Position numbers and translations under genes: made by a program
Notes under the pieces: generated by a model
The model's database searches: none
The model's input: only the letters and a program-made list of their open reading frames with translations
Told to the model about the DNA's origin: nothing
DNA from: a bacterium
GTDB lineage: Bacteria; Hydrothermota; DG-26; JAUXAN01
DNA length: 64,000 nucleotides
Assembly (NCBI GenBank): GCA_030619885.1
Contig: JAUXAN010000005.1
Location: 17,627 to 81,626 of the forward strand
Reading direction: 5' to 3'
Shown: positions 1 to 64,000 of the stretch, in pieces
How the letters are laid out: each line of letters opens with the position of its first letter
Position numbering within the stretch: position 1 is the first letter of the stretch

Positions 1-1143
1 AAACAACTTTTTAAAAGATATAATATCCCTACACCCAACAGTGTCGTTGTTGGCGACTTCAGTGAACTGGATAAGGTGGTCTATCCGGTAGTCCTCAAAG
101 GACAGGTCTTTATTGGAAGAAGAGGAAAGGCGGGTGCTATTCAATTTGCCAATTCAAAAAAAGAAGCAGAGACCAAGATAAAGGAATTGCTCGGTCGTGT
201 CATACACGGTTATGAAGTGACAAAGGTTTTGGTCGAAGAAAAGGTCGAGATCGATAGAGAATTCTATCTGAGTGCAACCATAGACAGGACAAAACATAAA
301 CCGTTGCTGATTGTATCCTCTGAAGGTGGTATGGAAATAGAGGAGATTGCAAAAAAGCCAGATGCAATAATTAAACATTATTTGGAAATTGGAGAAAGGG
401 TTGAGCCATACCTGGGAAGGTCCATCGCCAGGAAGATGGAATTTAAAGGTGATGCGATGCTGAAAGTAGGTAATATTATAGTTGCACTCTATAATCTATT
501 TTTAGATTACGACTGTAAACTTGTAGAGATTAATCCACTCGTTCTCACCGCTGATGGAAAAATCATTGCACTGGATTCGAAGGTGGATTTAGATGAGGAT
601 GCGATGTATCGCCATAAAGAACTCATGCAGATGGGGATAGAGGCGAGGCATGAGATTGGAGAACTTACGAAACGGGAGAAGATTGCCAAAAAAGCGGGTA
701 TACCCTATGTTGACTTGGATGGTGATATAGGCGTATTCCCTGGGGGTGCAGGGTTTGGAATAGCTTCCATCGATTTGATAAAGCACTTCGGCGGAAATCC
801 TGCAAATTTCATGGATTCTGGTGGTGCTCCGACGCAGGAAAGATTGAGACTTATGATAGGATTGTTGATGGATAATCCAAAGGTTAAAGTCATATTTGGT
901 GCTCGATTCGGAGGTATCTCTCGCTGTGACGACTGGGCAAAAGCAGTGGTTCAATATGTATTAGAAAACAGACCACAAAAGCCTATGATAATGAGGATGG
1001 CTGGGAATATGGAGGAAGAGGGGAGAAAAATTTTCGAAGAGGCAATAAAAGAACATTCCGAACTATTTAAAAATATAAAAGTGTATAAATTCGATACACC
1101 GATTGAAGAGGTCATAAAAGAAGCAATAAAAGAGAGCATTTAG
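1..1143 (+). CDS. Succinyl-CoA/citryl-CoA synthetase beta-like subunit (5' truncated)
   Basis: Nucleotide-binding, CoA-ligating beta chain of the SucC / citryl-CoA synthetase large-subunit family. The frame is open from base 1 (KQLFKRYNIPTPN...), so the GTG start in the ORF track at 76 is internal and the true N-terminus lies left of the window. The ATP-grasp part and the C-terminal ligase domain (VFPGGAGFGIASIDLIKHFGG, NPANFMDSGG) are complete. It sits 46 bp before an alpha-subunit gene, which overlaps a citryl-CoA-lyase-type gene. That order suggests the pair may make citryl-CoA rather than succinyl-CoA, as known for the split ATP-citrate-lyase route of some reverse-TCA bacteria. Substrate cannot be read from the sequence. 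Confidence 0.88.
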   Translation, partial: KQLFKRYNIPTPNSVVVGDFSELDKVVYPVVLKGQVFIGRRGKAGAIQFANSKKEAETKIKELLGRVIHGYEVTKVLVEEKVEIDREFYLSATIDRTKHKPLLIVSSEGGMEIEEIAKKPDAIIKHYLEIGERVEPYLGRSIARKMEFKGDAMLKVGNIIVALYNLFLDYDCKLVEINPLVLTADGKIIALDSKVDLDEDAMYRHKELMQMGIEARHEIGELTKREKIAKKAGIPYVDLDGDIGVFPGGAGFGIASIDLIKHFGGNPANFMDSGGAPTQERLRLMIGLLMDNPKVKVIFGARFGGISRCDDWAKAVVQYVLENRPQKPMIMRMAGNMEEEGRKIFEEAIKEHSELFKNIKVYKFDTPIEEVIKEAIKESI

Positions 1144-1189
1144 TAGTTAGCATTTAGTATTTAGTTTCTAAGAGGATCTGGAGGGATTT

Positions 1190-2071
1190 ATGTCTATTAT
1201 AATTGACGAAAATGTCCAAGTCATCGTTCAGGGAATAACGGGCAGGAATGCGTCGCTCCATACGAAGTTTATGCTTGACTATGGAACAAAGGTCGTTGGT
1301 GGAGTAACACCTGGAAAGGGTGGTGAAAAGATACACGATCTCCCTGTGTATGATACGGTCGCAGAGTGCTTGAAAGAACACCCAGCCGCTGCGGTTTCAA
1401 GCGTATGGGTGCCTCCAAGGTTTGCTAAAGATGCGATTTTAGAAGCTATAGATGCGGGCATAAAGACGGTTGTTGTAATCACAGAGAGAATCCCTGTCCA
1501 CGATATGCTCTTTGTACGTAAAAGAGCGAAAGAAAAAGATGCGCTCGTAATAGGTGGAAACACACCTGGACTAATATCACCAGGGAAATCGCTTGTAGGC
1601 ATGCTGCCAAAAATAGCCTTTTCAGGCGGAAGGGTTGGAACAGTGGCAAGAAGCGGGGCGATAACCTATTACCTTGCCAACTCCCTCAATCTTGCAGGTA
1701 TGGGGGAATCTACATCTGTTGGCCTTGGCGGAGACCCTATACTCGGTGCCAATTTTGAGGATGTGCTGAGATTATTTGAGGAAGACCCAGAAACCGATGC
1801 GGTAGTTATGGCTGGTGAGATAGGAGGGGTATACGAAGAACTCGCTGCACCCTACATCAAGACTATAAAAAAACCTGTAGTCGCATTTATAGCAGGCAAA
1901 GCAGCACCAAAGGGGAAAAGACTTGGTCATGCAGGTGCAATAATTGAGGGGAATATGGGGACTGCGGAGAGTAAGGTAGAAGCATTAAAAGAAAATGGTG
2001 CAATCATCGCAGAGACTTTGAGCGAGATACCAGAACTGGTGAAGGAGGCATTATGTGGAAAACAGCAATAA
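1190..2071 (+). CDS. Succinyl-CoA/citryl-CoA synthetase alpha-like subunit
   Basis: The 293-aa SucD-type alpha chain carries a CoA-binding Rossmann domain (GVTPGKGG) and the phospho-histidine ligase domain, with the catalytic His in [10 protein letters not shown] near residue 246. Length is normal for SucD. A GGAGGG ribosome site lies a few bases before the ATG. The SucD signature around residue 125 is [11 protein letters not shown], slightly different from the usual GPNCPG, which fits a divergent subfamily such as citryl-CoA synthetase small subunit. It forms a heteromer with the preceding beta chain and overlaps the next gene by 19 bp, so the three are almost certainly one operon. Confidence 0.9.
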
Positions 2072-2820
2072 CAAAAGTAGAACCAAACCATATTGTAACA
2101 AGAGGGTATAGACAGGAAGATTTAATCGGGACTATCCCTTTCTCTTCCGTTGTATTTCTTCTATGGAAAGGAAGGATGCCAAACGAATCTGAGAATAAGA
2201 TGATAGACGCAATTTTAACTTCCTCTATTGACCACGGTGCTACACCCCCTACCTGTGTTGCATCACGGACGGTTGCTTCAGCAGGTGTGCCCCTTCCTAC
2301 AGCAGTGGCAGCAGGAATACTCGCAGTCGGTGATGTGCATGGAGGCGCGATTGAGAACTGTGCAAAGATTTTGCAGAGATGGGTAAAGAAAACAAAAGAA
2401 GAGGGAAAAACCATTGAAGAAATGGCATCTATGTTATTTTCTGAATTGAATAGAAAAAAAGAGAGGATGCCTGGAATTGGGCATCGTTTGCATACCAAAG
2501 ACCCAAGAACAAAAAGACTCTTCGATTTAGCAGATGAACTCAAAATTGCAGGGGAACATATCAAATTTATGAAAGCACTCGAGTCTGAATTCAATAAAGG
2601 AAGAAAGAAACCACTGCCTGTAAATGTGGATGGGGCAATCGCTGCGGTAATCTCTGATATGGGTTTCGATTATCGTCTTGGCAAGGCATTCTTTCTGTTA
2701 GGAAGGACAGCAGGACTCGTTGCCCATGTATATGAAGAACAGACGAGGGAAAAACCGATGAGAAAACTGGGTGAAATCGAAACAGAATACGACGGACCAT
2801 GGGAAAGAAACTTGACATAA
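2053..2820 (+). CDS. Citryl-CoA lyase-like (citrate synthase superfamily, short form)
   Basis: The 255-aa protein matches the citrate-synthase-like lyase domain found at the C-terminus of ATP-citrate lyase and as free citryl-CoA lyase; true citrate synthases are about 400 aa. The expected catalytic residues are visible: His in GDVHGGAI (~residue 97), His in GIGHRLHTKDPRT (~138) and Asp in NVDGAIAAVISD (~196). The reaction would be citryl-CoA to acetyl-CoA plus oxaloacetate. The start is the ATG behind GAAGGAGG inside the end of the alpha-subunit gene. The context makes a two-step citrate cleavage route (reductive TCA cycle) plausible. A 2-methylcitrate-type or other CoA lyase remains possible. 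Confidence 0.8.
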   Translation: MWKTAITKVEPNHIVTRGYRQEDLIGTIPFSSVVFLLWKGRMPNESENKMIDAILTSSIDHGATPPTCVASRTVASAGVPLPTAVAAGILAVGDVHGGAIENCAKILQRWVKKTKEEGKTIEEMASMLFSELNRKKERMPGIGHRLHTKDPRTKRLFDLADELKIAGEHIKFMKALESEFNKGRKKPLPVNVDGAIAAVISDMGFDYRLGKAFFLLGRTAGLVAHVYEEQTREKPMRKLGEIETEYDGPWERNLT

Positions 2821-2884
2821 TCACATTTTTATATAAAACTGTATACCGGTATCTACAAAAAGTTAAATCAATTAACGGCGAAAG

Positions 2885-3964
2885 ATGAAATCTGTGGCTA
2901 TACTCGTATCAAACGAAAAGAGACTCAAATTGAAATATAAAAAAGAGGCGGATGCTATATTGAAAAAACTTGAAAAGTATAAGACCTTCTTAACTGATGA
3001 AGCCATCGAGACCAGGATACTTCTCACTAAAAAGATAGAACCCTCTGATATTAGAGAGGAATTCTCCTCTTTTGAGAAAAAATATCTGAACAGAAAGGAA
3101 GTTTATTTCCTCATCATTGGAGGAGACGATATTGTTCCATTTTTTAAACTGGATAATCCAACCGATGATGAAGACGATTTCATCTACTCGGATAGTCCTT
3201 ATGCATCGAGGGATGAAGAATACTCCATTCCTGAAAGGATAGTCGGAAGGCTTCCTGACATCAATGACTCGGAAGGTAGTGACTCGAAATTTTTCTTATC
3301 CGTTCTGGATAATTTCATATTTAAACACAAACTTAAAAGGGATGGAAGTAAGAGTTTTGGATATACAGCGAGTGTATGGAAAAAGACATCGAAGGCTGTA
3401 TACAGGGTCATTAAAAATGGAGAAAAACTGATCATAACCCCACCGGTCACAAAAGACAATTTCGAAAAGGAATGGATTGCTAAAAAAAGATACCTCTACT
3501 TCAATTTGCATGGCTCTAAAGAGACAAACTGCTGGTATGGTCAGCGGGGGTTCGGTGACCCGGAAGAATATCCATATTTCCCTGTTGCTTTCATCCCGGA
3601 ATTGGTCAAAGATGTTGGCTCTTCGGTTGTATTTTCAGAGGCATGTTATGGAGGATACATCTTTGGTAAGACGGATTCTACAGCAATCTCACTAAAATTC
3701 CTGACAGAAAATTCAGACCTGTTTATTGGTTCTTCCGCTATCGCTTACGGTCCCATTGAACCACCATCAACAGAAGCAGACCTGTTGTGCAAATATTTTT
3801 TCCAGTATGTGAACAAAGGTCTTACTTACGGCAGTGCTTTTTTAAATGCGAAAATAGATTTTGCTAAAAAGATGATTAGAACACAGGGTTTTCTCGATGA
3901 AGATGACATAAAGACGCTCATAGAGTTCAACTTCTTCGGTGACCCAACTCTCAGAATTGTATGA
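2885..3964 (+). CDS. Gingipain-like (family C25, clan CD) cysteine peptidase domain protein
   Basis: The 359-aa protein has the caspase-fold signature of C25 peptidases: a hydrophobic strand ending in GGDDIVPF (~residue 80), a catalytic-type His in FNLHGS (~209), a Cys in FSEACYGGYI (~258), and the C25-typical ending FFGDPTLRI. There is no signal peptide, pro-domain or sorting domain, unlike secreted gingipains, so it looks cytoplasmic or exported by an unknown route. It is followed 37 bp later by a small gene and then coaX. Substrate is unknown; it could be a regulatory or self-processing protease. Confidence 0.72.
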   Translation: MKSVAILVSNEKRLKLKYKKEADAILKKLEKYKTFLTDEAIETRILLTKKIEPSDIREEFSSFEKKYLNRKEVYFLIIGGDDIVPFFKLDNPTDDEDDFIYSDSPYASRDEEYSIPERIVGRLPDINDSEGSDSKFFLSVLDNFIFKHKLKRDGSKSFGYTASVWKKTSKAVYRVIKNGEKLIITPPVTKDNFEKEWIAKKRYLYFNLHGSKETNCWYGQRGFGDPEEYPYFPVAFIPELVKDVGSSVVFSEACYGGYIFGKTDSTAISLKFLTENSDLFIGSSAIAYGPIEPPSTEADLLCKYFFQYVNKGLTYGSAFLNAKIDFAKKMIRTQGFLDEDDIKTLIEFNFFGDPTLRIV

Positions 3965-4001
3965 AGTTATACGACCCGTCCGTATGGATATGGGAGGTTA
4001 T

Positions 4002-4289
4002 ATGGAACTATCAAAAAAAATAGTTGAGAATGTGAAAAAGGAGATTATAAAAAAATTTCCTGAAATGGCTCAAGTTGAGCCGACCTGTGTGAGTAAAACA
4101 AAAAAAGTATCACCAGAGTTATTGAGTAAATTAAAGGTATCATTTCCAAAGGCTGTAGTGGGTGAAGAGGTGTTTGTCTTGAGTTTCAGAAAAATGTTTT
4201 CTACCACTGATGGATTTAAGATTACGAAGATAGTAAAGGCAACTGTTGATAGACACGGAAAGTTGCTCAAAACTATAGTATCAAAATAG
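4002..4289 (+). CDS. Hypothetical 95-aa protein between C25-like peptidase and coaX
   Basis: No family is recognised. The ORF track begins at 3939 inside the previous gene; the ATG at 4002 has a good ribosome site (GGGAGGT, 5 bp spacing) and avoids that overlap, so it is preferred. The protein is small and basic, with an amphipathic N-terminal helix and a later beta-rich half (VVGEEVFVLSFRKMF, IVKATVDRHGKLLKTI). No signal peptide or membrane segment is seen. The gene ends 4 bp before coaX, so it is probably co-transcribed with the peptidase gene before it. It could be a substrate or partner of that peptidase; this is inferred from position only. Confidence 0.6.
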   Translation: MELSKKIVENVKKEIIKKFPEMAQVEPTCVSKTKKVSPELLSKLKVSFPKAVVGEEVFVLSFRKMFSTTDGFKITKIVKATVDRHGKLLKTIVSK

Positions 4290-4293
4290 GAAG

Positions 4294-5070
4294 ATGCTCT
4301 TGGCAATAGATATAGGTAATACCAGTACGCATCTTGGACTTTATAGAAATAAAAAACTGAAGGGAACGAGACGAGTTTCCACGAGGGAAAATTTGACTGT
4401 TGATGAGTATTGGTTTCTCCTCAAATCTATTCTACAGGACTTGAAAGTAGATAGGGATAAGATTTCTGCAATCGCACTCTCTTCTGTAGTTCCTTCACTT
4501 ACCCCGGTAATTGATGGTGTTTCAAAAAAATACTTTAACATCGAACCATTGATAGTAGACCACAATTTGAATTTAGGCATTAAAATTGATTATTACGACC
4601 CATCACAGGTGGGAGCGGATAGGATATGTAATGTTGTTGCTGCGTACACAGACTATGGCGGTCCAACGGTAGTTATAGATTTTGGGACTGCTACTACTTT
4701 CGACTTTATATCAGAGGATGGTTCTTATCCAGGAGGGATCATAGTTCCAGGTATCCTTATAAGCCTTACTGAACTCCAGCGAAGGGCAGCCCGACTGCCA
4801 AAAATAGAGGTGAGAAAACCGCTCGCTCTGATAGGCAGAAGTACGGAAGAATCTATGAGAGCAGGTGTCTACTATGGACTGATTGGTGAAGTGAATGAAA
4901 TAATCAAAAGGATGAAGGAGGAAATTGGAGACAATTTAAAAATCATCGTTACAGGCGGACTATTCGAGTTAATTATCGAGGATATTGAATTCGATGCGGT
5001 TGAGCCAGATTTGACATTGAAAGGTTTGAGAATCATATATGAGAGAAATAAGACTAAAAACCCGCTCTGA
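4294..5070 (+). CDS. coaX: Type III pantothenate kinase
   Basis: The 258-aa protein opens with the ASKHA phosphate loop AIDIGNTSTHLGLY, followed by VGADRICN (~residue 107) and the second phosphate motif VIDFGTATTFD (~127), all diagnostic of CoaX. It phosphorylates pantothenate in the first step of CoA synthesis and uses a monovalent cation in known members. Length is normal for the family. It starts 4 bp after the preceding small gene and overlaps tsaE by 32 bp, so it is in an operon. Confidence 0.95.
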   Translation: MLLAIDIGNTSTHLGLYRNKKLKGTRRVSTRENLTVDEYWFLLKSILQDLKVDRDKISAIALSSVVPSLTPVIDGVSKKYFNIEPLIVDHNLNLGIKIDYYDPSQVGADRICNVVAAYTDYGGPTVVIDFGTATTFDFISEDGSYPGGIIVPGILISLTELQRRAARLPKIEVRKPLALIGRSTEESMRAGVYYGLIGEVNEIIKRMKEEIGDNLKIIVTGGLFELIIEDIEFDAVEPDLTLKGLRIIYERNKTKNPL

Positions 5071-5497
5071 AACCCAGACGATAAAATTTGGTCAACTCTT
5101 GGCAGGACAACTTGTTGCAAAGGATGTGGTCGCTCTCTTCGGAGATTTGGGGAGTGGAAAGACCGTTCTCGTCAAAGGTATAGGAAAGGGGCTCGGGATT
5201 ACAGAGGAGATAACGAGCCCGAGTTTCACAATCATATCCGAGTATACAGGTAGGATTCCTCTATTTCATTTCGACCTCTACAGGATAGAGAATGTAGCCG
5301 AGTTCTTCGATTTGGATTATGAAAACTATTTCTTCGGAAATGGCGTGAGTGTAATAGAGTGGGCTGACAAGATAGAACCTTATCTACCAGATATGCGAAT
5401 TGACATAAAAATCAAAAGGGTCGATAGAAATAGGAGAGAGATACTATTGATTACACACAAAAGAAAGTTGGACCTGCAAATGCCATCTCTTGATTAA
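5039..5497 (+). CDS. tsaE: tRNA t6A37 biosynthesis ATPase TsaE
   Basis: The 152-aa P-loop protein has Walker A GDLGSGKT (~residue 36), the family motif TSPSFTIISEY, then HFDLYRIE and a Walker-B-like region ending VIEWADKIEPYLP. These define TsaE (YjeE), which works with TsaB and TsaD in threonylcarbamoylation of ANN-decoding tRNAs. Its start lies inside the end of coaX, suggesting translational coupling. No tsaB or tsaD is in the window. Confidence 0.93.
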   Translation: MREIRLKTRSETQTIKFGQLLAGQLVAKDVVALFGDLGSGKTVLVKGIGKGLGITEEITSPSFTIISEYTGRIPLFHFDLYRIENVAEFFDLDYENYFFGNGVSVIEWADKIEPYLPDMRIDIKIKRVDRNRREILLITHKRKLDLQMPSLD

Positions 5498-5514
5498 ACG
5501 AAAGTAAATTTAAT

Positions 5515-5560
5515 CCCGACGGATCCGTATGGAAAGGTTTGACCTTATCGTTGCTGATTC
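5515..5560. repeat. GGATCCGTATGGAAAGGTTTGACC dispersed repeat, copy 1
   Basis: The segment has close relatives at about 6941 and 41772, each reading (G)GATCCGTATGGAAA.GTTTGA followed by a short AT-rich run and a GTTA. Here the following GTTAGAG overlaps the stop codon of the 4-OT gene. The shared core GGATCCGTATGG recurs many more times in the window. It is probably a relic of a mobile palindromic or att-like element. Confidence 0.6.
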
Positions 5561-5565
5561 ACACG

Positions 5566-5766
5566 CTATCTGTTAGAGCTTTGCTTGTGCCGGTCGATGA
5601 TCAATTGCCCCTCTACACCGACATTCTCAGGAGCGTTTTCCCGAATGAGTACGGTGATGTGCTTGATTCCGTATATTTCAACTGCTACATCGGTGAGCTT
5701 TTTCACCAGCTGTCTCTTTCGTTCAATTTCCTTAATCGGCGGTCCTTCTACCATAATCGTTGGCAT
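5566..5766 (-). CDS. 4-oxalocrotonate tautomerase family protein
   Basis: The 66-aa protein begins M-P-T-I, giving the N-terminal Pro (after Met removal) that is the catalytic base of the tautomerase superfamily. It continues with the family pattern EGPP...RKRQLVKKLTDVAVEIYG and IRENAPENVGVEG, and has the expected subunit size (4-OT monomers are about 62 aa). An AAAGGAGGTG ribosome site precedes the ATG. The true substrate of such stand-alone members is usually unknown. It is a single gene on the minus strand between tsaE and guaA; its stop codon lies in a repeat that resembles a degraded recombination site. Confidence 0.9.
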   Translation of the reverse strand: MPTIMVEGPPIKEIERKRQLVKKLTDVAVEIYGIKHITVLIRENAPENVGVEGQLIIDRHKQSSNR

Positions 5767-5860
5767 TGCAATTCACCTCCTTTCTTCATTTTTATAAGAC
5801 ATAGGCTTAAACTAGAAGATAATTAGTTTGAAGATAAATCCATGAAACGAAAACTTTTAA

Positions 5861-6826
5861 CTAAATAGGTTCAATAGTTGATGGCGGTTTTTTCGTTATG
5901 TTGTAAGTAACACTTACAACACCTGCAACTTCTATAGTTATCCTTTTTGCCAATTTGTCTAAAATATCATACGCAAGTCTCGTTGGTGAACCTATTTTTG
6001 CATCCTTGCTTTCCCAACACCGTATCTCTATCTGCAACCCATAATCTCTTTTTCCTTCTCTTATTCCGGTGACTTTATCTTCATGCAAAATCGCTAAATA
6101 CTGAAATGCATCGGTATTACATAATTCTTCTTCTACAATTTTTGTAGCTTTTTTTACTGTTTCTACTCTTTCTGGCGTGACTTCTCCTATTATCCTCGCC
6201 GCTAAGGCAGGACCAGGAAAGGGTGGCCTCTTATATATTTCCTCTGATAATCCCAGAGCTTTTGCCACTTTTCTTATTCCTGATTTTCTAAGTTGGATTA
6301 AAGGCTCTATGACTTTGTATCCATAGCTCTCTTCTGTATCTATCCCAAGCTGCGCTAAGATATTGTGCTGTCTTTTAATTCCTGCAACAGTTTCCTCTAC
6401 ATCAGTATAATTTGTACCTTGTAAAAGATATTTCGCACCACTTTCTTTTACCAACTTACCAAAAACATCTCTGTAAAATACTCGGGTAATAGCTTCCCTT
6501 TTTTCTTCAGGATCTGTTAAACCCTTCAGGGCACTAAAGAACTGTTTTTTAGCATCAACTATTTCTACAGATACACCTAATTTTTCAAATAATGAAACAA
6601 CCCTTTGTGGTTCACCCTCTCTCATTAAGCCATTTTCAATGAAATATGTTTTAAGTCCATCACCTAAAGCCCTGTGTCCCAACATAGTAACAGTCGAGGA
6701 GTCAACACCGCCAGACAGGGCATTGATAGCCAACTCACTCCCAACAGTGGAAGAAATCTCTTCTACTTTTTGTTTTATAAATTCTTCAGGATTTAATTCT
6801 TCTATTTTTATTTCGTTAATTTCCAT
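5861..6826 (-). CDS. guaA: GMP synthase ATP-pyrophosphatase/GMP-binding subunit (no glutaminase domain)
   Basis: The 321-aa protein has the PP-loop NALSGGVDSSTV near residue 38, GTNYTDVEE, the GMPS signature RPPFPGPALAARI, and the C-terminal dimerisation/GMP-binding domain ending PPSTIEPI. It amidates XMP to GMP. The class-I glutamine amidotransferase domain normally N-terminal in bacterial GuaA is absent, so this is the split form (subunit B) typical of archaea and some bacteria. No GuaA-type glutaminase is next to it; it must be encoded elsewhere or ammonia is used. An AAAGGAGGG ribosome site lies before the ATG. Confidence 0.93.
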   Translation of the reverse strand: MEINEIKIEELNPEEFIKQKVEEISSTVGSELAINALSGGVDSSTVTMLGHRALGDGLKTYFIENGLMREGEPQRVVSLFEKLGVSVEIVDAKKQFFSALKGLTDPEEKREAITRVFYRDVFGKLVKESGAKYLLQGTNYTDVEETVAGIKRQHNILAQLGIDTEESYGYKVIEPLIQLRKSGIRKVAKALGLSEEIYKRPPFPGPALAARIIGEVTPERVETVKKATKIVEEELCNTDAFQYLAILHEDKVTGIREGKRDYGLQIEIRCWESKDAKIGSPTRLAYDILDKLAKRITIEVAGVVSVTYNITKKPPSTIEPI

Positions 6827-7255
6827 TTTATTCCCTCCTTTTTAAGAGATAACTAACATAATTTCCCTATCGTGTCAATATATTTTGGGTTTTTTTTTTG
6901 AAGTGGGTATGTGAGCTATACTTAAATTGCAGATTCCCGTATGGAAAGGTTTGACCTCATCGTTCACTCCGTGGTCTCTGCGGTTAGTTTTTTCTTGACA
7001 ATGGTTTTATTTTTTTCAAAATAGAATCTGCGGCATAAAAATATGGACGCAGATGAACGCAGATTTTGAGGATTTTAAATATAAAAATATAACCGATAGA
7101 TAAGGAAATTGAAAGGTTATGAAGATTGAAAGATTTGAAGATTTGGAATCACTTACTCGATTTATAAAATATCTCGAATCTTATAATCATGGATTCTCAT
7201 CAATCTGTGGTAATCTGTGGAAATCAGCGTCCTATTAAAATGTTTTTGAATAAAG
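6827..7255. other. Intergenic region with dispersed repeats
   Basis: No gene is seen. It holds a second copy of the CCGTATGGAAAGGTTTGACC repeat (about 6943), a CTCCGTGGTCTCTGCGG phrase, a TTGACA box near 6990 with no convincing -10 partner, and phrases such as ACGCAGATGAACGCAGATT and ATCTGTGGTAATCTGTGGA. Similar phrases recur at 19.6 kb and 52.5 kb. Confidence 0.6.
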
Positions 7256-8548
7256 ATGAAAAGGATATTGTTTTTTATTTTACTCCTCGCACCATCCGTG
7301 TTGTTTTCTGGGTGGATGGTGCAGTCGAGCGGGGTTAGCAACCATTTGAACGGCATCTTCTTTTATGATGCGAATAACGGATATGTTTGCGGTAATAATG
7401 GGATAATACTCCGCACAACAAATGGCGGTGCACACTGGGATACTGTCCATACCGGCATATATGACCCACACCTCAACGACATCTTTTTTGCAACTGTCAA
7501 TGAGGGTTGGGCAGTGGGAAACAGTGGGAAAATCCTTCACTCGACGGATGGAGGTCAAATTTGGAAAGACCAGGACAGCGGTGGAAGTTTCTGGATAACT
7601 TCTGCTTGGTTTGTCGATGAGGATGTTGGCAGGTGTGTAACAAAAGGTGGACGATACATACATACATCTAATGGCGGTTCGAACTGGATTACTGACGTTG
7701 TGACCGGTAACGATCTTTATGGTGTCTATTTCTACGATGCGAATAAGGGATGGATTTGTGGGACTTCGGGGTATATTGGCAAAACTACGAATGGGGGTTC
7801 GAGCTGGACTGATCAACGTCTAACCCCACAAACACTCCATTCCCTTTCTTTCACCGATGCGGCACATGGGTGGACCTGCGGAACATTTGGAACGATTTTT
7901 CATACCACTGATGGTGATACATGGATTTCCCAGACCAGTAATGTTTCCAATGATTTATACGGGATCGCATTCGTTGATACTAATAATGGCTGGGCAGTTG
8001 GAAGCTTCGGTAAGATAATACATACAACCGACGGCGGTGCAAACTGGTTTTCAGATACAAGCGGTGTGGAAGTTCACCTCAACGATGTATGTTTTGTAGA
8101 TGCTAATAATGGATGGGCATGCGGCAATGGGGGAACTATTTTACGCTACACCTCTGTGGGTATAGAAGAAACAGAGAGTTTAAAGTTTAAAGTTGAAAGT
8201 TTAAAATTATATCCCTGCTACCCGAATCCATTTCATTCGTTCACCGTTATTCGTTATTCGTTATTCGATAATCGCACACCGATAACCGACGATCAGTCCA
8301 ACGGATCCTGTGGACACGCAGTGCTCAAGATTTTTGATATATCTGGACGCCTTGTTCGTACATTACCGATAACCAAAAACCGACAACCGATTACCGAAGT
8401 TATATGGGATGGGAAAGACAGCGATGGAAAATCTCTGCCATCAGGTATCTATTTCCATACGATACACACTGATGCACAGTTGTCTGCCATACGACCCGTA
8501 GGAGCGAATAATTTTCAAATGAGAGGGAAAGTGGTCTTGCTTCGCTGA
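7256..8548 (+). CDS. Secreted YCF48/BNR-like beta-propeller protein with C-terminal sorting domain
   Basis: The 430-aa protein opens with a signal peptide (MKRILFFILLLAPSVLFSG). Residues ~25-300 are about seven repeats of the YCF48/BNR type (NDIFF...GWAVG..G.ILHSTDGG..W), forming a propeller. Residues ~320-430 are a FlgD-like sorting domain (YPNPF, LKIFDISGRLVRTL, DSDGKSLPSGIYF). Two tracts inside that domain are simple-sequence DNA: SLKFKVESLK before the YPNPF motif, and a run of ATTCGTT/ACCGATAACC units. It is presumably exported and displayed on the cell surface; function is unknown. Confidence 0.85.
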   Translation: MKRILFFILLLAPSVLFSGWMVQSSGVSNHLNGIFFYDANNGYVCGNNGIILRTTNGGAHWDTVHTGIYDPHLNDIFFATVNEGWAVGNSGKILHSTDGGQIWKDQDSGGSFWITSAWFVDEDVGRCVTKGGRYIHTSNGGSNWITDVVTGNDLYGVYFYDANKGWICGTSGYIGKTTNGGSSWTDQRLTPQTLHSLSFTDAAHGWTCGTFGTIFHTTDGDTWISQTSNVSNDLYGIAFVDTNNGWAVGSFGKIIHTTDGGANWFSDTSGVEVHLNDVCFVDANNGWACGNGGTILRYTSVGIEETESLKFKVESLKLYPCYPNPFHSFTVIRYSLFDNRTPITDDQSNGSCGHAVLKIFDISGRLVRTLPITKNRQPITEVIWDGKDSDGKSLPSGIYFHTIHTDAQLSAIRPVGANNFQMRGKVVLLR

Positions 8549-8603
8549 TATCATAATCCACTCTAAAGAGTGGACTCCCTTCAAAAACGATTCAGGTGTA
8601 AAT

Positions 8604-10106
8604 ATGCAAAGAATCATAGGAACTTTTTTAGAATTGAAGAAACTGTGTGAGAAAAGAGATCCCCACGGTTTCTCAACTATCAAGGTGCTTGCTAAGATAA
8701 AGATAGAAGGAAAAGCAGCCAAGAATTTCAAACTCCCAAAAGGAATAAAGGGAAGGGTATATTGGGTAGTTCGCAGTTACATTCACCCACGGAAGATGAA
8801 AAAAGGTGATAAGATTATTCTGAACCCGAAAGAGTCGAGGGATTTAATCTCCCCCCTCTATATTGAGCCGCCAATAATACGTCCTGAAGATAAGAAGATA
8901 AAATTTACACTGAATTTTTATAACCCTCTAAAAAAAGATTTAAACTGGGAGATAAATTTCTTAAAAGAGAGAATAAGCGGCAACTTCAATGGGAATGAGA
9001 GCGTCTCTTTGGACCTTCGAATTCCGAATCTGCCAGATGGTGCATATCCTGTCAGAGTAAAAGCGGCTGGTTTTTCTTCCTCTGCCATCGTTCCTGTATG
9101 TTCTGAAGGTGCGGTCATCTCGTATAGATTGGATGTGAACAGAGATGGTTTTGAGGAATGTATAATTGAGAACAATTATCTAAGGGTCGTCATCCTCCCT
9201 CATCTCGGCGCAAGGATAGGAGAACTACATTATAAACCGTCAGGACATAATAAATTTGCACCAAGTTTAGAATACAAAAAAGATGAGTATATTGAGTTCG
9301 GCGGCAGTGATGACCGTATAGGGGATAAATCACCCGAAATGTGGAACGGAGAGTTTAAAAAGAAGAAAGAAACCCCTGCCTCTTTTGTCTATACTTATGA
9401 ATCAAAAGGTATGAAGGTAACAAAAGAGGTGAAACTTTTCTCGTCTATGCCGATAGTCTATCAGAGATTGACTTTCGATGTCAAAAAGAAAAAGGAGATA
9501 CTCTATTATCACAGATTACCCCTCTTGGTTGGTGAACGTCCATCTATGAACAGACTGTATATACCTACCAATGAAAAACTCGAAACGGTCAGGCATACTG
9601 AACCCTATGGTTCACCATTCTTTTTTGATATCCCCAAAGAGTATTATGGGCTTGAAACGGGATGGTTTTTAGTTGATAATGAAGATATCAAAGAGCAGTT
9701 TGCCTATGTAACGAATCCGCAGACCATAACTCTTACGAGAGTCAGATTCGAACCAGGATTTCTTATCATAGAACCGCAGAGAAAAAGGGTAGAATTGAAA
9801 AAAGATAAAAGGGTTTCCTATAGTTCAATCTATGTGCTTGGAAGCGGATACTTTGTGCAGAATGGGGTTTTAGGAATTATAGCAAAATCCAGAGGAAGGA
9901 TATATGTATTCATTAAATCTTCGAGGGGATATAGTTCATCCTCTGTAGGACTCTGTTGTAAAGGAAAAAAGAGAAGGATCGAACTCCACTCGGAAGATAT
10001 TAAAGGTGTAGGAACAATATATACGGCACAGGCAGATATAGACGAAAAGGAAGAAATGTATGTGGATGTTGTTTTGGATGGTAAAAAATATCATTTCAAG
10101 GAGTGA
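8604..10106 (+). CDS. Unknown 500-aa protein, possible galactose-mutarotase-like fold
   Basis: No family is firmly recognised. The middle part starting NNYLRVVILPHLGARIGELHY resembles the opening of mutarotase-fold (glucan-binding / DUF4380-type) proteins, and the rest is beta-rich. An N-terminal Ig-like segment is likely (FTLNFYNPLKKDLNWEI). No signal peptide is visible. The start is the ATG at 8604 with a weak CAGGTG site; the stop is separated by 3 bp from the next gene's preferred ATG, so it is coupled to the GCS2-type ligase. A short perfect hairpin (CCACTCT/AGAGTGG) lies just upstream at about 8557-8573. Confidence 0.6.
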   Translation: MQRIIGTFLELKKLCEKRDPHGFSTIKVLAKIKIEGKAAKNFKLPKGIKGRVYWVVRSYIHPRKMKKGDKIILNPKESRDLISPLYIEPPIIRPEDKKIKFTLNFYNPLKKDLNWEINFLKERISGNFNGNESVSLDLRIPNLPDGAYPVRVKAAGFSSSAIVPVCSEGAVISYRLDVNRDGFEECIIENNYLRVVILPHLGARIGELHYKPSGHNKFAPSLEYKKDEYIEFGGSDDRIGDKSPEMWNGEFKKKKETPASFVYTYESKGMKVTKEVKLFSSMPIVYQRLTFDVKKKKEILYYHRLPLLVGERPSMNRLYIPTNEKLETVRHTEPYGSPFFFDIPKEYYGLETGWFLVDNEDIKEQFAYVTNPQTITLTRVRFEPGFLIIEPQRKRVELKKDKRVSYSSIYVLGSGYFVQNGVLGIIAKSRGRIYVFIKSSRGYSSSSVGLCCKGKKRRIELHSEDIKGVGTIYTAQADIDEKEEMYVDVVLDGKKYHFKE

Positions 10107-10109
10107 GTG

Positions 10110-11321
10110 ATGTTTGAACCCCTGACTTTTGGTTATGAATGGGAAACTTTGTTACTAAAGCCAAATATGATGCCTCTTGAGAACAAAGAGGTGAAGGATA
10201 CGGCATCTCTTTTAAGAAACCGGCTTCCGTGGTGTAGAACAGGGCTCGATATTATCCCCTATTTTGGTGTAACACTTTTAGAATTGAAAAGTGGCATATT
10301 GGAGGGATGGGATGAGTTAGTTGAAAGGACTGAAAGTTTGATAGAAGAGGTTACAAAAATATGCAAGAAAAAAAACTGGGTATTTTTGCCAGGAGGAACT
10401 CATCCTGCATATGGGGGTGCTCTTGGTCTGCATACCCATATCGGTAGTGTTCACAACTACAGTGATGCTACTTTCCTTGCAAATGCTATGACCCCATATA
10501 TCCCTGCCCTTGCCGCTCTGATGGCAAACAGTCCTGTATGGGCAAGTCTTGGTGACGAATATAAAAGTTACAGGATATTGAGACACGCTGATAGATGTTC
10601 TGTCCCCAGAAGAATCTCTGACCCGGATTTTGCTTATGGAAGCTGGGGTGATGATACTTCTGTAAAGATAGGGTCGAAACCGACAATAGAATTGAGGATT
10701 GCTGATGGAAGTTCATTCCCATCCATCGCCTGCGAGTATATCGCTTTCTCCTCCAGTTTCTTATTCGGACTTGCAGAGACCAAGGTGAAATTACCAACAA
10801 AAGAAGATTATATAGAGAGTAATTTAAACAGATGGCGAGCAGCAAAGGATGGACTCCAATCTACATTCATTTTTAAAGGAAGAAGGGAATCAGTTTGTGA
10901 CATATTAGGTGATATGTTAAAGATAGCCCAACCAAATCTGGCTCGCATAGGATGTAGGGAACTGAAACTGATACCGATGATGATTGAAAAACGCCAGGCC
11001 CAGGCAGATATGCAAAGTCTGATATTTAAACAGACCGAAGACAGTCACAGTTTTTCATGTCAGATGGCTAACATACTAAAGGATGTCACCGCTTTTGCAA
11101 AATATCTAAAAATGGCTCCAGTATTAGAGCCATTGGAACTGCTCAATATCGAGGAATTCATACTTTCAAAAATAGGAATTGAGACCCCTTATAAGGAACT
11201 ATACGACCTTCTGAGGTTACCCCACAACATCCTTCAGGATAGATTGAATCTGCTTGAAAAGAAGGGGAGGATTAAAATTGAGATGACTCCTGAAAAGGGT
11301 GAACTATATACCCGCAAATAA
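10110..11321 (+). CDS. GCS2-family carboxylate-amine ligase (glutamate-cysteine ligase-like)
   Basis: The ~403-aa protein belongs to the glutamate-cysteine ligase 2 superfamily: FGYEWETLLL at the N-terminus (metal/ATP-binding Glu), LELKSGI, GGTHPAYGGALGLHTHIGSVHNY (~residue 105-125) and a later PTIELRIADGS motif. These enzymes join amino acids to a carboxylate with ATP. The track begins with GTG at 10107; ATG 10110 has better spacing from AAGGAG. The C-terminal ~50 residues (LRLPHNILQDRLNLLEKKGRIKI) look like a winged helix, unusual for the family. The preceding gene is translationally coupled. The product is unknown. Confidence 0.75.
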   Translation: MFEPLTFGYEWETLLLKPNMMPLENKEVKDTASLLRNRLPWCRTGLDIIPYFGVTLLELKSGILEGWDELVERTESLIEEVTKICKKKNWVFLPGGTHPAYGGALGLHTHIGSVHNYSDATFLANAMTPYIPALAALMANSPVWASLGDEYKSYRILRHADRCSVPRRISDPDFAYGSWGDDTSVKIGSKPTIELRIADGSSFPSIACEYIAFSSSFLFGLAETKVKLPTKEDYIESNLNRWRAAKDGLQSTFIFKGRRESVCDILGDMLKIAQPNLARIGCRELKLIPMMIEKRQAQADMQSLIFKQTEDSHSFSCQMANILKDVTAFAKYLKMAPVLEPLELLNIEEFILSKIGIETPYKELYDLLRLPHNILQDRLNLLEKKGRIKIEMTPEKGELYTRK

Positions 11322-11324
11322 ATG

Positions 11325-11478
11325 GGGACGGTTCTCTTTTTTTCTTGAAAGGACTCTTCTATGGATCCGATAAATTCATAGATGAGATGGAGAGAAAATA
11401 TGGAGTCAAGAGATTCCATACCAAACGAGGCAGATCCAAAAAGACATGAAAAGGCAAACCAAAAAGAGAACCGTCCCC
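11325..11478. mobile_element. Inverted-repeat-bounded remnant of a REP/RAYT-type element
   Basis: GGGGACGGTTCTCTTTTT at about 11332 and AAAAAGAGAACCGTCCCC at about 11459 are inverted repeats bounding a 150-bp segment. The segment encodes the last residues of a Y1 (IS200-like, REP-associated) transposase. The right repeat supplies the stop codon of the neighbouring prolyl oligopeptidase gene. Confidence 0.7.
11342..11449 (+). pseudogene. C-terminal remnant of a Y1 (REP-associated) transposase
   Basis: A 35-codon open frame reads FLKGLFYGSDKFIDEM...YGVKRFHTKRGRSKKT and ends in TGA. The basic GR.KK tail after a FI.E.ER segment is typical of the C-terminus of REP-associated tyrosine transposases. 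Everything upstream, including the HUH and Tyr motifs, is gone, so it is a decayed fragment. It lies inside a pair of GGGGACGGTTCTC inverted repeats. Confidence 0.6.
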
Positions 11479-13670
11479 TATTTTTTCTGAAAATCCTCGA
11501 TGTCAAACTGCCACAACAAAAAAGACCATTCATCAGCCAATTTCTCAAGATATTGGGACTTTTTTGAACCGATCCCATGGCCGGAACCATAGTCGACTCG
11601 GAAAAGGATGGGTTTTCCACTTTCAGTGGCAGTCTGTAATCGTGCTGTCATTTTCGCTGAGTGCCAAGGATCTACCCTGGGGTCATTCATGCCACAGGTA
11701 AGCAGTACAGCAGGATATTTCACCCCGTCTCTTACATGATGATACGAACTCATAGCATAAAGGCCCTTGAAGCCTTCTTTTGTTTTAACCGTTCCAAATT
11801 CTTGAATGTTTGGAACACCATTAGCTGTAGTCTCCATACGGATCGCATCCAAAGTTCCTACATTTATAATAGCAGCCGCGAAAAGATCGGGCCGCTCTGT
11901 GATCGCTCTACCAATTAAGATGCCACCAGCACTTCCACCTCTTCCGGCAAGCCTTTCATTAGATGTATATTTATTCTCAATAAGATATTCGGCACAGGCG
12001 ATAAAATCTTTCCAGGTATTGGGTTTCGTCAGCATTCGCCCAGCGAAATGCCACTCTTTGCCATATTCACCTCCTCCGCGCACATGGGCAATTGCAAGCA
12101 CGCCACCATGTTCTAGCCAGGCGATATTTAAGGGATTAAAAGATACATAATAAGTGGAGCCATAAGCACCATAGCCATTCAGAAGTGTGGGATTATTACC
12201 ATCCAAAGTGATGTCACTCTTGTAAATAATGGAAAGTGGAACCATCACACCATCATAGCCTTCCACTTTAACTTCCACTGATTCAAGGCCGGGCAGATCG
12301 TCAAATTCGCCCTTGGGCTGCAATCCGGAATCTTTAAATTTGTTTGAGTAGGGATTGTAAGTGTAAATCACGCTCCCTTTCGTCCAGGAATTGGTGTAAA
12401 CCAAAACGCCATCAACTCTGGAACTTGCGGATATGACATATCCCGACGAGCGATTGGGTAGTTCAAGTGCTTTGAATTCACTGTCTTTATCAAAACCCAT
12501 TCGAAGAATACGTTTAAATCCATCATCAATAACGCCAGTATACAGACCGTCTTTAGCTACGGCAATATAATCAATGACCACCTCACTTTCAGGAATGATC
12601 ATTTCAGCTTTCGAAATGTTGGGTTTGGCAAAGGAAGTACGAATAACTTTATATCGAAATGCATCTTTATAGGTCATCAAATAGAGATCATCATGATGTA
12701 CCGCAAAAAGCGTGACCGCGTCATCCACATCACAAATTTTTTCCCAGGGTGTTTTTGATTTCCAAATACTTTTTACAGGTGCAGCGTATAAGGTGAGTTC
12801 ATCTGTATCACCATGTTTAATCTTACCAATCGCATATTTTGACCCATATGGAATGTATACGCTCGGGAAATCGACGTCTTCCATCTTTACTGCTGGCGAT
12901 AGATCCATTGCAAATACTGGTTTATCTTTTTCTGGATCAGATCCAAGTATATGCAAATAAGTTTTCGTCTTTTTGTACCTTTCTGTTGCTGGTGCGTTTA
13001 CCGGAAGCTTCTGGCGATGGCAATAAACAAATGCATGTCCGTCAGGAAGCCAATTGGGGGTATTATAAGCGGTTTCGATGCGGTCAATTGTTTCTTCCAA
13101 ATCCTTTCCAGTGGATACATCGAGAATGTGAAGAACCGATTCCTCTGACCCCCCTTTGGAAAGACCATACACCACATACCTGCCATCAGCTGAAGGATTA
13201 TAGAAATCCATGGAATAATGCTGTTCATCTGACGATTCGTACTTTCCTGGGTCAATCAGTATTTTTTCTTGTGCCGTTTTCCCATCGCGCCAATAAAGTT
13301 TTGCCACTTCATCTGTAGCCATTAGTTTCATATAGAAAAGATCCCCATTAAGTTGGCGTCGAATTCTAAAGATTCTGAAAGGTTTTCCTCTATCCAAAGT
13401 CTGCAATCGTTCAAAAAGTACATCTCGACCGGGAATACTTTTAAGTACTTTAGCTGAGTAATCGGCCTGCGCTTCAATCCATGCCTGTACTTTTTCATCT
13501 TTCAGGTCTTCCATATAACGGTAGGGATCAGTAACTTTTATCCCGTGATATTCATAAACCACTTCACGAACAGGTGCGACTGGGGGTGTTTGTGCGTTTG
13601 ACCGTGATGAGGTCAAAATAAGTATTGCTATAGATATAACTATTTTTGCAATTGTATTTTCCTTTTTCAT
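11478..13670 (-). CDS. Secreted prolyl oligopeptidase (S9A)
   Basis: The 730-aa protein opens with an N-terminal signal sequence ending near SRSNAQ, then the S9A opening region (VYEYHGIKVTDPYRYMEDLKD), a seven-bladed propeller, and the alpha/beta-hydrolase domain. The nucleophile lies in GRGGSAGG (~Ser580), the Asp in DPRVDPWHSAK (~667) and the His in YGSGHGIG (~698). It cleaves after proline in short peptides; here it is probably periplasmic. Length matches the family. GGAGGT precedes the ATG. The last codons run into a mobile inverted repeat that provides the TAG. Confidence 0.95.
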   Translation of the reverse strand: MKKENTIAKIVISIAILILTSSRSNAQTPPVAPVREVVYEYHGIKVTDPYRYMEDLKDEKVQAWIEAQADYSAKVLKSIPGRDVLFERLQTLDRGKPFRIFRIRRQLNGDLFYMKLMATDEVAKLYWRDGKTAQEKILIDPGKYESSDEQHYSMDFYNPSADGRYVVYGLSKGGSEESVLHILDVSTGKDLEETIDRIETAYNTPNWLPDGHAFVYCHRQKLPVNAPATERYKKTKTYLHILGSDPEKDKPVFAMDLSPAVKMEDVDFPSVYIPYGSKYAIGKIKHGDTDELTLYAAPVKSIWKSKTPWEKICDVDDAVTLFAVHHDDLYLMTYKDAFRYKVIRTSFAKPNISKAEMIIPESEVVIDYIAVAKDGLYTGVIDDGFKRILRMGFDKDSEFKALELPNRSSGYVISASSRVDGVLVYTNSWTKGSVIYTYNPYSNKFKDSGLQPKGEFDDLPGLESVEVKVEGYDGVMVPLSIIYKSDITLDGNNPTLLNGYGAYGSTYYVSFNPLNIAWLEHGGVLAIAHVRGGGEYGKEWHFAGRMLTKPNTWKDFIACAEYLIENKYTSNERLAGRGGSAGGILIGRAITERPDLFAAAIINVGTLDAIRMETTANGVPNIQEFGTVKTKEGFKGLYAMSSYHHVRDGVKYPAVLLTCGMNDPRVDPWHSAKMTARLQTATESGKPILFRVDYGSGHGIGSKKSQYLEKLADEWSFLLWQFDIEDFQKK

Positions 13671-13902
13671 GGCTTACCTCCATTTTTAAAAGTTCAATAA
13701 TTATAACATCAATTGATGTTGACCTTCTTCGCAAGCCAACATGAGTTTATCTGTACTAATAAAATTACAATCACGGCTATTTTTAACCATATAAACCTCC
13801 TTTTTTATTTATTTTTTGTTCACTTATTCACTTTATTTATAAGTACTTGGATAAAAAATCTAATAAACTCACACATTCTTCCTCAAAACCGCATGATTTT
13901 TC
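13671..13902. other. Intergenic region upstream of prolyl oligopeptidase
   Basis: AT-rich spacer. The only coding candidate is a 29-codon minus-strand ORF with a very good ribosome site (listed separately). ATCAATTGAT is a short palindrome just upstream of the peptidase gene. Confidence 0.4.
13701..13790 (-). CDS. Possible 29-aa leader or relic ORF
   Basis: ATG follows AAAGGAGGTTTAT, one of the best ribosome sites in the window, but the frame closes after 29 codons (MVKNSRDCNF...). It lies about 30 bp upstream of the prolyl oligopeptidase start, on the same strand. It may be a leader peptide or the start of a gene lost when the adjacent cassette inserted. No homology is recognised. Confidence 0.3.
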   Translation of the reverse strand: MVKNSRDCNFISTDKLMLACEEGQHQLML

Positions 13903-13978
13903 ATATAACGGTTTGCGTGTTTGCGAAGTGCAAAAGGCATTTGGGAGAGAGTAGCGAACTGCAAACACGCTGTTATAT
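13903..13978. other. attC-like recombination hairpin flanking restriction-modification cassette
   Basis: Two arms are complementary: ATATAAC...GCGTGTTTGC on one side and GCAAACACGC.GTTATAT on the other, separated by about 30 bp. The 76-bp length, the outer AAC/GTT cores and the imperfect inner stem match integron attC architecture. The adjoining sequence TTATATGAAGTTCGGCTTGGCAG is the inverted counterpart of CTGCCAAGCCGAATGTCATATAA at 15782-15804, which delimits a two-gene cassette of about 1.83 kb. Confidence 0.65.
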
Positions 13979-14000
13979 GAAGTTCGGCTTGGCAGTGAAT

Positions 14001-14708
14001 TCATTCTCTCTTACCTTTCTTAAGAACTATCTTCCCAAGTTTATGTGGTTCCACTCTGTAAACATCAAATTCAAAAATATTTTTGTGTGTTATTCCTATT
14101 TGGTATTCTATTCCTCCTCTATGTTGAGGACTATAGTATTTATTTTCCTTAACTTCTTTGCTTGACATAACCCAATACACCATCTTATCAATCCAGATTC
14201 CGATAAAGATAAAAACGTCAGCCATCTCCACTTTAATCTGCTGAAAATTCATCCAAAATGGTTCATCTGATTTATACTGCAACGCTTTTGAAACCAGACT
14301 CCCTTTCTTTTTTGTATTTATCGCTCGGCAAGATTTGACTTCGACTCTGACACCATTTATCCATAAGTCGTATTGTCCATCATAATCTTGATCGAGATTT
14401 TTGTCAGGCTTCTTAAATCTACTGTCTAAATCCATAATATGTTGATGCCACATCTCGCCAAATATTCGGGGAGCATATTCAAAAAAGTTCCTATATCGGT
14501 TAGATGAAACATAATCTTTTCTCAATTTTTCGTATTGTTTGAAAGTAATAGCCTTCCTATCAAGTAAAAACATTAACATGTACTCATATTTGTTAAAAGG
14601 GAAAGCCTCGGCCAAACTTTTTATTCTCCCCATTAATAGCTGTTGATTTTTTGCATTCAAAGATAAATTTAGTACTTCTAAACGTTGTTTCAGATGGTTT
14701 AAGTCCAT
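14001..14708 (-). CDS. Probable type II restriction endonuclease (PD-(D/E)xK)
   Basis: The 235-aa protein carries a nuclease motif: DYDGQYDLWINGVRVEVKSCRA (~residues 107-127) gives the D...ExK triad of PD-(D/E)xK enzymes. It starts 10 bp inside the end of an adenine-methyltransferase gene, the usual restriction-modification arrangement. I do not recognise the specificity family. The pair sits in a cassette bounded by attC-like sequences, consistent with horizontal arrival. Confidence 0.75.
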   Translation of the reverse strand: MDLNHLKQRLEVLNLSLNAKNQQLLMGRIKSLAEAFPFNKYEYMLMFLLDRKAITFKQYEKLRKDYVSSNRYRNFFEYAPRIFGEMWHQHIMDLDSRFKKPDKNLDQDYDGQYDLWINGVRVEVKSCRAINTKKKGSLVSKALQYKSDEPFWMNFQQIKVEMADVFIFIGIWIDKMVYWVMSSKEVKENKYYSPQHRGGIEYQIGITHKNIFEFDVYRVEPHKLGKIVLKKGKRE

Positions 14709-15751
14709 CTTATTCTCTCCTTTTTATCTTCTATTTCAGGAAATGGATTTCTCCATTGCCATCCCGTCTTTTCAGTTTTTCTAAAATGTTCTAACCTCCT
14801 TATTGTAATCTCAGCAAATATTGGGTCAATATCAAATGTATAAGCCTTTCTTTTTAATCTTTCTCCAGCAATTAAAGTTGTCCCTGAGTGAGCGAAAAAG
14901 TCTACCACTATGTCTTTTTCACTTGTTGCTGATGAAATTATTCTTTCTATTGCCTTTAAAGGTTTTTGGGCATAGCACCCAGGGACATTTTCTTCCATTC
15001 TATAAAATACTTGCTGAATATCTACCCACACATTTCCGGCTCTTATATACTTTGATTTGCTCCGTTCCAAGTTTTCTGTAATTCTGCCATTCACTTCTTT
15101 GTAATATCCTCTCAATATCTTAGGAATGTCTGTATACTCAGCTTCCACATTAAATTCTGGATTTCCTTTAATATAATATAAGAGTTCCTGTCTAACCCAC
15201 ATCCAGTTTTTCTGTGTTCCATAACCTCTCTGATTTCTTAATGTAATAATATTTCTAGGTTTTAGTTCCTTAAATGTTCTCATCATAATAATAAAATCTG
15301 GAAGAGGTTGAAGATTGTCTTTGTAATCCGCACCTAACCATATGTATATATGGGCATTTTTATCCATCGCTAAAATCGCATTTCGCATCCATTTCTCTGA
15401 AAACTCCAAATATTTTTCTATGTCTATCTTAAAGAGCGCGTTTGTGTTTGCATTTCCCACTGGCACATTATAAGGTGGGTCATTTACAACTAATTTTGCT
15501 TTTTCCACACCCATTATTTTTTTTACATCTTCCAGTTTTGTTGCATCTAATACGCCTACCTTGTGTCCATTAACTGGGTCCTCCCATATATCTCTATACT
15601 TTAACCTGCATAATGGTAATATCTTTTTTTGTGATTTTCCATGAAGGTCTAAGCGCTCAAGTTCCTCAGTAGTTCTACCTTTCTTCTCTACGCCTTTCTT
15701 AGTCAACAATTCACTACCAAATAAACTCAAGGTTTCTGTCTTATTTCGCAT
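14699..15751 (-). CDS. DNA adenine methyltransferase (beta-type, DPPY)
   Basis: The 350-aa protein has catalytic motif IV VNDPPYNVPVG (~residue 88) before the AdoMet-binding motif DFFAHSGTTLIAGERLKR and IDPIFAEITIRRLEHF near the C-terminus: the beta-class order of N6-adenine methyltransferases. The SAM motif is DFFAHSGTT instead of the common DPFxGSGTT. It modifies host DNA to protect it from the nuclease encoded immediately downstream. A GGGAGA site precedes the ATG. Confidence 0.88.
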   Translation of the reverse strand: MRNKTETLSLFGSELLTKKGVEKKGRTTEELERLDLHGKSQKKILPLCRLKYRDIWEDPVNGHKVGVLDATKLEDVKKIMGVEKAKLVVNDPPYNVPVGNANTNALFKIDIEKYLEFSEKWMRNAILAMDKNAHIYIWLGADYKDNLQPLPDFIIMMRTFKELKPRNIITLRNQRGYGTQKNWMWVRQELLYYIKGNPEFNVEAEYTDIPKILRGYYKEVNGRITENLERSKSKYIRAGNVWVDIQQVFYRMEENVPGCYAQKPLKAIERIISSATSEKDIVVDFFAHSGTTLIAGERLKRKAYTFDIDPIFAEITIRRLEHFRKTEKTGWQWRNPFPEIEDKKERIRWT

Positions 15752-15781
15752 AATCTATCTCCCAAAATACATTTATAAAAT

Positions 15782-15836
15782 CTGCCAAGCCGAATGTCAT
15801 ATAATTTGTTTGTATACGACATAGTGTCGTATATAC
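15782..15836. other. Cassette boundary plus conserved dyad (attI-like candidate)
   Basis: CTGCCAAGCCGAATGTCATATAA ends the restriction-modification cassette and is followed by TTTGTTT and the dyad GTATACGACA-TAG-TGTCGTATATAC (15812-15836). A sequence of the same layout, AATAATGTGTTTATATACGAACC.GGTTCATATATACC, occurs at 42307-42346 next to another one-gene insertion. It could be a recombinase target or an operator. Confidence 0.5.
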
Positions 15837-15849
15837 CCCCCTATGGATG

Positions 15850-15938
15850 ATACCTGCCTCCCAATATGGAAGAGCGACTGTAATCTTTCTCGGTTGTTCA
15901 GGTTCTATTCTGATTCTATTTGTTTCCGTCCCTCTCAT
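15850..15938 (-). pseudogene. Possible N-terminal remnant of a tyrosine recombinase
   Basis: An ATG-led frame reads MRGTETNRIRIEPEQPRKITVALPY before it degenerates. This resembles the arm-type N-terminus of some phage-type integrases, in which such a strand is followed by an IPGR.WHPE motif that is missing here. It lies directly beside the attC-like cassette at 13.9-15.8 kb. The match is weak and short. Confidence 0.25.
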
Positions 15939-15997
15939 TTATATCAATTATATATGTCCCACTCGGTTTTTGTCAAGGAAAATATTGCAACTACAAT

Positions 15998-16678
15998 TTA
16001 GGTGTTTTTTACAAATTCGACAAAGAGTTCTTTGAATAGAGGAATGGATTCCCAGAGGTGTTCGATATGGAACTGGACACCTACGACGAATTTATGGTTT
16101 TTGCTCTCTATCCCCTCTATCACCCCGTCTTTTGCCTTAGCAGAGGCTATGAATCCAGTCCCAAGAGCACGAACGGACTGATGATGAAATGTGTTCACTC
16201 TGAGTTTTTTGCTTTTTAATAGATTGAATAGTATAGTTCCCTTTTTGATTTCAATCTCATGAGTTGGGTATTCGACAGGAGCACTCTGCCAGTGTTTCAG
16301 CCCCTGGATATGCTGATTTAATGTTCCACCTGTTGCCACATTGAGCACTTGACACCCCCGGCATATCGCAAGAATCGGAATATCTTTGCGCAGTGCAAGT
16401 TTGGTTATTTGCAACTCTGAAAAATCCCTGCCAGGGTCTATTCTCCTCACCCCTGTCGGCTCTTCGCCATAGAGTATGGGGTCGAGGTCTCTGCCACCTG
16501 CGAGGAGAAGTCCATCTACTGCATTTAATATCCGTGTAAAATTGTCTTTCAGTTCCAAGGGTGGAACCAAAAGCGGCGTTCCCTCTGCCTTCTCGATTGC
16601 ACGAACATAGGGGGTTGGAAGGTAATATTTCTCACCGTCAACGGTCGTTCCACAGGTTATTCCGATGATGTGCTCCAT
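15998..16678 (-). CDS. Class-I glutamine amidotransferase-like hydrolase (peptidase C26, PuuD-like)
   Basis: From the preferred ATG the protein is 226 aa: MEHIIGITCG, LLLAGGRDLDP, the nucleophile elbow ILAICRGCQVLNVATGG (Cys ~110), and a C-terminal VVGVQFHIEHLW giving the His-x-Glu dyad. It matches gamma-glutamyl-GABA hydrolases and related C26 peptidases. The ORF track starts 84 bp earlier inside comFB; the M at 16678 begins the conserved fold and lies 32 bp after the comFB stop. It is not the glutaminase subunit of GMP synthase, which has a different signature. The exact substrate is unknown. Confidence 0.85.
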   Translation of the reverse strand: MEHIIGITCGTTVDGEKYYLPTPYVRAIEKAEGTPLLVPPLELKDNFTRILNAVDGLLLAGGRDLDPILYGEEPTGVRRIDPGRDFSELQITKLALRKDIPILAICRGCQVLNVATGGTLNQHIQGLKHWQSAPVEYPTHEIEIKKGTILFNLLKSKKLRVNTFHHQSVRALGTGFIASAKAKDGVIEGIESKNHKFVVGVQFHIEHLWESIPLFKELFVEFVKNT

Positions 16679-16709
16679 ACTGAATGTCTTTTCCACAGGA
16701 TCGTTCGGA

Positions 16710-16988
16710 CTATTTCTTCTTCTTTTCATGGTATGGAGTCTTCTTAACGGTTTCAATCGCATCGAGGATTTCGACGGTTACCTGTGCACGGAGTTGGTCC
16801 TTCGTTAGATGAAACTTCGTTACCACCGTCCCCAAATCACTTATCGCATATTTCGTCGGAAGTCTGTTCAATGTATGGGTAACCATATCTTTATAGCAGT
16901 TCTTGCACTTGCAAACATCATCCCGTTCTGCGAGTAGACGGTTGAGTTCCTCCCTCACCATATCTTCAAGAAAATTTTTTACTCTCAT
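16710..16988 (-). CDS. ComFB-like protein
   Basis: The 92-aa protein matches the late-competence ComFB family: NFLEDMVREELNRLLAERDDVCKCKNCYKDMVTHTLNRLPTKYAIS. It keeps the paired cysteines (C.C..C) that bind zinc in ComFB, and the LNRLP.KY motif. The basic tail (YHEKKKK) is extra. Family members have been tied to competence and cyclic-di-nucleotide binding, but no com genes are nearby. It lies between gcvPB and the C26 peptidase on the same strand, 12 bp after gcvPB. Confidence 0.8.
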   Translation of the reverse strand: MRVKNFLEDMVREELNRLLAERDDVCKCKNCYKDMVTHTLNRLPTKYAISDLGTVVTKFHLTKDQLRAQVTVEILDAIETVKKTPYHEKKKK

Positions 16989-17000
16989 AATTCTAACCTC

Positions 17001-18425
17001 TTAATATTTTACCTTCAAATCCTTTGCAGCCTTGACCTCATCCAACCTCTTTACAACTGTTGAATGGGGCGCACCTTTTACAACATCAGTGGGTTCTTTC
17101 GCTATCTTTATCATAGCATCGATGAACTGATCGCACGACTCCTTGCTCTCTGTCTCGGTTGGTTCTATCATCAACGCTTCGGGAACTATCAACGGAAAGT
17201 ATATCGTCGGTGCATGGACACCAAAATCCAAAAGCCTTTTAGCGATGTCGAGGGCACGAATACCCTTCTCTTTCTGGTTTCGTCCAGAAAATACACATTC
17301 GTGCATACAGTGCTGTGTATAGGGCAAAAAATACAGGTTCTCAAGTGATTTCTTTATATAGTTGGCATTGAGGATTGCACATTCACTCATCTCTTTTAAA
17401 CCTTCTTCACCCATCATTCTCAAATAGGCGTAAGCTTTCACCATCACACCGAAGTTTCCAAAAAACGAGTGAATTTTACCTATAGAGTCCTTCCTGTCAT
17501 AAACAAGAGAATACTTCCCGTTATCTTTTCTTACAAGAGGTAGGGGCAAAAACTGGGCGAGTTCTTTTTTTACACCCAAAGGCCCTGAGCCAGGTCCACC
17601 CCCACCATGAGGCGTAGAAAAAGTTTTGTGCAGGTTAAAATGGACGATATCAAAGCCCACATCTCCAGGTCTCGATATACCGCATAGCGCATTTAAATTG
17701 GCGCCATCCATATACATAAGTCCACCTTTTTCGTGAACGATATTACATATCTCAACAACATTCGTTTCGAATAGCCCTAATGTGTTCGGGTTTGTTAACA
17801 TCATTCCCGCTACATCTTCGTCCATAGCCTTTTTCAATTCCACTAAATCGACAAGACCATTCTCATCGGATTTTATCTGAACAGTTTTATATCCGGATAG
17901 GGTGACACTCGCTGGATTGGTTCCGTGGGATGAATCGGGAATTAAAATTTTCGAGCGGGAATGGCCCTTCTTCTTATGGTATACCCGTATTATCATAACT
18001 CCGGTCAATTCTCCATGCGCCCCTGCTGCTGGCTGTAAGGTAATCTCATCGAGACCCGCTATTTCGCATAATAGTTCTCCAAGTTCATACATAAGTTGTA
18101 AACTGCCCTGTACAGTCTCTTCTAATTGGTGAGGATGGACTGCGGTAAAACCCGAAAGTCTCGACAATTTCTCATTGATTTTAGGATTGTATTTCATAGT
18201 ACACGAACCGAGAGGATAGAACCCAAAGTCAACATGGTAATTCAATAAAGACAGCTTTGTAAAATGGCGCACCACATCAACCTCACTGACCTCAGGTAGA
18301 GATGGTTCACTATCCCTTTTGTATTTATCAGGTATTAAAGACTCTTTTGTTGGTACATCTATTTCTGGCAGAGAAAAACCACACCGTCCTTCCTTAGATA
18401 ACTCAAATATCAACTTTTCTGACAC
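17001..18425 (-). CDS. gcvPB: Glycine dehydrogenase (decarboxylating) subunit 2
   Basis: The 474-aa PLP protein of the split P-protein of the glycine cleavage system has SLPEIDVP near the N-terminus, [23 protein letters not shown], and the PLP lysine in [20 protein letters not shown] (~residue 267). Length matches known GcvPB. Its partner GcvPA and the H and T proteins are not in the window. comFB follows 12 bp downstream. Divergent transcription from the zinc-ribbon gene starts about 78 bp away. Confidence 0.95.
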
Positions 18426-18468
18426 AATTTTCTTTTACAAAAAAGAGGGAAAAAAGTCAATAAAAATA

Positions 18469-18496
18469 TTGACAAAAAAATTTCATTTAGTATAAT
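18469..18496 (+). promoter_or_regulatory. Sigma-70-type promoter directly abutting a GTG start
   Basis: TTGACA (18469-18474), 16-bp spacer, TATAAT (18491-18496). A start site about 7 bases later falls on the GTG at 18504, predicting a leaderless mRNA for the zinc-ribbon gene. Confidence 0.75.
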
Positions 18497-18503
18497 TATT
18501 TTA

Positions 18504-19217
18504 GTGATAGAGGAGTTAAAGCAGCTCTTTTGCCTTCAAAAGATAGACGATACGCTCTTTGACATAGAGAAATTGAAGAAGGAAATACCTGAAAAATCTG
18601 TACATATTGATGCGGAAATTAGAAAGAGAGAAAAAGATTTCTTAAATATAGAAAAGGAACTCAACGATACGATAAAGAAAAGGAGACGTTTAGAAGGAAA
18701 CCTCGATACTGAAAATGAAAAATTGAAAAGGTATCAGAAACAACTCTTTGAAGTCAAAACGAATAAAGAATACACTGCGATGTTAAGTGAGATAGAAAAT
18801 GCGAAGGCAAAGATATCGGAACTCGAGGAAGAGATATTAATCTTGTTCGATAAAACAGACCACCTTGTGAAAGAAGTGGAAGTTTTGAGGAAGAAGTTGG
18901 AAGATGAGAAACAAAAATTGTTGAAAGAGAAAGAATTCCTATCTGAAAAGATGAAAAGTCTGGCTCAAGATCTTCTCATAAAGAAAGACGAAAGAACGAG
19001 ACTCATTGTAGGGATGAAACCAGAACTGCTCAAGAATTACGAGCGGATAAGAAAAGGCAGAAATGGTTCTGCCGTAGTTCAGATAAAAAAAGGGTTCTGT
19101 TCGGGATGTTTCACCTCACTCCCAGCACAATTCATTCATGACCTGAAAAAGAGAGATAAGATTTATACCTGTGAGCAATGTGGAAGAATCCTCGTGTGGG
19201 ATGAAAGAAATGAATAA
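18504..19217 (+). CDS. Coiled-coil protein with C-terminal C4 zinc ribbon
   Basis: The 237-aa protein has a long charged coiled coil (residues ~1-180) followed by CSGCFTSLP...YTCEQCGRILVW, the C4 zinc ribbon of the CT398/zf-RING_7-type family often located beside RNase H and rnpB in bacterial genomes. It probably binds nucleic acid or acts as a scaffold; role is unproven. No ribosome site precedes the GTG, consistent with the promoter lying only a few bases upstream. The next gene overlaps its end. Confidence 0.85.
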   Translation: MIEELKQLFCLQKIDDTLFDIEKLKKEIPEKSVHIDAEIRKREKDFLNIEKELNDTIKKRRRLEGNLDTENEKLKRYQKQLFEVKTNKEYTAMLSEIENAKAKISELEEEILILFDKTDHLVKEVEVLRKKLEDEKQKLLKEKEFLSEKMKSLAQDLLIKKDERTRLIVGMKPELLKNYERIRKGRNGSAVVQIKKGFCSGCFTSLPAQFIHDLKKRDKIYTCEQCGRILVWDERNE

Positions 19218-19635
19218 AGCCAGTATCCTTTACATAGACGGGTCGGTGAAAGGAAATCCAGGTGATGCTGGCATAGGGGGAGTTATTTTGAGCCATGAGG
19301 AGAAGGTTTTATCAGAATTCTCAAAATATATAGGAATTACTACAAACAATGTGGCAGAATACAAGGCTTTGATCTATGGGTTGGGTGTATGTAAAAAGTT
19401 GGGAATCGAAAGAGTAGAAATAAGAACAGACTCAAATCTCTTAATAAATCAGATAGAGGGCAAATTCAGAATCAGGAATTCTAAATTGATAAAGTTAGCG
19501 ATAGAAGCAAGAAGGTCTTTGCGAGATTTTAAAGAGTGGAAGTTGGTATCGGTAAATCGCAAAGATAACAAAATTGCGGATTCTCTTGCCAATTTGGCAA
19601 TGAGAAGATGTGATTCAGAAAGTAGACACTGGTGA
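19201..19635 (+). CDS. RNase H-like (type I) protein
   Basis: The RNase HI fold carries active-site acidic residues in YIDGSVKGNPGDAGIGG, NNVAEYKALIYGL (Glu), RTDSNLLINQI and ADSLANLA, about 140 aa. It is the short RnhA-like 'reverse-transcriptase-like' form that removes RNA from RNA-DNA hybrids. The ORF track begins at 19171 within the previous gene; ATG 19201 or 19210 puts the start at the end of the zinc-ribbon gene and fits the fold. It is co-transcribed with that gene and followed by rnpB. Confidence 0.88.
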   Translation: MKEMNKASILYIDGSVKGNPGDAGIGGVILSHEEKVLSEFSKYIGITTNNVAEYKALIYGLGVCKKLGIERVEIRTDSNLLINQIEGKFRIRNSKLIKLAIEARRSLRDFKEWKLVSVNRKDNKIADSLANLAMRRCDSESRHW

Positions 19636-19639
19636 ACAC

Positions 19640-19767
19640 AGATTATAAAAAGAATATTGAACCAGTGAACATCTGTGTTAATCTGTCATACGATCTCTAC
19701 GGGTCCGTATGGGCCCGTAGGGGCGTCTAAAAATAGTATCAGTGTCTGAATTGTAGGGTAAGAAAAA
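19640..19767. repeat. Spacer with simple repeat phrases
   Basis: GTGAACACAGATTATAAA... GTGAACATCTGTGTTAATCTGTC and a GGGTCCGTATGGGCCCGTAGGGG stretch lie between RNase H and rnpB. They belong to the dispersed repeat phrases seen elsewhere in the window. Confidence 0.5.
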
Positions 19768-20413
19768 GGATGGAGGAGATCGGGTGATCGCCCCGCACAT
19801 AAGTTGCCTATGTATTACGTTTACTTACTCAAAAGCATGAAAAGTGGAAGACTGTATATAGGTTGCACGGCCAACTTAGAGAAACGCCTTTATCAACATA
19901 ATGAAGGAAAGTCTGCTGCTACAAAGTCAGAAGCTCCGTTTGAATTGATCTACTTTGAGGGTTACAAGTCCAAGAAAGATGCCATATTACGCGAAAGGAG
20001 ATTAAAGCACCATGGTCAAGGTATTAGAAGATTGAGAGAGCGTCTTAAGGAGAGCATCAAGTTAGGCAACTTATGTGCGGGGAGGAAAGTCCGGGCTCCA
20101 CAGGGCAGGGTGCCTTCTAACGGAAGGATTTCGATGTGCAGTCGGAATGGAAAGTGCCACAGAAACGAGACGTCCCTATTCGGGGTCAAGGTGAAACAGT
20201 GAGGTAAGAGCTCACTTTTATCTCTGGTAACAGGGATAGAGGTAAACCCCACCCGGAGCAAGACCAAATAGAGGACATAGGTTGCCCGCCTCAATGGTCC
20301 TCAGGTAGGTCGCACGATCTCACTGGTGACAGTGGGACAAGATTAATGATCACCATCCCGCACATAAATTTATGTGTGGGATACAGAACCCGGCTTACAG
20401 GTCTTCTCCATCT
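19768..20413 (+). ncRNA. rnpB: RNase P RNA with a P3 arm expanded by an ORF
   Basis: This is the catalytic RNA of RNase P, type A. The 5' strand GATGGAGGAGATC pairs with GGTCTTCTCCATC at the 3' end to form P1. The conserved blocks GAGGAAAGTCCGGGCTCC, CACAGGGCAGGGTGCC, GGTAAACCCCACCCGGAGCAAGACCAAATAG and ACAGAACCCGGCTTA are present in order. The total of about 646 nt is far above the usual 350-400. The excess is a 252-nt loop at P3: bases 19791-19810 are perfectly complementary to 20063-20082 (20 bp) and the loop encodes a GIY-YIG protein. A second hairpin built on the same CCGCACATAA word lies near 20355-20385. Confidence 0.93.
19810..20202 (+). CDS. GIY-YIG endonuclease encoded inside RNase P RNA
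   Basis: From ATG 19810 the protein is 130 aa: MYYVYLLKS (first GIY-type strand), GRLYIGCTANLEKRLYQHN (YIG strand and conserved Arg), PFELIYFEGY, SKKDAILRERRLKH; the UPF0213/YhbQ-type single-domain nuclease. The domain ends near residue 85. The frame then reads on through conserved RNase P RNA sequence (GRKVRAPQGRV), so the C-terminus is rRNA-like filler. The start codon sits at the tip of the P3 stem, with no ribosome site, so translation may need unfolding or processing. The known activity of the family is site-specific or structure-specific DNA nicking. Confidence 0.85.
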   Translation: MYYVYLLKSMKSGRLYIGCTANLEKRLYQHNEGKSAATKSEAPFELIYFEGYKSKKDAILRERRLKHHGQGIRRLRERLKESIKLGNLCAGRKVRAPQGRVPSNGRISMCSRNGKCHRNETSLFGVKVKQ

Positions 20414-20484
20414 ATTCTTTATCCGCGGTACTCGGTGTCCGCATCCGTCCATGCGGATCCAGAGATGGTATTCAGTGTTTTTCC

Positions 20485-20513
20485 TTGACAATCTCTTTCA
20501 AAATTTATATAAT
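20485..20513 (+). promoter_or_regulatory. Consensus sigma-70 promoter of clpC
   Basis: TTGACA (20485-20490), 17-bp spacer, TATAAT (20508-20513), then AGGAGGT and ATG at 20537. No CIRCE or CtsR operator was noticed. Confidence 0.85.
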
Positions 20514-20536
20514 AAATCGTTGATTAGGAGGTATGT

Positions 20537-22990
20537 ATGAATGACAGATTTACTGAAAGAGTAAGAAAAGTCCTTCACCTCGCGAGAGAGGAGTCTGCAA
20601 GACTTCACCATGATTATATAGGAACTGAACATATTCTTCTTGGCTTAATAAGAGAGGGTGAGGGGGTGGCTGCAATAGTAATGACAAATCTCGGATTGGA
20701 TTTGGAAACTTTGCGACAGGCGGTAGAAGATGCCGTAATTGTAGGTGGGGGAACGATGACCGTCGGCGAGATACCCCTAAACCAGAGTGCCAAGAATGCC
20801 CTTGAACTTTCGATTCGACAAGCAAAGAAATTTGGGCACAACTATGTAGGAACTGAACATCTGCTATTAGGACTTCTCCAAGAAACCAAAGGTGTAGCAG
20901 CGAGGGTATTAACAAGTCTTGGTCTCGATATAGAGATGGTGGAACGCGAAATTTTGAGACTTTTGGGTGGAGAGGACCAACTCTATAAAAAGAAAGGTAA
21001 GAAGAAATCGAAGACCCCAGCACTCGATACCTTTTGTAGAGACCTTACACAATTTGCAAAGGAAGGGAAACTCGACCCAATAGTTGGAAGAGGGAAGGAG
21101 ATGGAGAGAGTAATTCAAATCCTTTCCAGAAGGAAGAAGAACAATCCTGTCTTAATAGGTGAGCCGGGGACTGGAAAGACTGCTATCGTCGAAGGTCTTG
21201 CCCAGAAAGTAGTGGAAGGAAAGGTTCCCTTCGTATTGAGAAATAAACGAATATTACAATTAGATATGGCTGCTATAGTCGCAGGCACAAAATATAGAGG
21301 TCAGTTTGAAGAGAGGTTGAAATCGGTAATAAATGAGATCAGAAAAAGTACAAATGTTGTCATATTTATGGACGAACTCCATACCATTGTTGGGGCTGGT
21401 GCAGCTGAAGGAGCGATAGATGCATCGAATATGTTAAAACCTGCTCTCGCAAGAGGCGAACTCCAATGCATCGGCGCAACTACACTCGAGGAGCATCGCA
21501 AGTATATCGAAAAGGATGGAGCCCTCGAGAGAAGGTTTCAGACGATAATCATAGATCCACCATCGGTCGCAGAAACTATAAAGATATTGAAAGGGTTAAA
21601 AGAAAAATACGAACTTCATCATAGAGTTAAATATACAAATGATGCACTTATCGCTGCATCAAAACTCTCCAATAGATATATATCGGATAGATACTTACCT
21701 GATAAGGCGATAGATGTTATAGATGAAGCAGGTGCGAGGGTGAAACTTTCCATGATGCCAGAGTCTCCTGATATTAAGAAAGCCGAGAACGAATTGAAAA
21801 AGATAATCGAACAAAAGGAAAAAGCGGTTAAGGAACAGAATTTCGAGCAGGCAGCAAAATTGAGAGATAGACAGAAAGAAGTAGAAAATGAGATAGAAAA
21901 AGTTCAAAAAGAATGGGAAGAGAAGAGCGCGAAGATCGTTGGCGAGGTTACTGAGGAAGATATCTCATATGTGATATCAAGATGGACAGGGGTTCCTCTT
22001 ATCAAGTTAGAAGAGAAAGAACAGACAAGACTCCTGAAGATGGAAGAAGAATTGATGAAGGATGTAGTAGGACAGAATGAGGCGATTCAGGTGATTTCTA
22101 AGGCAATAAGAAGGTCAAGAGCAGGACTGAAGGATCCCAGAAGACCTATAGGCTCTTTCATCTTCTTAGGTCCCACAGGCGTAGGAAAGACCTATCTGGC
22201 AAGGATGCTTGCAAAATTTTTGTTTGATGATGAGGATGCCCTTGTCAGAATAGATATGTCCGAATATATGGAGAAATTTTCTGTCTCTCGACTGGTAGGT
22301 GCACCTCCTGGATATGTAGGTTACGAAGAAGGTGGACAACTTACAGAGAAAGTAAGAAGGAAACCATACTCCGTGGTTCTACTCGACGAGATTGAAAAGG
22401 CACATCCAGATGTCTTCAATATACTCCTTCAGGTTTTAGAAGACGGTCTTCTGACCGATAGCTTTGGAAGGAAAGTGAATTTCAAAAACACTGTGCTTGT
22501 GATAACCTCTAATATCGGTACCCGTGACATAAAGAAAGGTGTTTATTTAGGGTTTCATAAGGTTTCAGAAGATGGAAGTTATGAGAAGATGAAAGAAAAT
22601 CTTCTCAACCAGTTAAAGAACACCTTCAACCCTGAATTTTTAAACAGGATTGACGAAGCCTTAGTATTCAAACCACTGGGGGAAGTTGAAATGGAAAAAA
22701 TCGTAGATATAATCTTCAGTGAAGTTGCGGAGAGGATGAAGGATAAAGGAATAAGACTCTCTATAACAAAAGATGTTAAAAAACTTCTGGTGAAAGAGGG
22801 GTTCGACCCAAACTTTGGTGCACGCCCGTTGAAACGAGCCATTCAGCGGTTGATTGAAGACCCATTGTCAGAAGAACTGCTCTCAGGCAAGTTTGCAGAA
22901 ACTAACAAGATAAAACTGGATACAGAAGAGAACAAAATCATATTCATCGAAGAAAAGAAAAAAACGCTCGCCAGTCCTGGCCAAAAATGA
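20537..22990 (+). CDS. clpC: ATP-dependent Clp protease ATP-binding subunit ClpC
   Basis: The 817-aa Hsp100 unfoldase has a double Clp-N repeat (1-145), AAA1 with GEPGTGKT (~residue 213), a UVR/coiled-coil middle ([16 protein letters not shown]), AAA2 with GPTGVGKT (~550) and a D2-small domain. It unfolds substrates and feeds them to ClpP (not in the window). The middle domain and length identify ClpC rather than ClpA or ClpB. It has its own promoter; ribF overlaps its stop by 4 bp. Confidence 0.96.
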
Positions 22991-23904
22991 GAGTTGGAAG
23001 AAATTTTAAAAATTTACCAAAGGACTCAGTTATCACCATGGGTTCTTTTGATGGGTGCCATTTAGGTCATCGGAAAATCGTATCCCAACTCGTCTCTGAA
23101 GCTAAAAAGAAAAATCGACAGAGCCTGATCCTAACCTTCGACCCACCGCCACAATTTTTCTTGAAAAAGAGTAAGATTTTAACCCTTGTTGAGGAGAAAA
23201 AACAGATATTTGAAAAGTTGAGACTGGACAATCTGTTGGTCATTAAATTTGATTCAAAAATTGCATCTAAAACAGCGGAAGAGTTTATTAGAGAAATCCT
23301 TGTTGACAAGTTATCCATATCTGATATTTTAGTAGGCTACGACCACAAATTTGGTAAAGAAAGAAAAGGAGACTTTTCACTTCTTAAAAAGTTAGGCAAG
23401 AAATACAACTTTGGTGTCAGTGCTGTTTCACCACAAAATCATAATGGTTCACCCATATCGAGCACAAGAATAAGAGATGCAATCCTCAAAGGGAAGATCG
23501 AAGAAGCGAACTCTCTACTTGGCAGACCTTACTCATTTCGAGGAAGGGTCTTCAAAGACAGAGAGAGGGGAAGAAAACTTCTCTATCCTACCTGCAATTT
23601 GAAAGTGAATGAAAAGAAATTGATACCCTGTATGGGTGTGTATGTTGTGTATGTTATTTGGAAAGGGAAAAGATTTGGTGGTATTATGAATATAGGGACA
23701 AGACCGACTTTTTCTAAATTGGGTAAGGTTTCGGTAGAGGTTCATATCTTCGATTTCAAAGAGAGATTATATGGAGAGACGATCGATGTTGAATGTGTTA
23801 AAAAAATAAGAGAAGAGCGAACATTCAAAGATGAACAATCGTTAAGACGCCAGATTGAAAAGGATGAAAAGATAGCAAGGGCAAGTATCGAGGTCGGCTC
23901 TTAG
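22987..23904 (+). CDS. ribF: Bifunctional riboflavin kinase / FAD synthetase
   Basis: The 305-aa protein has an N-terminal nucleotidyltransferase domain with GSFDGCHLGHRKI (HxGH type) and SSTRIRDAI, and a C-terminal flavokinase domain (GRPYSFRGRV, YPTCNL, GVYVV, GTRPTF, VHIFDF). It converts riboflavin to FMN and FAD. ATGA overlap with clpC indicates translational coupling. Usual truB and rpsO neighbours are absent. Confidence 0.95.
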   Translation: MRVGRNFKNLPKDSVITMGSFDGCHLGHRKIVSQLVSEAKKKNRQSLILTFDPPPQFFLKKSKILTLVEEKKQIFEKLRLDNLLVIKFDSKIASKTAEEFIREILVDKLSISDILVGYDHKFGKERKGDFSLLKKLGKKYNFGVSAVSPQNHNGSPISSTRIRDAILKGKIEEANSLLGRPYSFRGRVFKDRERGRKLLYPTCNLKVNEKKLIPCMGVYVVYVIWKGKRFGGIMNIGTRPTFSKLGKVSVEVHIFDFKERLYGETIDVECVKKIREERTFKDEQSLRRQIEKDEKIARASIEVGS

Positions 23905-23914
23905 AATCATTAAT

Positions 23915-24028
23915 ATGAAAATTATGAAAGAGATAGAAATTGAAGGCAAAAAGGCGATTGCATTATTTGATACTTATGTAATCCCCATTGATGATTTGGG
24001 AAGTATAGATGGAAAAGTCATTATTTAA
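23915..24028 (+). CDS. Possible 37-aa small ORF
   Basis: An ATG-led frame (MKIMKEIEIEGKKAIALFDTY...) fills most of the 130-bp gap between ribF and yceD on the same strand. The ALFDT stretch recalls the start of retropepsin-like folds, but it is too short to be one. It could be the remnant of a larger gene. Confidence 0.3.
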   Translation: MKIMKEIEIEGKKAIALFDTYVIPIDDLGSIDGKVII

Positions 24029-24036
24029 TTTGGGTT

Positions 24037-24540
24037 ATGAAAAAGATAAATGTTAGTGAACTTTTAGATGGCGAAAATAGATTGGACTTTTCTCTGCAAC
24101 CTTGTATAGATGGAATAGTTGACGAGGTTCACCCCGTTAGATGTTCACTATCTAACGGGGTAAAAGTAAACCTCTTGTTAACAAAGGCAGGCAAATCAAT
24201 TCATACCAGAGGAGATGTATGTTTCACCACTGAACTGGAATGTGCAAGATGCCTCAAAAAATTTGAAAAAGACTTTTCTGACTATATAGATATACGCTTT
24301 TTACCTTTCACGGAGGGCAAAGACGAGGTGAATGCCGAACTCACCGAAGAGGGTATGGGTGTAGCGTTTTACGAAGGCGATGAGATAGACCTGGAAAAGA
24401 TAGTAGTGGATACGGTCTTCCTCTCAATTCCTATGAAATCTCTGTGCAAAGTAGATTGCAAAGGATTGTGTCCAAAGTGTGGCAAGGATTTGAATGAAGG
24501 GGATTGCGACTGCACAGAAGGAAATACCGACTCGAGATGA
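24037..24540 (+). CDS. YceD/DUF177 family protein
   Basis: The 167-aa protein has the family CARCLKKF motif (~residue 69) and the C-terminal CPKCGKDLNEGDCDC cluster; members act in 23S rRNA accumulation and normally precede rpmF, which is missing here. A perfect 12-bp inverted repeat (ACCCCGTTAGAT / ATCTAACGGGGT, 24131-24161) is read through in frame as HPVRCSLSNGV near residue 33. The stop overlaps the next ATG. Confidence 0.85.
   Translation: MKKINVSELLDGENRLDFSLQPCIDGIVDEVHPVRCSLSNGVKVNLLLTKAGKSIHTRGDVCFTTELECARCLKKFEKDFSDYIDIRFLPFTEGKDEVNAELTEEGMGVAFYEGDEIDLEKIVVDTVFLSIPMKSLCKVDCKGLCPKCGKDLNEGDCDCTEGNTDSR
24131..24161. repeat. In-frame palindrome inside yceD
   Basis: 12-bp perfect arms with a 7-bp loop, ACCCCGTTAGAT-GTTCACT-ATCTAACGGGGT. 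The arm ATCTAACGGGG also occurs at 60578-60588 beside cassette sites. Confidence 0.8.
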
Positions 24541-25106
24541 GGGAAAGATTGCCGAAAAAGTTTTTTTCCACAATTGTCATTGCGAGTAGGGAACAGGTAT
24601 GCCTGTTCCCTACAATCCTATTGCTCATGCTTGTAAGTTTGAATCTACATTCGGATGTGGGTGGTGGGGGTTCGCTCTCCTACTTCTCATTCGTGGGTGA
24701 TTGTGGAAGAGATGTAACCGGTGGCATCTATCCAGAACTGTGTGGAAAGAAAAGTTTTTCTCCCAGCGAGTCTCTCGAACTCAAAATAGGCGCTACAAAA
24801 CTGCGGGGCAGAGAGAATGAACATTATGCCCTTGTCCTTACTTCCTGCAAAGCCAATTTAATCCTCTCACCATTAGACAAATCCTACTTCATAAGATATG
24901 GAATATCTGTTTTCAACATTGACAGAGGAATATCTGACCACAGGGAGAAAGGAGTGAGTGGTGGATTTGTTTTCGGGTTGGGATACTCAATCCTAAAGAA
25001 GGAAAATTTTAAACTCAATCTTTCCATCAATTACTTCAAACTAATAGGAAAAGGAGGGTCTGCGGATGCCATATCGCTGGAACAGAGTATTATATATCTT
25101 CATTAG
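24537..25106 (+). CDS. Small exported beta-barrel-like protein
   Basis: The protein has 189 aa from the ATG that overlaps the yceD stop (ATGA); the track start at 24504 lies within yceD. Residues ~8-38 form a hydrophobic signal-like segment, but half of it (SREQVCLFPTI) is encoded by the dispersed palindrome GTAGGGAACAGG.ATGCCTGTTCCCTAC, so the signal region has been invaded. The remainder has alternating strands (SLELKIGATKL, YALVLTSCKANLIL, FKLNLSINYFKLIG) like a small outer-membrane barrel. It is coupled with the following lipoprotein by a 41-bp overlap. Confidence 0.6.
   Translation: MRERLPKKFFSTIVIASREQVCLFPTILLLMLVSLNLHSDVGGGGSLSYFSFVGDCGRDVTGGIYPELCGKKSFSPSESLELKIGATKLRGRENEHYALVLTSCKANLILSPLDKSYFIRYGISVFNIDRGISDHREKGVSGGFVFGLGYSILKKENFKLNLSINYFKLIGKGGSADAISLEQSIIYLH
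24586..24613. repeat. Palindrome GTAGGGAACAGGTATGCCTGTTCCCTAC, copy 1
   Basis: A perfect palindrome; a near-identical copy (centre GCATGC) is at 32754-32781. Here it is in frame within a signal-peptide region. Confidence 0.85.
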
Positions 25107-25719
25107 TATTGGCTTCATTTCAGGATGCAGTAGAAATCCTCTGGTGTATAGAACTGGTGCAAACTACCTTCCAATTGAAAACGCAGGTTCGAAGTGGATA
25201 TTCGAAACCGAAGATGGAAGGATACTAACTATGGAAACAGGAGGAAAAACTACAAAGGACGACCGTGACTGTTATATTATAGAAAATAATTACCGCACAG
25301 AATACTGGTATAAAACGACAGGCGAACTGTCAAAATATGTTACCCATACCATCCAATATGGGGGAGAAGATTTTCTACTAACAGAGAGATGGATGAAACA
25401 TTTAGAACTGCCCCTCATCCTCGGAAATTGTTGGGAAGATAGTTTTGAAATAGAAAAAACTATTCTTGGCGAAAAGATAAGACGAACGCTAAAGAGTAGA
25501 GGTGAAATTGAGGAGATAGAAGATTTGGTCGTCCCTGCAGGTAGATTTATGGAATGTTATAAAGTAAAAACAGAGATAATAATTGCAGATTCATCAGAAT
25601 TTTTCCCAAGTTTTTCTGATACATCAATTGTTTATGAATGGTATGGACCGAACATAGGAATTGTCAAAAAAATAGAAGATGGAGAAACGCAAAATCTAAT
25701 TGAATTTGAGATAAAGTAG
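25066..25719 (+). CDS. Hypothetical lipoprotein
   Basis: The 217-aa protein has a typical lipoprotein signal: basic MPYRWNR, hydrophobic VLYIFISIGFI, lipobox SGC (Cys ~21). The mature part is beta-rich (SKWIFETEDGRILTMETGG, VVPAGRFMECYKVKTEI, YEWYGPNIGIVKKIED), a pattern seen in many secreted FCB-group lipoproteins of unknown role. It overlaps the preceding barrel-like gene by 41 bp, suggesting the two act together at the outer membrane. Confidence 0.75.
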   Translation: MPYRWNRVLYIFISIGFISGCSRNPLVYRTGANYLPIENAGSKWIFETEDGRILTMETGGKTTKDDRDCYIIENNYRTEYWYKTTGELSKYVTHTIQYGGEDFLLTERWMKHLELPLILGNCWEDSFEIEKTILGEKIRRTLKSRGEIEEIEDLVVPAGRFMECYKVKTEIIIADSSEFFPSFSDTSIVYEWYGPNIGIVKKIEDGETQNLIEFEIK

Positions 25720-26458
25720 AAGCAACCTAAAGGACAGACACAAGACTTGCCCCTGCGTGGTTGTCCAAAACAAAAATGGGTCCGAGTTTTTTTTGACGGA
25801 TAGTGACCACAACGATTTTTCTTTACCAAAAATTCACATTTCCTTTATACTCAGTTTATAATATATATATAAAAAAAGTAGAGATGGGAAAAGGTAAATT
25901 ACCTTACATTTTTTTTCTTGAAAAGTTTTTTGAAAACTTTAAAATAATAAGGAATTTATAAGTTTAGATGTTTTTGTATAGTATCCCCTTCCATATGAGT
26001 AGGGCAAGGCTAAAGCCTTGCCCTATTTACTCAAATGTTTTTAAGGGATTATAAAATCTTTAAAAAGGGGGTGAGAGATAGTAGTTAGTATTTAGGGTAG
26101 ATTACCTCACATTTTTTCATTGACAAGTTTTTTGAAAACCTTAAAATAATGCGGTGTCAATGAGTTCGTTCACTCAAATATTTTTTATGGTGTTAGGAGC
26201 ATTCCTAATCAGTTGTTCTGACAAAGTTCCTTATACAGAATGTGAAGACTATAAAAGAGTTGGGAGAGAGAATGGGTGAGGGGTTTAAACTGATGAGAGA
26301 GGAAATGGATACAGGATTTAAACTGATGGACGAAAGGACAACGAAGATTGCCGAACTCATAGTTTCAGAAGGGGATAAGACAAGGGAGATTATAAAATTT
26401 TTAAAAAGGGGGTGAGAGAATAGTAGGCAGTAAGAAGTAGGCAATAAAAAACTAAACA
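25720..26458. other. Intergenic region with partial tandem duplication
   Basis: Two blocks starting near 25890 and 26094 share a TTACCT.ACATTTTTT...AAGTTTTTTGAAAAC.TTAAAATAAT core and end in similar ATTATAAAAT.TTTAAAAAGGGGGTGAGAGA tails, so roughly 200 bp has been duplicated with divergence. It also holds the palindrome GTAGGGCAAGGCTAAAGCCTTGCCCTA (about 26000) and one possible small ORF. A relative of its GTAGAGATGGGAAAAGGTAAATTACC segment lies at 36579. Confidence 0.6.
26242..26415 (+). CDS. Possible 57-aa coiled-coil fragment
   Basis: GTG-led frame VKTIKELGERMGEGFKLMREEMDTGFKLMDERTTKIAELIV... ending TGA. The repeated G.GFKLM.E heptads look like a real coiled coil, but there is no ribosome site and the segment lies in a duplicated region. 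It may be the tail of a lost gene. Confidence 0.35.
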   Translation: MKTIKELGERMGEGFKLMREEMDTGFKLMDERTTKIAELIVSEGDKTREIIKFLKRG

Positions 26459-26506
26459 AGGATCCAGGCTCAAGTATCCCATACGGGTTGTGAAACCAGG
26501 ATCCAG
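26459..26506 (+). promoter_or_regulatory. 5'-UTR hairpin repeat, copy 1
   Basis: GGATCCAGG...TATCCCATACGGGTTGTGAAACCAGGATCC, able to pair GGATCC ends, placed about 8 bp before the AGGGAGGT ribosome site of the next gene. Copies 2 and 3 are at 29184 and 30688, each just before another exported-protein gene. Confidence 0.7.
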
Positions 26507-26521
26507 TTGAAGGGAGGTAAA

Positions 26522-29167
26522 ATGAGAAAAATTTTGTTTCTGTTTATTTTATTAAACCTGATAACAGCTGCGAACGGGGATAGTTTCTTTTTGGGCACCG
26601 AGTTCCCTTTCGATACGACCGCTTACTACATGCCGGAGACACATACCCAACAATACCCTGAGGTTGCTTTCGACGGAACAAACTACTTCGTTGTCTGGCA
26701 TGACTACCGAAACGGCAGCGACTATGACATCTACGGTGCAAGAATAGATACTACAGGTGAAGTGCTTGACCTTGTAGGAATTCCTATCTGCACAGAAGTT
26801 CAATCACAATACTATCCTACAGTTGCCTTCGATGGCACTAACTTTTTTGTAGTATGGCGGGATAGACGCATTGGACAGGACTACAAGGTGTATGGAGCAA
26901 GGGTTAGTCCCTCAGGCATAGTTTTAGACATTGATGGTATCCCTATCTGTACTACTCCCGATGACAAATACTATCCCAAGGTTGGTTTTAACGGAACTTG
27001 CTACTTAGTGGCATGGTATGAATGGTATAGTGATTCCTACTATGACATATACGGAGCAAGAGTATCTCCAGACGGAACTCTGTTGGACACTGACCCCATC
27101 CCTATCTGCACTGCACCGAGCTATCAATACCGACCTTCGGTCAGTTCTGATGGAACGAATTTTCTTGTAACCTGGTACGACCAGAGAACTGGTAATTTGG
27201 ACATATACGGAGCAAGAGTTGACAATGATGGGATGGTTTTGGATACAGCAGGAATAGTTATCTCTGATGCGACTAATTCTCAATACTACCCGAGGGTTGC
27301 CTTCGATGGAACAAACTATTTTGTTGTCTGGTATGACTATAGAAGCGTTAGTAGCTACGACATCTACGGTGCGAGGGTAGATACAGCAGGAACCCTGCTC
27401 GACAGTACTGGTATTGCTATTAACACCTCAGCAGGTCATCAATACCGACCAACCATTGCATTCGATGGTAATAACTACTTTGTGGCATGGTATTACAATA
27501 ACGATATTTATGGGACGAGGGTGGATACATCCGGAACAGTGCTTGACCCTGCTGGCGACACTATCTCCACTGCTCCTAACAACCAGCAGTGTCCAACAGT
27601 TGCTGGATGTGGTGAGAACTGGCTTTCAGTGTGGTATGACTACCGCAATGGCAACTGGGACATCTATGGTGCGAGGGTGGATACAGCAGGAGTGCTTTTA
27701 GATTCAACCGGGATTTCAGTCTCTACGGTTGGTAATACACAGTCACTTGCTGGTGTGGGTTTCGATGGGCTAAACTATCTTGCAGTGTGGCAGGATAACC
27801 GAGATGGTAATAATGACCATAATATCTATGGTGCGAGGGCAGATACATCGGGAACAGTATTGGATTTCACTGCAATCCCAATTTGCACAACTGCTAATCA
27901 TCAGTATTCACCTGCAGTTGGATTCGATGGAACCAACTATTTAGTGGTCTGGTATGGGTATCCGAGTGTGGTTTCGGACTATGAGATATGGGGAAGGAGA
28001 GTGGACAAATCTGGAGTGGTGGTAGATACCATCGATATCGAAATCTGTGCGGCAAATAACTACCAGCGATACCCGAAAGTTGGATTTGATGGAAATAACT
28101 ATTTGGTTGCATGGGAAGATGAGAGGTCAGGAGAATATGATATCTACGGTTCAAGGGTGGATACTTCTGGTACGGTTCTCGATACGATTGTTATATGTGA
28201 CCAAATATATGACCAGTATAACCCTGCAATCTATTTTGATGGAGAAGACTATCTGATTGTCTGGACTGACTACCGAAACGGAACTGACAAAGGAGACATC
28301 TATGGAGCGTTGATAGATACTGCAGGAACAGTTCTTGGAGAGATTGAAATATCCTGTGCTGTTATGGACCAGAGGGACCCAGAACTCGCATTCGATGGGG
28401 AAAATTACTTTATTGTATGGGAAGACTGGCGTGAAGGGGTTTGGTCTGTTTATGGGACTCGTGTGAGTAAGACGGGCGTGGTGCTTGATGGCGAAGGGAT
28501 TCCGATAGCAAATCTGCCAAACAGCGGTCAATCGAATCCTGCCGTCGTTTTCGATGGGACGGACTATATCGTATTTTGGCAGGACCTTCGCAGTTTCACC
28601 TACTACGATGTCTATGCCGCAAGGGTTGATACTGCTGGAGTCGTGCATACCCCTGATGGTGTGATCTTCACCGACAGTTTATCCCATCAGCACTCACCCC
28701 TACTTGTGCAGGGTTCTGACGGACAGTTACTTGCGGTCTATCAGAATTTCGATGCAGATTATAGTTCCTACAGAATATATGGAGAGTTATTCAGAGGGAG
28801 TGATATACCAATAACAGGGGTGGAAACGGATAGAGTAGTTGAAGGTTCAAGGTTAAAAGTAGTAAAATTGATGCAGAACTATCCAAATCCGTTCAATTCA
28901 ACTACAGTTATCAAATACATTGTCCCAGGAGTCGAGGAGTCAAAGAGTCAAGGAGTCGAGAAATCCTCAAATCTTTCCCTCAAGATTTATGATACGAGTG
29001 GAAGAGTTGTCCGTACTTTCCCGATAACCGATAACCGACAACCGATTACCGAAATGGTCTGGAATGGGTGTGCCGATTCAGGAGATAAACTGCCGAACGG
29101 GATTTATTTTTATAGAATAGAGATGGGAAAATATTCAGCGACAAGAAAGATGATTCTAATAAGATGA
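26522..29167 (+). CDS. Secreted repeat protein with C-terminal sorting domain
   Basis: The protein has 881 aa from the ATG after GGGAGGTAAA; the ORF-track start at 26507 reads through the ribosome site. Signal peptide MRKILFLFILLNLITAANG. Residues ~25-760 are about thirteen 50-60-aa repeats of the pattern P.VAFDGTNYFVVW.DYRNG..DIYGARVDT.G.VLD..GI.IC, presumably one or two beta-propellers. The C-terminal sorting domain follows (NYPNPFNSTTVIKY, SLKIYDTSGRVVRTF, KLPNGIYFYRIEMG). Its loop contains simple-sequence inserts (EESKSQGVEKSS and PITDNRQPITE). It is likely surface-located, with no known ligand. Confidence 0.85.
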   Translation: MRKILFLFILLNLITAANGDSFFLGTEFPFDTTAYYMPETHTQQYPEVAFDGTNYFVVWHDYRNGSDYDIYGARIDTTGEVLDLVGIPICTEVQSQYYPTVAFDGTNFFVVWRDRRIGQDYKVYGARVSPSGIVLDIDGIPICTTPDDKYYPKVGFNGTCYLVAWYEWYSDSYYDIYGARVSPDGTLLDTDPIPICTAPSYQYRPSVSSDGTNFLVTWYDQRTGNLDIYGARVDNDGMVLDTAGIVISDATNSQYYPRVAFDGTNYFVVWYDYRSVSSYDIYGARVDTAGTLLDSTGIAINTSAGHQYRPTIAFDGNNYFVAWYYNNDIYGTRVDTSGTVLDPAGDTISTAPNNQQCPTVAGCGENWLSVWYDYRNGNWDIYGARVDTAGVLLDSTGISVSTVGNTQSLAGVGFDGLNYLAVWQDNRDGNNDHNIYGARADTSGTVLDFTAIPICTTANHQYSPAVGFDGTNYLVVWYGYPSVVSDYEIWGRRVDKSGVVVDTIDIEICAANNYQRYPKVGFDGNNYLVAWEDERSGEYDIYGSRVDTSGTVLDTIVICDQIYDQYNPAIYFDGEDYLIVWTDYRNGTDKGDIYGALIDTAGTVLGEIEISCAVMDQRDPELAFDGENYFIVWEDWREGVWSVYGTRVSKTGVVLDGEGIPIANLPNSGQSNPAVVFDGTDYIVFWQDLRSFTYYDVYAARVDTAGVVHTPDGVIFTDSLSHQHSPLLVQGSDGQLLAVYQNFDADYSSYRIYGELFRGSDIPITGVETDRVVEGSRLKVVKLMQNYPNPFNSTTVIKYIVPGVEESKSQGVEKSSNLSLKIYDTSGRVVRTFPITDNRQPITEMVWNGCADSGDKLPNGIYFYRIEMGKYSATRKMILIR

Positions 29168-29183
29168 AAAATCAAACCAGCAT

Positions 29184-29226
29184 CCTGGATCCAGCATCCC
29201 ATACGGGTTGTGAAACCAGGATCCAG
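29184..29226 (+). promoter_or_regulatory. 5'-UTR hairpin repeat, copy 2
   Basis: CTGGATCCAGCATCCCATACGGGTTGTGAAACCAGGATCCAG immediately before GAAGGAGGT and the ATG at 29242. Near-identical to copies at 26459 and 30688. Confidence 0.7.
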
Positions 29227-29241
29227 AGAAGGAGGTAAAAA

Positions 29242-30594
29242 ATGAAGAAGAAAATTTTAATATTCTCTGTCTCAATTTTGACACTAATAGTTGCCCTCTC
29301 CTTTGCAGTTGAAAAGAGAACAGGGAAGGGACCACAGGGGAGACACCGTGAGCAGAGAGGATACAAGGCAAAGGAGAAAAAACCTGTTAGGGGAGAGGTC
29401 GTTTTAACAGAAAAGGGGAAACAGATTCAGTCGATAGCGAGATTGAGGGTCCTGGTTTCGAGCGATGAATCACCAGATTGGCCGATATGGAGTCCTGATG
29501 GGGAGTGGGTCGTGTTTATGTCTTATGCATATGATGACTATGAGATTTGCAAGATCAGGGTTGATGGTACTGGATTCGTCCGGCTGACAGAGTATTTATA
29601 CTGCTCTGCACAACCTCAGTTCAGTTCGGATGGGTCGAAGATAGTCTATATACAGAGGGTGGATGGAGATGGTGATGGAGACCCATGGGATCATCCTACC
29701 GATGGGGCACGAATATGGATAATGGATGCTGACGGCTCAAACCAGCGTCAGATTACACCCCATCCACTTTACTGCTCACACTTTCCGGAGTTCAGTCCTG
29801 ATGGAAGTAAGGTCGCCTATAGGCGTGATGACACCTACGATTTATGGATGATGAACAGTGATGGGACGGACCCTGTAAAACTAACAACTTTAAGCACGAA
29901 ACCACACCGTTACCACTGGAGCCCTGACGGGAATAAGATTGCTTTCGATATGAGTAAAGAATCCCCTTTCACCTCCTACGAGGGTGCTATCGGTGTGGTC
30001 GATGTGACTACCACAGAGACGATATTTCTTTCAGACATTACCGACTCGATGTGTCAGAAAAAACCGCACTGGAATGCAGATGGCACAAAGATCATATATC
30101 TGGACGATGTTGACCGAACAGGTAATATATGGGTGATGAATCCCGATGGTTCAGGCAAGACACCTCTCACAGATGCGGCGAGTCATGAATACTGCTGCTA
30201 TGCAAAATTTTCTTTCAGCGAAGATGGAAGATACATCGTCTTTAGAAGTGATGAAAATTATGAAGATATCCCTGGTGGAGGCGACTATAAGATATGGGTA
30301 ATGACAGAGGACGGAAAATGGCGACTGCCTTTAACATTAGACGGACAACTGGATGGCAGTGATCCTTACCATATCAGTGCTAACTACAATATGAGCAGGA
30401 TTCTCTTTCATACTAATGATATCTATGTGATTGACCTGGATATACGAGACAGCGACAGCGATGGACTTTTAAACTGGGAAGAGGTCTTGTATAGAACGAA
30501 GATGGACAATCTAGATACAGACGGCGGAGGCGAATCAGATGGCTCAGAAGTTGAAAATGGCAGAGATCCATTAGACCCGAATGATGATGTATAA
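29242..30594 (+). CDS. Secreted TolB-like (PD40) propeller protein with calcium-type repeats
   Basis: The 450-aa protein has a signal peptide MKKKILIFSVSILTLIVALSFA. Residues ~80-390 are TolB/PD40 WD40-like blades (WSPDGEWVVFMS, FSSDGSKIVYI, FSPDGSKVAYRRDD, WNADGTKIIYLDD, IWVMNPDGSG). The C-terminus DSDSDGLLNWEEVL..T...NLDTDGGGESDGSEVENGRDP is a thrombospondin-type-3/EF-like calcium-binding repeat. There is no FlgD-like sorting domain, unlike its neighbours. It is probably exported, possibly peptidoglycan- or glycan-associated as TolB-like proteins often are. Confidence 0.85.
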   Translation: MKKKILIFSVSILTLIVALSFAVEKRTGKGPQGRHREQRGYKAKEKKPVRGEVVLTEKGKQIQSIARLRVLVSSDESPDWPIWSPDGEWVVFMSYAYDDYEICKIRVDGTGFVRLTEYLYCSAQPQFSSDGSKIVYIQRVDGDGDGDPWDHPTDGARIWIMDADGSNQRQITPHPLYCSHFPEFSPDGSKVAYRRDDTYDLWMMNSDGTDPVKLTTLSTKPHRYHWSPDGNKIAFDMSKESPFTSYEGAIGVVDVTTTETIFLSDITDSMCQKKPHWNADGTKIIYLDDVDRTGNIWVMNPDGSGKTPLTDAASHEYCCYAKFSFSEDGRYIVFRSDENYEDIPGGGDYKIWVMTEDGKWRLPLTLDGQLDGSDPYHISANYNMSRILFHTNDIYVIDLDIRDSDSDGLLNWEEVLYRTKMDNLDTDGGGESDGSEVENGRDPLDPNDDV

Positions 30595-30687
30595 AAATAG
30601 AGTATCAGAGTATCAGGACATCAGAGGTAGTGAACGGTCTTTAGACCGTTCATCAAAGCTAAAGACCCTGCTCTACAATCTAAACAA
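30595..30687. repeat. Spacer with palindrome GAACGGTCTTTAGACCGTTC
   Basis: Contains simple repeats (AGAGTATCAGAGTATCAGG) and a perfect palindrome GAACGGTCT-TTAGACCGTTC at about 30632-30652; another member of the small palindrome population. Confidence 0.6.
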
Positions 30688-30734
30688 GGATCCAGGATCA
30701 GGCATCCCATACGGGTTGTGAAACCAGGATCCAG
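30688..30734 (+). promoter_or_regulatory. 5'-UTR hairpin repeat, copy 3
   Basis: GGATCCAGGATCAGGCATCCCATACGGGTTGTGAAACCAGGATCCAG followed by AGAAGGAGGT and the ATG at 30753. Confidence 0.7.
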
Positions 30735-30752
30735 TTAAGAAGGAGGTATGAG

Positions 30753-32684
30753 ATGAAGAAAATTTTATTTAGTGCGTTAATCATCACTCTCACAACTGGA
30801 CTGCTCTGGGCAACTACAAAGACAGCTCCAGGTGAGCCATTCTGGAAATTTGAAATAGCCCGCTGGGAGGACCAGCCACTCGGACTCACCTTCGATGGAA
30901 CCTATCTGTGGATGTCCGGTTCAGGGAGTGGAACAGGAGCGAACTATATCTACAAGTTCGATTTGAACGGTAATTTAGTCGCGTCCTTTAAACAGCCTGG
31001 AGTTCCAGTGTCCTGGGGATTCAGAGACCTCGCATTTGATGGAACGCATCTCTATGGTAGCGTAGATGACGATATAGTCGTTTTTGATACATTAGGGAAT
31101 CTAGTTAGAACATTCAGCGGACCACTTGGTCCAAATCGTGCACTCGCCTGGGACCCAGATAGTTTTTGGTTGTGGGTGACGGACTGGAGTTCAGACATCT
31201 ATGCGATCGATGCTACTGGTGGTGTGATTGCAAACTATGGAAATCCAAGAGATATCTATGGACTCGCCTGGGACCCAGACCCATCAGGTCCATATCTGTG
31301 GGCTACTGCGTATGAGGGCGAGAATTTCAATTACATCTATCAACTCGACCCAAGAGATAACTGTAATGTGCTCGATTCATTCCCTGGTTATGGTAATATT
31401 GCAGGGGGATGTGCGTTCATTCCACCCAACACTGTGGTTGAAGTTGAGCAAGCGAATAACATTATCTGGGGTATCAAGGCTTATGCGTTTGCTAACGAGC
31501 CAGGAGCACCTGTGAGTCTGACCGCTTACAGTGACACTACGATGAGAGAAGCGATAGAGTTGGAATTCGATGAACCTGATACCAATGTAGATGGAACATC
31601 CTTGACCAACCTTGTATACCTGCGAATATATAGAGACGATGTGTTAATCGACTCCATTGCTGCTACCGGTGTTACTGGCGGTGGGCATCAGGTATATACA
31701 GATAGCGGATTGACTTTCCTTGCACATCACATCTATTCCGTTTCAGCGGTAAATAACCTGGGTTACGAAGGTGCATCGAGTGAAGAGGCATTTTCCTTTA
31801 TAGGCGCAAATGTAATCTACAGTGAGGACTTTGATAGTACCGACGGTGGATTTACCTCTATACCGAGTGGTTATGGATGGGAATGGGGAGAGCCGACTTA
31901 TGGTCCTTCTTCTGCTTACTCAGACTCTTTCTGTTGGGGCACCGACCTTGGCTCTGATTACTTCGACTGTGTGAGTTGGAAATTGACCAGCCCATACATA
32001 GACCTATCCAGTTATGACTATGCTAAAGTTGCCTTCTATCACTGGTATGAATTTGAATGGCTTAACGACGGTAGTAATTTGAAAATTTCGACCGATAATG
32101 GGAGTTCCTGGGATATACTGGTTCCTTATGGAGGCTATCCATTGGAGAGTGTTAAGAACACCAATTTCGGAATTGGAGATGAACCTGCCTATTCTGACAC
32201 CGTATGCGAATGGGATATTGCCGTCTTCAACCTATCTAACTGTACTGGATACGATAGTGTCCTAATCAGATGGCATCTTGGCTCTGATTTTGAGAATACT
32301 TATGCTGGATGGTATATAGATGATGTGGTTATAGCGATAGGAAAAGAACTCGTCAAAATTGAAGAAGAAAGGGTCAGTCGTGAATCGGGAATCAATTACC
32401 TCTTCCAGAACTATCCAAATCCATTCAGTGCGTCCACCGTTATCAGTTATACCCTTGCGGGCACAGGTTCGTTATCCGAACCCAACCATACCACTTTGAA
32501 AATTTACGATGCGAGTGGAAGATTGGTAAAGACATTAATGAACAGGGATGAGAAATCTGGCTACTACACCGTAAGATGGGATGGTCGAGACGATGGTGGA
32601 CACAAAGCTGCTAATGGTATTTACTTCTATACCTTAGAGAACGGAGACTACAGCGCAGTGAAGAAGATCATTATGCTGAAGTAG
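30753..32684 (+). CDS. Secreted NHL/SMP-30-like propeller protein with Fn3, MAM-like and sorting domains
   Basis: The 643-aa protein has a signal peptide MKKILFSALIITLTTGLLWA. Residues ~35-240 are a six-bladed propeller of the GLTFDGTYLWMSGSG / DLAFDGTHLYGSVDDD type. Residues ~245-345 are a fibronectin-III-like module, and ~350-535 a jelly-roll (YSEDFDSTDGGFTS ... TSPYIDLSSYDYAKVAFYHWYEF ... AGWYIDDVVI) as in immune-inhibitor-A/MAM-type proteins. The last ~90 residues are a sorting domain (YPNPFSASTVISY, LKIYDASGRLVKTL, HKAANGIYFYTLENG). It is paralogous in layout to the 36.7-kb protein. Confidence 0.87.
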   Translation: MKKILFSALIITLTTGLLWATTKTAPGEPFWKFEIARWEDQPLGLTFDGTYLWMSGSGSGTGANYIYKFDLNGNLVASFKQPGVPVSWGFRDLAFDGTHLYGSVDDDIVVFDTLGNLVRTFSGPLGPNRALAWDPDSFWLWVTDWSSDIYAIDATGGVIANYGNPRDIYGLAWDPDPSGPYLWATAYEGENFNYIYQLDPRDNCNVLDSFPGYGNIAGGCAFIPPNTVVEVEQANNIIWGIKAYAFANEPGAPVSLTAYSDTTMREAIELEFDEPDTNVDGTSLTNLVYLRIYRDDVLIDSIAATGVTGGGHQVYTDSGLTFLAHHIYSVSAVNNLGYEGASSEEAFSFIGANVIYSEDFDSTDGGFTSIPSGYGWEWGEPTYGPSSAYSDSFCWGTDLGSDYFDCVSWKLTSPYIDLSSYDYAKVAFYHWYEFEWLNDGSNLKISTDNGSSWDILVPYGGYPLESVKNTNFGIGDEPAYSDTVCEWDIAVFNLSNCTGYDSVLIRWHLGSDFENTYAGWYIDDVVIAIGKELVKIEEERVSRESGINYLFQNYPNPFSASTVISYTLAGTGSLSEPNHTTLKIYDASGRLVKTLMNRDEKSGYYTVRWDGRDDGGHKAANGIYFYTLENGDYSAVKKIIMLK

Positions 32685-32753
32685 GAGGGACAACCCTCGT
32701 GGTTGCCCTAAAAGGGGCAGGCACAAGGGGCCTGCCTCTACATGGATTCTTCT

Positions 32754-32781
32754 GTAGGGAACAGGCATGCCTGTTCCCTAC
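32754..32781. repeat. Palindrome GTAGGGAACAGG..CCTGTTCCCTAC, copy 2, with GGCAGGCACAAGGGGCCTGCC
   Basis: Perfect palindrome centred on GCATGC, next to a second palindromic unit GGGGCAGGCACAAGGGGCCTGCCTC (about 32714-32738). Relatives of the latter are at 25735, 36533 and within the CDS at 36.76 kb. Confidence 0.8.
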
Positions 32782-32817
32782 TTAAATAAATGGGCGTCCT
32801 ATAAAATCTTTATTAAG

Positions 32818-35800
32818 ATGAGAAACTTGATTTTTATCCTTCTGTTCTTCTTTAGTTCTTCATACGCATCAGAGGTAGATAGCCTGCTGTTTCATCTAAA
32901 AAATGGAGACGAACTTCAAAGGATGCGTGCGGCTGAACGACTGGGTAGACTGAAAGAGAAAACTGCAGTGGATGTTTTAATCAATACCCTTAAAGATGAA
33001 TCTGATGGTGTGAAGAAGTATGCCTGTTTTGCTCTGGGTGAAATAGGTAGCCCGGAGGCGATCAAGCCCTTGATTGCTCTATTCTCTGACCCCAACAAGT
33101 ATGTTAGAGGATATGCAAAGACAGCGCTGCTCAAAATAGGCGAACCGGCGAGTGAGCCTTTAGCCCGCTTACTCAATAATATAGATAAAAATGTTAGATG
33201 GAAGTCTGCAGTAGTCCTTGGCAGGATGGGAGATAGAAGGGCAGTAAAACCGCTGATGGAGGCATTGGAATATGGTGGCAAGGAGTATAGAAAAGAGGCT
33301 GCTCTACTGCTATCACAGTTGAAAGAGAAGAAGGCAATAAGACTTCTGATTCGTGCACTCGGTGACGATGAAAAACATGTGGTCAAAGCTGCAAAAGTTG
33401 GAATTATCGAATGGGGGAAGGAAGATGAAGAGGTGGTCATACAACTAATCACAGCACTGAAAGATGAAGATATGCCTCGTGCAAATATATGCGGTGCTCT
33501 ATCTGCAATTGGAGATAGTTTAGCCGTGGAACCTATAATTGATGCTGCTTACTCTACAGACGATACATTGAGGGCTGCGGCTGCCCTTGCACTGGGTGAT
33601 TTTATGAGCGGTGAGGTCTCTCAAACGGTCTTCGGAGCAGATGGAGTTGAAGTAGAAGGAGAGGGGATGGGAGTGGAAGGGGTGGAAATTGAAAATGTCC
33701 CAATTCAAGATGAACGAATTCCTGAGGTACTTCTCACCCTCCTTGGCGATGAGCGTAGTATAGTCCGCAAATATGCCTCAGAAGCAGTGGGAAAGATAAA
33801 AGAAGGGAGAGCAATACCGCTTCTCATCGAGTTATTAGATGATAAAGATATTTCAGTGAGATTCTCTGCTTGTGCATCTCTCGCAAAGATAGGAAAACCG
33901 TCTATTGATAAACTCGCGGATGCATTGAAGAATGGGAGCATACAGGTAAGGAAGTATGCTGCAATTGCCTTAGGAAAAATCGGAGATGAAGAAACAATTT
34001 CTGTGCTTCTCAATGGAATCAAAGATGAAAACTGGCAAGTAAGGGAGGCGGCTGTTCAGGCGCTCGGACAACTTAGAACAGAAAAAGCCCTTAAAGGGAT
34101 TATATCAATATTTGGTGACGATGATATTCGGGTGAGAGAATCTGCATCGAGAGCCGCATCGCAGTTCGGTGATGCGGCGATAAGACGAGTTAAGAAAATG
34201 CTTGTTTCGAAAGATGAAAAGGTGAGGGCAACCTGCATTCAAACACTCGGAAGGGTTGGAGATGAAAGTTCCTACCCGCTGATAGTTAAATCCTTAAAAG
34301 ACCCTGCGTTGGAAGTAAAAAAAGAGGCGGTTACAGCACTTGGAAAATTTGGACAGAAAGCAATAGAACCACTTTTGAGAATTTTTAGCGATGAAAATGA
34401 TATAGTAACAAGAAGAGCAATAATAAATTCATTAAAAAGGATTCAAGGCTCTGAAAAATATATCCTTAATGCATTGAGAAGTAAGGATAAGAAAGTTAAA
34501 TCAGCATCCGCTTTAGTATCTGGTGAGTTGAGACTCAAAGAAGCAGTACCCGATTTGTTACACCTTTTAAATGACAGAAATCCATCGGTGAAAGAAAACG
34601 CCACATCTGCTCTTGGAAAATTGCGCTCCTTTGAAGCAGTTGAGCCAATAATGAAGCGGATATCCAAGGAGAGAAATCTTGAAGTAAAAAGGGAGTTAGT
34701 TTATGCACTTGGTGAAATAGGCGATAAAAAGGCGACTCCATTTCTGATAAACCTATTAAAAGATACCGAAATGCGGTCGTCAGTCATACTTGCACTTGGA
34801 GAACTTGGTGATAAAAGTGCGATTCCATATTTATTCACTCTGTTGAATTCTCGACAGGGTATACACGAAATAATTAGTTCTTTAACCAAACTGATAGACA
34901 GACCACAGGATTTAGAAACCATAACCGAAGAAGACATCAAAAATTTCGTTGGACTACTCAAATCAGATGATGAATTTGTGAGGATTAAGACGAAATATCT
35001 TTTGAGCAAGGTGGGAAAAAGGGCTACTCAGCCGCTTCTTGAAGTAATTACATACGGGAAAAAACGGGAAAAAATCCTTGCCATCACGGCGTTAGGAGAA
35101 ATCAAAGACCCTGAATCTACACCTGTATTGAGGAAACTCTTGAACTCGGAAGATGCTAATATCGTGAGGGCGGCTATAATACCTCTTGGAAAACTGTGTG
35201 ATGAGAAGTCGCTTGGAAGGATGATAGAACTTTTAAAAAGCGAGGATTTCAGAACGAGATATAATGCCATCTACGCCATAGTGAGGATTGGTGAGCCAAC
35301 TTCTGCCATCCCTCTCGCACTCCTATTCGATGACCCGGTCTACAAGGTGAGGAAATCTGCACATGCAGCGATTGAAGAACTCACAGGAGGTCAATGCAGA
35401 ATTTTGGGCAGATTTACACCTATTTCGAATATAGATGTCATCTGGTTTGGTGTGCTCGCCTTCGTTATAGCAGTGCCTTATGCAAATAAATGGATTCCTA
35501 ATTTTAGGAATTCCCTTGTAAAAATTGGGCGCAGGTTGGTAATTTCCGATAGAGTAAAATGGTGGATTGCCTTCGTTCTTGGGATAGGGGCGATTGGACT
35601 CTATGTTTACTGTCAGATATGTAATGTTGGGGACCCGAGCGGACTCGGACTGACCCAGATGAGTTTTTTTCAGGCTATTATGGTGTTCACCATAAAAGTA
35701 TTTCCTTTCTTCATTGGAGGATGTCTGGCAGCAGGATTCATCCTTCGATATTTTTCCTTCTTTCAAAAAAATCTTCCATCGAGTATGCTCGGCTCTACCA

Positions 35801-36510
35801 GCCTCGGCGCTGTCCTTCCACTCTGTTCATGTGCGGTAGTGCCCATTTCAAGGGGGATGCTCTCGGTGAACATTCCCCGCCGTGCGGTCATATCCTTTTT
35901 GATGGTGACACCCGTGCTCAATCCATTCGTAATCATTCTATCCTATGGTGTCATAGGTCTCGAGTTCACCCTTGCCCGAATTTTTTCTATCTTTATCCTT
36001 GCTATTGCAAGTGGCATTTTGATTGAGAAACTGATAAGTGAAGAGGAAATAGACCCTGATAGTGGACTCTGTAAGTTGTGCAGTGAGTGTGCTGGTGCGA
36101 GTCTTACTCAATCTTCTTCAGCATTCATCGCCGGGTGGCGAATGATGGGTTTTTTGCTGAGATATATGGTCATTGGAATATTTTTGGGTGCAATCGTATC
36201 CATCTATCTACCGCCCATAGTTGTAGTCAAGTATTTGAGTTCAAACATTCTGGGACTGTTAGCAGCAGTCACTGTAGGACTGCCAATGTATCTCTGCACT
36301 GGGGAAGAGGTCTTATTTTTAAAACCACTTATGGATATGGGTCTTCCCTTAGGACATGCGATTGCATTCACACTTGCCGCAAACGGTATCTGTCTCTCCT
36401 CGATTGCGCTCTTAGTAGGGGTAATAGGGAAGAAGACCACTATACTCATATCTGCTGCCTTTTTAATTGGTCCTTTCATTCTCGGCTATGCAATAAATAT
36501 CTTTCTATAA
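32818..36510 (+). CDS. HEAT-repeat protein fused to an ArsP-type (DUF318) permease
   Basis: The protein has 1230 aa from ATG 32818 (signal peptide MRNLIFILLFFFSSSYASE); the track start at 32767 lies in a palindrome. Residues ~20-880 are more than twenty PBS-lyase-type HEAT repeats (A..LGRLKE..AVDVLI..LKD....VRKYAA.ALG.IGDE). After a segment with two membrane helices comes an eight-helix permease with LPLCSCAVVPISRGM and FLMVTPVLNPFVI, the hallmarks of DUF318/ArsP, known for organoarsenical efflux. A CKLCSEC motif lies in the central loop. The HEAT part should be extracytoplasmic if the signal peptide is used. Fusion of these parts is unusual; substrate is unknown. Confidence 0.85.
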   Translation: MRNLIFILLFFFSSSYASEVDSLLFHLKNGDELQRMRAAERLGRLKEKTAVDVLINTLKDESDGVKKYACFALGEIGSPEAIKPLIALFSDPNKYVRGYAKTALLKIGEPASEPLARLLNNIDKNVRWKSAVVLGRMGDRRAVKPLMEALEYGGKEYRKEAALLLSQLKEKKAIRLLIRALGDDEKHVVKAAKVGIIEWGKEDEEVVIQLITALKDEDMPRANICGALSAIGDSLAVEPIIDAAYSTDDTLRAAAALALGDFMSGEVSQTVFGADGVEVEGEGMGVEGVEIENVPIQDERIPEVLLTLLGDERSIVRKYASEAVGKIKEGRAIPLLIELLDDKDISVRFSACASLAKIGKPSIDKLADALKNGSIQVRKYAAIALGKIGDEETISVLLNGIKDENWQVREAAVQALGQLRTEKALKGIISIFGDDDIRVRESASRAASQFGDAAIRRVKKMLVSKDEKVRATCIQTLGRVGDESSYPLIVKSLKDPALEVKKEAVTALGKFGQKAIEPLLRIFSDENDIVTRRAIINSLKRIQGSEKYILNALRSKDKKVKSASALVSGELRLKEAVPDLLHLLNDRNPSVKENATSALGKLRSFEAVEPIMKRISKERNLEVKRELVYALGEIGDKKATPFLINLLKDTEMRSSVILALGELGDKSAIPYLFTLLNSRQGIHEIISSLTKLIDRPQDLETITEEDIKNFVGLLKSDDEFVRIKTKYLLSKVGKRATQPLLEVITYGKKREKILAITALGEIKDPESTPVLRKLLNSEDANIVRAAIIPLGKLCDEKSLGRMIELLKSEDFRTRYNAIYAIVRIGEPTSAIPLALLFDDPVYKVRKSAHAAIEELTGGQCRILGRFTPISNIDVIWFGVLAFVIAVPYANKWIPNFRNSLVKIGRRLVISDRVKWWIAFVLGIGAIGLYVYCQICNVGDPSGLGLTQMSFFQAIMVFTIKVFPFFIGGCLAAGFILRYFSFFQKNLPSSMLGSTSLGAVLPLCSCAVVPISRGMLSVNIPRRAVISFLMVTPVLNPFVIILSYGVIGLEFTLARIFSIFILAIASGILIEKLISEEEIDPDSGLCKLCSECAGASLTQSSSAFIAGWRMMGFLLRYMVIGIFLGAIVSIYLPPIVVVKYLSSNILGLLAAVTVGLPMYLCTGEEVLFLKPLMDMGLPLGHAIAFTLAANGICLSSIALLVGVIGKKTTILISAAFLIGPFILGYAINIFL

Positions 36511-36670
36511 GCAGATCGTAGGAACAACCTAAAGGACAGGCACAAGGCCTGCCCCTGCGTATACATATTTAAAAAAGTAGAGATGGGAAAAGGTAAATTA
36601 CCTCTTTCTGGCTTTATGGCATATTCAACCTGATTACTCGTGTAATTCGTACAATTCGTGGTTTCTTTTT
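36511..36670. repeat. Spacer with dispersed repeat units
   Basis: Contains GGACAGGCACAAGGCCTGCCCCTGCG (about 36533-36558) and the AGAGATGGGAAAAGGTAAATTACC segment also found at 25875. No gene. Confidence 0.6.
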
Positions 36671-36673
36671 TTC

Positions 36674-36702
36674 TTGACACAATGCTTATTTTTCTATATA
36701 TT
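36674..36702 (+). promoter_or_regulatory. Sigma-70-type promoter abutting an ATG
   Basis: TTGACA (36674-36679), 17-bp spacer, TATATT (36697-36702); the expected start site is within one or two bases of ATG 36710, predicting a leaderless mRNA. The ORF-track start TTG is the -35 box itself. Confidence 0.75.
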
Positions 36703-36709
36703 AAATCTG

Positions 36710-39160
36710 ATGATAGAGAGACTCATATTTGAAATCATTCTGCTGGTTACTTTTCAAGGACAGGCGCGAGACCTGCCCCTACAAATGGTTTTAAAGCAGA
36801 ATGCTCTACCTCTTCAATGGCAGGTACAAGGCATGCCACTACAAATCGATTCACTTTGCATCAATATACCCCGACCCCATGGTGGGCTCGGTTTCGATGG
36901 AAATTATCTGTGGTGCGTTAGTAATGGAGATAGTCTGAGTATTTTCTATAGGATTGACCCCACAAATGGAAAGGTTAAAAATTTTTTCTATGCACCCTAT
37001 CAAGGTTATACGAAAGGATTAACAAGCGATGGGATGAATGTTTATGCAGTTAATCATTCTGATAACGCTATCTATAAATTGACCTTCGATGGAGCCATCG
37101 TTAATAAACTTTCGCCTCCAGGTATACTCCCGAATGGAATTACTTTTGATGGTGTAAATCTATGGGTTACAGATTACTCTACCCAGAATTTGATAAAGCT
37201 CGATACTCTGGGTGCCATACTCAACTCATATACAAAAGCAGAAGGTATTATATTGTTAGAAGACCTTGCTTTTTGTCAAGATAGACTCTGGGCAGTAGAT
37301 ATAGGTGGTATTTATGAAATTTACACCTATGGTTCATACTATTATATCAGGAAAGAACTTTCTTTGCCCGGAAAATATTTCTTTCCACAGGGTCTTGCAT
37401 CTGATGGTGCATTTCTCTATTACTGTAGTGAAGCGGATTGTTATATCTACAAACTTGATATGAGGGAAGATTTTGAAACCGATGATGGAGAGTTTATATC
37501 CGATCCCGACTTTATAGCATTCGAGTGGGGGATACCAACTTATGGTCCTGTGAGTGGATATTCTAAAACGCATTGCTGGGCAACCCGTCTCGATGCCACT
37601 TATTCTGATTCAGTAGATTGGAAACTCACTTCACCTCCGATAGATTTATCCTGGTTTAATTTTACAAAGCCGTGTCTGTACTTCTACCATTGGTATGATA
37701 TAGAAGATAATTGGGACGGTGGAAATGTTAAACTCTCAACAGATAGTACAAATTGGAGTATTATAATGCCTCTGTCTGGTTATGATGACCAGATCAATAA
37801 CGAAAATGCAGGCATACCAAACGAGTGGGGATTCACAGACTCGGCTAAATATTGGCACAGAGTGATTTTCGACCTCACCCCTTATGCCGATTCTACAGTC
37901 TGGATTAGATGGCATTTTGGTTCCGATGGCGAGGGAGTCGGGACTGGATGGTATATAGATGATGTTGGCTTTTCAAACTTGATACACGATTTGACCGTTA
38001 AATTAATTTTAACACCAGAAAGGGTAGTCAAGCCTGCTCAACCGATAATACCGGAAATTATGATAAAAAATATCGGCGTATATACAGAGAACAACTTCAA
38101 TGTGACCTGTAAGATAGATGGAGAATATTCCGATGCTTTTCCTGTTGACAGCCTTCTACCAGATTCCTCTATAATCATTTCTTTTAAATCGTGGGAGCCA
38201 GTATCAGGAGACCATACAGTTAGTACATATATTTCATCCACAGATGATGAGAATAAGGCAAACGATACCCTATCCTTGATGGTGAAGGCTTTGGAGATAG
38301 TAGATATGACCTCCACTCAGCCAGCTACACCAGTTGTGATTGACGGAAATCTGAACGAGTGGGATTTATCAAAAGGGATAGATGTCTCGGATATAGTCGG
38401 GGGATATGATGCGGCAAATCCCTGCAGTTCTGCTATCATTTACTTTATGAACGATGCGGATTATCTCTATATAGGATGTGACTTTCTTGCAGATGAGAGT
38501 ATAGAACCCCTCGACCAGATAGGTATCTATATTGATGAGAATGGAAATGGAGAGTGGGATGGATGGGATGAAGAGGGCATTTACCTTCTTCTATCTGATA
38601 CAATCATATACTATGGACAACCGAGCGGCAACCCTTACCCCATACCTGATGCAGATGCGAGTTCAAGTTTAGATGGCAATCTGAAATATGAGGTGAAGCT
38701 CCCTTTCGGAGATAATTGCTGGGAGATAAATAGTTTTGACTTGGAAATTTTTATCTATGCATATGATGGGAGGAATCATCAATTTTTTGGCTGGTATCCA
38801 CAAAATCTGTTGGGTATGAACTGGACTGACCCTCACTATTATGGTAGACTGGCACTTGCCACTGTAAGTACTCTGGAAGTAGGGGAGAGGAGAGAGTATA
38901 AGAAAGTTGGATTTTCTTTTTCCCCGAATCCTGTATTTGAAGAAGCGAATATTATACTATATCTGCCTGAGAATAGGGACTTTTCTCTCACCCTCTATGA
39001 CCCATCAGGCAGAGTTGTGAAACGGTTGTATGAGGGAAAGAGTGGTGGAAGAGTTTTTAGACTAAGATGGGACGGGATAGAAATTCCATCTGGAGTCTAT
39101 TTCTTTCTCCTGGCGATGGGAGATACGAAAATCGTTAAAAAAATGATTCTTTTAAGGTGA
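36710..39160 (+). CDS. Secreted propeller, jelly-roll and DOMON-like protein with sorting domain
   Basis: The protein has 816 aa from ATG 36710. The N-terminal hydrophobic segment MIERLIFEIILLVTFQ is followed by ~25 residues (GQARDLPLQM...QVQGMPLQID) encoded by two copies of the dispersed GGCAGGCACAAGGCCTGCC palindrome, so the cleavage region has been expanded. Then come a propeller (GLGFDGNYLWCV, ITFDGVNLWVTD), a jelly roll (TSPPIDLSWFNFTKPCLYFYHWYD), a CARDB-like module (~430-530), a DOMON/CBM9-like module starting TPVVIDGNLNEWDLSKG (~540-720), and a sorting domain (FSFSPNPVFEEANI, LTLYDPSGRVVKRL, IPSGVYFF). Confidence 0.83.
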   Translation: MIERLIFEIILLVTFQGQARDLPLQMVLKQNALPLQWQVQGMPLQIDSLCINIPRPHGGLGFDGNYLWCVSNGDSLSIFYRIDPTNGKVKNFFYAPYQGYTKGLTSDGMNVYAVNHSDNAIYKLTFDGAIVNKLSPPGILPNGITFDGVNLWVTDYSTQNLIKLDTLGAILNSYTKAEGIILLEDLAFCQDRLWAVDIGGIYEIYTYGSYYYIRKELSLPGKYFFPQGLASDGAFLYYCSEADCYIYKLDMREDFETDDGEFISDPDFIAFEWGIPTYGPVSGYSKTHCWATRLDATYSDSVDWKLTSPPIDLSWFNFTKPCLYFYHWYDIEDNWDGGNVKLSTDSTNWSIIMPLSGYDDQINNENAGIPNEWGFTDSAKYWHRVIFDLTPYADSTVWIRWHFGSDGEGVGTGWYIDDVGFSNLIHDLTVKLILTPERVVKPAQPIIPEIMIKNIGVYTENNFNVTCKIDGEYSDAFPVDSLLPDSSIIISFKSWEPVSGDHTVSTYISSTDDENKANDTLSLMVKALEIVDMTSTQPATPVVIDGNLNEWDLSKGIDVSDIVGGYDAANPCSSAIIYFMNDADYLYIGCDFLADESIEPLDQIGIYIDENGNGEWDGWDEEGIYLLLSDTIIYYGQPSGNPYPIPDADASSSLDGNLKYEVKLPFGDNCWEINSFDLEIFIYAYDGRNHQFFGWYPQNLLGMNWTDPHYYGRLALATVSTLEVGERREYKKVGFSFSPNPVFEEANIILYLPENRDFSLTLYDPSGRVVKRLYEGKSGGRVFRLRWDGIEIPSGVYFFLLAMGDTKIVKKMILLR
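36758..36848. repeat. Two in-frame palindromic units in the signal region
   Basis: GGACAGGCGCGAGACCTGCCCCTACAAA and GGCAGGTACAAGGCATGCCACTACAAA are degenerate members of the GGCAGGCACAAGG-CCTGCC family. Both are read in the same frame (QARDLPLQ and QVQGMPLQ). Confidence 0.75.
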
Positions 39161-39217
39161 GGAACATGAAGGAAAGAGCACCACGAATCACATTCGTGTT
39201 TATACTTTCAATCTGAT

Positions 39218-41110
39218 ATGAACGAAAAAAAGAAAAAGAAGGACAAAGAGAGGTCAAAAAAGATCAGAACTATGACTTTCTGGGTCATATTATTTCTGTC
39301 TATTTTAGTAATATTCAATTTGATTGTAGGAAGAAAAAAACACGGGCAGGAAATTTCGTATTCAGAGTTCAAAGAACAGTTGAAATCCGGAAACATCGCA
39401 TCCGTAACTGTGGATAAAAAAGAGATAAAGGGAAAATTAAAAACAGAGTCCTCATTGTTCATTCCTGCAATGGAGAAAACTATCACTTTTAAGAATTTCA
39501 AAACCTACATACCTTTTGAGGACCAAGACCTGGCAGACGAACTTGTTGAAAAGGGTATTGAAGTGAATGCGAAACCTGCTTTCTCCTTGTGGGGAACGAT
39601 TGGTCCTTACATACCTCTCATTCTTCTGCTTCTCTTCTGGTTCATTCTTCTTGGAAGAATGCAGACAGGTCCCACAAAGGCATTCACTTTTGGCAGGAGT
39701 AAGGCGAAGGTAGTCTCTGAGGATAAACCAAAGGTAACATTTAAAGATGTGGCTGGAATTGAAGAGGCAAAACAAGAACTCTATGAGGTGATTGGATTTT
39801 TAAAAAATCCTCTAAAGTTTAGAAGATTGGGGGCGAGAATCCCCAAGGGTGTTTTATTACTTGGTGCTCCAGGAACAGGCAAAACCCTTTTAGCAAAGGC
39901 GGTGGCTGGTGAAGCCCAAGTCCCTTTCTTTTCAATAAGTGGTTCTGACTTCGTGGAGATGTTCGTAGGTGTTGGTGCATCTCGAGTGAGAGACCTGTTT
40001 GAACAGGGGAAGAAGAGCGCACCATGCATAATTTTTATAGATGAGATAGATGCGGTAGGAAGGTTGAGGGGAGCAGGTATAGGCGGGGGTCATGATGAGC
40101 GCGAACAGACGCTAAATCAGTTGCTGGTAAGTATGGACGGCTTCGACACACAGGACGGAGTTATTATACTTGCTGCTACCAACAGACCGGATATATTGGA
40201 CCCTGCCTTACTTCGTCCGGGTAGATTCGACCGACAGGTGATCATCGATAGACCCGATTTGAAGGGACGGGAAGGTATTTTTAAAGTACATACTAAAAAG
40301 AAACCCCTTGCAGAAGATGTCGATCTGAAGGTCCTGGCAAGAGGGACACCTGGTTTTTCAGGGGCTGATATAGCGAATATGGTAAATGAGGCGGTAATAC
40401 TCGCTGCAAGACACAACAGAAAAAAGGTCACCAGGATAGATTTTGACGAGGCGAGAGACAAGATACTCATGGGTATGGAACGAAAGAGCATGATCATCTC
40501 CAGTAGTGAGAAAAGAAACGCAGCATATCACGAGGCAGGGCATGTCCTCGTATCAAAGATGATCGAAGGGATGGACCCTATTCACAAGGTAACCATTATC
40601 CCGAGAGGAAGGGCACTGGGTGTAACCCAACAGCTGCCAATAGACGAGCGCCATAATCTTTCGAGGACCTACTGTATGAATCAGCTCGCATTCACCCTTG
40701 GAGGCAGGGCTGCAGAGAAAATAGTCCTCCACGATGTGACAACAGGTTCAGGTAACGACATAGAACAGGTTACAGGGATAGCACGGAAGATGGTTTGTGA
40801 ATGGGGGATGAGCGATAGTTTGGGTCCACTCACCTTCGGGAAAAAAGAAGAAGAGGTATTTCTTGGAAGAGAGATAGCAACCCATAGGGACTATTCAGAG
40901 GAGACAGCAAAGATTATCGATAAAGAGGTTAGAAAGATTGTGGAAGAAGCACAAAAGAGGGCAGAAGATATAATATTGAAAAATCTCCCTAAACTCCATG
41001 CCATTGCAAATGCACTTTTAGAGAAGGAATTGTTAGATGGAGATGAAGTAGATGAAATTATTAAAGGAGTGGCGGATGGACAAAAAAAAGATAAAAAAAG
41101 CGGTAGTTGA
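39218..41110 (+). CDS. ftsH: ATP-dependent zinc metalloprotease FtsH
   Basis: The 630-aa inner-membrane AAA+ protease has two N-terminal membrane segments ([31 protein letters not shown]) flanking a periplasmic loop, Walker A GAPGTGKT (~residue 213), second region of homology [17 protein letters not shown], and zinc site YHEAGH (~435). It degrades misfolded membrane proteins and regulatory substrates. Length is normal. folE begins inside its 3' end. Confidence 0.96.
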
Positions 41111-41630
41111 TTTCCTATCTGCAATTGGAGAGGACCCCACACGGGAAGGGTTGAAAGATACACCACAGAGGATTGCAAATATGTTAGAAGAAATCTTCTC
41201 CGGTGTAGGTAAGGATGTGGAAACGGAGATAAAACTGTATCACACAAAGAATGAGGATGAGATGATATTGATTAAAAATATTCCATTCTATTCTATGTGT
41301 GAGCATCATCTACTACCGTTTTTCGGAAAGGCACACATAGCATACATCCCAAAAGATAACAAAATTCCGGGTTTTTCAGGATTGGTAAGGGCAATAGATA
41401 TGATGGCAAAACGACCACAATTGCAGGAGAGACTGACCACCGAGATTGCCGATTTATTTGTGCGCATTTTGAAACCAATGGGTGTTTTAGTCGTAATTGA
41501 GGCAGAACATCTATGCCTGACGATGAGAGGCGTAAAAAAGCCTGGTTCTTTAACAATAACATCCGCTATGAGAGGGGTAATGAGAAAACAGCCCACCAGA
41601 GCCGAAGCCTTCTCATTGTTAAAGGGGTAA
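41076..41630 (+). CDS. folE: GTP cyclohydrolase I
   Basis: The protein has 184 aa from ATG 41076 (AAAGGAGTGGCGG upstream); the track start at 41052 is an earlier in-frame ATG in ftsH. FolE motifs: [34 protein letters not shown] (zinc Cys/His), and [14 protein letters not shown] (second zinc Cys). It makes dihydroneopterin triphosphate for folate or queuosine. It overlaps ftsH by 35 bp. Confidence 0.95.
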
Positions 41631-41759
41631 ATAAATTAAAGGATTTTCTTACAAAAAGGAAATAAGTCTTTTTGCTTCAAGAACTTCAAGAGGGCTCCAG
41701 TGTCAAGTCTTGACATAGGACTTTCATATTGCCAAGCACCCTCCTCGAATTTAAAAAGT

Positions 41760-41850
41760 ACATTTTATCCCTACGGATCCGTATGGAAAAGTTTGATTCC
41801 ATTGTTGTGACTCAATCAGCATGTTATCTGCCAGTTGCGGGCTTGTCCGA
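41760..41850. repeat. GGATCCGTATGG repeat, copy 3, and cassette edge
   Basis: CTACGGATCCGTATGGAAAAGTTTGATTCC (41772 on) matches copies at 5521 and 6943. It is followed by CATGTTATCTGCCAGTTGCGGGCTTGT, whose last part is the inverted counterpart of ACAAGCCCGCAA at 42291-42302 on the other side of the next gene. Confidence 0.55.
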
Positions 41851-41870
41851 GTGTGATGCGACAGTTATGC

Positions 41871-42239
41871 TTACGCAGCCTTGGGCCGAGAAACTATAAA
41901 AAGAATTAACAAAACCAGATCTGCGATCATGTGAATCCACCAAAAAGTAGCAAGCGAACCTAACATAGCAAGCGTGATAAAGTATGAAACGAGCGCCAAG
42001 GCATATCGAAGGATCCCCATGTTTATGACGAATTTGTACTTCACGGGATCTTTAGATGCAATGAAAAACATCACCCCAAAGACCAGCATAAGCGCACCAA
42101 AGGGGTGAATATAAACCAAAGCCTCCTCAATGTACTCAAGTCCAAAAAGGTTTGAAATCGCTTTGCTGCCAAAAAAAGCAGGGAGCCCGCGGAATACAAA
42201 TTCCACGATGGCTGCGATAATCAAAATAACTTTAGCCAT
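41871..42239 (-). CDS. Small four-helix membrane protein in a cassette-like unit
   Basis: The 122-aa protein has four predicted membrane helices (VILIIAAIVEFVF, YIHPFGALMLVFGVMFFIA, ILRYALALVSYFITLAML, IHMIADLVLLILFIV). No family is recognised; the layout resembles small DoxX-like or DUF-type membrane proteins. AAAGGAGGATAAA precedes the ATG. Inverted sequences TTGCGGGCTTGT / ACAAGCCCGCAA bracket the gene, and a dyad like that at 15.8 kb lies upstream, so it probably arrived as a single-gene cassette. Confidence 0.7.
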   Translation of the reverse strand: MAKVILIIAAIVEFVFRGLPAFFGSKAISNLFGLEYIEEALVYIHPFGALMLVFGVMFFIASKDPVKYKFVINMGILRYALALVSYFITLAMLGSLATFWWIHMIADLVLLILFIVSRPKAA

Positions 42240-42553
42240 TTTATCCTCCTTTTGTTTCTAAATTCTCAGAATTTAGATTAATTTTATTAAACAAGCCCGC
42301 AACCCGCAAATAATGTGTTTATATACGAACCAGGTTCATATATACCTTCCTATAAATGTCTTAATTCTCCGATACCACCCCCTTTTTGATACATGCTGTC
42401 AAGTCTTGAAGAGCTCTTTATATAAAATAGAATGTATTATTATAAATTGTCAAGTAAAAAAACACTGAATTTGCAAAAAATTTATTAAAAATACTTCCAA
42501 ATAAAATTCCACATTATGAGCTTCTCCGTTATGTCATAGATTTTGTTAACTCA
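42240..42553. other. Intergenic region with conserved dyad and AT-rich repeat
   Basis: Holds the dyad TATATACGAACC-A-GGTTCATATATA (42320-42344), similar in layout to 15812-15836, and a copy of the AAAAAACACTGAATTTGCAAAAAATTTATT repeat (about 42457) also found at 46495 and 52665. No gene is seen. Confidence 0.6.
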
Positions 42554-45500
42554 CTACTTGAGCAATTTATTATGCCAATAAATAGAAATTAGGACTATCA
42601 AGATAATTGCTAAAATAGCACCGGGAATAGCTGAAGGATGGGCATTCAATATGCCTTGCTTCAGCTCACCGAGGACAGCAACAGACCCCAACGCCAGAGG
42701 AACGAGTGCCAACTGAAAACGAAACACGAACAGGTAAGCCAAGAGATAAATAATGCCTGTAAGCAGACCCGAGAATAACCAGAAACGTAAGCTGTTTACG
42801 GAGGCTCCAGTAATGATAAATATCAATAAAATAAGCAATATAGAGAAAAGAATTTTCCTTTGGGTCCAACCTTTTGAGAAACGAGCTATCGCTGTAAAAA
42901 TAAGTAAAAACAATGTCGTTCCTATGATGTAACCCGTAAGAGGATTAAACCCGACGCCTAATATAGGTATAAAGCTACTCAAGGCGCTATATTTGGCCCA
43001 AAAAGGTTCCAGTGATGGCTCAAACAGCGCGGAAATACATGCTGATAGGCCAGCAATCAAAGCTCCCAAAGAAAAACCCAACCAGATAGAGTTCATATGA
43101 GACCGTAGAGTCTTCCAAGTCTGAATGAACCCTAAAACGAGCGCCGGACCGGCGGAGATAAATAGTATCCCCACAATAGGAAAAGCGATAGCTGCAAAAA
43201 TTTGATTCAACAGAGGTTCAGTAGTGGAAAATTTAGCTATTGTAGAAGGCCATTTATTAATTAAGTTTATGATTCCCAGACCGAACAATAATGCAAAGAA
43301 GCTAAGAAAGACCGAAACAGAAAACTTTTTACGACTCCAACTAATAATAGCTCCTATAACTCCAGCCAGAAATATTAGGAACATTATTGTGCCACTGAAG
43401 ACTTGAAATACTCTGATCAGATTCCTTTGATTGCGCTCTTGTCGAGCCCATTCCTCTGGAACATGAATGTAACGATAGGAATCCACCACTTTATCGCCAG
43501 AAATTTGCACTGCAATACGGGCTTCGCCTTCTTTCAATGGATAATTCAATGTGTCTGCAAATGTGAAAAGCCAATCTTTACGTTCAGGAAGCTTTGAAGG
43601 CTCAGCCGAAACTTCTTTCATCTTTGAAGGGTCAAGTTGATACTTTTCTGAAAGAACCGAATGTGCTATCTCACGTGCTTCATCTTCTGCTAAGCTGGCG
43701 CCGGCTCTTGCCTCAGGCAATTTATGTCGAAATCTTAAAACTTCACCTTCTTTTGCAATAAAAACCTGATACTCTTCGGCACGTTCAGCTACATCACCTT
43801 CAAACTGTACAAAACGAATTTTCCAGTGAGGGGATAATAAATAACTGCCAATTAAAACCTTATATTTTTCTCTACCACCTGTTTGCCAGATAAAGCGATC
43901 ATCTTGTTCTAAAGGAGTCTCGACACAACTAAGAAGTTTCCAGGAATCTGACAGTTCAATACCATGTTCAGTCAGTGTATTTCGCGCAAGCTTTTTAACA
44001 TCGTTGCGTCCTATGGTCAGGGAAAGTGCATAATTCTGGAAATTCGTAGCAAAGAACCAGATGACCAAGCCCAATATTCCTCCAACAAGCAGCAAACGAC
44101 TTGTTCTTGAACTGAATGCAGGAATTTCTGCAACTTTGATTTCTTTCGGTTCAGGCTCTACTTCTGCTTTTTCAGGGGGGTACCAGGAACGGTTGTAGTG
44201 TTCTTCTTTTACCTCACGCCATTGTTTGGTACGAAGCCTTGCCCAGACTATTACCCAAAGAGGAACAAGTGTCAGGATAATGACCAGTGCCTGGTTAACC
44301 CAGATACCCGGAGCAGAAGAGACGAATAAGGGCAGCGCAATCCAGACCACATCAACTGCAAAATGTAAAACAATTGCTGGTAAAAGACCAAAATAAAGGT
44401 AGATTAGTCCAAAAGCCAATGATGGAATAATCAACTCCACCACACGGGCATAGGCTGGTTGTTGTGGATAATTTGCATGACCTGCGCCGAAGATTAGGGC
44501 CTGAATAATGAAAGCAGAAATGATCCAGGTTCGGCGGTGACCAAACCTTTGACCGAGAAGAGCAGCTCCTGCAATGGGAATGGCACGGAACAGACACTCT
44601 TCCATAAACCCGGCTCGAAGGGAAATTGCTATCGAGGTGAGCCAGGGGAAATATGTCGCCAGTACATCAGGTTCAAATAGCGCCTCTGAGGGAGTCCACC
44701 ATCCTAACACCTTAGTTGCAAAAAAATACAGTGCGATATCAAAGGCAAAAAAGAGACTTACTGCCAGATAGCCACTAATGGTTCTTCCAAGAATAGCCGG
44801 GGAGCTTGCCACATCAGATGACCACAAACGCCACATTTGAACATGATGCGGAAAGGCCTTACGGGTAAGACTCTCTGCCGCCATAAATGAAACAGTAAGC
44901 AAGAGGCCAAAGCCCACAAAGATTAGAAGCAATTGCATAATTTGTTGTAACAGAAACCCCTGAGCAGATAGCGCAGTGTCATAATCCATCCAGGCTAATG
45001 GCCAGTGGTTGATACTTGCCAGAACTTGAATAAAGGCGACGAAAAGTCCCCAGAAAAGCGGCTTACGCCAGATAACCCAATGCTGGCGAAGTAGAAAGAA
45101 CAATCCAACGATGCATCCTCCAATAATATACAAAACGACCCCTGCGATTATGGCAGTATTAGCAATCGTATTATTGGCAGAGCGCATCTCTTCATAGCGA
45201 CGTAAAAATGCTTCCGGTATTTTTATAAAATGAACAAGTTCTGTGAGTTTATCACCTCCTACAACTAAAGAAAGGCGGTAGCGTCCTTCACCGATTTGCA
45301 CATCAAGTCGCTCGTAAACAAATGTGTGATCTGTTCGCCCACCTGGACGGACTTCCTGTGATTGTTCAACCAACTCGTAAGCAGTCAAATCAATCTTCCA
45401 TTTTTCTTCAGTAGTTGTTTCAGCAATTACCTGTGCAGAATCAGCAGTTAGACTTGCACCTGGTTCATCTTCAGGGAGCTTTTCAACAAAGCCGTAAGGT

Positions 45501-45871
45501 TGACCGCTGGGGGTGAAGCGAATAAGTGTCTCGTTTGTTTCACCCTCATTGAAATGGCGAACACGCCAGGTATAAGGAGAATACAGTCCTTCTTCCAACA
45601 TTTTAGCAAAAGCTTCAGTTCCACCTGACTCAAGTTCTACAAAATTTTGCACCATTCGATCAAGTTTAAATGACGCAGCCTGTTTAAAATCTTCTGGTTC
45701 CCAATCGTGTTTGTTTGCTAAATCCTGCGCAGATTGAAGAGCCGTCTGTCGATCCATTTTAAGATCAAGGGTTACTATAGGATATGCGCTTGAAAAATAC
45801 TTGAAAGTGAAAATCACGCTTCCAATAAATATTAAGGTAAATACGATCCAAAAAATTGGTTTTTTAAACAT
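42554..45871 (-). CDS. Very large CPBP-family intramembrane metalloprotease
   Basis: The protein has 1105 aa from the ATG behind AGGAGGTACT (the track start is 30 bp upstream). About 16-18 membrane helices. The central region has the CPBP (Abi) motifs: FMEECLFRAIPIAGA (EE..xR, ~residue 430), FGAGHANY and VLHFAVDVVW. Two extracytoplasmic domains, at ~45-220 and ~625-800, resemble each other (KLARNTLTEHG..L.DSW; F..E.AERAEEYQVF.AKEGEVLRFRHKLPEARAGASL.EDEA vs PYGFVEKLPEDEPGASLTAD), suggesting internal duplication. Typical CPBP proteases are only ~200-300 aa. Substrate is unknown. Confidence 0.82.
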   Translation of the reverse strand: MFKKPIFWIVFTLIFIGSVIFTFKYFSSAYPIVTLDLKMDRQTALQSAQDLANKHDWEPEDFKQAASFKLDRMVQNFVELESGGTEAFAKMLEEGLYSPYTWRVRHFNEGETNETLIRFTPSGQPYGFVEKLPEDEPGASLTADSAQVIAETTTEEKWKIDLTAYELVEQSQEVRPGGRTDHTFVYERLDVQIGEGRYRLSLVVGGDKLTELVHFIKIPEAFLRRYEEMRSANNTIANTAIIAGVVLYIIGGCIVGLFFLLRQHWVIWRKPLFWGLFVAFIQVLASINHWPLAWMDYDTALSAQGFLLQQIMQLLLIFVGFGLLLTVSFMAAESLTRKAFPHHVQMWRLWSSDVASSPAILGRTISGYLAVSLFFAFDIALYFFATKVLGWWTPSEALFEPDVLATYFPWLTSIAISLRAGFMEECLFRAIPIAGAALLGQRFGHRRTWIISAFIIQALIFGAGHANYPQQPAYARVVELIIPSLAFGLIYLYFGLLPAIVLHFAVDVVWIALPLFVSSAPGIWVNQALVIILTLVPLWVIVWARLRTKQWREVKEEHYNRSWYPPEKAEVEPEPKEIKVAEIPAFSSRTSRLLLVGGILGLVIWFFATNFQNYALSLTIGRNDVKKLARNTLTEHGIELSDSWKLLSCVETPLEQDDRFIWQTGGREKYKVLIGSYLLSPHWKIRFVQFEGDVAERAEEYQVFIAKEGEVLRFRHKLPEARAGASLAEDEAREIAHSVLSEKYQLDPSKMKEVSAEPSKLPERKDWLFTFADTLNYPLKEGEARIAVQISGDKVVDSYRYIHVPEEWARQERNQRNLIRVFQVFSGTIMFLIFLAGVIGAIISWSRKKFSVSVFLSFFALLFGLGIINLINKWPSTIAKFSTTEPLLNQIFAAIAFPIVGILFISAGPALVLGFIQTWKTLRSHMNSIWLGFSLGALIAGLSACISALFEPSLEPFWAKYSALSSFIPILGVGFNPLTGYIIGTTLFLLIFTAIARFSKGWTQRKILFSILLILLIFIITGASVNSLRFWLFSGLLTGIIYLLAYLFVFRFQLALVPLALGSVAVLGELKQGILNAHPSAIPGAILAIILIVLISIYWHNKLLK

Positions 45872-45901
45872 AGTACCTCCTAAAATAGGGACAGTGCCCA
45901 T

Positions 45902-46083
45902 TTATTTGTTCCGTCCCTTACCTTCTAAACTGTTTTCTTCATTCTCAAACGGAAGGTCTATTTTCTCCAACACAAATCTTTCAATTTTATCTACTGCCTC
46001 AATAGCCTTCTTTGGCTGAGGTTTTCCCGGGCAAATCTTAACCAACCTTTGACCAATTTGATTTCTTCTTCATTCTTTTTCAA
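45902..46083 (-). pseudogene. Deleted HEPN-domain (toxin) gene beside MNT antitoxin
   Basis: Directly downstream of the MNT gene one frame reads KNEEEIKLVKGWLRFARENLSQ, like the start of HEPN proteins, and another frame reads KKAIEAVDKIERFVLEKIDLPF...KGRNK-stop, like a HEPN C-terminus. The middle, including the R..xxxH catalytic motif, is missing and the two parts are out of frame. It is therefore a dead toxin with an internal deletion. Part of its 3' end is also duplicated at 52.73-52.80 kb. Confidence 0.6.
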
Positions 46084-46460
46084 AGTATTTTCCCATCCTT
46101 AAAGATATGGTATAGATAAAACGGGTTTTTGGCTCTGAAATTCCACGCCACTTCCTCCGGTTTTCGTACCAACAAATCTACCGCGAACTTTCGTCCCCGT
46201 AATAATGCATCTACCTTTCGCCTTATCACTTTGCTGGATTCTTTACCATCTTTGATTATAAACAGGTCTAGATCACTATCTTGGTTAAAATCACCTCTGG
46301 CATACGAGCCAAACAGGATGATTTTTTCTGGTTGAATTTCTCGAACAATTTTTTCAACTATATAGTTTATTAACTCGGGTGTTATCTTTTCTGTATTTAA
46401 TCTTTGGTCTATGGACATTTCTATTTCCTCCAAAAATTGGAGCAATTGATTTCGTTTCAA
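46080..46460 (-). CDS. MNT-type nucleotidyltransferase (antitoxin of HEPN/MNT pair)
   Basis: The 126-aa minimal nucleotidyltransferase carries the motif LFGSYARGDFNQDSDLDLFII (~residues 50-70) and a conserved third acid in FAVDLLV. In HEPN/MNT modules this protein adenylylates and silences the HEPN RNase. The HEPN partner is degraded here, leaving an apparently intact orphan antitoxin. It lies upstream of the broken gene on the same strand. Confidence 0.88.
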   Translation of the reverse strand: MKRNQLLQFLEEIEMSIDQRLNTEKITPELINYIVEKIVREIQPEKIILFGSYARGDFNQDSDLDLFIIKDGKESSKVIRRKVDALLRGRKFAVDLLVRKPEEVAWNFRAKNPFYLYHIFKDGKIL

Positions 46461-46469
46461 TACATTTAA

Positions 46470-46567
46470 GTCAATTATTAAAACTTGTCAAGCCAAAAAA
46501 AACACTAAATTTGCAAAAAAATTTATTGAAAACTCTTCACAATTGCCAGCATACTACAACAAACCCC
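46470..46567. repeat. Dispersed AT-rich repeat, copy 2
   Basis: TGTCAAGCCAAAAAAAACACTAAATTTGCAAAAAAATTTATTGAAAACTCTTC...AATTGCC; relatives at 42446 and 52655. Confidence 0.65.
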
Positions 46568-46595
46568 TTGACTTTTACAAATCTTGTGGTATAAA
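46568..46595 (+). promoter_or_regulatory. Promoter abutting an ATG (leaderless)
   Basis: TTGACT (46568-46573), 16-bp spacer, TATAAA (46590-46595); the expected transcription start coincides with ATG 46602. Confidence 0.65.
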
Positions 46596-46601
46596 AGCCC
46601 T

Positions 46602-48638
46602 ATGTTTAAACTCATATGGTTCATAATCATACCTTCCATTGCATTGGCACAACTTCAGAGTCCTGTCGTCCGTGCAGTTCGTGTCACCGCACCACCCACT
46701 ATTGATGGAAAACTTGACGATGCTTGCTGGCAGCACTGCAATTCTGTAACTGACTTCTATATGGTCGATCCCAATCCAGGTGCTCCTGTAACGCAACCGA
46801 CAGTTGTTTATCTCTGCTACGATGATGAGAAGATTTATTTCGGTATCCATATGTCAGAAGATAAACCCGATGCAATCCAGGCGACAGTCACTCAGCGAGA
46901 TGGTGGTGTCTATATGGATGACTCTTTCGAACTCATGCTTGATACCTACTGCGACCGGCGCAATGCTTACTATTTTATGTCCAACCTCCTCGGAGCAAAG
47001 CTTGATGGTCGAATCATTGATGATGGTCGTAATGTCGATGAAACCTGGGACGCCTACTGGGAAACGAAGGCCAAACGCGTGGAAGATGGTTGGGAAATGG
47101 AAATAGCAATTCCGTTCTCTGAGCTCAATTTTCCTCGTGCTGATAGTCTTGTCTGGGGCATCAATTTCTGGCGCATTGAGCGGCCGCACTGGGAAAATAC
47201 CAGCTTCTCCCCAATAGAACTATGGTGCAAGGTCTCCAAATACGGTACCCTTATTGGCTTATCTATAAAACCTAAAGTTAAGAGATTCGAACTATTGCCT
47301 TACGCTGCCGATCGTTACGAACAGGACTCATTAACACCCAGAGCAGGCATCGACTTCGAATATGATGTCACATCAGATCTTATTTTTAATGCAACCCTCT
47401 GGCCTGACTTTGCCCAAATAGAAGCCGATCCTTACGGATTCAATCTCTCCTATGAGGAGGGTGAAGAACTCTATTTTCCTGAAAAGCGCCCCTTCTTCCT
47501 CGAAGGCAGCAGTATTCTGAGAACTCCAATCCAACTTTTCTATACTCGCCGTATAAATGAAATTCTCGCAGGCGGTAAACTCTATGGTAAAATTAAATCT
47601 ACCGAACTGCTGGCTCTCGATGTTCAGACCGAAGATAATGAGGAGAATTTCTCCGTTTTTCGACTTAAGCAAGAGCTTTTTACCACTACTACTCTCGGCG
47701 CTCTGGTAACGCATAAACAGCGCTCCGACACCTTCAGTCAGGCTGTAAGTATCGATATCAATCATCCAGTATATGGTCCCTTTCTCCTCACCTCTCAATT
47801 CTGCTCAACTCGAAATACAGGTGTTTCCGGTGACCAATGGGCAGGTCATATCGGCATCGAAGGTGAAACAGGTACCTATGGTGGGGAACTTATTGCAGGA
47901 CGCATCGGTCCTGATTTCTGGGTCAAGCAGGGTTTCATCAGTGTTTATGATATCAACAGACAGGGTATTTCTGGCGAATACTGGCATAAGTTATTACGTG
48001 ACAAAGGCATATCTAAGTGGCTCGAAGTTGGTGCAAATTTTGATTTTGCCCAGGAAATCGGAGATAAACTGGCGGTTGCAAATACTGAATTCTTTTCAAA
48101 TTTTGTCATGAGAAACAAATGGCGTATTGGCATTAAGGGTGTAAGGAATTATGAACGCTACGGTGATGATGAATTTGTCAACAGACTTATAGGATTCCAT
48201 ATAGAGAGTAATGTTGGTGGTGCGACTGGTATTGCTTCTTCCTATTTTATTGGCAGTTTATACGACTCATCATTTAGGATGTTTCATATTAGTTTCCTAT
48301 TCCTTCCAATCCAGCGGATCTCAGCCTTTCAAACTTTACGAGCTTTACGATTGGGTGAAACGAAATGGGAGTGGCTCACGAACACACGTATTTCATATAA
48401 AATAACTGATAAAGCATTTTTCCGTATCTTTCTCCAGGCAGATTCAGAAACCGGCACTGAAACAGAACAAACATATGCCATGGAAGACATCATGAATTTA
48501 AACGCCAACTTCCTCTTTGGCTACGAGTTTGCACAAGGAACCATTCTTTACCTCGTTTATAACCAGCCGCACAACTTCACTGACGAAACTGTTGACCATA
48601 TCTTCGTCGCCAAATTCACCTTTTCTTTCCAGTTCTAA
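46602..48638 (+). CDS. DUF5916-type outer-membrane protein with CBM9-like domain
   Basis: The protein has 678 aa from ATG 46602; the track start at 46584 lies in the -10 box. Signal peptide MFKLIWFIIIPSIALAQ. Residues ~25-220 are a CBM9/DOMON-like module (APPTIDGKLDDACWQ, YMDDSFELMLDTYCD, WEMEIAIPFSELNF). The rest is the DUF5916 barrel region (ATLWPDFAQIEADPYGFNLSYEEGEELYFPEKRPFFLEGSSIL) ending in a strand TFSFQF suited to outer-membrane insertion. Function is unknown; such proteins are common in FCB bacteria. It has its own promoter. Confidence 0.88.
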   Translation: MFKLIWFIIIPSIALAQLQSPVVRAVRVTAPPTIDGKLDDACWQHCNSVTDFYMVDPNPGAPVTQPTVVYLCYDDEKIYFGIHMSEDKPDAIQATVTQRDGGVYMDDSFELMLDTYCDRRNAYYFMSNLLGAKLDGRIIDDGRNVDETWDAYWETKAKRVEDGWEMEIAIPFSELNFPRADSLVWGINFWRIERPHWENTSFSPIELWCKVSKYGTLIGLSIKPKVKRFELLPYAADRYEQDSLTPRAGIDFEYDVTSDLIFNATLWPDFAQIEADPYGFNLSYEEGEELYFPEKRPFFLEGSSILRTPIQLFYTRRINEILAGGKLYGKIKSTELLALDVQTEDNEENFSVFRLKQELFTTTTLGALVTHKQRSDTFSQAVSIDINHPVYGPFLLTSQFCSTRNTGVSGDQWAGHIGIEGETGTYGGELIAGRIGPDFWVKQGFISVYDINRQGISGEYWHKLLRDKGISKWLEVGANFDFAQEIGDKLAVANTEFFSNFVMRNKWRIGIKGVRNYERYGDDEFVNRLIGFHIESNVGGATGIASSYFIGSLYDSSFRMFHISFLFLPIQRISAFQTLRALRLGETKWEWLTNTRISYKITDKAFFRIFLQADSETGTETEQTYAMEDIMNLNANFLFGYEFAQGTILYLVYNQPHNFTDETVDHIFVAKFTFSFQF

Positions 48639-48885
48639 CAATACCTTACCAATTCACCAAAACTACAGATCATAAAAAACCAATAGGGGAGAGGCGGATT
48701 GATAAAAGGGGTTAGGGTCACTATCCTTAATATATCAACACTATAAAATTGTCAACTAAAAAACAGAAAACCTGACCCCAGGTGGTTTGGTATAACATTT
48801 TCAGTAAAAAAATGCAACTATAAATTTATATTTAGGTAGTTTTTCGACAGGCTCCCGTAGTTTGTGGATAAGTAATTTAAAATCT
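48639..48885. other. Intergenic region with element scars
   Basis: Contains GGGGTTAGGGTCACTAT and CAGAAAACCTGACCCC about 90 bp apart, resembling inverted flanks of REP/RAYT elements, and TTTTTCGACAGGCTCCCGTAG (48840), a variant of the IS1182-type end seen at 53881 and 61870. No gene. Confidence 0.5.
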
Positions 48886-49170
48886 TTAACCTTCTTTTAT
48901 GATTTCAAAAATTACTGTTCCGCCACCAGTGTATTCGTAAGGATCTAAGCATTCTACATAAGCTTTGTTGTTATCTTTTGAGAGACCCAAATCTTTTGGT
49001 GCAATTCCTCTTGCAAGGACACTATGATAAGGAAGGATTGATGCAAGTGAATGCATGCATAAGGTAATATTGGATTTGAGCTTGTAGCCATCCTCGATCA
49101 CAAATTCATCACCATCCTTATATACGGGACAATGTCCTTTTATCTCCTTAACTTTGATAATTAGTTTCAT
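48886..49170 (-). CDS. TIGR04076 family protein
   Basis: The protein has 94 aa from the ATG (the track start is a TTG three codons earlier). The family pattern is clear: IKVKEIKGHCPVYKDGDEFVIEDG, ITLCMHSLASILPY, ARGIAPKDLGL, YVECLDPYEYTGGGTVIFEI. Two conserved Cys (GHCPVY, LCMH) may bind a ligand or metal. Function is unknown. It is the last gene in a minus-strand run behind the DUF6754-type operon, 14 bp downstream of the preceding gene's stop. Confidence 0.85.
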   Translation of the reverse strand: MKLIIKVKEIKGHCPVYKDGDEFVIEDGYKLKSNITLCMHSLASILPYHSVLARGIAPKDLGLSKDNNKAYVECLDPYEYTGGGTVIFEIIKEG

Positions 49171-49183
49171 ATTTGACAATTAT

Positions 49184-49783
49184 TTATCTTATTATTCTCA
49201 ACCAATCATGTAGCAAGAATTGCATTCTTCCAATAAGCAATGATACCCTTGCCATAACCGTGTATCCAAATCCTGCACCAAACGCAAGCATTATGAACCA
49301 GATACCGATACGCGCCACACCTCCAATTGCTCCCTTATGCTCTGCAGAGAAGTAGAAATAAACAACAGTTGTAATTACTCCTATTACCATAATAATGCCA
49401 CTCACAGTCAATGTGGTAATTAGCGTTCCTTGAACTTGCTCAAATATAAGTCCTTGAAAGTTGCGTGGTATAGATATGCCAGACCATACTCCTATAGTAA
49501 ATGCGATAGGATATCTAACAAACCAAGAGTACTTAGGCACCATTACAGAAAAAGAGAGAAGTCCAAGTAGAGTAGGTATTATTATTATGAATTCTTTATT
49601 TAGAAGGGGTTCCCATACCATTGGTATAAATGAATTATGATAGTAAATACTAATTATATACCCTAGCGATACTCCAACTAAGAGGTGCTCAGCAAATTTA
49701 AAGAAAGGGTTATCTTTATAGAGAAAAGTTAAAACACATAGAGTAAGAAATGCTGCAGCCCATACCCATAGATTAGTAGACAT
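49184..49783 (-). CDS. Conserved membrane protein of DUF6754-type operon (199 aa)
   Basis: Six or so hydrophobic helices (LWVWAAAFLTLCVLTFLY, HLLVGVSLGYIISIY, EFIIIIPTLLGLLSFSVM, LTVSGIIMVIGVITTVVYFYF, IGIWFIMLAFGAGFGYTVMARVSLLIGRMQFL). No named family is recognised. It abuts the 281-aa gene without a gap and is third of four functionally unassigned membrane genes, followed by the TIGR04076 gene. It probably forms a complex with them. Confidence 0.75.
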   Translation of the reverse strand: MSTNLWVWAAAFLTLCVLTFLYKDNPFFKFAEHLLVGVSLGYIISIYYHNSFIPMVWEPLLNKEFIIIIPTLLGLLSFSVMVPKYSWFVRYPIAFTIGVWSGISIPRNFQGLIFEQVQGTLITTLTVSGIIMVIGVITTVVYFYFSAEHKGAIGGVARIGIWFIMLAFGAGFGYTVMARVSLLIGRMQFLLHDWLRIIR

Positions 49784-50629
49784 CTACTTTTTCCTCCTTA
49801 AGATAAAGAATGCAATGTTGCCAAATATTACAAGTGCAATCATCATTAAATGAACCGCTGATTGTGCATCCATACCTATTGAAGCCACCTTTCTAATGCC
49901 TTTTTTTGTGTATCCATGCTTTTCAATCAAATCCTCATATTCAGCTGCCCCTTTAAGTCCTCCTAACATACCAACAAATTGACCAGATTGTAGAAATGCG
50001 TAAAACTCTGCAGCTGACACTGCTGTACAGCCAACTCCTATCTTTTGATGATAAGAGGTGCCCACATAAACTGCCCAATCTCTGGGAGAAACAGTGCTTG
50101 AAACAGTAGCTACAAGTGCTATATCGTCATAGTTGTGTATATCTCTCATCATTGGGAGGCTGTCGATTGGGTTACCGTAGAAATCTTCAGGGAATGTACG
50201 ATGTATATCTTCACCTATCGAAAGCATTACTGCATAATAGCCCGGTACAAACATCAAGTAGACATAATCCTCGCCGTTTTTTACATCGTACTCGTCTATT
50301 ACACTTGCTAAAGCCATCTCAGCCATACCCGTATATTGTGCATAAAGTGCAAGAACAAGGACTCTTATATTTTTTGCAAAGCAATGCCTGAGTATGGCTC
50401 TTGCCATAGGCATAAGCTCAGGTGCTGTTGATGGTGCGAAATCAATAGCAAGGAGAAGGGCTGGACCATCGGGTGGAATGGAATCAATCTCATTGAATAG
50501 ATTCTGTGCATGCTTAGTTGTATAAGTAGGAAGGCCAAATGGCAACAAAAGAGGAATAAGTACACACAGACCCACTAAAAGAAAAATATACCTTCTATCT
50601 ATACTCGCCAATTTTTCTAATACATTCAT
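49784..50629 (-). CDS. Membrane-anchored Rossmann-like protein of DUF6754-type operon (281 aa)
   Basis: One N-terminal helix (YIFLLVGLCVLIPLLLPFGL) and one C-terminal helix (HLMMIALVIFGNIAFFIL) enclose a ~210-residue domain with alternating strands and helices (PALLLAIDFAPST, KNIRVLVLALYAQYTG, GEDYVYLMFVPG, DDIALVATVSS, KIGVGCTAVSAAEFYAFLQSGQFVGMLGGLKGAAEYE). The last part resembles the equivalent region of the neighbouring 381-aa protein, so the two may have a common origin. The domain would face the periplasm. Function is unknown. Confidence 0.7.
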   Translation of the reverse strand: MNVLEKLASIDRRYIFLLVGLCVLIPLLLPFGLPTYTTKHAQNLFNEIDSIPPDGPALLLAIDFAPSTAPELMPMARAILRHCFAKNIRVLVLALYAQYTGMAEMALASVIDEYDVKNGEDYVYLMFVPGYYAVMLSIGEDIHRTFPEDFYGNPIDSLPMMRDIHNYDDIALVATVSSTVSPRDWAVYVGTSYHQKIGVGCTAVSAAEFYAFLQSGQFVGMLGGLKGAAEYEDLIEKHGYTKKGIRKVASIGMDAQSAVHLMMIALVIFGNIAFFILRRKK

Positions 50630-50631
50630 TG

Positions 50632-51252
50632 CTACTTTCCACCTAAGTACTGTCTCTCAATGCCCAATATTATTTTTAAAGAAGTAGCTATCATGCCAAG
50701 CCCTACCCCAATAAGAATTCCGCGCTGTGCTGCCATATTAGGCACCATGAGTATCCACTCAACGATGTCTGGCATCCTATGTACAAGTCTCTCACCTACC
50801 GGTACTCTTCCAAACATAACAACTAAAGCAACAACGAGAAGGAGTGCAGCCTCTTTTGTACGTGCCTTAAATGCACGATATGCAGCAGAAGCCATAAAGA
50901 AGGCAAGTAATGCGAACAGTGTCGATTCCAATGGAGTCTGAACATAGTTGTATATTTGTGTTAGGGTTGTGCCCGTTCCCACTCCACCAAATATACCAAT
51001 GCAGGCTACTGTAAATAGACTACCTAAAGTAATAATACTGTAGCTCCACCCTATTTGCTTCCTTTTAATCTTGCGTATATGAGATACACATAAAGAGCGT
51101 ACTGCAAGCACTAGCATAAATATATAGATAATTTCATACCATATTAGTGCCTCTTGATAAATTCTGCTTGATACAGGGTGCGGAACAAAGAACTGTACAA
51201 TTAGGCCCATCCCGGCAATAAATGTAATGGCAAGTGGTATACGAAAGCGCAT
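50632..51252 (-). CDS. Conserved membrane protein of DUF6754-type operon (206 aa)
   Basis: About six hydrophobic helices (IPLAITFIAGMGLIVQFF, ALIWYEIIYIFMLVLAVRSL, YSIITLGSLFTVACIGIFGG, TPLESTLFALLAFFMASAAYRAF, AALLLVVALVVMFG, GILIGVGLGMIATSLKIILG). No named family is recognised. It lies 7 bp from the 381-aa gene and 2 bp from the 281-aa gene, so it is part of one transcript. Confidence 0.72.
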   Translation of the reverse strand: MRFRIPLAITFIAGMGLIVQFFVPHPVSSRIYQEALIWYEIIYIFMLVLAVRSLCVSHIRKIKRKQIGWSYSIITLGSLFTVACIGIFGGVGTGTTLTQIYNYVQTPLESTLFALLAFFMASAAYRAFKARTKEAALLLVVALVVMFGRVPVGERLVHRMPDIVEWILMVPNMAAQRGILIGVGLGMIATSLKIILGIERQYLGGK

Positions 51253-51259
51253 AGTTTAA

Positions 51260-52405
51260 TTACACATTAAATAACTTTGCAATGAAAGAAATACCTAAAA
51301 TACTTAATACGACACCTACAATAATGAATATGAGTAAGATAATCTTAGAATAATCTTGTGCCTTAATAGCTCCTAGTAAAGTTGGTTCTCGTGATAGATA
51401 AGCAGATGCTGCATAGAGTTCCTCACCTAGAAGTGTATAGTCGCATGCAGTTACAAAAAATGGCAGTTGATGCACTTTATCTGTACCAGCGATCTGTATC
51501 GCACCTGTAGCATTCCCTGTCTCAGCAAGAAGAAGTGATTCTGCATAAAAACAGCCCATGAATAGATTTGTAGCTGGCTTCTGCCTCAGCATTATACCAT
51601 CTACTGCTGCAGCATAACCAAACTGACTAGTTGTTACAAAGAATACGTTGCTATCGTCGTAAACATCCGGTCTACCTGCTGCTGTATAACCTTCTTTGAC
51701 AACCTGGCGTGCTACCATCAATACAATAGGATCGCGATTTGGTACAATTAGTGGTGTTCCGTACTCTGCTACCTTTCTTGCTACCCGATTGAGTATGTTC
51801 ATAGCAGCGATTGTTCCTACTTCTTCTATATAGCCTATGCCAGGGACATAAAGGAGGGGTTTGCCCATCTCTGTAGCACGACCAATTGCTTCATCCAAAG
51901 CATCCAAACCTGCTATTTTACGTAGAAATAATTGTTTGCCTCTCGTTTTTGCACGTAATACAAATAGAATAAGAAGAGAAGTAAATGTGAACAAAGCAAC
52001 TAATACGTTTGTCTTACTGGTGTTATACCATTGATAGCTCGATACAGCTGTAGAAAAAGCAAACGCAAATGGTGAATACTCGTATGCTCTTGTTCTTGCT
52101 CTTACTTTATAATAGTATTTTATTCCATCTTCAACGTTCTTATCGTCCTTGTGCCGAACAATCCCTTGCCCCATATATCCAATCATCGTGTAACCTGTAT
52201 CTGGAGATTCTGACCTCCAGATTTCATAACCAGAAATTATACTGTCATCAGGTGATAACTCCCAATTAATCGTTATTGCACCTCCTGCATCATTAGGAGT
52301 ATCAAAAGCCTTTACATTTGATGGAGGGAGAATTTCTTTTCCATTTGCAATTAGGGGAAAGAAAATAAGGGCAAGAACCCATTTTGCCCAGTATCCTGTG
52401 GACAT
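51260..52405 (-). CDS. Fn3-domain membrane protein, DUF6754-like
   Basis: The protein has 381 aa from ATG 52405; the track start lies upstream of the promoter's -35 box. Signal/anchor MSTGYWAKWVLALIFFPLIANG, a fibronectin-III domain (PPSNVKAFDTPNDAGGAITINWE...YYYKVRA, ~25-125), a membrane helix (VLVALFTFTSLLILFVL), a large domain (~155-355: GKPLLYVPGIGYIEEVGTIAAMNIL, GTPLIVPNRDPIVLMVARQVVKEGY, YAAAVDGIMLRQKPATNLFMGCFYAESLLLAETG) and a C-terminal helix. I recognise the pattern as DUF6754. First gene of the operon; function is unknown. Confidence 0.78.
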   Translation of the reverse strand: MSTGYWAKWVLALIFFPLIANGKEILPPSNVKAFDTPNDAGGAITINWELSPDDSIISGYEIWRSESPDTGYTMIGYMGQGIVRHKDDKNVEDGIKYYYKVRARTRAYEYSPFAFAFSTAVSSYQWYNTSKTNVLVALFTFTSLLILFVLRAKTRGKQLFLRKIAGLDALDEAIGRATEMGKPLLYVPGIGYIEEVGTIAAMNILNRVARKVAEYGTPLIVPNRDPIVLMVARQVVKEGYTAAGRPDVYDDSNVFFVTTSQFGYAAAVDGIMLRQKPATNLFMGCFYAESLLLAETGNATGAIQIAGTDKVHQLPFFVTACDYTLLGEELYAASAYLSREPTLLGAIKAQDYSKIILLIFIIVGVVLSILGISFIAKLFNV

Positions 52406-52411
52406 ATTTAT

Positions 52412-52440
52412 CATTTTATCATTTATGTTACAGATTGTCA
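52412..52440 (-). promoter_or_regulatory. Promoter abutting the DUF6754-type start (leaderless)
   Basis: On the minus strand TTGACA, 17 bp (ATCTGTAACATAAATGA), TAAAAT, 7 bp, then ATG at 52405. The start site should fall on or next to the ATG, and no ribosome site exists. Confidence 0.7.
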
Positions 52441-52456
52441 AGATAAAAATAACCAC

Positions 52457-52800
52457 GAATTCCGCTAATTACACGAACCCACCTACTAAATTCCTATCCG
52501 TCAAGAAAAACTGACCACAGAGAACACAGAGAAAAAAGGACACCCCTTCCACTCATACAATTCTGGGTGGGGATGGGAGGACACAGAGATTAAATCTCTC
52601 TATGTGCTCTCTGATGTCTCTGTGACCTCTGTGGTTTAATGTATACTTTTCTATGCGATCAAGCCAAAAAAAACACTGAATTTGCAAGAAATTTATTGAA
52701 AACTCTTCGCAATTGCCTGTATCGTTTTGGACTAAAATAGAGACCGTCCCCATTTTTTCGTCTCTGTTCCTACCTTATAAACTGTTTTCTTCACTCTAAA
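52457..52800. other. Repeat-rich intergenic segment with HEPN scar
   Basis: Contains ACCACAGAGAACACAGAG and CTCTGTGACCTCTGTGG phrases, the third copy of the AACACTGAATTTGCAAGAAATTTATTGAAAACTC repeat (52665), and AAAATAGAGACCGTCCCC followed by a stretch homologous to the 3' end of the broken HEPN gene at 45.9 kb. No intact gene. Confidence 0.6.
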
Positions 52801-52915
52801 TTTTATTTCCTGTCGCAGACCCGTCCCGACTAGTCGGGATTCGTAGGGATATGGGATCCGTATGGGAAGACACCGAGTTTTGTAATTTGGTGGACTGACC
52901 CCAAAAGCATTCGGG
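52801..52915. other. Terminal cassette site of the array (degenerate)
   Basis: A copy of the ATTTTATTTCCTGTCGCAGACCCGTCCCGACTAGTCGGG...GGACTGACCCCAAAAGC block that occurs inside MITE-like copies at 53.63, 58.76 and 61.74 kb, ending in GGGTTAGCCGGC, where GTTAGCC is the cassette edge of the next gene. Confidence 0.55.
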
Positions 52916-53455
52916 TTAGCCGGCTCCAGGCTTCTCTACAAGGTGCATCAACAAACTAACCACCCCGGTCGTGATTACAGTCTTGAAGACGAGCGCGCCG
53001 ATCGCGCAGGCCCCGTAGAAACCAAGAATCGTGTTTAGCGGGAAGGGAAAGAAGCGAGGGATACCTAGCTGACCCCCTTGCGCAGCGCTCAAGACGTGAT
53101 GGCCGCCAAACCAGAACAATACGGGGATGATGATGAAGGAAAAAGCGGGCAGGCTTGAGTACAGGGCCAGAAGAAACGACAGTTTCACGGCAGGGCGCGC
53201 TGACGTGCGACGCCTGAGCCAGAAACCGAGAGCAATACCCCACACAAAGGCAAGTCCAACACTAAACACCGGAATCCCCATCCCCATGACGAGAAAAACA
53301 CACTCGAGAAAATAGATGCCAATTACGACCCCAAGGCAAGGGAAGATTCCTCTTGCAGCATCGTTGATTCGCCGAAGACGGCTTGCGATGGGAACGGCAC
53401 ACGCAAGACCAGTTACTAGATTCACTATGACTAAGACGTATTCAGGCGCTTCCAT
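52916..53455 (-). CDS. Cassette gene: hypothetical membrane protein, GC-rich
   Basis: The 179-aa protein has five or so membrane helices (VLVIVNLVTGLACAVPIA, FPCLGVVIGIYFLECVFLVMGMGIPVFSVGLAFVWGIALGFWL, LSFLLALYSSLPAFSFIIIPVLFWF, ILGFYGACAIGALVFKTVITTGVVSLLMHL). No family is recognised. Its GC content is visibly higher than every neighbouring gene, evidence of separate origin. AAAGGGGGCG precedes the ATG. The cassette start GTTATCGGAC (53488-53479) and end GCCGGCTAAC are partly complementary. Confidence 0.7.
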   Translation of the reverse strand: MEAPEYVLVIVNLVTGLACAVPIASRLRRINDAARGIFPCLGVVIGIYFLECVFLVMGMGIPVFSVGLAFVWGIALGFWLRRRTSARPAVKLSFLLALYSSLPAFSFIIIPVLFWFGGHHVLSAAQGGQLGIPRFFPFPLNTILGFYGACAIGALVFKTVITTGVVSLLMHLVEKPGAG

Positions 53456-53479
53456 CGCCCCCTTCTTTCAATCCGATGT

Positions 53480-53900
53480 CCGATAACGTCAGACTGTGTG
53501 AAAACTCTTGCACAAATTTATTCATTCTATTATAATTATAATCATATAAAAATATCAGAATGTCAAGTCCGAAGGATCCGTATGGAGAGGAAGAATGCAA
53601 TACATGGAGGGACAACCAAGAAACCAGACAATTTTATTTCCTGTCACAGACCCGTCCCGACTAGTCGGGATCCGTAGGGATATGGGATCCGTATGGGAAG
53701 GCACCGAGTTTTGTAATTTGGTGGACTGACCCCAAAAGCGACCTATATTCTGTTCATAGGATACAGGTTTATACCTGGGCATAAAATCCACCTCCCTGAA
53801 AGAAATGTCATATAAAAATTATACTATTTTTCTACCCGAAAGCAACTAAATTTTTTTTGAATTCTCTAAAATAAAGGACTTTTTCGACAGTCTCGTTATC
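53480..53900. mobile_element. MITE-bearing cassette site 1
   Basis: Opens GATAAC-GTCAGACTGTGTGAAAAC and closes GACTTTTTCGACAGTCTC-GTTATCTGCC. The inner ends are imperfect inverted repeats of the IS1182-type end GAGACTGTCGAAAAA. About 260 bp of its interior is near-identical to copies at 58.62 and 61.60 kb. Outer GATAAC and GTTATC are cassette cores. No coding capacity. Confidence 0.7.
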
Positions 53901-53917
53901 TGCCGTAGCCCGTAGCC

Positions 53918-56692
53918 TTAAATCCCATATTTCTCCTCCCTTTTTTTAAATGCCTCTTTACCACCCTCTAATATTGGCATGATATCTTCACGTATCTTCA
54001 AATCTTCTAATGCCCCTAACTTGTAAGAAATCTTGTTATTCTCAAATTCTGCAACAATTATCTGTTCTGCATCGGTATTGACAACAAGATTTGCATTATT
54101 TGTGGCGATTAGAATTTGCCTTTTCTTTTTAGCCTCTCTAAAAGCTCCGACAAGTTCACCATAAATAAATTTGTTATCTAAACTCTCTTCTGGTTGATCT
54201 ACAATCAACGGATAATCTCCCTCTGCCAAGAATAGCTTTAACAAAACCGTTCCTTTCTGTCCCATTGATAGTTTGTCCATTGATATTCCTTTGAAAAGGA
54301 TTTCTGTGCTCAATGAAAAATAATTCCCAAAAGTCCATTTATAAAAATCGTAACTCGTTCTTGTTCTCTTTAAGAATTTCTTATTCTCAAATATTTTTTG
54401 GATAAACTCCTTAAGAGACTCCACCAATTTCTCTAAAGTATTCTCAGTAATTGCAATATCCAGCAATTCAGCACATTTTTCTACTTCGTCTATATTGATT
54501 TTCCTCTGATCCAAAATATCTGATCCAAATTCTACAAATCTGTCCTTGTCAAAGTAGATGCTTGATTTGAAATCAATTCCACTCATTATTTCACTTTTAC
54601 CTATTGAAAACACCTCAATAACCTTTTTATAATATTCTTTCCACTCCCAATATTTGCTTAAGAGAGTTTTGTATTTTTCCATTCTCTCACTTTCAAGCGA
54701 CTTTATTTTCTCTTTTTTGTTTTCCAATTGTTCTAATTGTTTTTCCAAAGATCCAATATCGGTTCTTATACTCTCTATTTCTTTAAGGAGTTCAGCATGT
54801 GTTTTTTCAACTCCAGAAAGTTGACTTAGCTGTTCTTTTTTCTTTTCAATTTGTTTTGTAACATCCTCAATTCCTTGGGGGATAAGTTCAAGACCTTTTT
54901 TGATTGCATCGAGTTGAGGTTTGAAATCTAATTGTGGAATTGTCAGATCAATCATTAACTCAGACAACTCACGATTCAAGTCATTTATAGTGTAGTTAGA
55001 ATCATCCAAAAACCTCTCCAAATCACCTTTAAATTGTTCCAACTTAGTTTTAATACCTTCGAGTTTGGAATGGTTTATTCGTAGTTCAGTCTCTTCTCCT
55101 TTTAGTTTCTCAATGCTTTCTTTAATACCTTCTTCCATACTTTCTGTAAGTTTTCTAAGTTCATCTTCTTTGTTTTTTAACTCTCCTTCTTTGATTCCTT
55201 TTTTACCTGTAATTTCGTCCACAACTTGCTTTTTTGTGTCTTCTTCGAGTTCATATATTTCCCTGTTAATTTCATCAATTCGTTTGGTAATTTTATAAAT
55301 TTCGTCTCTTATCTCGTCAAATTTTTGTTTATATCCTCCATCTATTACCTCTTTATTGCTGAAAATGATTTCTTGTATCTTATTATCCAGTTTTTGTCTA
55401 TCTCCACTGTATTCTTCTATCTTGCCTTGTGGAAGATATGTAATCATTGTATCCTGAAAGAATTCTTCTTCTGTAAGTTCTTTTGAAAATTCTCCTATAT
55501 CTTCTCCGATGAATTCTATTTTAACTTCTAAATCATGTTTCTGGTCTTCAATTCTTTGAACAAAGGAATTTCTATCTTTCCCTGCTCTTTTACACCTATC
55601 TTCAAAACAATTCGCTATCAGGTCTAATAATGCTGTCTTCCCACTTCCTTTCCCGCCTGCAACTGCAATTAAGTTTCTATTTAATAGTATCTCCTGTTCC
55701 TCAATTGATAGTTCATCACTTATCCGGGAATTTTGGATTTTTATAGAGCTTAATGTATAGATATTTTTTCGGTATTCTGGATTTTTGAGCTGAACTCTAA
55801 CCCTTTCTTCGGGTTCGTAAACGATTTGCTTTAACCCTTCAAAAGTAGGATCTGCTTTTATCCAGCAAAATCTATCTTCATCAGGTTTACAAAGTTTTTC
55901 AAAAGAGTGAGCGTCTGAACCATGAATACAGGGTTTTAGAGAATCAAACTCATTCATAAAATCTTCAGGACTTGAATGTTTTTTTCCGAGGCCAAAATCT
56001 CTTGTATTTAGATTAGAAGAAAAGATCGCGTGTGATTTCACAAGAATTTCCTTTCGTGTAAGGTGTCCTTGACCATTCCAACTAATAGAATCCCACCCTT
56101 CTTCTACAAGCACCAGCAGATATTTACTGCCAAAAATAGAATCTTTTTCCTTTAAAACTTTCGTTATTTCACCTAAGGAAACAGTAATGTTCTCACAACC
56201 CACAATATAATCAGATTTTCCACTAAATTTTTCGTGTTGTTGTTTCAAAGTCTTTCCTATCTCTTCAATATTTCCTCTTGTGAGTTTTCTTGGTTCTGCA
56301 TTGGGTGCCTGTATGTGAAGCTCTTCAAGAAATTCTATCTCAATTTTGTCGAGGGCTATTTGGTCACTGAAAATTACGTGATAATTTAGCTTTTTCCCTC
56401 CAATAAGCTTATCAAGCCTGAACTCGATATTTGGTAAAATCAAGTCAAAATTTTGAAGCCTACCTTCCTTCCTATACTCTAACACTTTTTTATAGCCATC
56501 GATGGTGAAGTAATCGGTTATACCTATTACAGAGATATCTGATACTTCCTCAAGTTCGCTAATATATTTCTCCCAAATATTGCCTTTGTATTTCTCCTTT
56601 TCTTCTTCATTGAGGAACCTAAACTGATGATGGAAAGATGCTGGTGTATGGACATGCAAATCCCATTTTCTCCATACAGATCCTCTGTTCAT
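53918..56692 (-). CDS. Cassette gene: TrlF-like PHP-domain / SMC-type ATPase
   Basis: The 924-aa protein has an N-terminal PHP phosphoesterase domain (KWDLHVHTPASF, IGITDYFTIDGY, IHGSDAHSFEKL, to ~residue 300), then an ABC/SMC-like ATPase split by a coiled coil: Walker A VAGGKGSGKTALL (~345), long coiled coil (~460-680), signature LSMGQKGTVLLKL (~815), Walker B YPLIVDQPEESLDN (~835) and switch His-region Asn (ATNNAN). The architecture is that of TrlF-family AAA-like ATPases found in mobile and defence contexts. It probably senses or processes foreign nucleic acid. It sits alone in a cassette; AGGAGGATA precedes the ATG. Confidence 0.85.
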   Translation of the reverse strand: MNRGSVWRKWDLHVHTPASFHHQFRFLNEEEKEKYKGNIWEKYISELEEVSDISVIGITDYFTIDGYKKVLEYRKEGRLQNFDLILPNIEFRLDKLIGGKKLNYHVIFSDQIALDKIEIEFLEELHIQAPNAEPRKLTRGNIEEIGKTLKQQHEKFSGKSDYIVGCENITVSLGEITKVLKEKDSIFGSKYLLVLVEEGWDSISWNGQGHLTRKEILVKSHAIFSSNLNTRDFGLGKKHSSPEDFMNEFDSLKPCIHGSDAHSFEKLCKPDEDRFCWIKADPTFEGLKQIVYEPEERVRVQLKNPEYRKNIYTLSSIKIQNSRISDELSIEEQEILLNRNLIAVAGGKGSGKTALLDLIANCFEDRCKRAGKDRNSFVQRIEDQKHDLEVKIEFIGEDIGEFSKELTEEEFFQDTMITYLPQGKIEEYSGDRQKLDNKIQEIIFSNKEVIDGGYKQKFDEIRDEIYKITKRIDEINREIYELEEDTKKQVVDEITGKKGIKEGELKNKEDELRKLTESMEEGIKESIEKLKGEETELRINHSKLEGIKTKLEQFKGDLERFLDDSNYTINDLNRELSELMIDLTIPQLDFKPQLDAIKKGLELIPQGIEDVTKQIEKKKEQLSQLSGVEKTHAELLKEIESIRTDIGSLEKQLEQLENKKEKIKSLESERMEKYKTLLSKYWEWKEYYKKVIEVFSIGKSEIMSGIDFKSSIYFDKDRFVEFGSDILDQRKINIDEVEKCAELLDIAITENTLEKLVESLKEFIQKIFENKKFLKRTRTSYDFYKWTFGNYFSLSTEILFKGISMDKLSMGQKGTVLLKLFLAEGDYPLIVDQPEESLDNKFIYGELVGAFREAKKKRQILIATNNANLVVNTDAEQIIVAEFENNKISYKLGALEDLKIREDIMPILEGGKEAFKKREEKYGI

Positions 56693-56727
56693 CTAAATAT
56701 CCTCCTGCTTTTTAACAAGGCTATGGC

Positions 56728-56813
56728 AGATAACGTTCCCAGCATAAAAGAAGTTTTTGCGAAGCAAAAATTTGGGTGAGCCCATAGGGCGAACCTTTTA
56801 TGCTGTGTTATAC
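56728..56813. other. Intact attC-like site between TrlF and restriction-modification cassettes
   Basis: The 86-bp site reads AGATAAC-GTTCC-CAGCATAAAAG ... CCTTTTATGCTG-T-GTTATAC. Outer AAC/GTT cores and complementary inner arms (CAGCATAAAAG / CTTTTATGCTG) form the attC layout R''-L''...L'-R'. The GTTCCCAGCATA / TATGCTGTGTT words recur at 62498-62584 and, altered, at 60660-60745. Confidence 0.8.
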
Positions 56814-56833
56814 GCCGTATGGTGCAATAACTT

Positions 56834-57754
56834 TTAAAATAATCTTCCTTGTCTTTGTTCATCTTTCAATCTGTTTTCTGCGGTTTTACAATATTCCTCT
56901 GAAATATCTATGCCAATATATCTTCTTTTTAACTTATATGCTACTAATGTAGTAGTTCCCACGCCGTTGAATGGATCCAGAACAATATCATCTTGATAAC
57001 TAAACAGCTTTAATAATCTTATCACTAGTTCTTCTGGAAACATCGCAGGATGGTTATATTTTTTCATGTTTCTTTCTGGTGCAATATCCCACTTTGCGTA
57101 AACCCACTTTTTAAATTCATCCCCTATAATATCTATCTTATTAGAATCACCTACCTTTTTGTGTGATTCTTTACAAAATACCTCAATAAATTCCCAGGTA
57201 TATTTCAAATAAGGCATACTTGGACTTTTCCAACTTCCCCAAGCAGTATATTTACAATTATAATTATGCTTTTCCCAAAGAATTTCAGCTTTCCAAAGTA
57301 ATCCTAATTCTAATAATTGTCTTGAAATAATATGATGTGTAGGCATGTAATCTGAAAACAAAGGCTGAATATTAACGCATAACCTTCCAGCAGGTTTTAG
57401 AACACGATAGCACTCTTTCCATATTCGATTTAATTTGTCAAAGTAATCTTGCCAATATACAGCGTCCTTATTCTTGTCATCTTTATATTCCAATCCAAAA
57501 TTATACGGTGGTGAGGTTATAATAATATCAATAGAATTACATGGGAAATCCTTTAAAACAATTTCACTATCCCCACAAATAATTATATTTACTAAATTCG
57601 ATATATCTATTTGGGGAATACCCTTTGTCTCTTTTAAATGCTTTGTTCCCCCACGAATTTTTTCTTTCTTTTCTCGGTCAATAACTTTTTTTTCTCGATT
57701 CAAAAGTTTAGCATCAGGATATATATTCTTCATTTTTTGATGGCTCTCTTTCAT
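56834..57754 (-). CDS. Cassette gene: DNA methyltransferase (SPPY, beta-type)
   Basis: The 306-aa protein has catalytic motif IV IITSPPYNFGLEY (~residue 80) before the AdoMet motif DPFNGVGTTTLVAYKLKRRYIGIDIS (~267): beta-class, N4-cytosine or N6-adenine specific. It lies downstream of the endonuclease gene and overlaps it by 4 bp. The pair fills one cassette, whose start GTTATACGCCATATAG and end ATACGGCGTATAAC are complementary. Confidence 0.9.
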   Translation of the reverse strand: MKESHQKMKNIYPDAKLLNREKKVIDREKKEKIRGGTKHLKETKGIPQIDISNLVNIIICGDSEIVLKDFPCNSIDIIITSPPYNFGLEYKDDKNKDAVYWQDYFDKLNRIWKECYRVLKPAGRLCVNIQPLFSDYMPTHHIISRQLLELGLLWKAEILWEKHNYNCKYTAWGSWKSPSMPYLKYTWEFIEVFCKESHKKVGDSNKIDIIGDEFKKWVYAKWDIAPERNMKKYNHPAMFPEELVIRLLKLFSYQDDIVLDPFNGVGTTTLVAYKLKRRYIGIDISEEYCKTAENRLKDEQRQGRLF

Positions 57755-58575
57755 ATCATCTTACCTCTTTTTATTCTTTCTTTAACATTATACCAGTCAG
57801 AATTTATATGTGACTCAACAAATTTAAATAAGTCATATACAACATCTTCGTATATCGGGTTTTTCCTTCTTTCTCTTTTCAAGACATATATTTGGTCTAT
57901 GGAAGAATATTTTGGATCAACATCTAAGCTGACTTCATAGGTTTCTGTAACTATCAAAAAGATACAATATGGATTACCTTTTTTAATCTTCTCTGCCGTT
58001 GAAGCTGAACCTTCATACATTGTTTTATCAAGGTAGGTCTTACATTCAATAGAAACTATTGGGACATAGATTTTGCGTTCCTGCCAAATTTCGTTATTTG
58101 AAACCCTTGATTTTAGAATTACCTCTTTAGAAATAGAAAAATCCTGGTTTTTAACATTTATAACAATATTTGAACTATCCTCAAATGCATCAATATTTGG
58201 CGGAGCAAAAAATAAATTAGTATATGCCTGAGTCCGTCCCCAATATATATGTTTATTGGTCAATTTGCCAATGTCTTTGAACAAGTAATACATAAATTCT
58301 TCTGTAACGGAAGAATGTAATTGTGATTGTGAAGTAAAACCATACTTTCTCCCAGATTCCTTCTTGAACTTTTGTTGGTCTATAAATGTTTTGTAGTTGT
58401 TTAGAAGTTTTACTTTCTTTTTTATATCCTTTCTGGTTGTTCCAGTAATCATCAGATTATCTTCTTTCCATTTACGATACTTTGTCTTAATTTCATCCAG
58501 TAACTTCTTATTTTGGGATTGCTTTTCAACTCTAATTTTGTGTTCTAAATTGTCTCCGTGAATAAAATTACTCAT
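57751..58575 (-). CDS. Cassette gene: Bpu10I-like type II restriction endonuclease
   Basis: The 274-aa protein has YVPIVSIECKTYLDKTMYEGSASTAEKIKKGNPYC (~residues 170-205), with a PD-(D/E)xK ExK core (ECK); the ECKTYLDKTM.EG stretch is what I associate with the Bpu10I family. Bpu10I itself is a heterodimer with two methylases, whereas here there is one subunit and one methylase, so the target may be palindromic. GGAGGGAAAAAAG precedes the ATG. Family call is from memory and moderately certain; nuclease role is supported by the motif and partner. Confidence 0.75.
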   Translation of the reverse strand: MSNFIHGDNLEHKIRVEKQSQNKKLLDEIKTKYRKWKEDNLMITGTTRKDIKKKVKLLNNYKTFIDQQKFKKESGRKYGFTSQSQLHSSVTEEFMYYLFKDIGKLTNKHIYWGRTQAYTNLFFAPPNIDAFEDSSNIVINVKNQDFSISKEVILKSRVSNNEIWQERKIYVPIVSIECKTYLDKTMYEGSASTAEKIKKGNPYCIFLIVTETYEVSLDVDPKYSSIDQIYVLKRERRKNPIYEDVVYDLFKFVESHINSDWYNVKERIKRGKMI

Positions 58576-58611
58576 CTTTTTTCCCTCCTTAAATTATCGC
58601 ACTATATGGCG

Positions 58612-58882
58612 TATAACGTCAGACTGTGTGAAAACTCTTGCAAAATTTTATTCATTCTATTATAATTATAATCATATAAAAATATCAGAATGTCAAGTCC
58701 GAAGGATCCGTATGGAGAGGAAAAATGCAATACATAGAGGGACAACCAAGAAACCAGACAATTTTATTTCCTGTCACAGACCCGTCCCGACTAGTCGGGA
58801 TCCGTAGGGATATGGGATCCGTATGGGAAGGCACCGAGTTTTGTAATTTGGTGGACTGACCCCAAAAGCGACCCCCGTCGGG
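58612..58882. mobile_element. MITE-derived cassette site 2
   Basis: GTATAAC-GTCAGACTGTGTGAAAACTCTTGC opens a copy of the same ~260-bp block as at 53.48 kb, but the right end breaks off after ACCCCAAAAGCGACC and is replaced by CCCGTCGGGGG, so the TTTTTCGACAGTCTC end is missing here. No gene. Confidence 0.65.
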
Positions 58883-58904
58883 GGCAAAAGATAAAAATTC
58901 ATTC

Positions 58905-60299
58905 TTATCCTCCTATAGCTTTTGAAACTATTATACCGATCAACGAAGTCAATTGTTGTTCAAACTCACTGCTAACATCAGAGGCTCCACTTTTAGCATG
59001 AACTATTTCATGTAAAAGAGTTCCAGCATAGTCTTTAAGACTTCTAAGTTGACCTCGCTTAATAATTATCCTCCCTGTTGATTCCTCCCATAATCCCGAT
59101 GCTTCTGTGAAAGAATGCGATTCCAGTCTCATAGTTTCTGATATCTTTATCTCTCTCACTTTTCGAGGCTTTCCGCCTATAAAACTTATAATTGCATCAG
59201 TCATTCTGAAAATTTCTTTTTCTTTGGGAGTCATGTCTTTTTCGTCAATAAATTTAAACTCAAAACTTTCATTCCATTCTCTCTTGAACTGATCCATATC
59301 TCGAATCAGATTACCTGAGATATCACGCAATCCTCTAATCTTCTCCTTTATATTTTCAGGTATAGTAACTATCTCATATCCATCGCTCCTCGCTTTATCA
59401 ACCATATCCGTCGCATACATGAGTTCCTCAGGTGTAAAGAAAACAACTTTTTCGAGAGAGTTCAGTAACTTACATGCATGAACGCTAACATCCGTCCACG
59501 TGAGTTCGTCATGAAGCGTTCCATCCTGATAACCCTTTAAATCGTTAACCAAGCTTTTTGCAATAATTTTACTCTTGCACGAAAGGAGAATGGATTTTAC
59601 TCTTTCGGAATAAGCACTCCGACCAACGTTGGTTCTTTCTCTATTTAATGCTTTACGAATAGCTTTAGTAAGAGAGGTTATGTTATAAGAAAATATGAAT
59701 CCCTCTTCTTCTGCAACTTTAACACCGTTGACGTAAATTCTGGCTGTCTCCTCCTTTTTCTCTAAAACTTCTCCATATTGTGTTGGTTCGAGAATTTTCT
59801 CTCCGGAAAATCTCAAGAATAAATCTTTTGCTTTCTCAATGTCCTTACCAGTGCAACCCTCTAGAATAAATTCGGTTCCAATGGAATTGAAGTCTGAAGG
59901 AGGATGAATATATGCGTGCAGTGTTATTACATCTTCAAAGTCATGTTTCTCTGATTTTCCAAGTGTTATATCTCCATGGCGGGATTTAATAAATACCTTT
60001 ACTCTTTTTCTATCAAATGTTGCAAGAGCATCTTTTAATCCGATGCCAAACTTTCCAATAACATTAGGATTTTTTAATTTTTCTTCATCCTCTTTTTGGG
60101 TCAGATGCTCGTATCTTAAACCACGTCCAAAATCCCTAATGTGCCACAGCCTCTTCTTATCCTTAAAGATTTCTATCTTTTTTGTACCAGTTAGGATTTC
60201 TTCATCTATGGCATTTGCTATTACTTCTCTAATGGCATGATATACTTCCCAATCCTCCAATATTTTTTCGATATTGAGGTCAAACTTCTTTCCGTCCAT
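58905..60299 (-). CDS. Cassette gene: GHKL (Hsp90-like) ATPase with C-terminal HExxH peptidase-like module
   Basis: The 464-aa protein has N-box REVIANAIDEE (~residue 23), G1-box IRDFGRGLRYEHL (~54) and G2 GKFGIGLKDALATF (~82), giving a Bergerat-fold ATPase; a second domain (~190-330); and near the C-terminus YAGTLLHEIVHAKSGASDVSSEFEQQLT with an HExxH zinc-site and a downstream Glu. Such ATPase/metalloprotease fusions occur in uncharacterised accessory genes, and GHKL proteins such as MORC-type occur in phage defence. Sole gene of its cassette. Mechanism is unknown. Confidence 0.75.
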   Translation of the reverse strand: MDGKKFDLNIEKILEDWEVYHAIREVIANAIDEEILTGTKKIEIFKDKKRLWHIRDFGRGLRYEHLTQKEDEEKLKNPNVIGKFGIGLKDALATFDRKRVKVFIKSRHGDITLGKSEKHDFEDVITLHAYIHPPSDFNSIGTEFILEGCTGKDIEKAKDLFLRFSGEKILEPTQYGEVLEKKEETARIYVNGVKVAEEEGFIFSYNITSLTKAIRKALNRERTNVGRSAYSERVKSILLSCKSKIIAKSLVNDLKGYQDGTLHDELTWTDVSVHACKLLNSLEKVVFFTPEELMYATDMVDKARSDGYEIVTIPENIKEKIRGLRDISGNLIRDMDQFKREWNESFEFKFIDEKDMTPKEKEIFRMTDAIISFIGGKPRKVREIKISETMRLESHSFTEASGLWEESTGRIIIKRGQLRSLKDYAGTLLHEIVHAKSGASDVSSEFEQQLTSLIGIIVSKAIGG

Positions 60300-60337
60300 T
60301 ATACTTACACCCCAATAAACCCTTTGCCCCCGATTTC

Positions 60338-60745
60338 ACTTAACGGCTCGGCGGGTATGCGAAGCCTTCGGTTTCGCCTTGGCGAAAGCAAGACTTCTGC
60401 CGAACCGAAGGTTCGAGTGGAAGGCTTGTCCATACGGATCCATCGGACGTGCCGAAGGTTTGGGCGAAGTGAGGCGAATCGTGTTTACGCTCTCGCTGAA
60501 ACTTCGCTGCATACCTGTTTGATAGTCCCGACAAGTCGGGATTCGTTCCGTTTGCCTCGCCCCGTGAGATAGCCAGCATCTAACGGGGCTCGCCGAACGA
60601 AGCCCAAACTATACCCGCCGAGCCGATAGGCAAAATGGAGCGAAGCGACATTTTGCCTATCGTTTCCAGCATATACGACGTTGCGACCGAAGTGAGCAAT
60701 GTCCCGAAGGGCAAGGGCGTTAGCCCGCAGTGTATATGTTGTGTT
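60338..60745. other. Nested attC-like sites, composite
   Basis: At least two site-like dyads: TTAACGGCTCGGCGGGTAT (60346) pairs with ATACCCGCCGAGCC (60610), and CCTATCGTTTCCAGCATATACGACG (60657) with TGTATATGTTGTGTT (60731). Between them GATAGGCAAAATG...CATTTTGCCTATC looks like a gene-less mini-cassette. Includes a GTCCCGACAAGTCGGGA palindrome and ATCTAACGGGG. Confidence 0.6.
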
Positions 60746-60863
60746 GAGACTGTCGAAAAACCCCTATAAACAACAAAAATGTTCTCCTTCACCTCTAAAA
60801 TCTCCTGATATTTAAGCACTTTCAAAATCTCCTTTCTCAAAAATCAAGTTTTTCGACAGTCTC
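60746..60863. mobile_element. 118-bp IS1182-type MITE inserted at an attC core
   Basis: Perfect ends GAGACTGTCGAAAAA ... TTTTTCGACAGTCTC, flanked on both sides by GTT (60743-60745 and 60864-60866), the core trinucleotide of the cassette site, consistent with a 3-bp target duplication. The interior is AT-rich and non-coding. Confidence 0.8.
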
Positions 60864-60877
60864 GTTAGGCGACGTTT

Positions 60878-61540
60878 CTATCTCCCTTTTCTCCCTCTGC
60901 ATAATACCACATCTTCAATATCTATCTGACTTCTTATAAAGTCAGATAATTCTTTTGAACATTCAGCTAATCCAGTCACTATTCCTTCCTGTTCCTCTAT
61001 TCGCTCAAAAATTGAGATTTTCCTTTTTTCAGTACGCCGTAATATTTGAGCCGCATAGGAGCTACCTTCTTCAATAAATCGGTCATGGTTCCATTCATAT
61101 ATTGCTGAATTGATATAGGGAAATCGCTTTTCATCCGACCTATGTAAATCGAAAATTAGATATTCTATTGCTCCACCTTTTATGTGAACTAAATCAATAA
61201 TTCTTCTGCGAATATTTGGAGCGAATAGTTTCATAATCTCTTCTGATGTATCATCGCGTAGATGAGCCAATAGTAAATGCAACCTATGACGTTGTGAGTA
61301 TAATAGCCTTTTTAATACGTCAATTTCTTCTTTGCTAAAACTTTTCTTCTCTGCGTTTCTCTTAATTAGTGATAATATTTCTTGGGCATTATCTATAATA
61401 TCCTCAAGAGAAAGCTGTATTTCGATAATTTTTCTCTGAATATGTTTTTTCTTTTTGACCTTACCTTTGTCATAAAGTGACTTCAAACTATCTGTTATCA
61501 GTTTATATAAAGAAATCACGGGACCTAAATATTCTATCAT
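60878..61540 (-). CDS. Cassette gene: helical protein of unknown function (220 aa)
   Basis: No family is recognised. The protein is largely alpha-helical and charged: VKKKKHIQRKIIEIQLSLEDIIDNAQEILSLIKRN, a middle RHRLHLLLAHLRDDTSEEIMKLF, and a C-terminal EEQEGIVTGLAECSKELSDFIRSQIDIEDVVL. The N-terminus MIEYLGPVISLYKLI is mildly hydrophobic. The cassette begins GTTAGGCGACATTT (revcomp of 61587-61600) and ends GTCGCCTAAC, its near-perfect complement. It may be an accessory of a defence system. Confidence 0.65.
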   Translation of the reverse strand: MIEYLGPVISLYKLITDSLKSLYDKGKVKKKKHIQRKIIEIQLSLEDIIDNAQEILSLIKRNAEKKSFSKEEIDVLKRLLYSQRHRLHLLLAHLRDDTSEEIMKLFAPNIRRRIIDLVHIKGGAIEYLIFDLHRSDEKRFPYINSAIYEWNHDRFIEEGSSYAAQILRRTEKRKISIFERIEEQEGIVTGLAECSKELSDFIRSQIDIEDVVLCRGRKGR

Positions 61541-61600
61541 CTTATTACCTCACATTTACTTTGTGAATATTTTAAACATATATATGAAATGTCGCCTAAC

Positions 61601-61882
61601 GTCAGACTGTGTGAAAACTGTTGCAAAATTTTATTCATTCTATTATAATTATAATCATATAAAAATATGAGAATGTCAAGTCCGAAGGATCCGTTTGGAG
61701 AGGAAAAATGCAATACATAGAGGGACAACCAAGAAACCAGACAATTTTATTTCCTGTCGCAGATCCGTATGGGAAGGCACCGAGTTTTGTAATTTGGTGG
61801 ACTGACCCCAAAAGCGACCCCTACCCGAAAGCAACTAAATTTTTTTGAATTCTCTAAAATAAAGGACTTTTTCGACAGTCTC
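61601..61882. mobile_element. 282-bp MITE at cassette site 3
   Basis: Third copy of the block seen at 53.48 and 58.62 kb. Left edge GCCTAAC-GTCAGACTGTGTGAAAAC, right edge GACTTTTTCGACAGTCTC-GTTAGGC: IS1182-like ends lie directly between the AAC and GTT cores of a cassette site. Confidence 0.75.
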
Positions 61883-61902
61883 GTTAGGCGACGTAAAATT
61901 GC

Positions 61903-62469
61903 TCATTTTCCATTTGTTTCTTTTTTCGTTTTTTCCCAAAATTCGACCTCCTTTTTTCTTCCTTTTGTCGAAACATTGTAACTTTTTATCAATAATGAAA
62001 AGAAAATAACCATGAATACAAAAGCTATCACAACCATAATAATCGTATTTACTCTGATTAGTAAGAATAATCCTAAAACACTATTTAATGAAAATAAAAG
62101 AGGAAATTCAGCATTAGAGATTACTCTACTGATAAATGACGTTTGTATTTTATGTTTTCCTCCTAAAGTTTCCCATTTAAGTCCAGCAATCTCTGTTTCG
62201 ATAAACACTTCAATATAGGCTGCTACTCTAAAAATAGCCTGAAGCCTTCTAATTTCATCAAACCATAAAAAGGCAATCAACAACGCCGATGAAAGAAATA
62301 ATATATAGTTATTCCATGCAAGCCCCACACCTATAACACCTAATGTAATTATTATAGCAAGATTGATAATTTGATGGCGTCTCTCCAAATAGTGTCTTAT
62401 TTCTGCACGTAATTGCCGATATTCTTCTAATTTGGCTTCCATGGTATTATTTTCGGAATCCTTACCCAT
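61903..62469 (-). CDS. Cassette gene: four-helix membrane protein
   Basis: The protein has 188 aa from the ATG following GGTGG (the track starts at a GTG four codons earlier). An N-terminal coiled segment (MEAKLEEYRQLRAEIRHYLERRHQ) leads into two hydrophobic helices (IINLAIIITLGVIGVGL, YILFLSSALLIAFLWF), a ~60-residue soluble loop and two more helices (FPLLFSLNSVLGLFLLI, IIMVVIAFVFMVIFFSLL). This resembles membrane effectors common in accessory and defence islands, but no family is recognised. The cassette is bounded by GTTAGGCGACG and CGCCTAAC. Confidence 0.65.
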   Translation of the reverse strand: MGKDSENNTMEAKLEEYRQLRAEIRHYLERRHQIINLAIIITLGVIGVGLAWNNYILFLSSALLIAFLWFDEIRRLQAIFRVAAYIEVFIETEIAGLKWETLGGKHKIQTSFISRVISNAEFPLLFSLNSVLGLFLLIRVNTIIMVVIAFVFMVIFFSLLIKSYNVSTKGRKKEVEFWEKTKKETNGK

Positions 62470-62494
62470 TATATTTACCACCAGATTTTATTTC

Positions 62495-62584
62495 GCCTAA
62501 CGTTCCCAGCATATGCGACGTGCGACCGAAGGGAGCAATGTCCCGAAGGGCAAGGGCGATAGCCCGTAGCGTATATGCTGTGTT
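62495..62584. other. attC-like site interrupted by IS1182 element
   Basis: GCCTAAC-GTTCC-CAGCATATGCGACG ... CGTATATGCTG-T-GTT, the same design as the intact site at 56728. Immediately after GTT (62582-62584) the IS end GAGACTGTCGAAAAA begins, where GTTAGGC would be expected. Confidence 0.8.
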
Positions 62585-64000
62585 GAGACTGTCGAAAAAG
62601 TCATTTTGGAAAAGTTCCATTCTTTCTAAATAGTCATTTTTCAACATCTAATTCTAATCTCTGTTTTGTTGAACTCGCAAAGTCCACATCCACATATATT
62701 TCCTGATCTTTTAGCCATATTGCATCCCATAACATGCAATTTTCCCAATATTATGCACTATACAATATAGCAACCATTGAATATTCGCCTTTGCTTTTCC
62801 TCGCAATGTAAGGTAATCCATCCTTTTTTGTGTCCGTATGTTTGCAAAAACAGGTTCTACTATCTTCATCCTCTCGCTATAAATCTGTCGCCCTTCTTCT
62901 GTATCAATCTTCTTAATCATCTCTTTTGAAAAGTTCCGTTCATGTTTTTCTATCGGTATCGATAAATACCTTCTCTTCGTCTCCTTTTTCTTAAGACATT
63001 TCTCTCTTAACTTACAACCAGTACAATCTTTCTGTCTTGAAACATATTTTCTTAACACATAATTCTTTATTTTGGCTCTCCTGTTATCCAGTCTCAGTTC
63101 TTTTCCATTGGGACAAATGTACACATCCTTTTCTTTGTTATATTGAAAATCTTCTCTCGTGTATTTTTTCCTCTTATCTGGTTTATGTCTATCTGCTGTA
63201 GCAAACCGTGGATCTCTTTTCCGAAAGTTTACATCTGGTATATAAGCATCAAGTTTTTCATCACTGCATTTTTTTAAATTATCTTCGCTATGATAATTGC
63301 TGTCAGCAATAAATGTCTTTCCTTCAAAATAGCTCTCTCCCAGTCCAATTGCTTTCGCATTTTCTTTTGCACCTTCTATCATTGGTCCTACATGCTCATT
63401 GTCCTGGCCGTTCCCAAATGCTTCTGAGTGCACAATAATTTGATGTTTGGAATCTACTAATGCCTGACAATTGTAACCTTGTATTACTCCATGTGATGTT
63501 TTCATTTTTGCCGATTCGTTGTCTGTTATATTACTTTTTATCTCTTTGCCTCGTTTCCCTTGTTTGCTTTCATTCTCTGAAAGCCATTTCTCTATCTTTT
63601 CTGCCTTCGCTTTCAATTTCTTCATTTGTTTCTCCTTACTCTCCTTATCATCATTGATTGCTTCCATCGAATCTTCCTCAGCATCTGTTTTTATATGCTT
63701 CTCCATCAGGTACTTGATTGTTTTTTCCACTTTCTCTTTCTTCTTCCTCAAGTCTCCTTTTGTTCCACTCCATTCTTTGGAAGCATTTGAGGACAATTTG
63801 CACCCATCTATTGAAAACTTTGTACCTTCAAGTAAATTCATTTCATTGCAGACGAGCAAAATATTTCTAAAAAGGGACATAATTTCTTCTTTCATTGATG
63901 ATACAAATTTCGCTATAGTTGAATGATCAGGTTCTGACCATCCTGAAAGTGCTATAAATGTTACGTTTTCTCTGCACACTCTCTCAATCTTTCTTGATGA
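62585..64000 (-). mobile_element. IS1182-family insertion sequence (right part outside window)
   Basis: Left terminal sequence GAGACTGTCGAAAAAGTC at 62585; about 125 bp later comes the transposase stop. The inverted end is shared with the MITEs in the array, so this element or a relative could mobilise them. Confidence 0.85.
62711..64000 (-). CDS. IS1182-family DDE transposase (N-terminus beyond window)
   Basis: At least 429 aa; the frame stays open to the right edge (SSRKIERVCRENVTFI...), so the GTG start given at 63979 is internal. DDE motifs: SIDGCKLSSNAS (first Asp), FIADSNYHSEDNLKK (second Asp), KIVEPVFANIRTQKR (Glu), plus the cysteine-rich DCTGCKLREKC segment typical of IS1182/DUF772-type transposases. 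A charged linker (~95-160) separates the first motif from the rest. It appears intact within the window. Confidence 0.93.
   Translation of the reverse strand, partial: SSRKIERVCRENVTFIALSGWSEPDHSTIAKFVSSMKEEIMSLFRNILLVCNEMNLLEGTKFSIDGCKLSSNASKEWSGTKGDLRKKKEKVEKTIKYLMEKHIKTDAEEDSMEAINDDKESKEKQMKKLKAKAEKIEKWLSENESKQGKRGKEIKSNITDNESAKMKTSHGVIQGYNCQALVDSKHQIIVHSEAFGNGQDNEHVGPMIEGAKENAKAIGLGESYFEGKTFIADSNYHSEDNLKKCSDEKLDAYIPDVNFRKRDPRFATADRHKPDKRKKYTREDFQYNKEKDVYICPNGKELRLDNRRAKIKNYVLRKYVSRQKDCTGCKLREKCLKKKETKRRYLSIPIEKHERNFSKEMIKKIDTEEGRQIYSERMKIVEPVFANIRTQKRMDYLTLRGKAKANIQWLLYCIVHNIGKIACYGMQYG

Follow-up and report, generated by a model that had tools for sequence, protein, structure and literature searches.

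The rnpB gene of the window

The stretch of DNA analysed here (64,000 nucleotides, the whole of which is called the window) comes from a draft genome of the candidate phylum WOR-3 (Caldifarciminota in NCBI), which comprises 2.46 Mb in 86 contigs, with 97.14% completeness and 2.4% contamination. The phylum was taken from a related genome, in which the sequence of locus L062 is identical to QNBE01000057.1 (L227), a WOR-3 record. The features of interest are as follows (other loci, genomes and contigs are designated with L, G and C numbers).

19768–20413, + strand: rnpB, bacterial class A RNase P RNA (cmscan, RF00010, 230.6 bits), sole copy in the genome
19768–19781, + strand: 5' strand of P1, paired with 20400–20413 (sequence and MFE fold)
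19783–19789 with 20348–20354: P2, read directly from the sequence
19791–20082, + strand: whole GIY-YIG element (292 nt) at the position of P3, with borders common to L048, L164, L188, L232 and L163
19791–19810, + strand: 5' terminal inverted repeat, which is the 5' strand of P3, CCCCGCACATAAGTTGCCTA, perfect complement of 20063–20082 (inverted-repeat test)
19810–20061, + strand: GIY-YIG nuclease domain, 84 amino acids, UPF0213/Slx1-like (Pfam PF01541, E 1.5e-17)
20062–20202, + strand: read-through of the ORF into the 3' strand of P3 and the rnpB core, the in-repeat stop being lost
20063–20082, + strand: 3' terminal inverted repeat, which is the 3' strand of P3, TAGGCAACTTATGTGCGGGG (sequence and inverted-repeat test)
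20357–20380, + strand: P19 hairpin CCCGCACATAAATTTATGTGTGGG, the outer 11 nt of which are shared with the P3 repeat (0 expected by chance)
20400–20413, + strand: 3' strand of P1, paired with 19768–19781

The assignment of rnpB to the class A RNase P RNAs was ascertained with cmscan. The gene matched the full RF00010 model (E 1.2e-73) far above the gathering score of 100, all conserved core blocks are present, and the catalytic core is undisrupted in the covariance-model match. The conserved blocks and the P1 pairing, which a preliminary description had read from the sequence, were confirmed, the pairing by direct reading and in the MFE fold. It is worth noting that cmscan placed P1 and P3 falsely, with a match start at 20024, because the insert displaces P1–P3. 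As also described previously, P3 is a perfect 20-bp stem (19791–19810 with 20063–20082) with a loop of 252 nt, on which the sequence and the fold agree. The fold z-score is −5.4, and all 127 of the 127 pairs of rnpB deprived of the loop recur in silico in the fold of the full-length RNA, where the loop folds separately. We found no group I or group II intron among the Rfam matches of the 64-kb window, in which RF00010 alone reached its gathering score; the ORF does not lie within a self-splicing intron, as had been stated.

A whole-genome search gave one rnpB, so that a second, normal copy elsewhere in the genome, which would have spoken against the original description, was rejected. The genome also possesses the rnpA gene (RNase P protein) and an RNase III gene. 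HARP, the protein-only RNase P, was searched for as a possible backup enzyme and was not found. Since rnpA is present and HARP, the protein-only enzyme covered by the search, is absent, the rnpB of the window most probably provides the functional RNase P RNA of the organism. An assembly or binning artefact, or an rnpB pseudogene with a missed functional copy, could be suspected from the draft state and the contamination of the genome, but is highly improbable: genomes that were sequenced in separate projects (L164, L188, L232, L163 and G031) show this junction as well, one rnpB was found per genome searched, and the core and all helices are intact.

Upstream of rnpB, a palindromic repeat of the GGTCCGTATGGGCCCGTAGGG type occurs at 19699–19725, and similar repeats are found elsewhere in the genome (L055 and L250).

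The element at P3

The ORF and the stem are a single unit, an element of about 290 nt, the terminal inverted repeat of which is the P3 stem itself and which replaces the native P3 hairpin of rnpB. The earlier view of an ORF merely residing in a helix that tolerates extension had to be abandoned on this point. The outer ends of the inverted repeats (about 20 bp) read CCCCGCAC...GTGCGGGG, and the borders (TCG or TTG, then CCC...GGG, then AGGAAAGTCC) are the same in the window, L048, L164, L188, L232 and L163. Such terminal inverted repeats are a property of transposable elements, and no direct repeat occurs at the borders of the window copy.

A bare hairpin with the ends of the element (CCCCGCAC...) stands at P19 of the same gene and is probably the scar of a second element. 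Palindromes like this hairpin amount to a handful elsewhere in the 2.46-Mb genome (control, 0), and a high-copy REP family was rejected from this low number.

The GIY-YIG protein

The ORF begins with the ATG at 19810, at the tip of the stem, and runs to 20202, into conserved RNA sequence, in agreement with the preliminary description. It extends that far because its in-repeat stop is lost (AAG-TTA in the window versus AAA-TAA at the same place in L048, the nearest homologue), and the C-terminal 46 or so amino acids are therefore rnpB read-through, and not part of the domain. Judging from the sequence, the ORF may be at the beginning of decay. The catalytic residues of the protein (Y3, Y5, Y16, G18, R26, H30 and E62) are all present and are invariant in 56 relatives. 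Together with the Pfam match and the alpha/beta fold of the AlphaFold2 model (pLDDT 94), they place the protein in the GIY-YIG superfamily. In Foldseek, the closest structures to the model were Slx1, At-HIGLE and the UPF0213 protein BH0048, I-TevI and UvrC being more distant; by sequence, the closest solved structures are the UPF0213 proteins BH0048 and EF2693.

Comparing the ORFs of the window and L048, both from P3 of WOR-3, we counted 17, 17 and 38 differences at codon positions 1, 2 and 3, respectively, with dN of 0.19–0.27 and dS of 0.67–0.93; dN was smaller than dS by two of three methods, and the remaining method gave no defined dS. These values indicate that the ORF has been kept as a protein. 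Slx1 is a cutter of branched DNA, and it is therefore plausible that the GIY-YIG protein recognizes hairpin or cruciform structures and not an extended sequence.

Copies in other rnpB genes

The window copy is not the lone oddity that it first seemed. Elements with an ORF occur at the identical RNA helix, P3 of rnpB, in unrelated genomes: in Saccharibacteria (L164 and L188), in Berkelbacteria (L232), in Azambacteria (L163, where the element is reversed) and in a second WOR-3 family, L048 being the other WOR-3 copy named above; the copy at L303 and others are decayed. Most Saccharibacteria relatives possess a short P3. Further copies were found in P12 and P13 of rnpB in other WOR-3 (L059/L087, L070/L086, L089 and L090). 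A single rnpB was present in each of the window genome (G000) and the three CPR genomes searched (G147–G149).

The original proposal to look for related rnpB genes with and without the insert was followed by comparing GIY-YIG hits and rnpB hits across 147 WOR-3 genomes and fetching the rnpB regions, and both kinds were found. GIY-YIG ORFs lie within rnpB in G031 (P3), G111 (P12) and G103 (P13), and a decayed one in G105 (P13). In G107, one contig carries rnpB with a decayed ORF in P12 and another one an intact ORF in a P3/P13 deletion copy. L088 (G107, contig C16) is an rnpB pseudogene devoid of the P4–P12 region, another rnpB being located on contig C150 of the same draft; the deletion in L088 apparently arose by recombination between a P3 element and a P13 element. 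In one genus, P12/P13 alleles with short hairpins occur alongside alleles with ORF-less inserts (about 90–230 nt, in P12, P13 or P17), which retain the same ends and ORF fragments. This presence/absence series includes no empty site from a strain near-identical to that of the window.

P3 stands out as a hot spot. Among the rnpB loci compared, the inserts at P3 have constant borders and graded sizes: about 300 nt (the window, L048, L164, L188, L232 and L163), 204 nt (L303, with a truncated ORF), 122 nt (L297), 104 nt (L070), 84 nt (L094), and 67, 64, 63 and 50 nt. In 14 P3 arms, 94% of the cells are paired and two-sided changes are seen at 10 of 14 pairs; the rows having been picked for the presence of a hairpin, which biases the set, this covariation holds within the chosen set.

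The element family in rRNA, tRNA and other loci

More than 60 further loci carry elements of this kind. A GIY-YIG scan of named genomes gave 80 loci, mostly in CPR/Patescibacteria and Omnitrophota, the other hosts being Planctomycetota, Bacteroidota and one Bacillota isolate. In each element, an ORF of 77–88 codons for a GIY-YIG protein stands alone between inverted repeats of about 15–22 bp beginning with CCC(C), and the median element length is 300 nt. Flanking inverted repeats with a score of at least 14 surround 63 of the 117 distinct GIY-YIG ORFs, versus none of about 350 permuted controls, and CCC stands at the outer end of 87% of the arms (background, 5%). About 45 of the 117 ORFs have no clear repeats, some of them being associated with tRNAs in other arrangements. 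Relatives in IMG/VR are distant only, and a viral origin was rejected.

Besides P3, P12 and P13 of rnpB, the copies lie in 16S rRNA (L169, L173, L177 and L223, three 16S copies having one common border), in 23S rRNA (L166, L187 and L225), at the 5' ends of tRNA genes (L182, L190, L202, L212 and others) and at many non-RNA sites. At the tRNA 5' ends, the acceptor stem begins with the GGGG of the repeat, beside a duplicated stretch of the CCCGTAG type. Direct repeats of at least 4 nt border 22 of 67 elements, versus 2.5% in permuted controls; at the non-RNA sites they are mostly 4-nt TNNA sequences (TGAA, TTGA, TCAA and TTTA). The stems of rnpB and rRNA have no direct repeats at the element borders, so that insertion there may differ, proceeding by replacement or gene conversion.

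Several other arrangements were noticed. L225 (Lagierella massiliensis, NZ_CYUO01000004.1) is a cultured isolate with two GIY-YIG ORFs in one 23S rRNA gene. In the window's own genome, a second GIY-YIG ORF (L003, contig C57 near 14543, positions 1430–1930) is flanked on both sides by partial tandem copies of tRNA-Pro(TGG) bearing the palindrome GTCCGTACGGAC in the anticodon region, an arrangement unlike that of the CCCC-ended elements; another one (L004, contig C49) adjoins tRNA-Asn, with CTTCGACTACGCTCGGG-type palindromes between them. At L204 and L215, the GIY-YIG ORF is followed by a tRNA (Ile and Glu, respectively), the 5' portion of which is duplicated ahead of the ORF; this suggests a tRNA-duplicating class of GIY-YIG insertions. 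At L084 (G122, contig C215), the ORF adjoins a group I intron match (103.7 bits).

By a hand tally, 27 of the 28 ORFs in or at RNA genes run in the same direction as the RNA. Strict co-direction was rejected because of the one exception, L163, where the element is antisense at P3, and expression from the host transcript is therefore not obligatory.

These data bear on the proposal that the insert is a homing-like element of rnpB, the selfish, intron-less and fold-preserving aspects of which were retained. In its classical form, the protein would cleave an insert-less rnpB at P3 and spread by allelic conversion only, the repeats being an extended host P3. This model would fit the identical P3 borders across several lineages, the border common to three 16S copies, and the clustering of the P3 proteins in the tree (five sense copies; a value this low arose in 1 of 500 shuffles; alignment of 86 columns). 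We nevertheless consider it unlikely, for the following reasons. First, similar proteins with CCCC-ended repeats are present in many different RNA helices and also outside RNA genes, and the TNNA direct repeats in the latter case speak for integration at new sites, not solely for allelic homing. Second, the rnpB elements do not group in one clade in the free tree. Third, the P3 copy of L163 is inverted. As a constraint to one P3 clade gave an AU p of 0.28, a single origin of the P3 elements is neither shown nor rejected, and we do not claim it; the clustering of P3 proteins across phyla suggested site-specific spread at P3.

A passive, MITE-like hairpin repeat, moved by another transposase or by slippage of replication at palindromes and having captured a GIY-YIG gene, would be in keeping with the small size of the element and with the short ORF-less hairpins that have the same ends. 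ORF-less and hairpin-only remnants are indeed common, but they resemble decay products with ORF fragments. Moreover, the GIY-YIG ORF is the sole gene common to all full-length copies across phyla, its catalytic residues are invariant, and purifying selection was observed in the pair tested (window and L048). This explanation therefore appears improbable.

Proposed model

We propose, with a probability of roughly 0.7, that the window feature belongs to a family of mobile elements of about 300 nt, consisting of a GIY-YIG ORF and inverted repeats that rebuild the host helix. The family is widespread, with copies in hairpins of RNase P RNA, rRNA and tRNA genes and at other sites, and it is apparently undescribed. 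Mobility and RNA processing are inferred as follows. Hairpin-forming or short TNNA targets in DNA would be cut by the nuclease, and strand transfer or repair of the break would copy the element into the site. When the host is an RNA gene, the two repeats would pair in its transcript and replace the host helix, here P3, and RNase P would stay active; with the helix supplied by the inverted repeats, the host RNA retains its fold, as seen in silico, and presumably its function. The insert would be either looped out or, as in 23S rRNA intervening sequences, cut at the 20-bp stem by RNase III, which by analogy would leave a two-piece but folded RNase P RNA. The nuclease would be translated from the strong transcript of the host RNA, which would explain the sense-strand bias. 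With age, copies would shed the ORF and be reduced to short hairpins, a direction that we read into the observed size series.

It is conceivable, with somewhat less than even odds, that these elements are an autonomous class in which a GIY-YIG nuclease replaces the transposase, inserting at hairpins or TNNA sites, with repeats that double as an RNA helix and structured RNAs as safe, highly transcribed homes. The GIY-YIG protein could also be a passenger mobilised by something else.

Comparison with known systems

A survey published in 2024 reported CPR rRNA insertions that contain GIY-YIG ORFs, correspond to no intron and occupy scattered sites (PMC11270868). These insertions, often located at the tops or bases of stem-loops, were judged by the authors to lie outside homing spread (PMC11270868). 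The words "inverted", "palindrom", "RNase P" and "tRNA" were not found in the main text of that survey, beyond which we add the inverted-repeat ends, the direct repeats, further RNA hosts and derivatives lacking the ORF. Within the openly available literature, where absence is no proof, we found no case of a bacterial rnpB host, no inverted-repeat/TNNA anatomy and no family spanning RNA and non-RNA sites. Hence the inverted repeats, the TNNA duplications and the rnpB host appear to be new, whereas GIY-YIG ORFs in CPR rRNA insertions were already known. If our proposal is true, the gene of a catalytic RNA on which tRNA maturation depends can be home to a selfish element that encodes a protein, with no intron involved. 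The proposal would also explain the CPR rRNA insertions left unplaced by the survey (PMC11270868), give a source of some of the helix-length variation in RNase P RNA (P3, P12, P13 and P19), and point to a possible GIY-YIG-based route of DNA mobility.

Similarly to homing endonucleases of the I-TevI type (in group I introns or free-standing), the element has a GIY-YIG catalytic domain and invades conserved RNA genes. Unlike them, it has no intron, ends in inverted repeats and uses several target types, its 84-amino-acid protein has no room for a separate DNA-binding domain, and the predicted fold is nearer to Slx1 and UPF0213 than to I-TevI (Foldseek). With the REP/RAYT and MITE repeats it shares short hairpin derivatives and an autonomous relative, but it differs from REP/RAYT (Y1 transposase) by its GIY-YIG protein, its few copies and its RNA-gene hosts. 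As for UPF0213 (BH0048 and EF2693), the nearest structures by sequence, the present gene differs in lying within a presumed mobile element.

Stem-loop insertions with an ORF are a classical feature of 23S rRNA. The intervening sequence in helix 45 of Coxiella 23S rRNA has an S23p ORF and an inverted-repeat stem of about 28 bp, and is sporadic, with a decaying ORF (PMC4990558). Such intervening sequences are thought to be horizontally spread and are excised by RNase III (PMC4990558). The element of the window resembles them (PMC4990558) as an ORF-bearing insert with an inverted-repeat stem, here the perfect 20-bp stem replacing P3, at a helix of an essential RNA. It differs from them in that its ORF encodes a GIY-YIG protein instead of S23p, its host is rnpB instead of 23S rRNA, and its family extends to 16S rRNA, tRNA and non-RNA hosts, with TNNA repeats.
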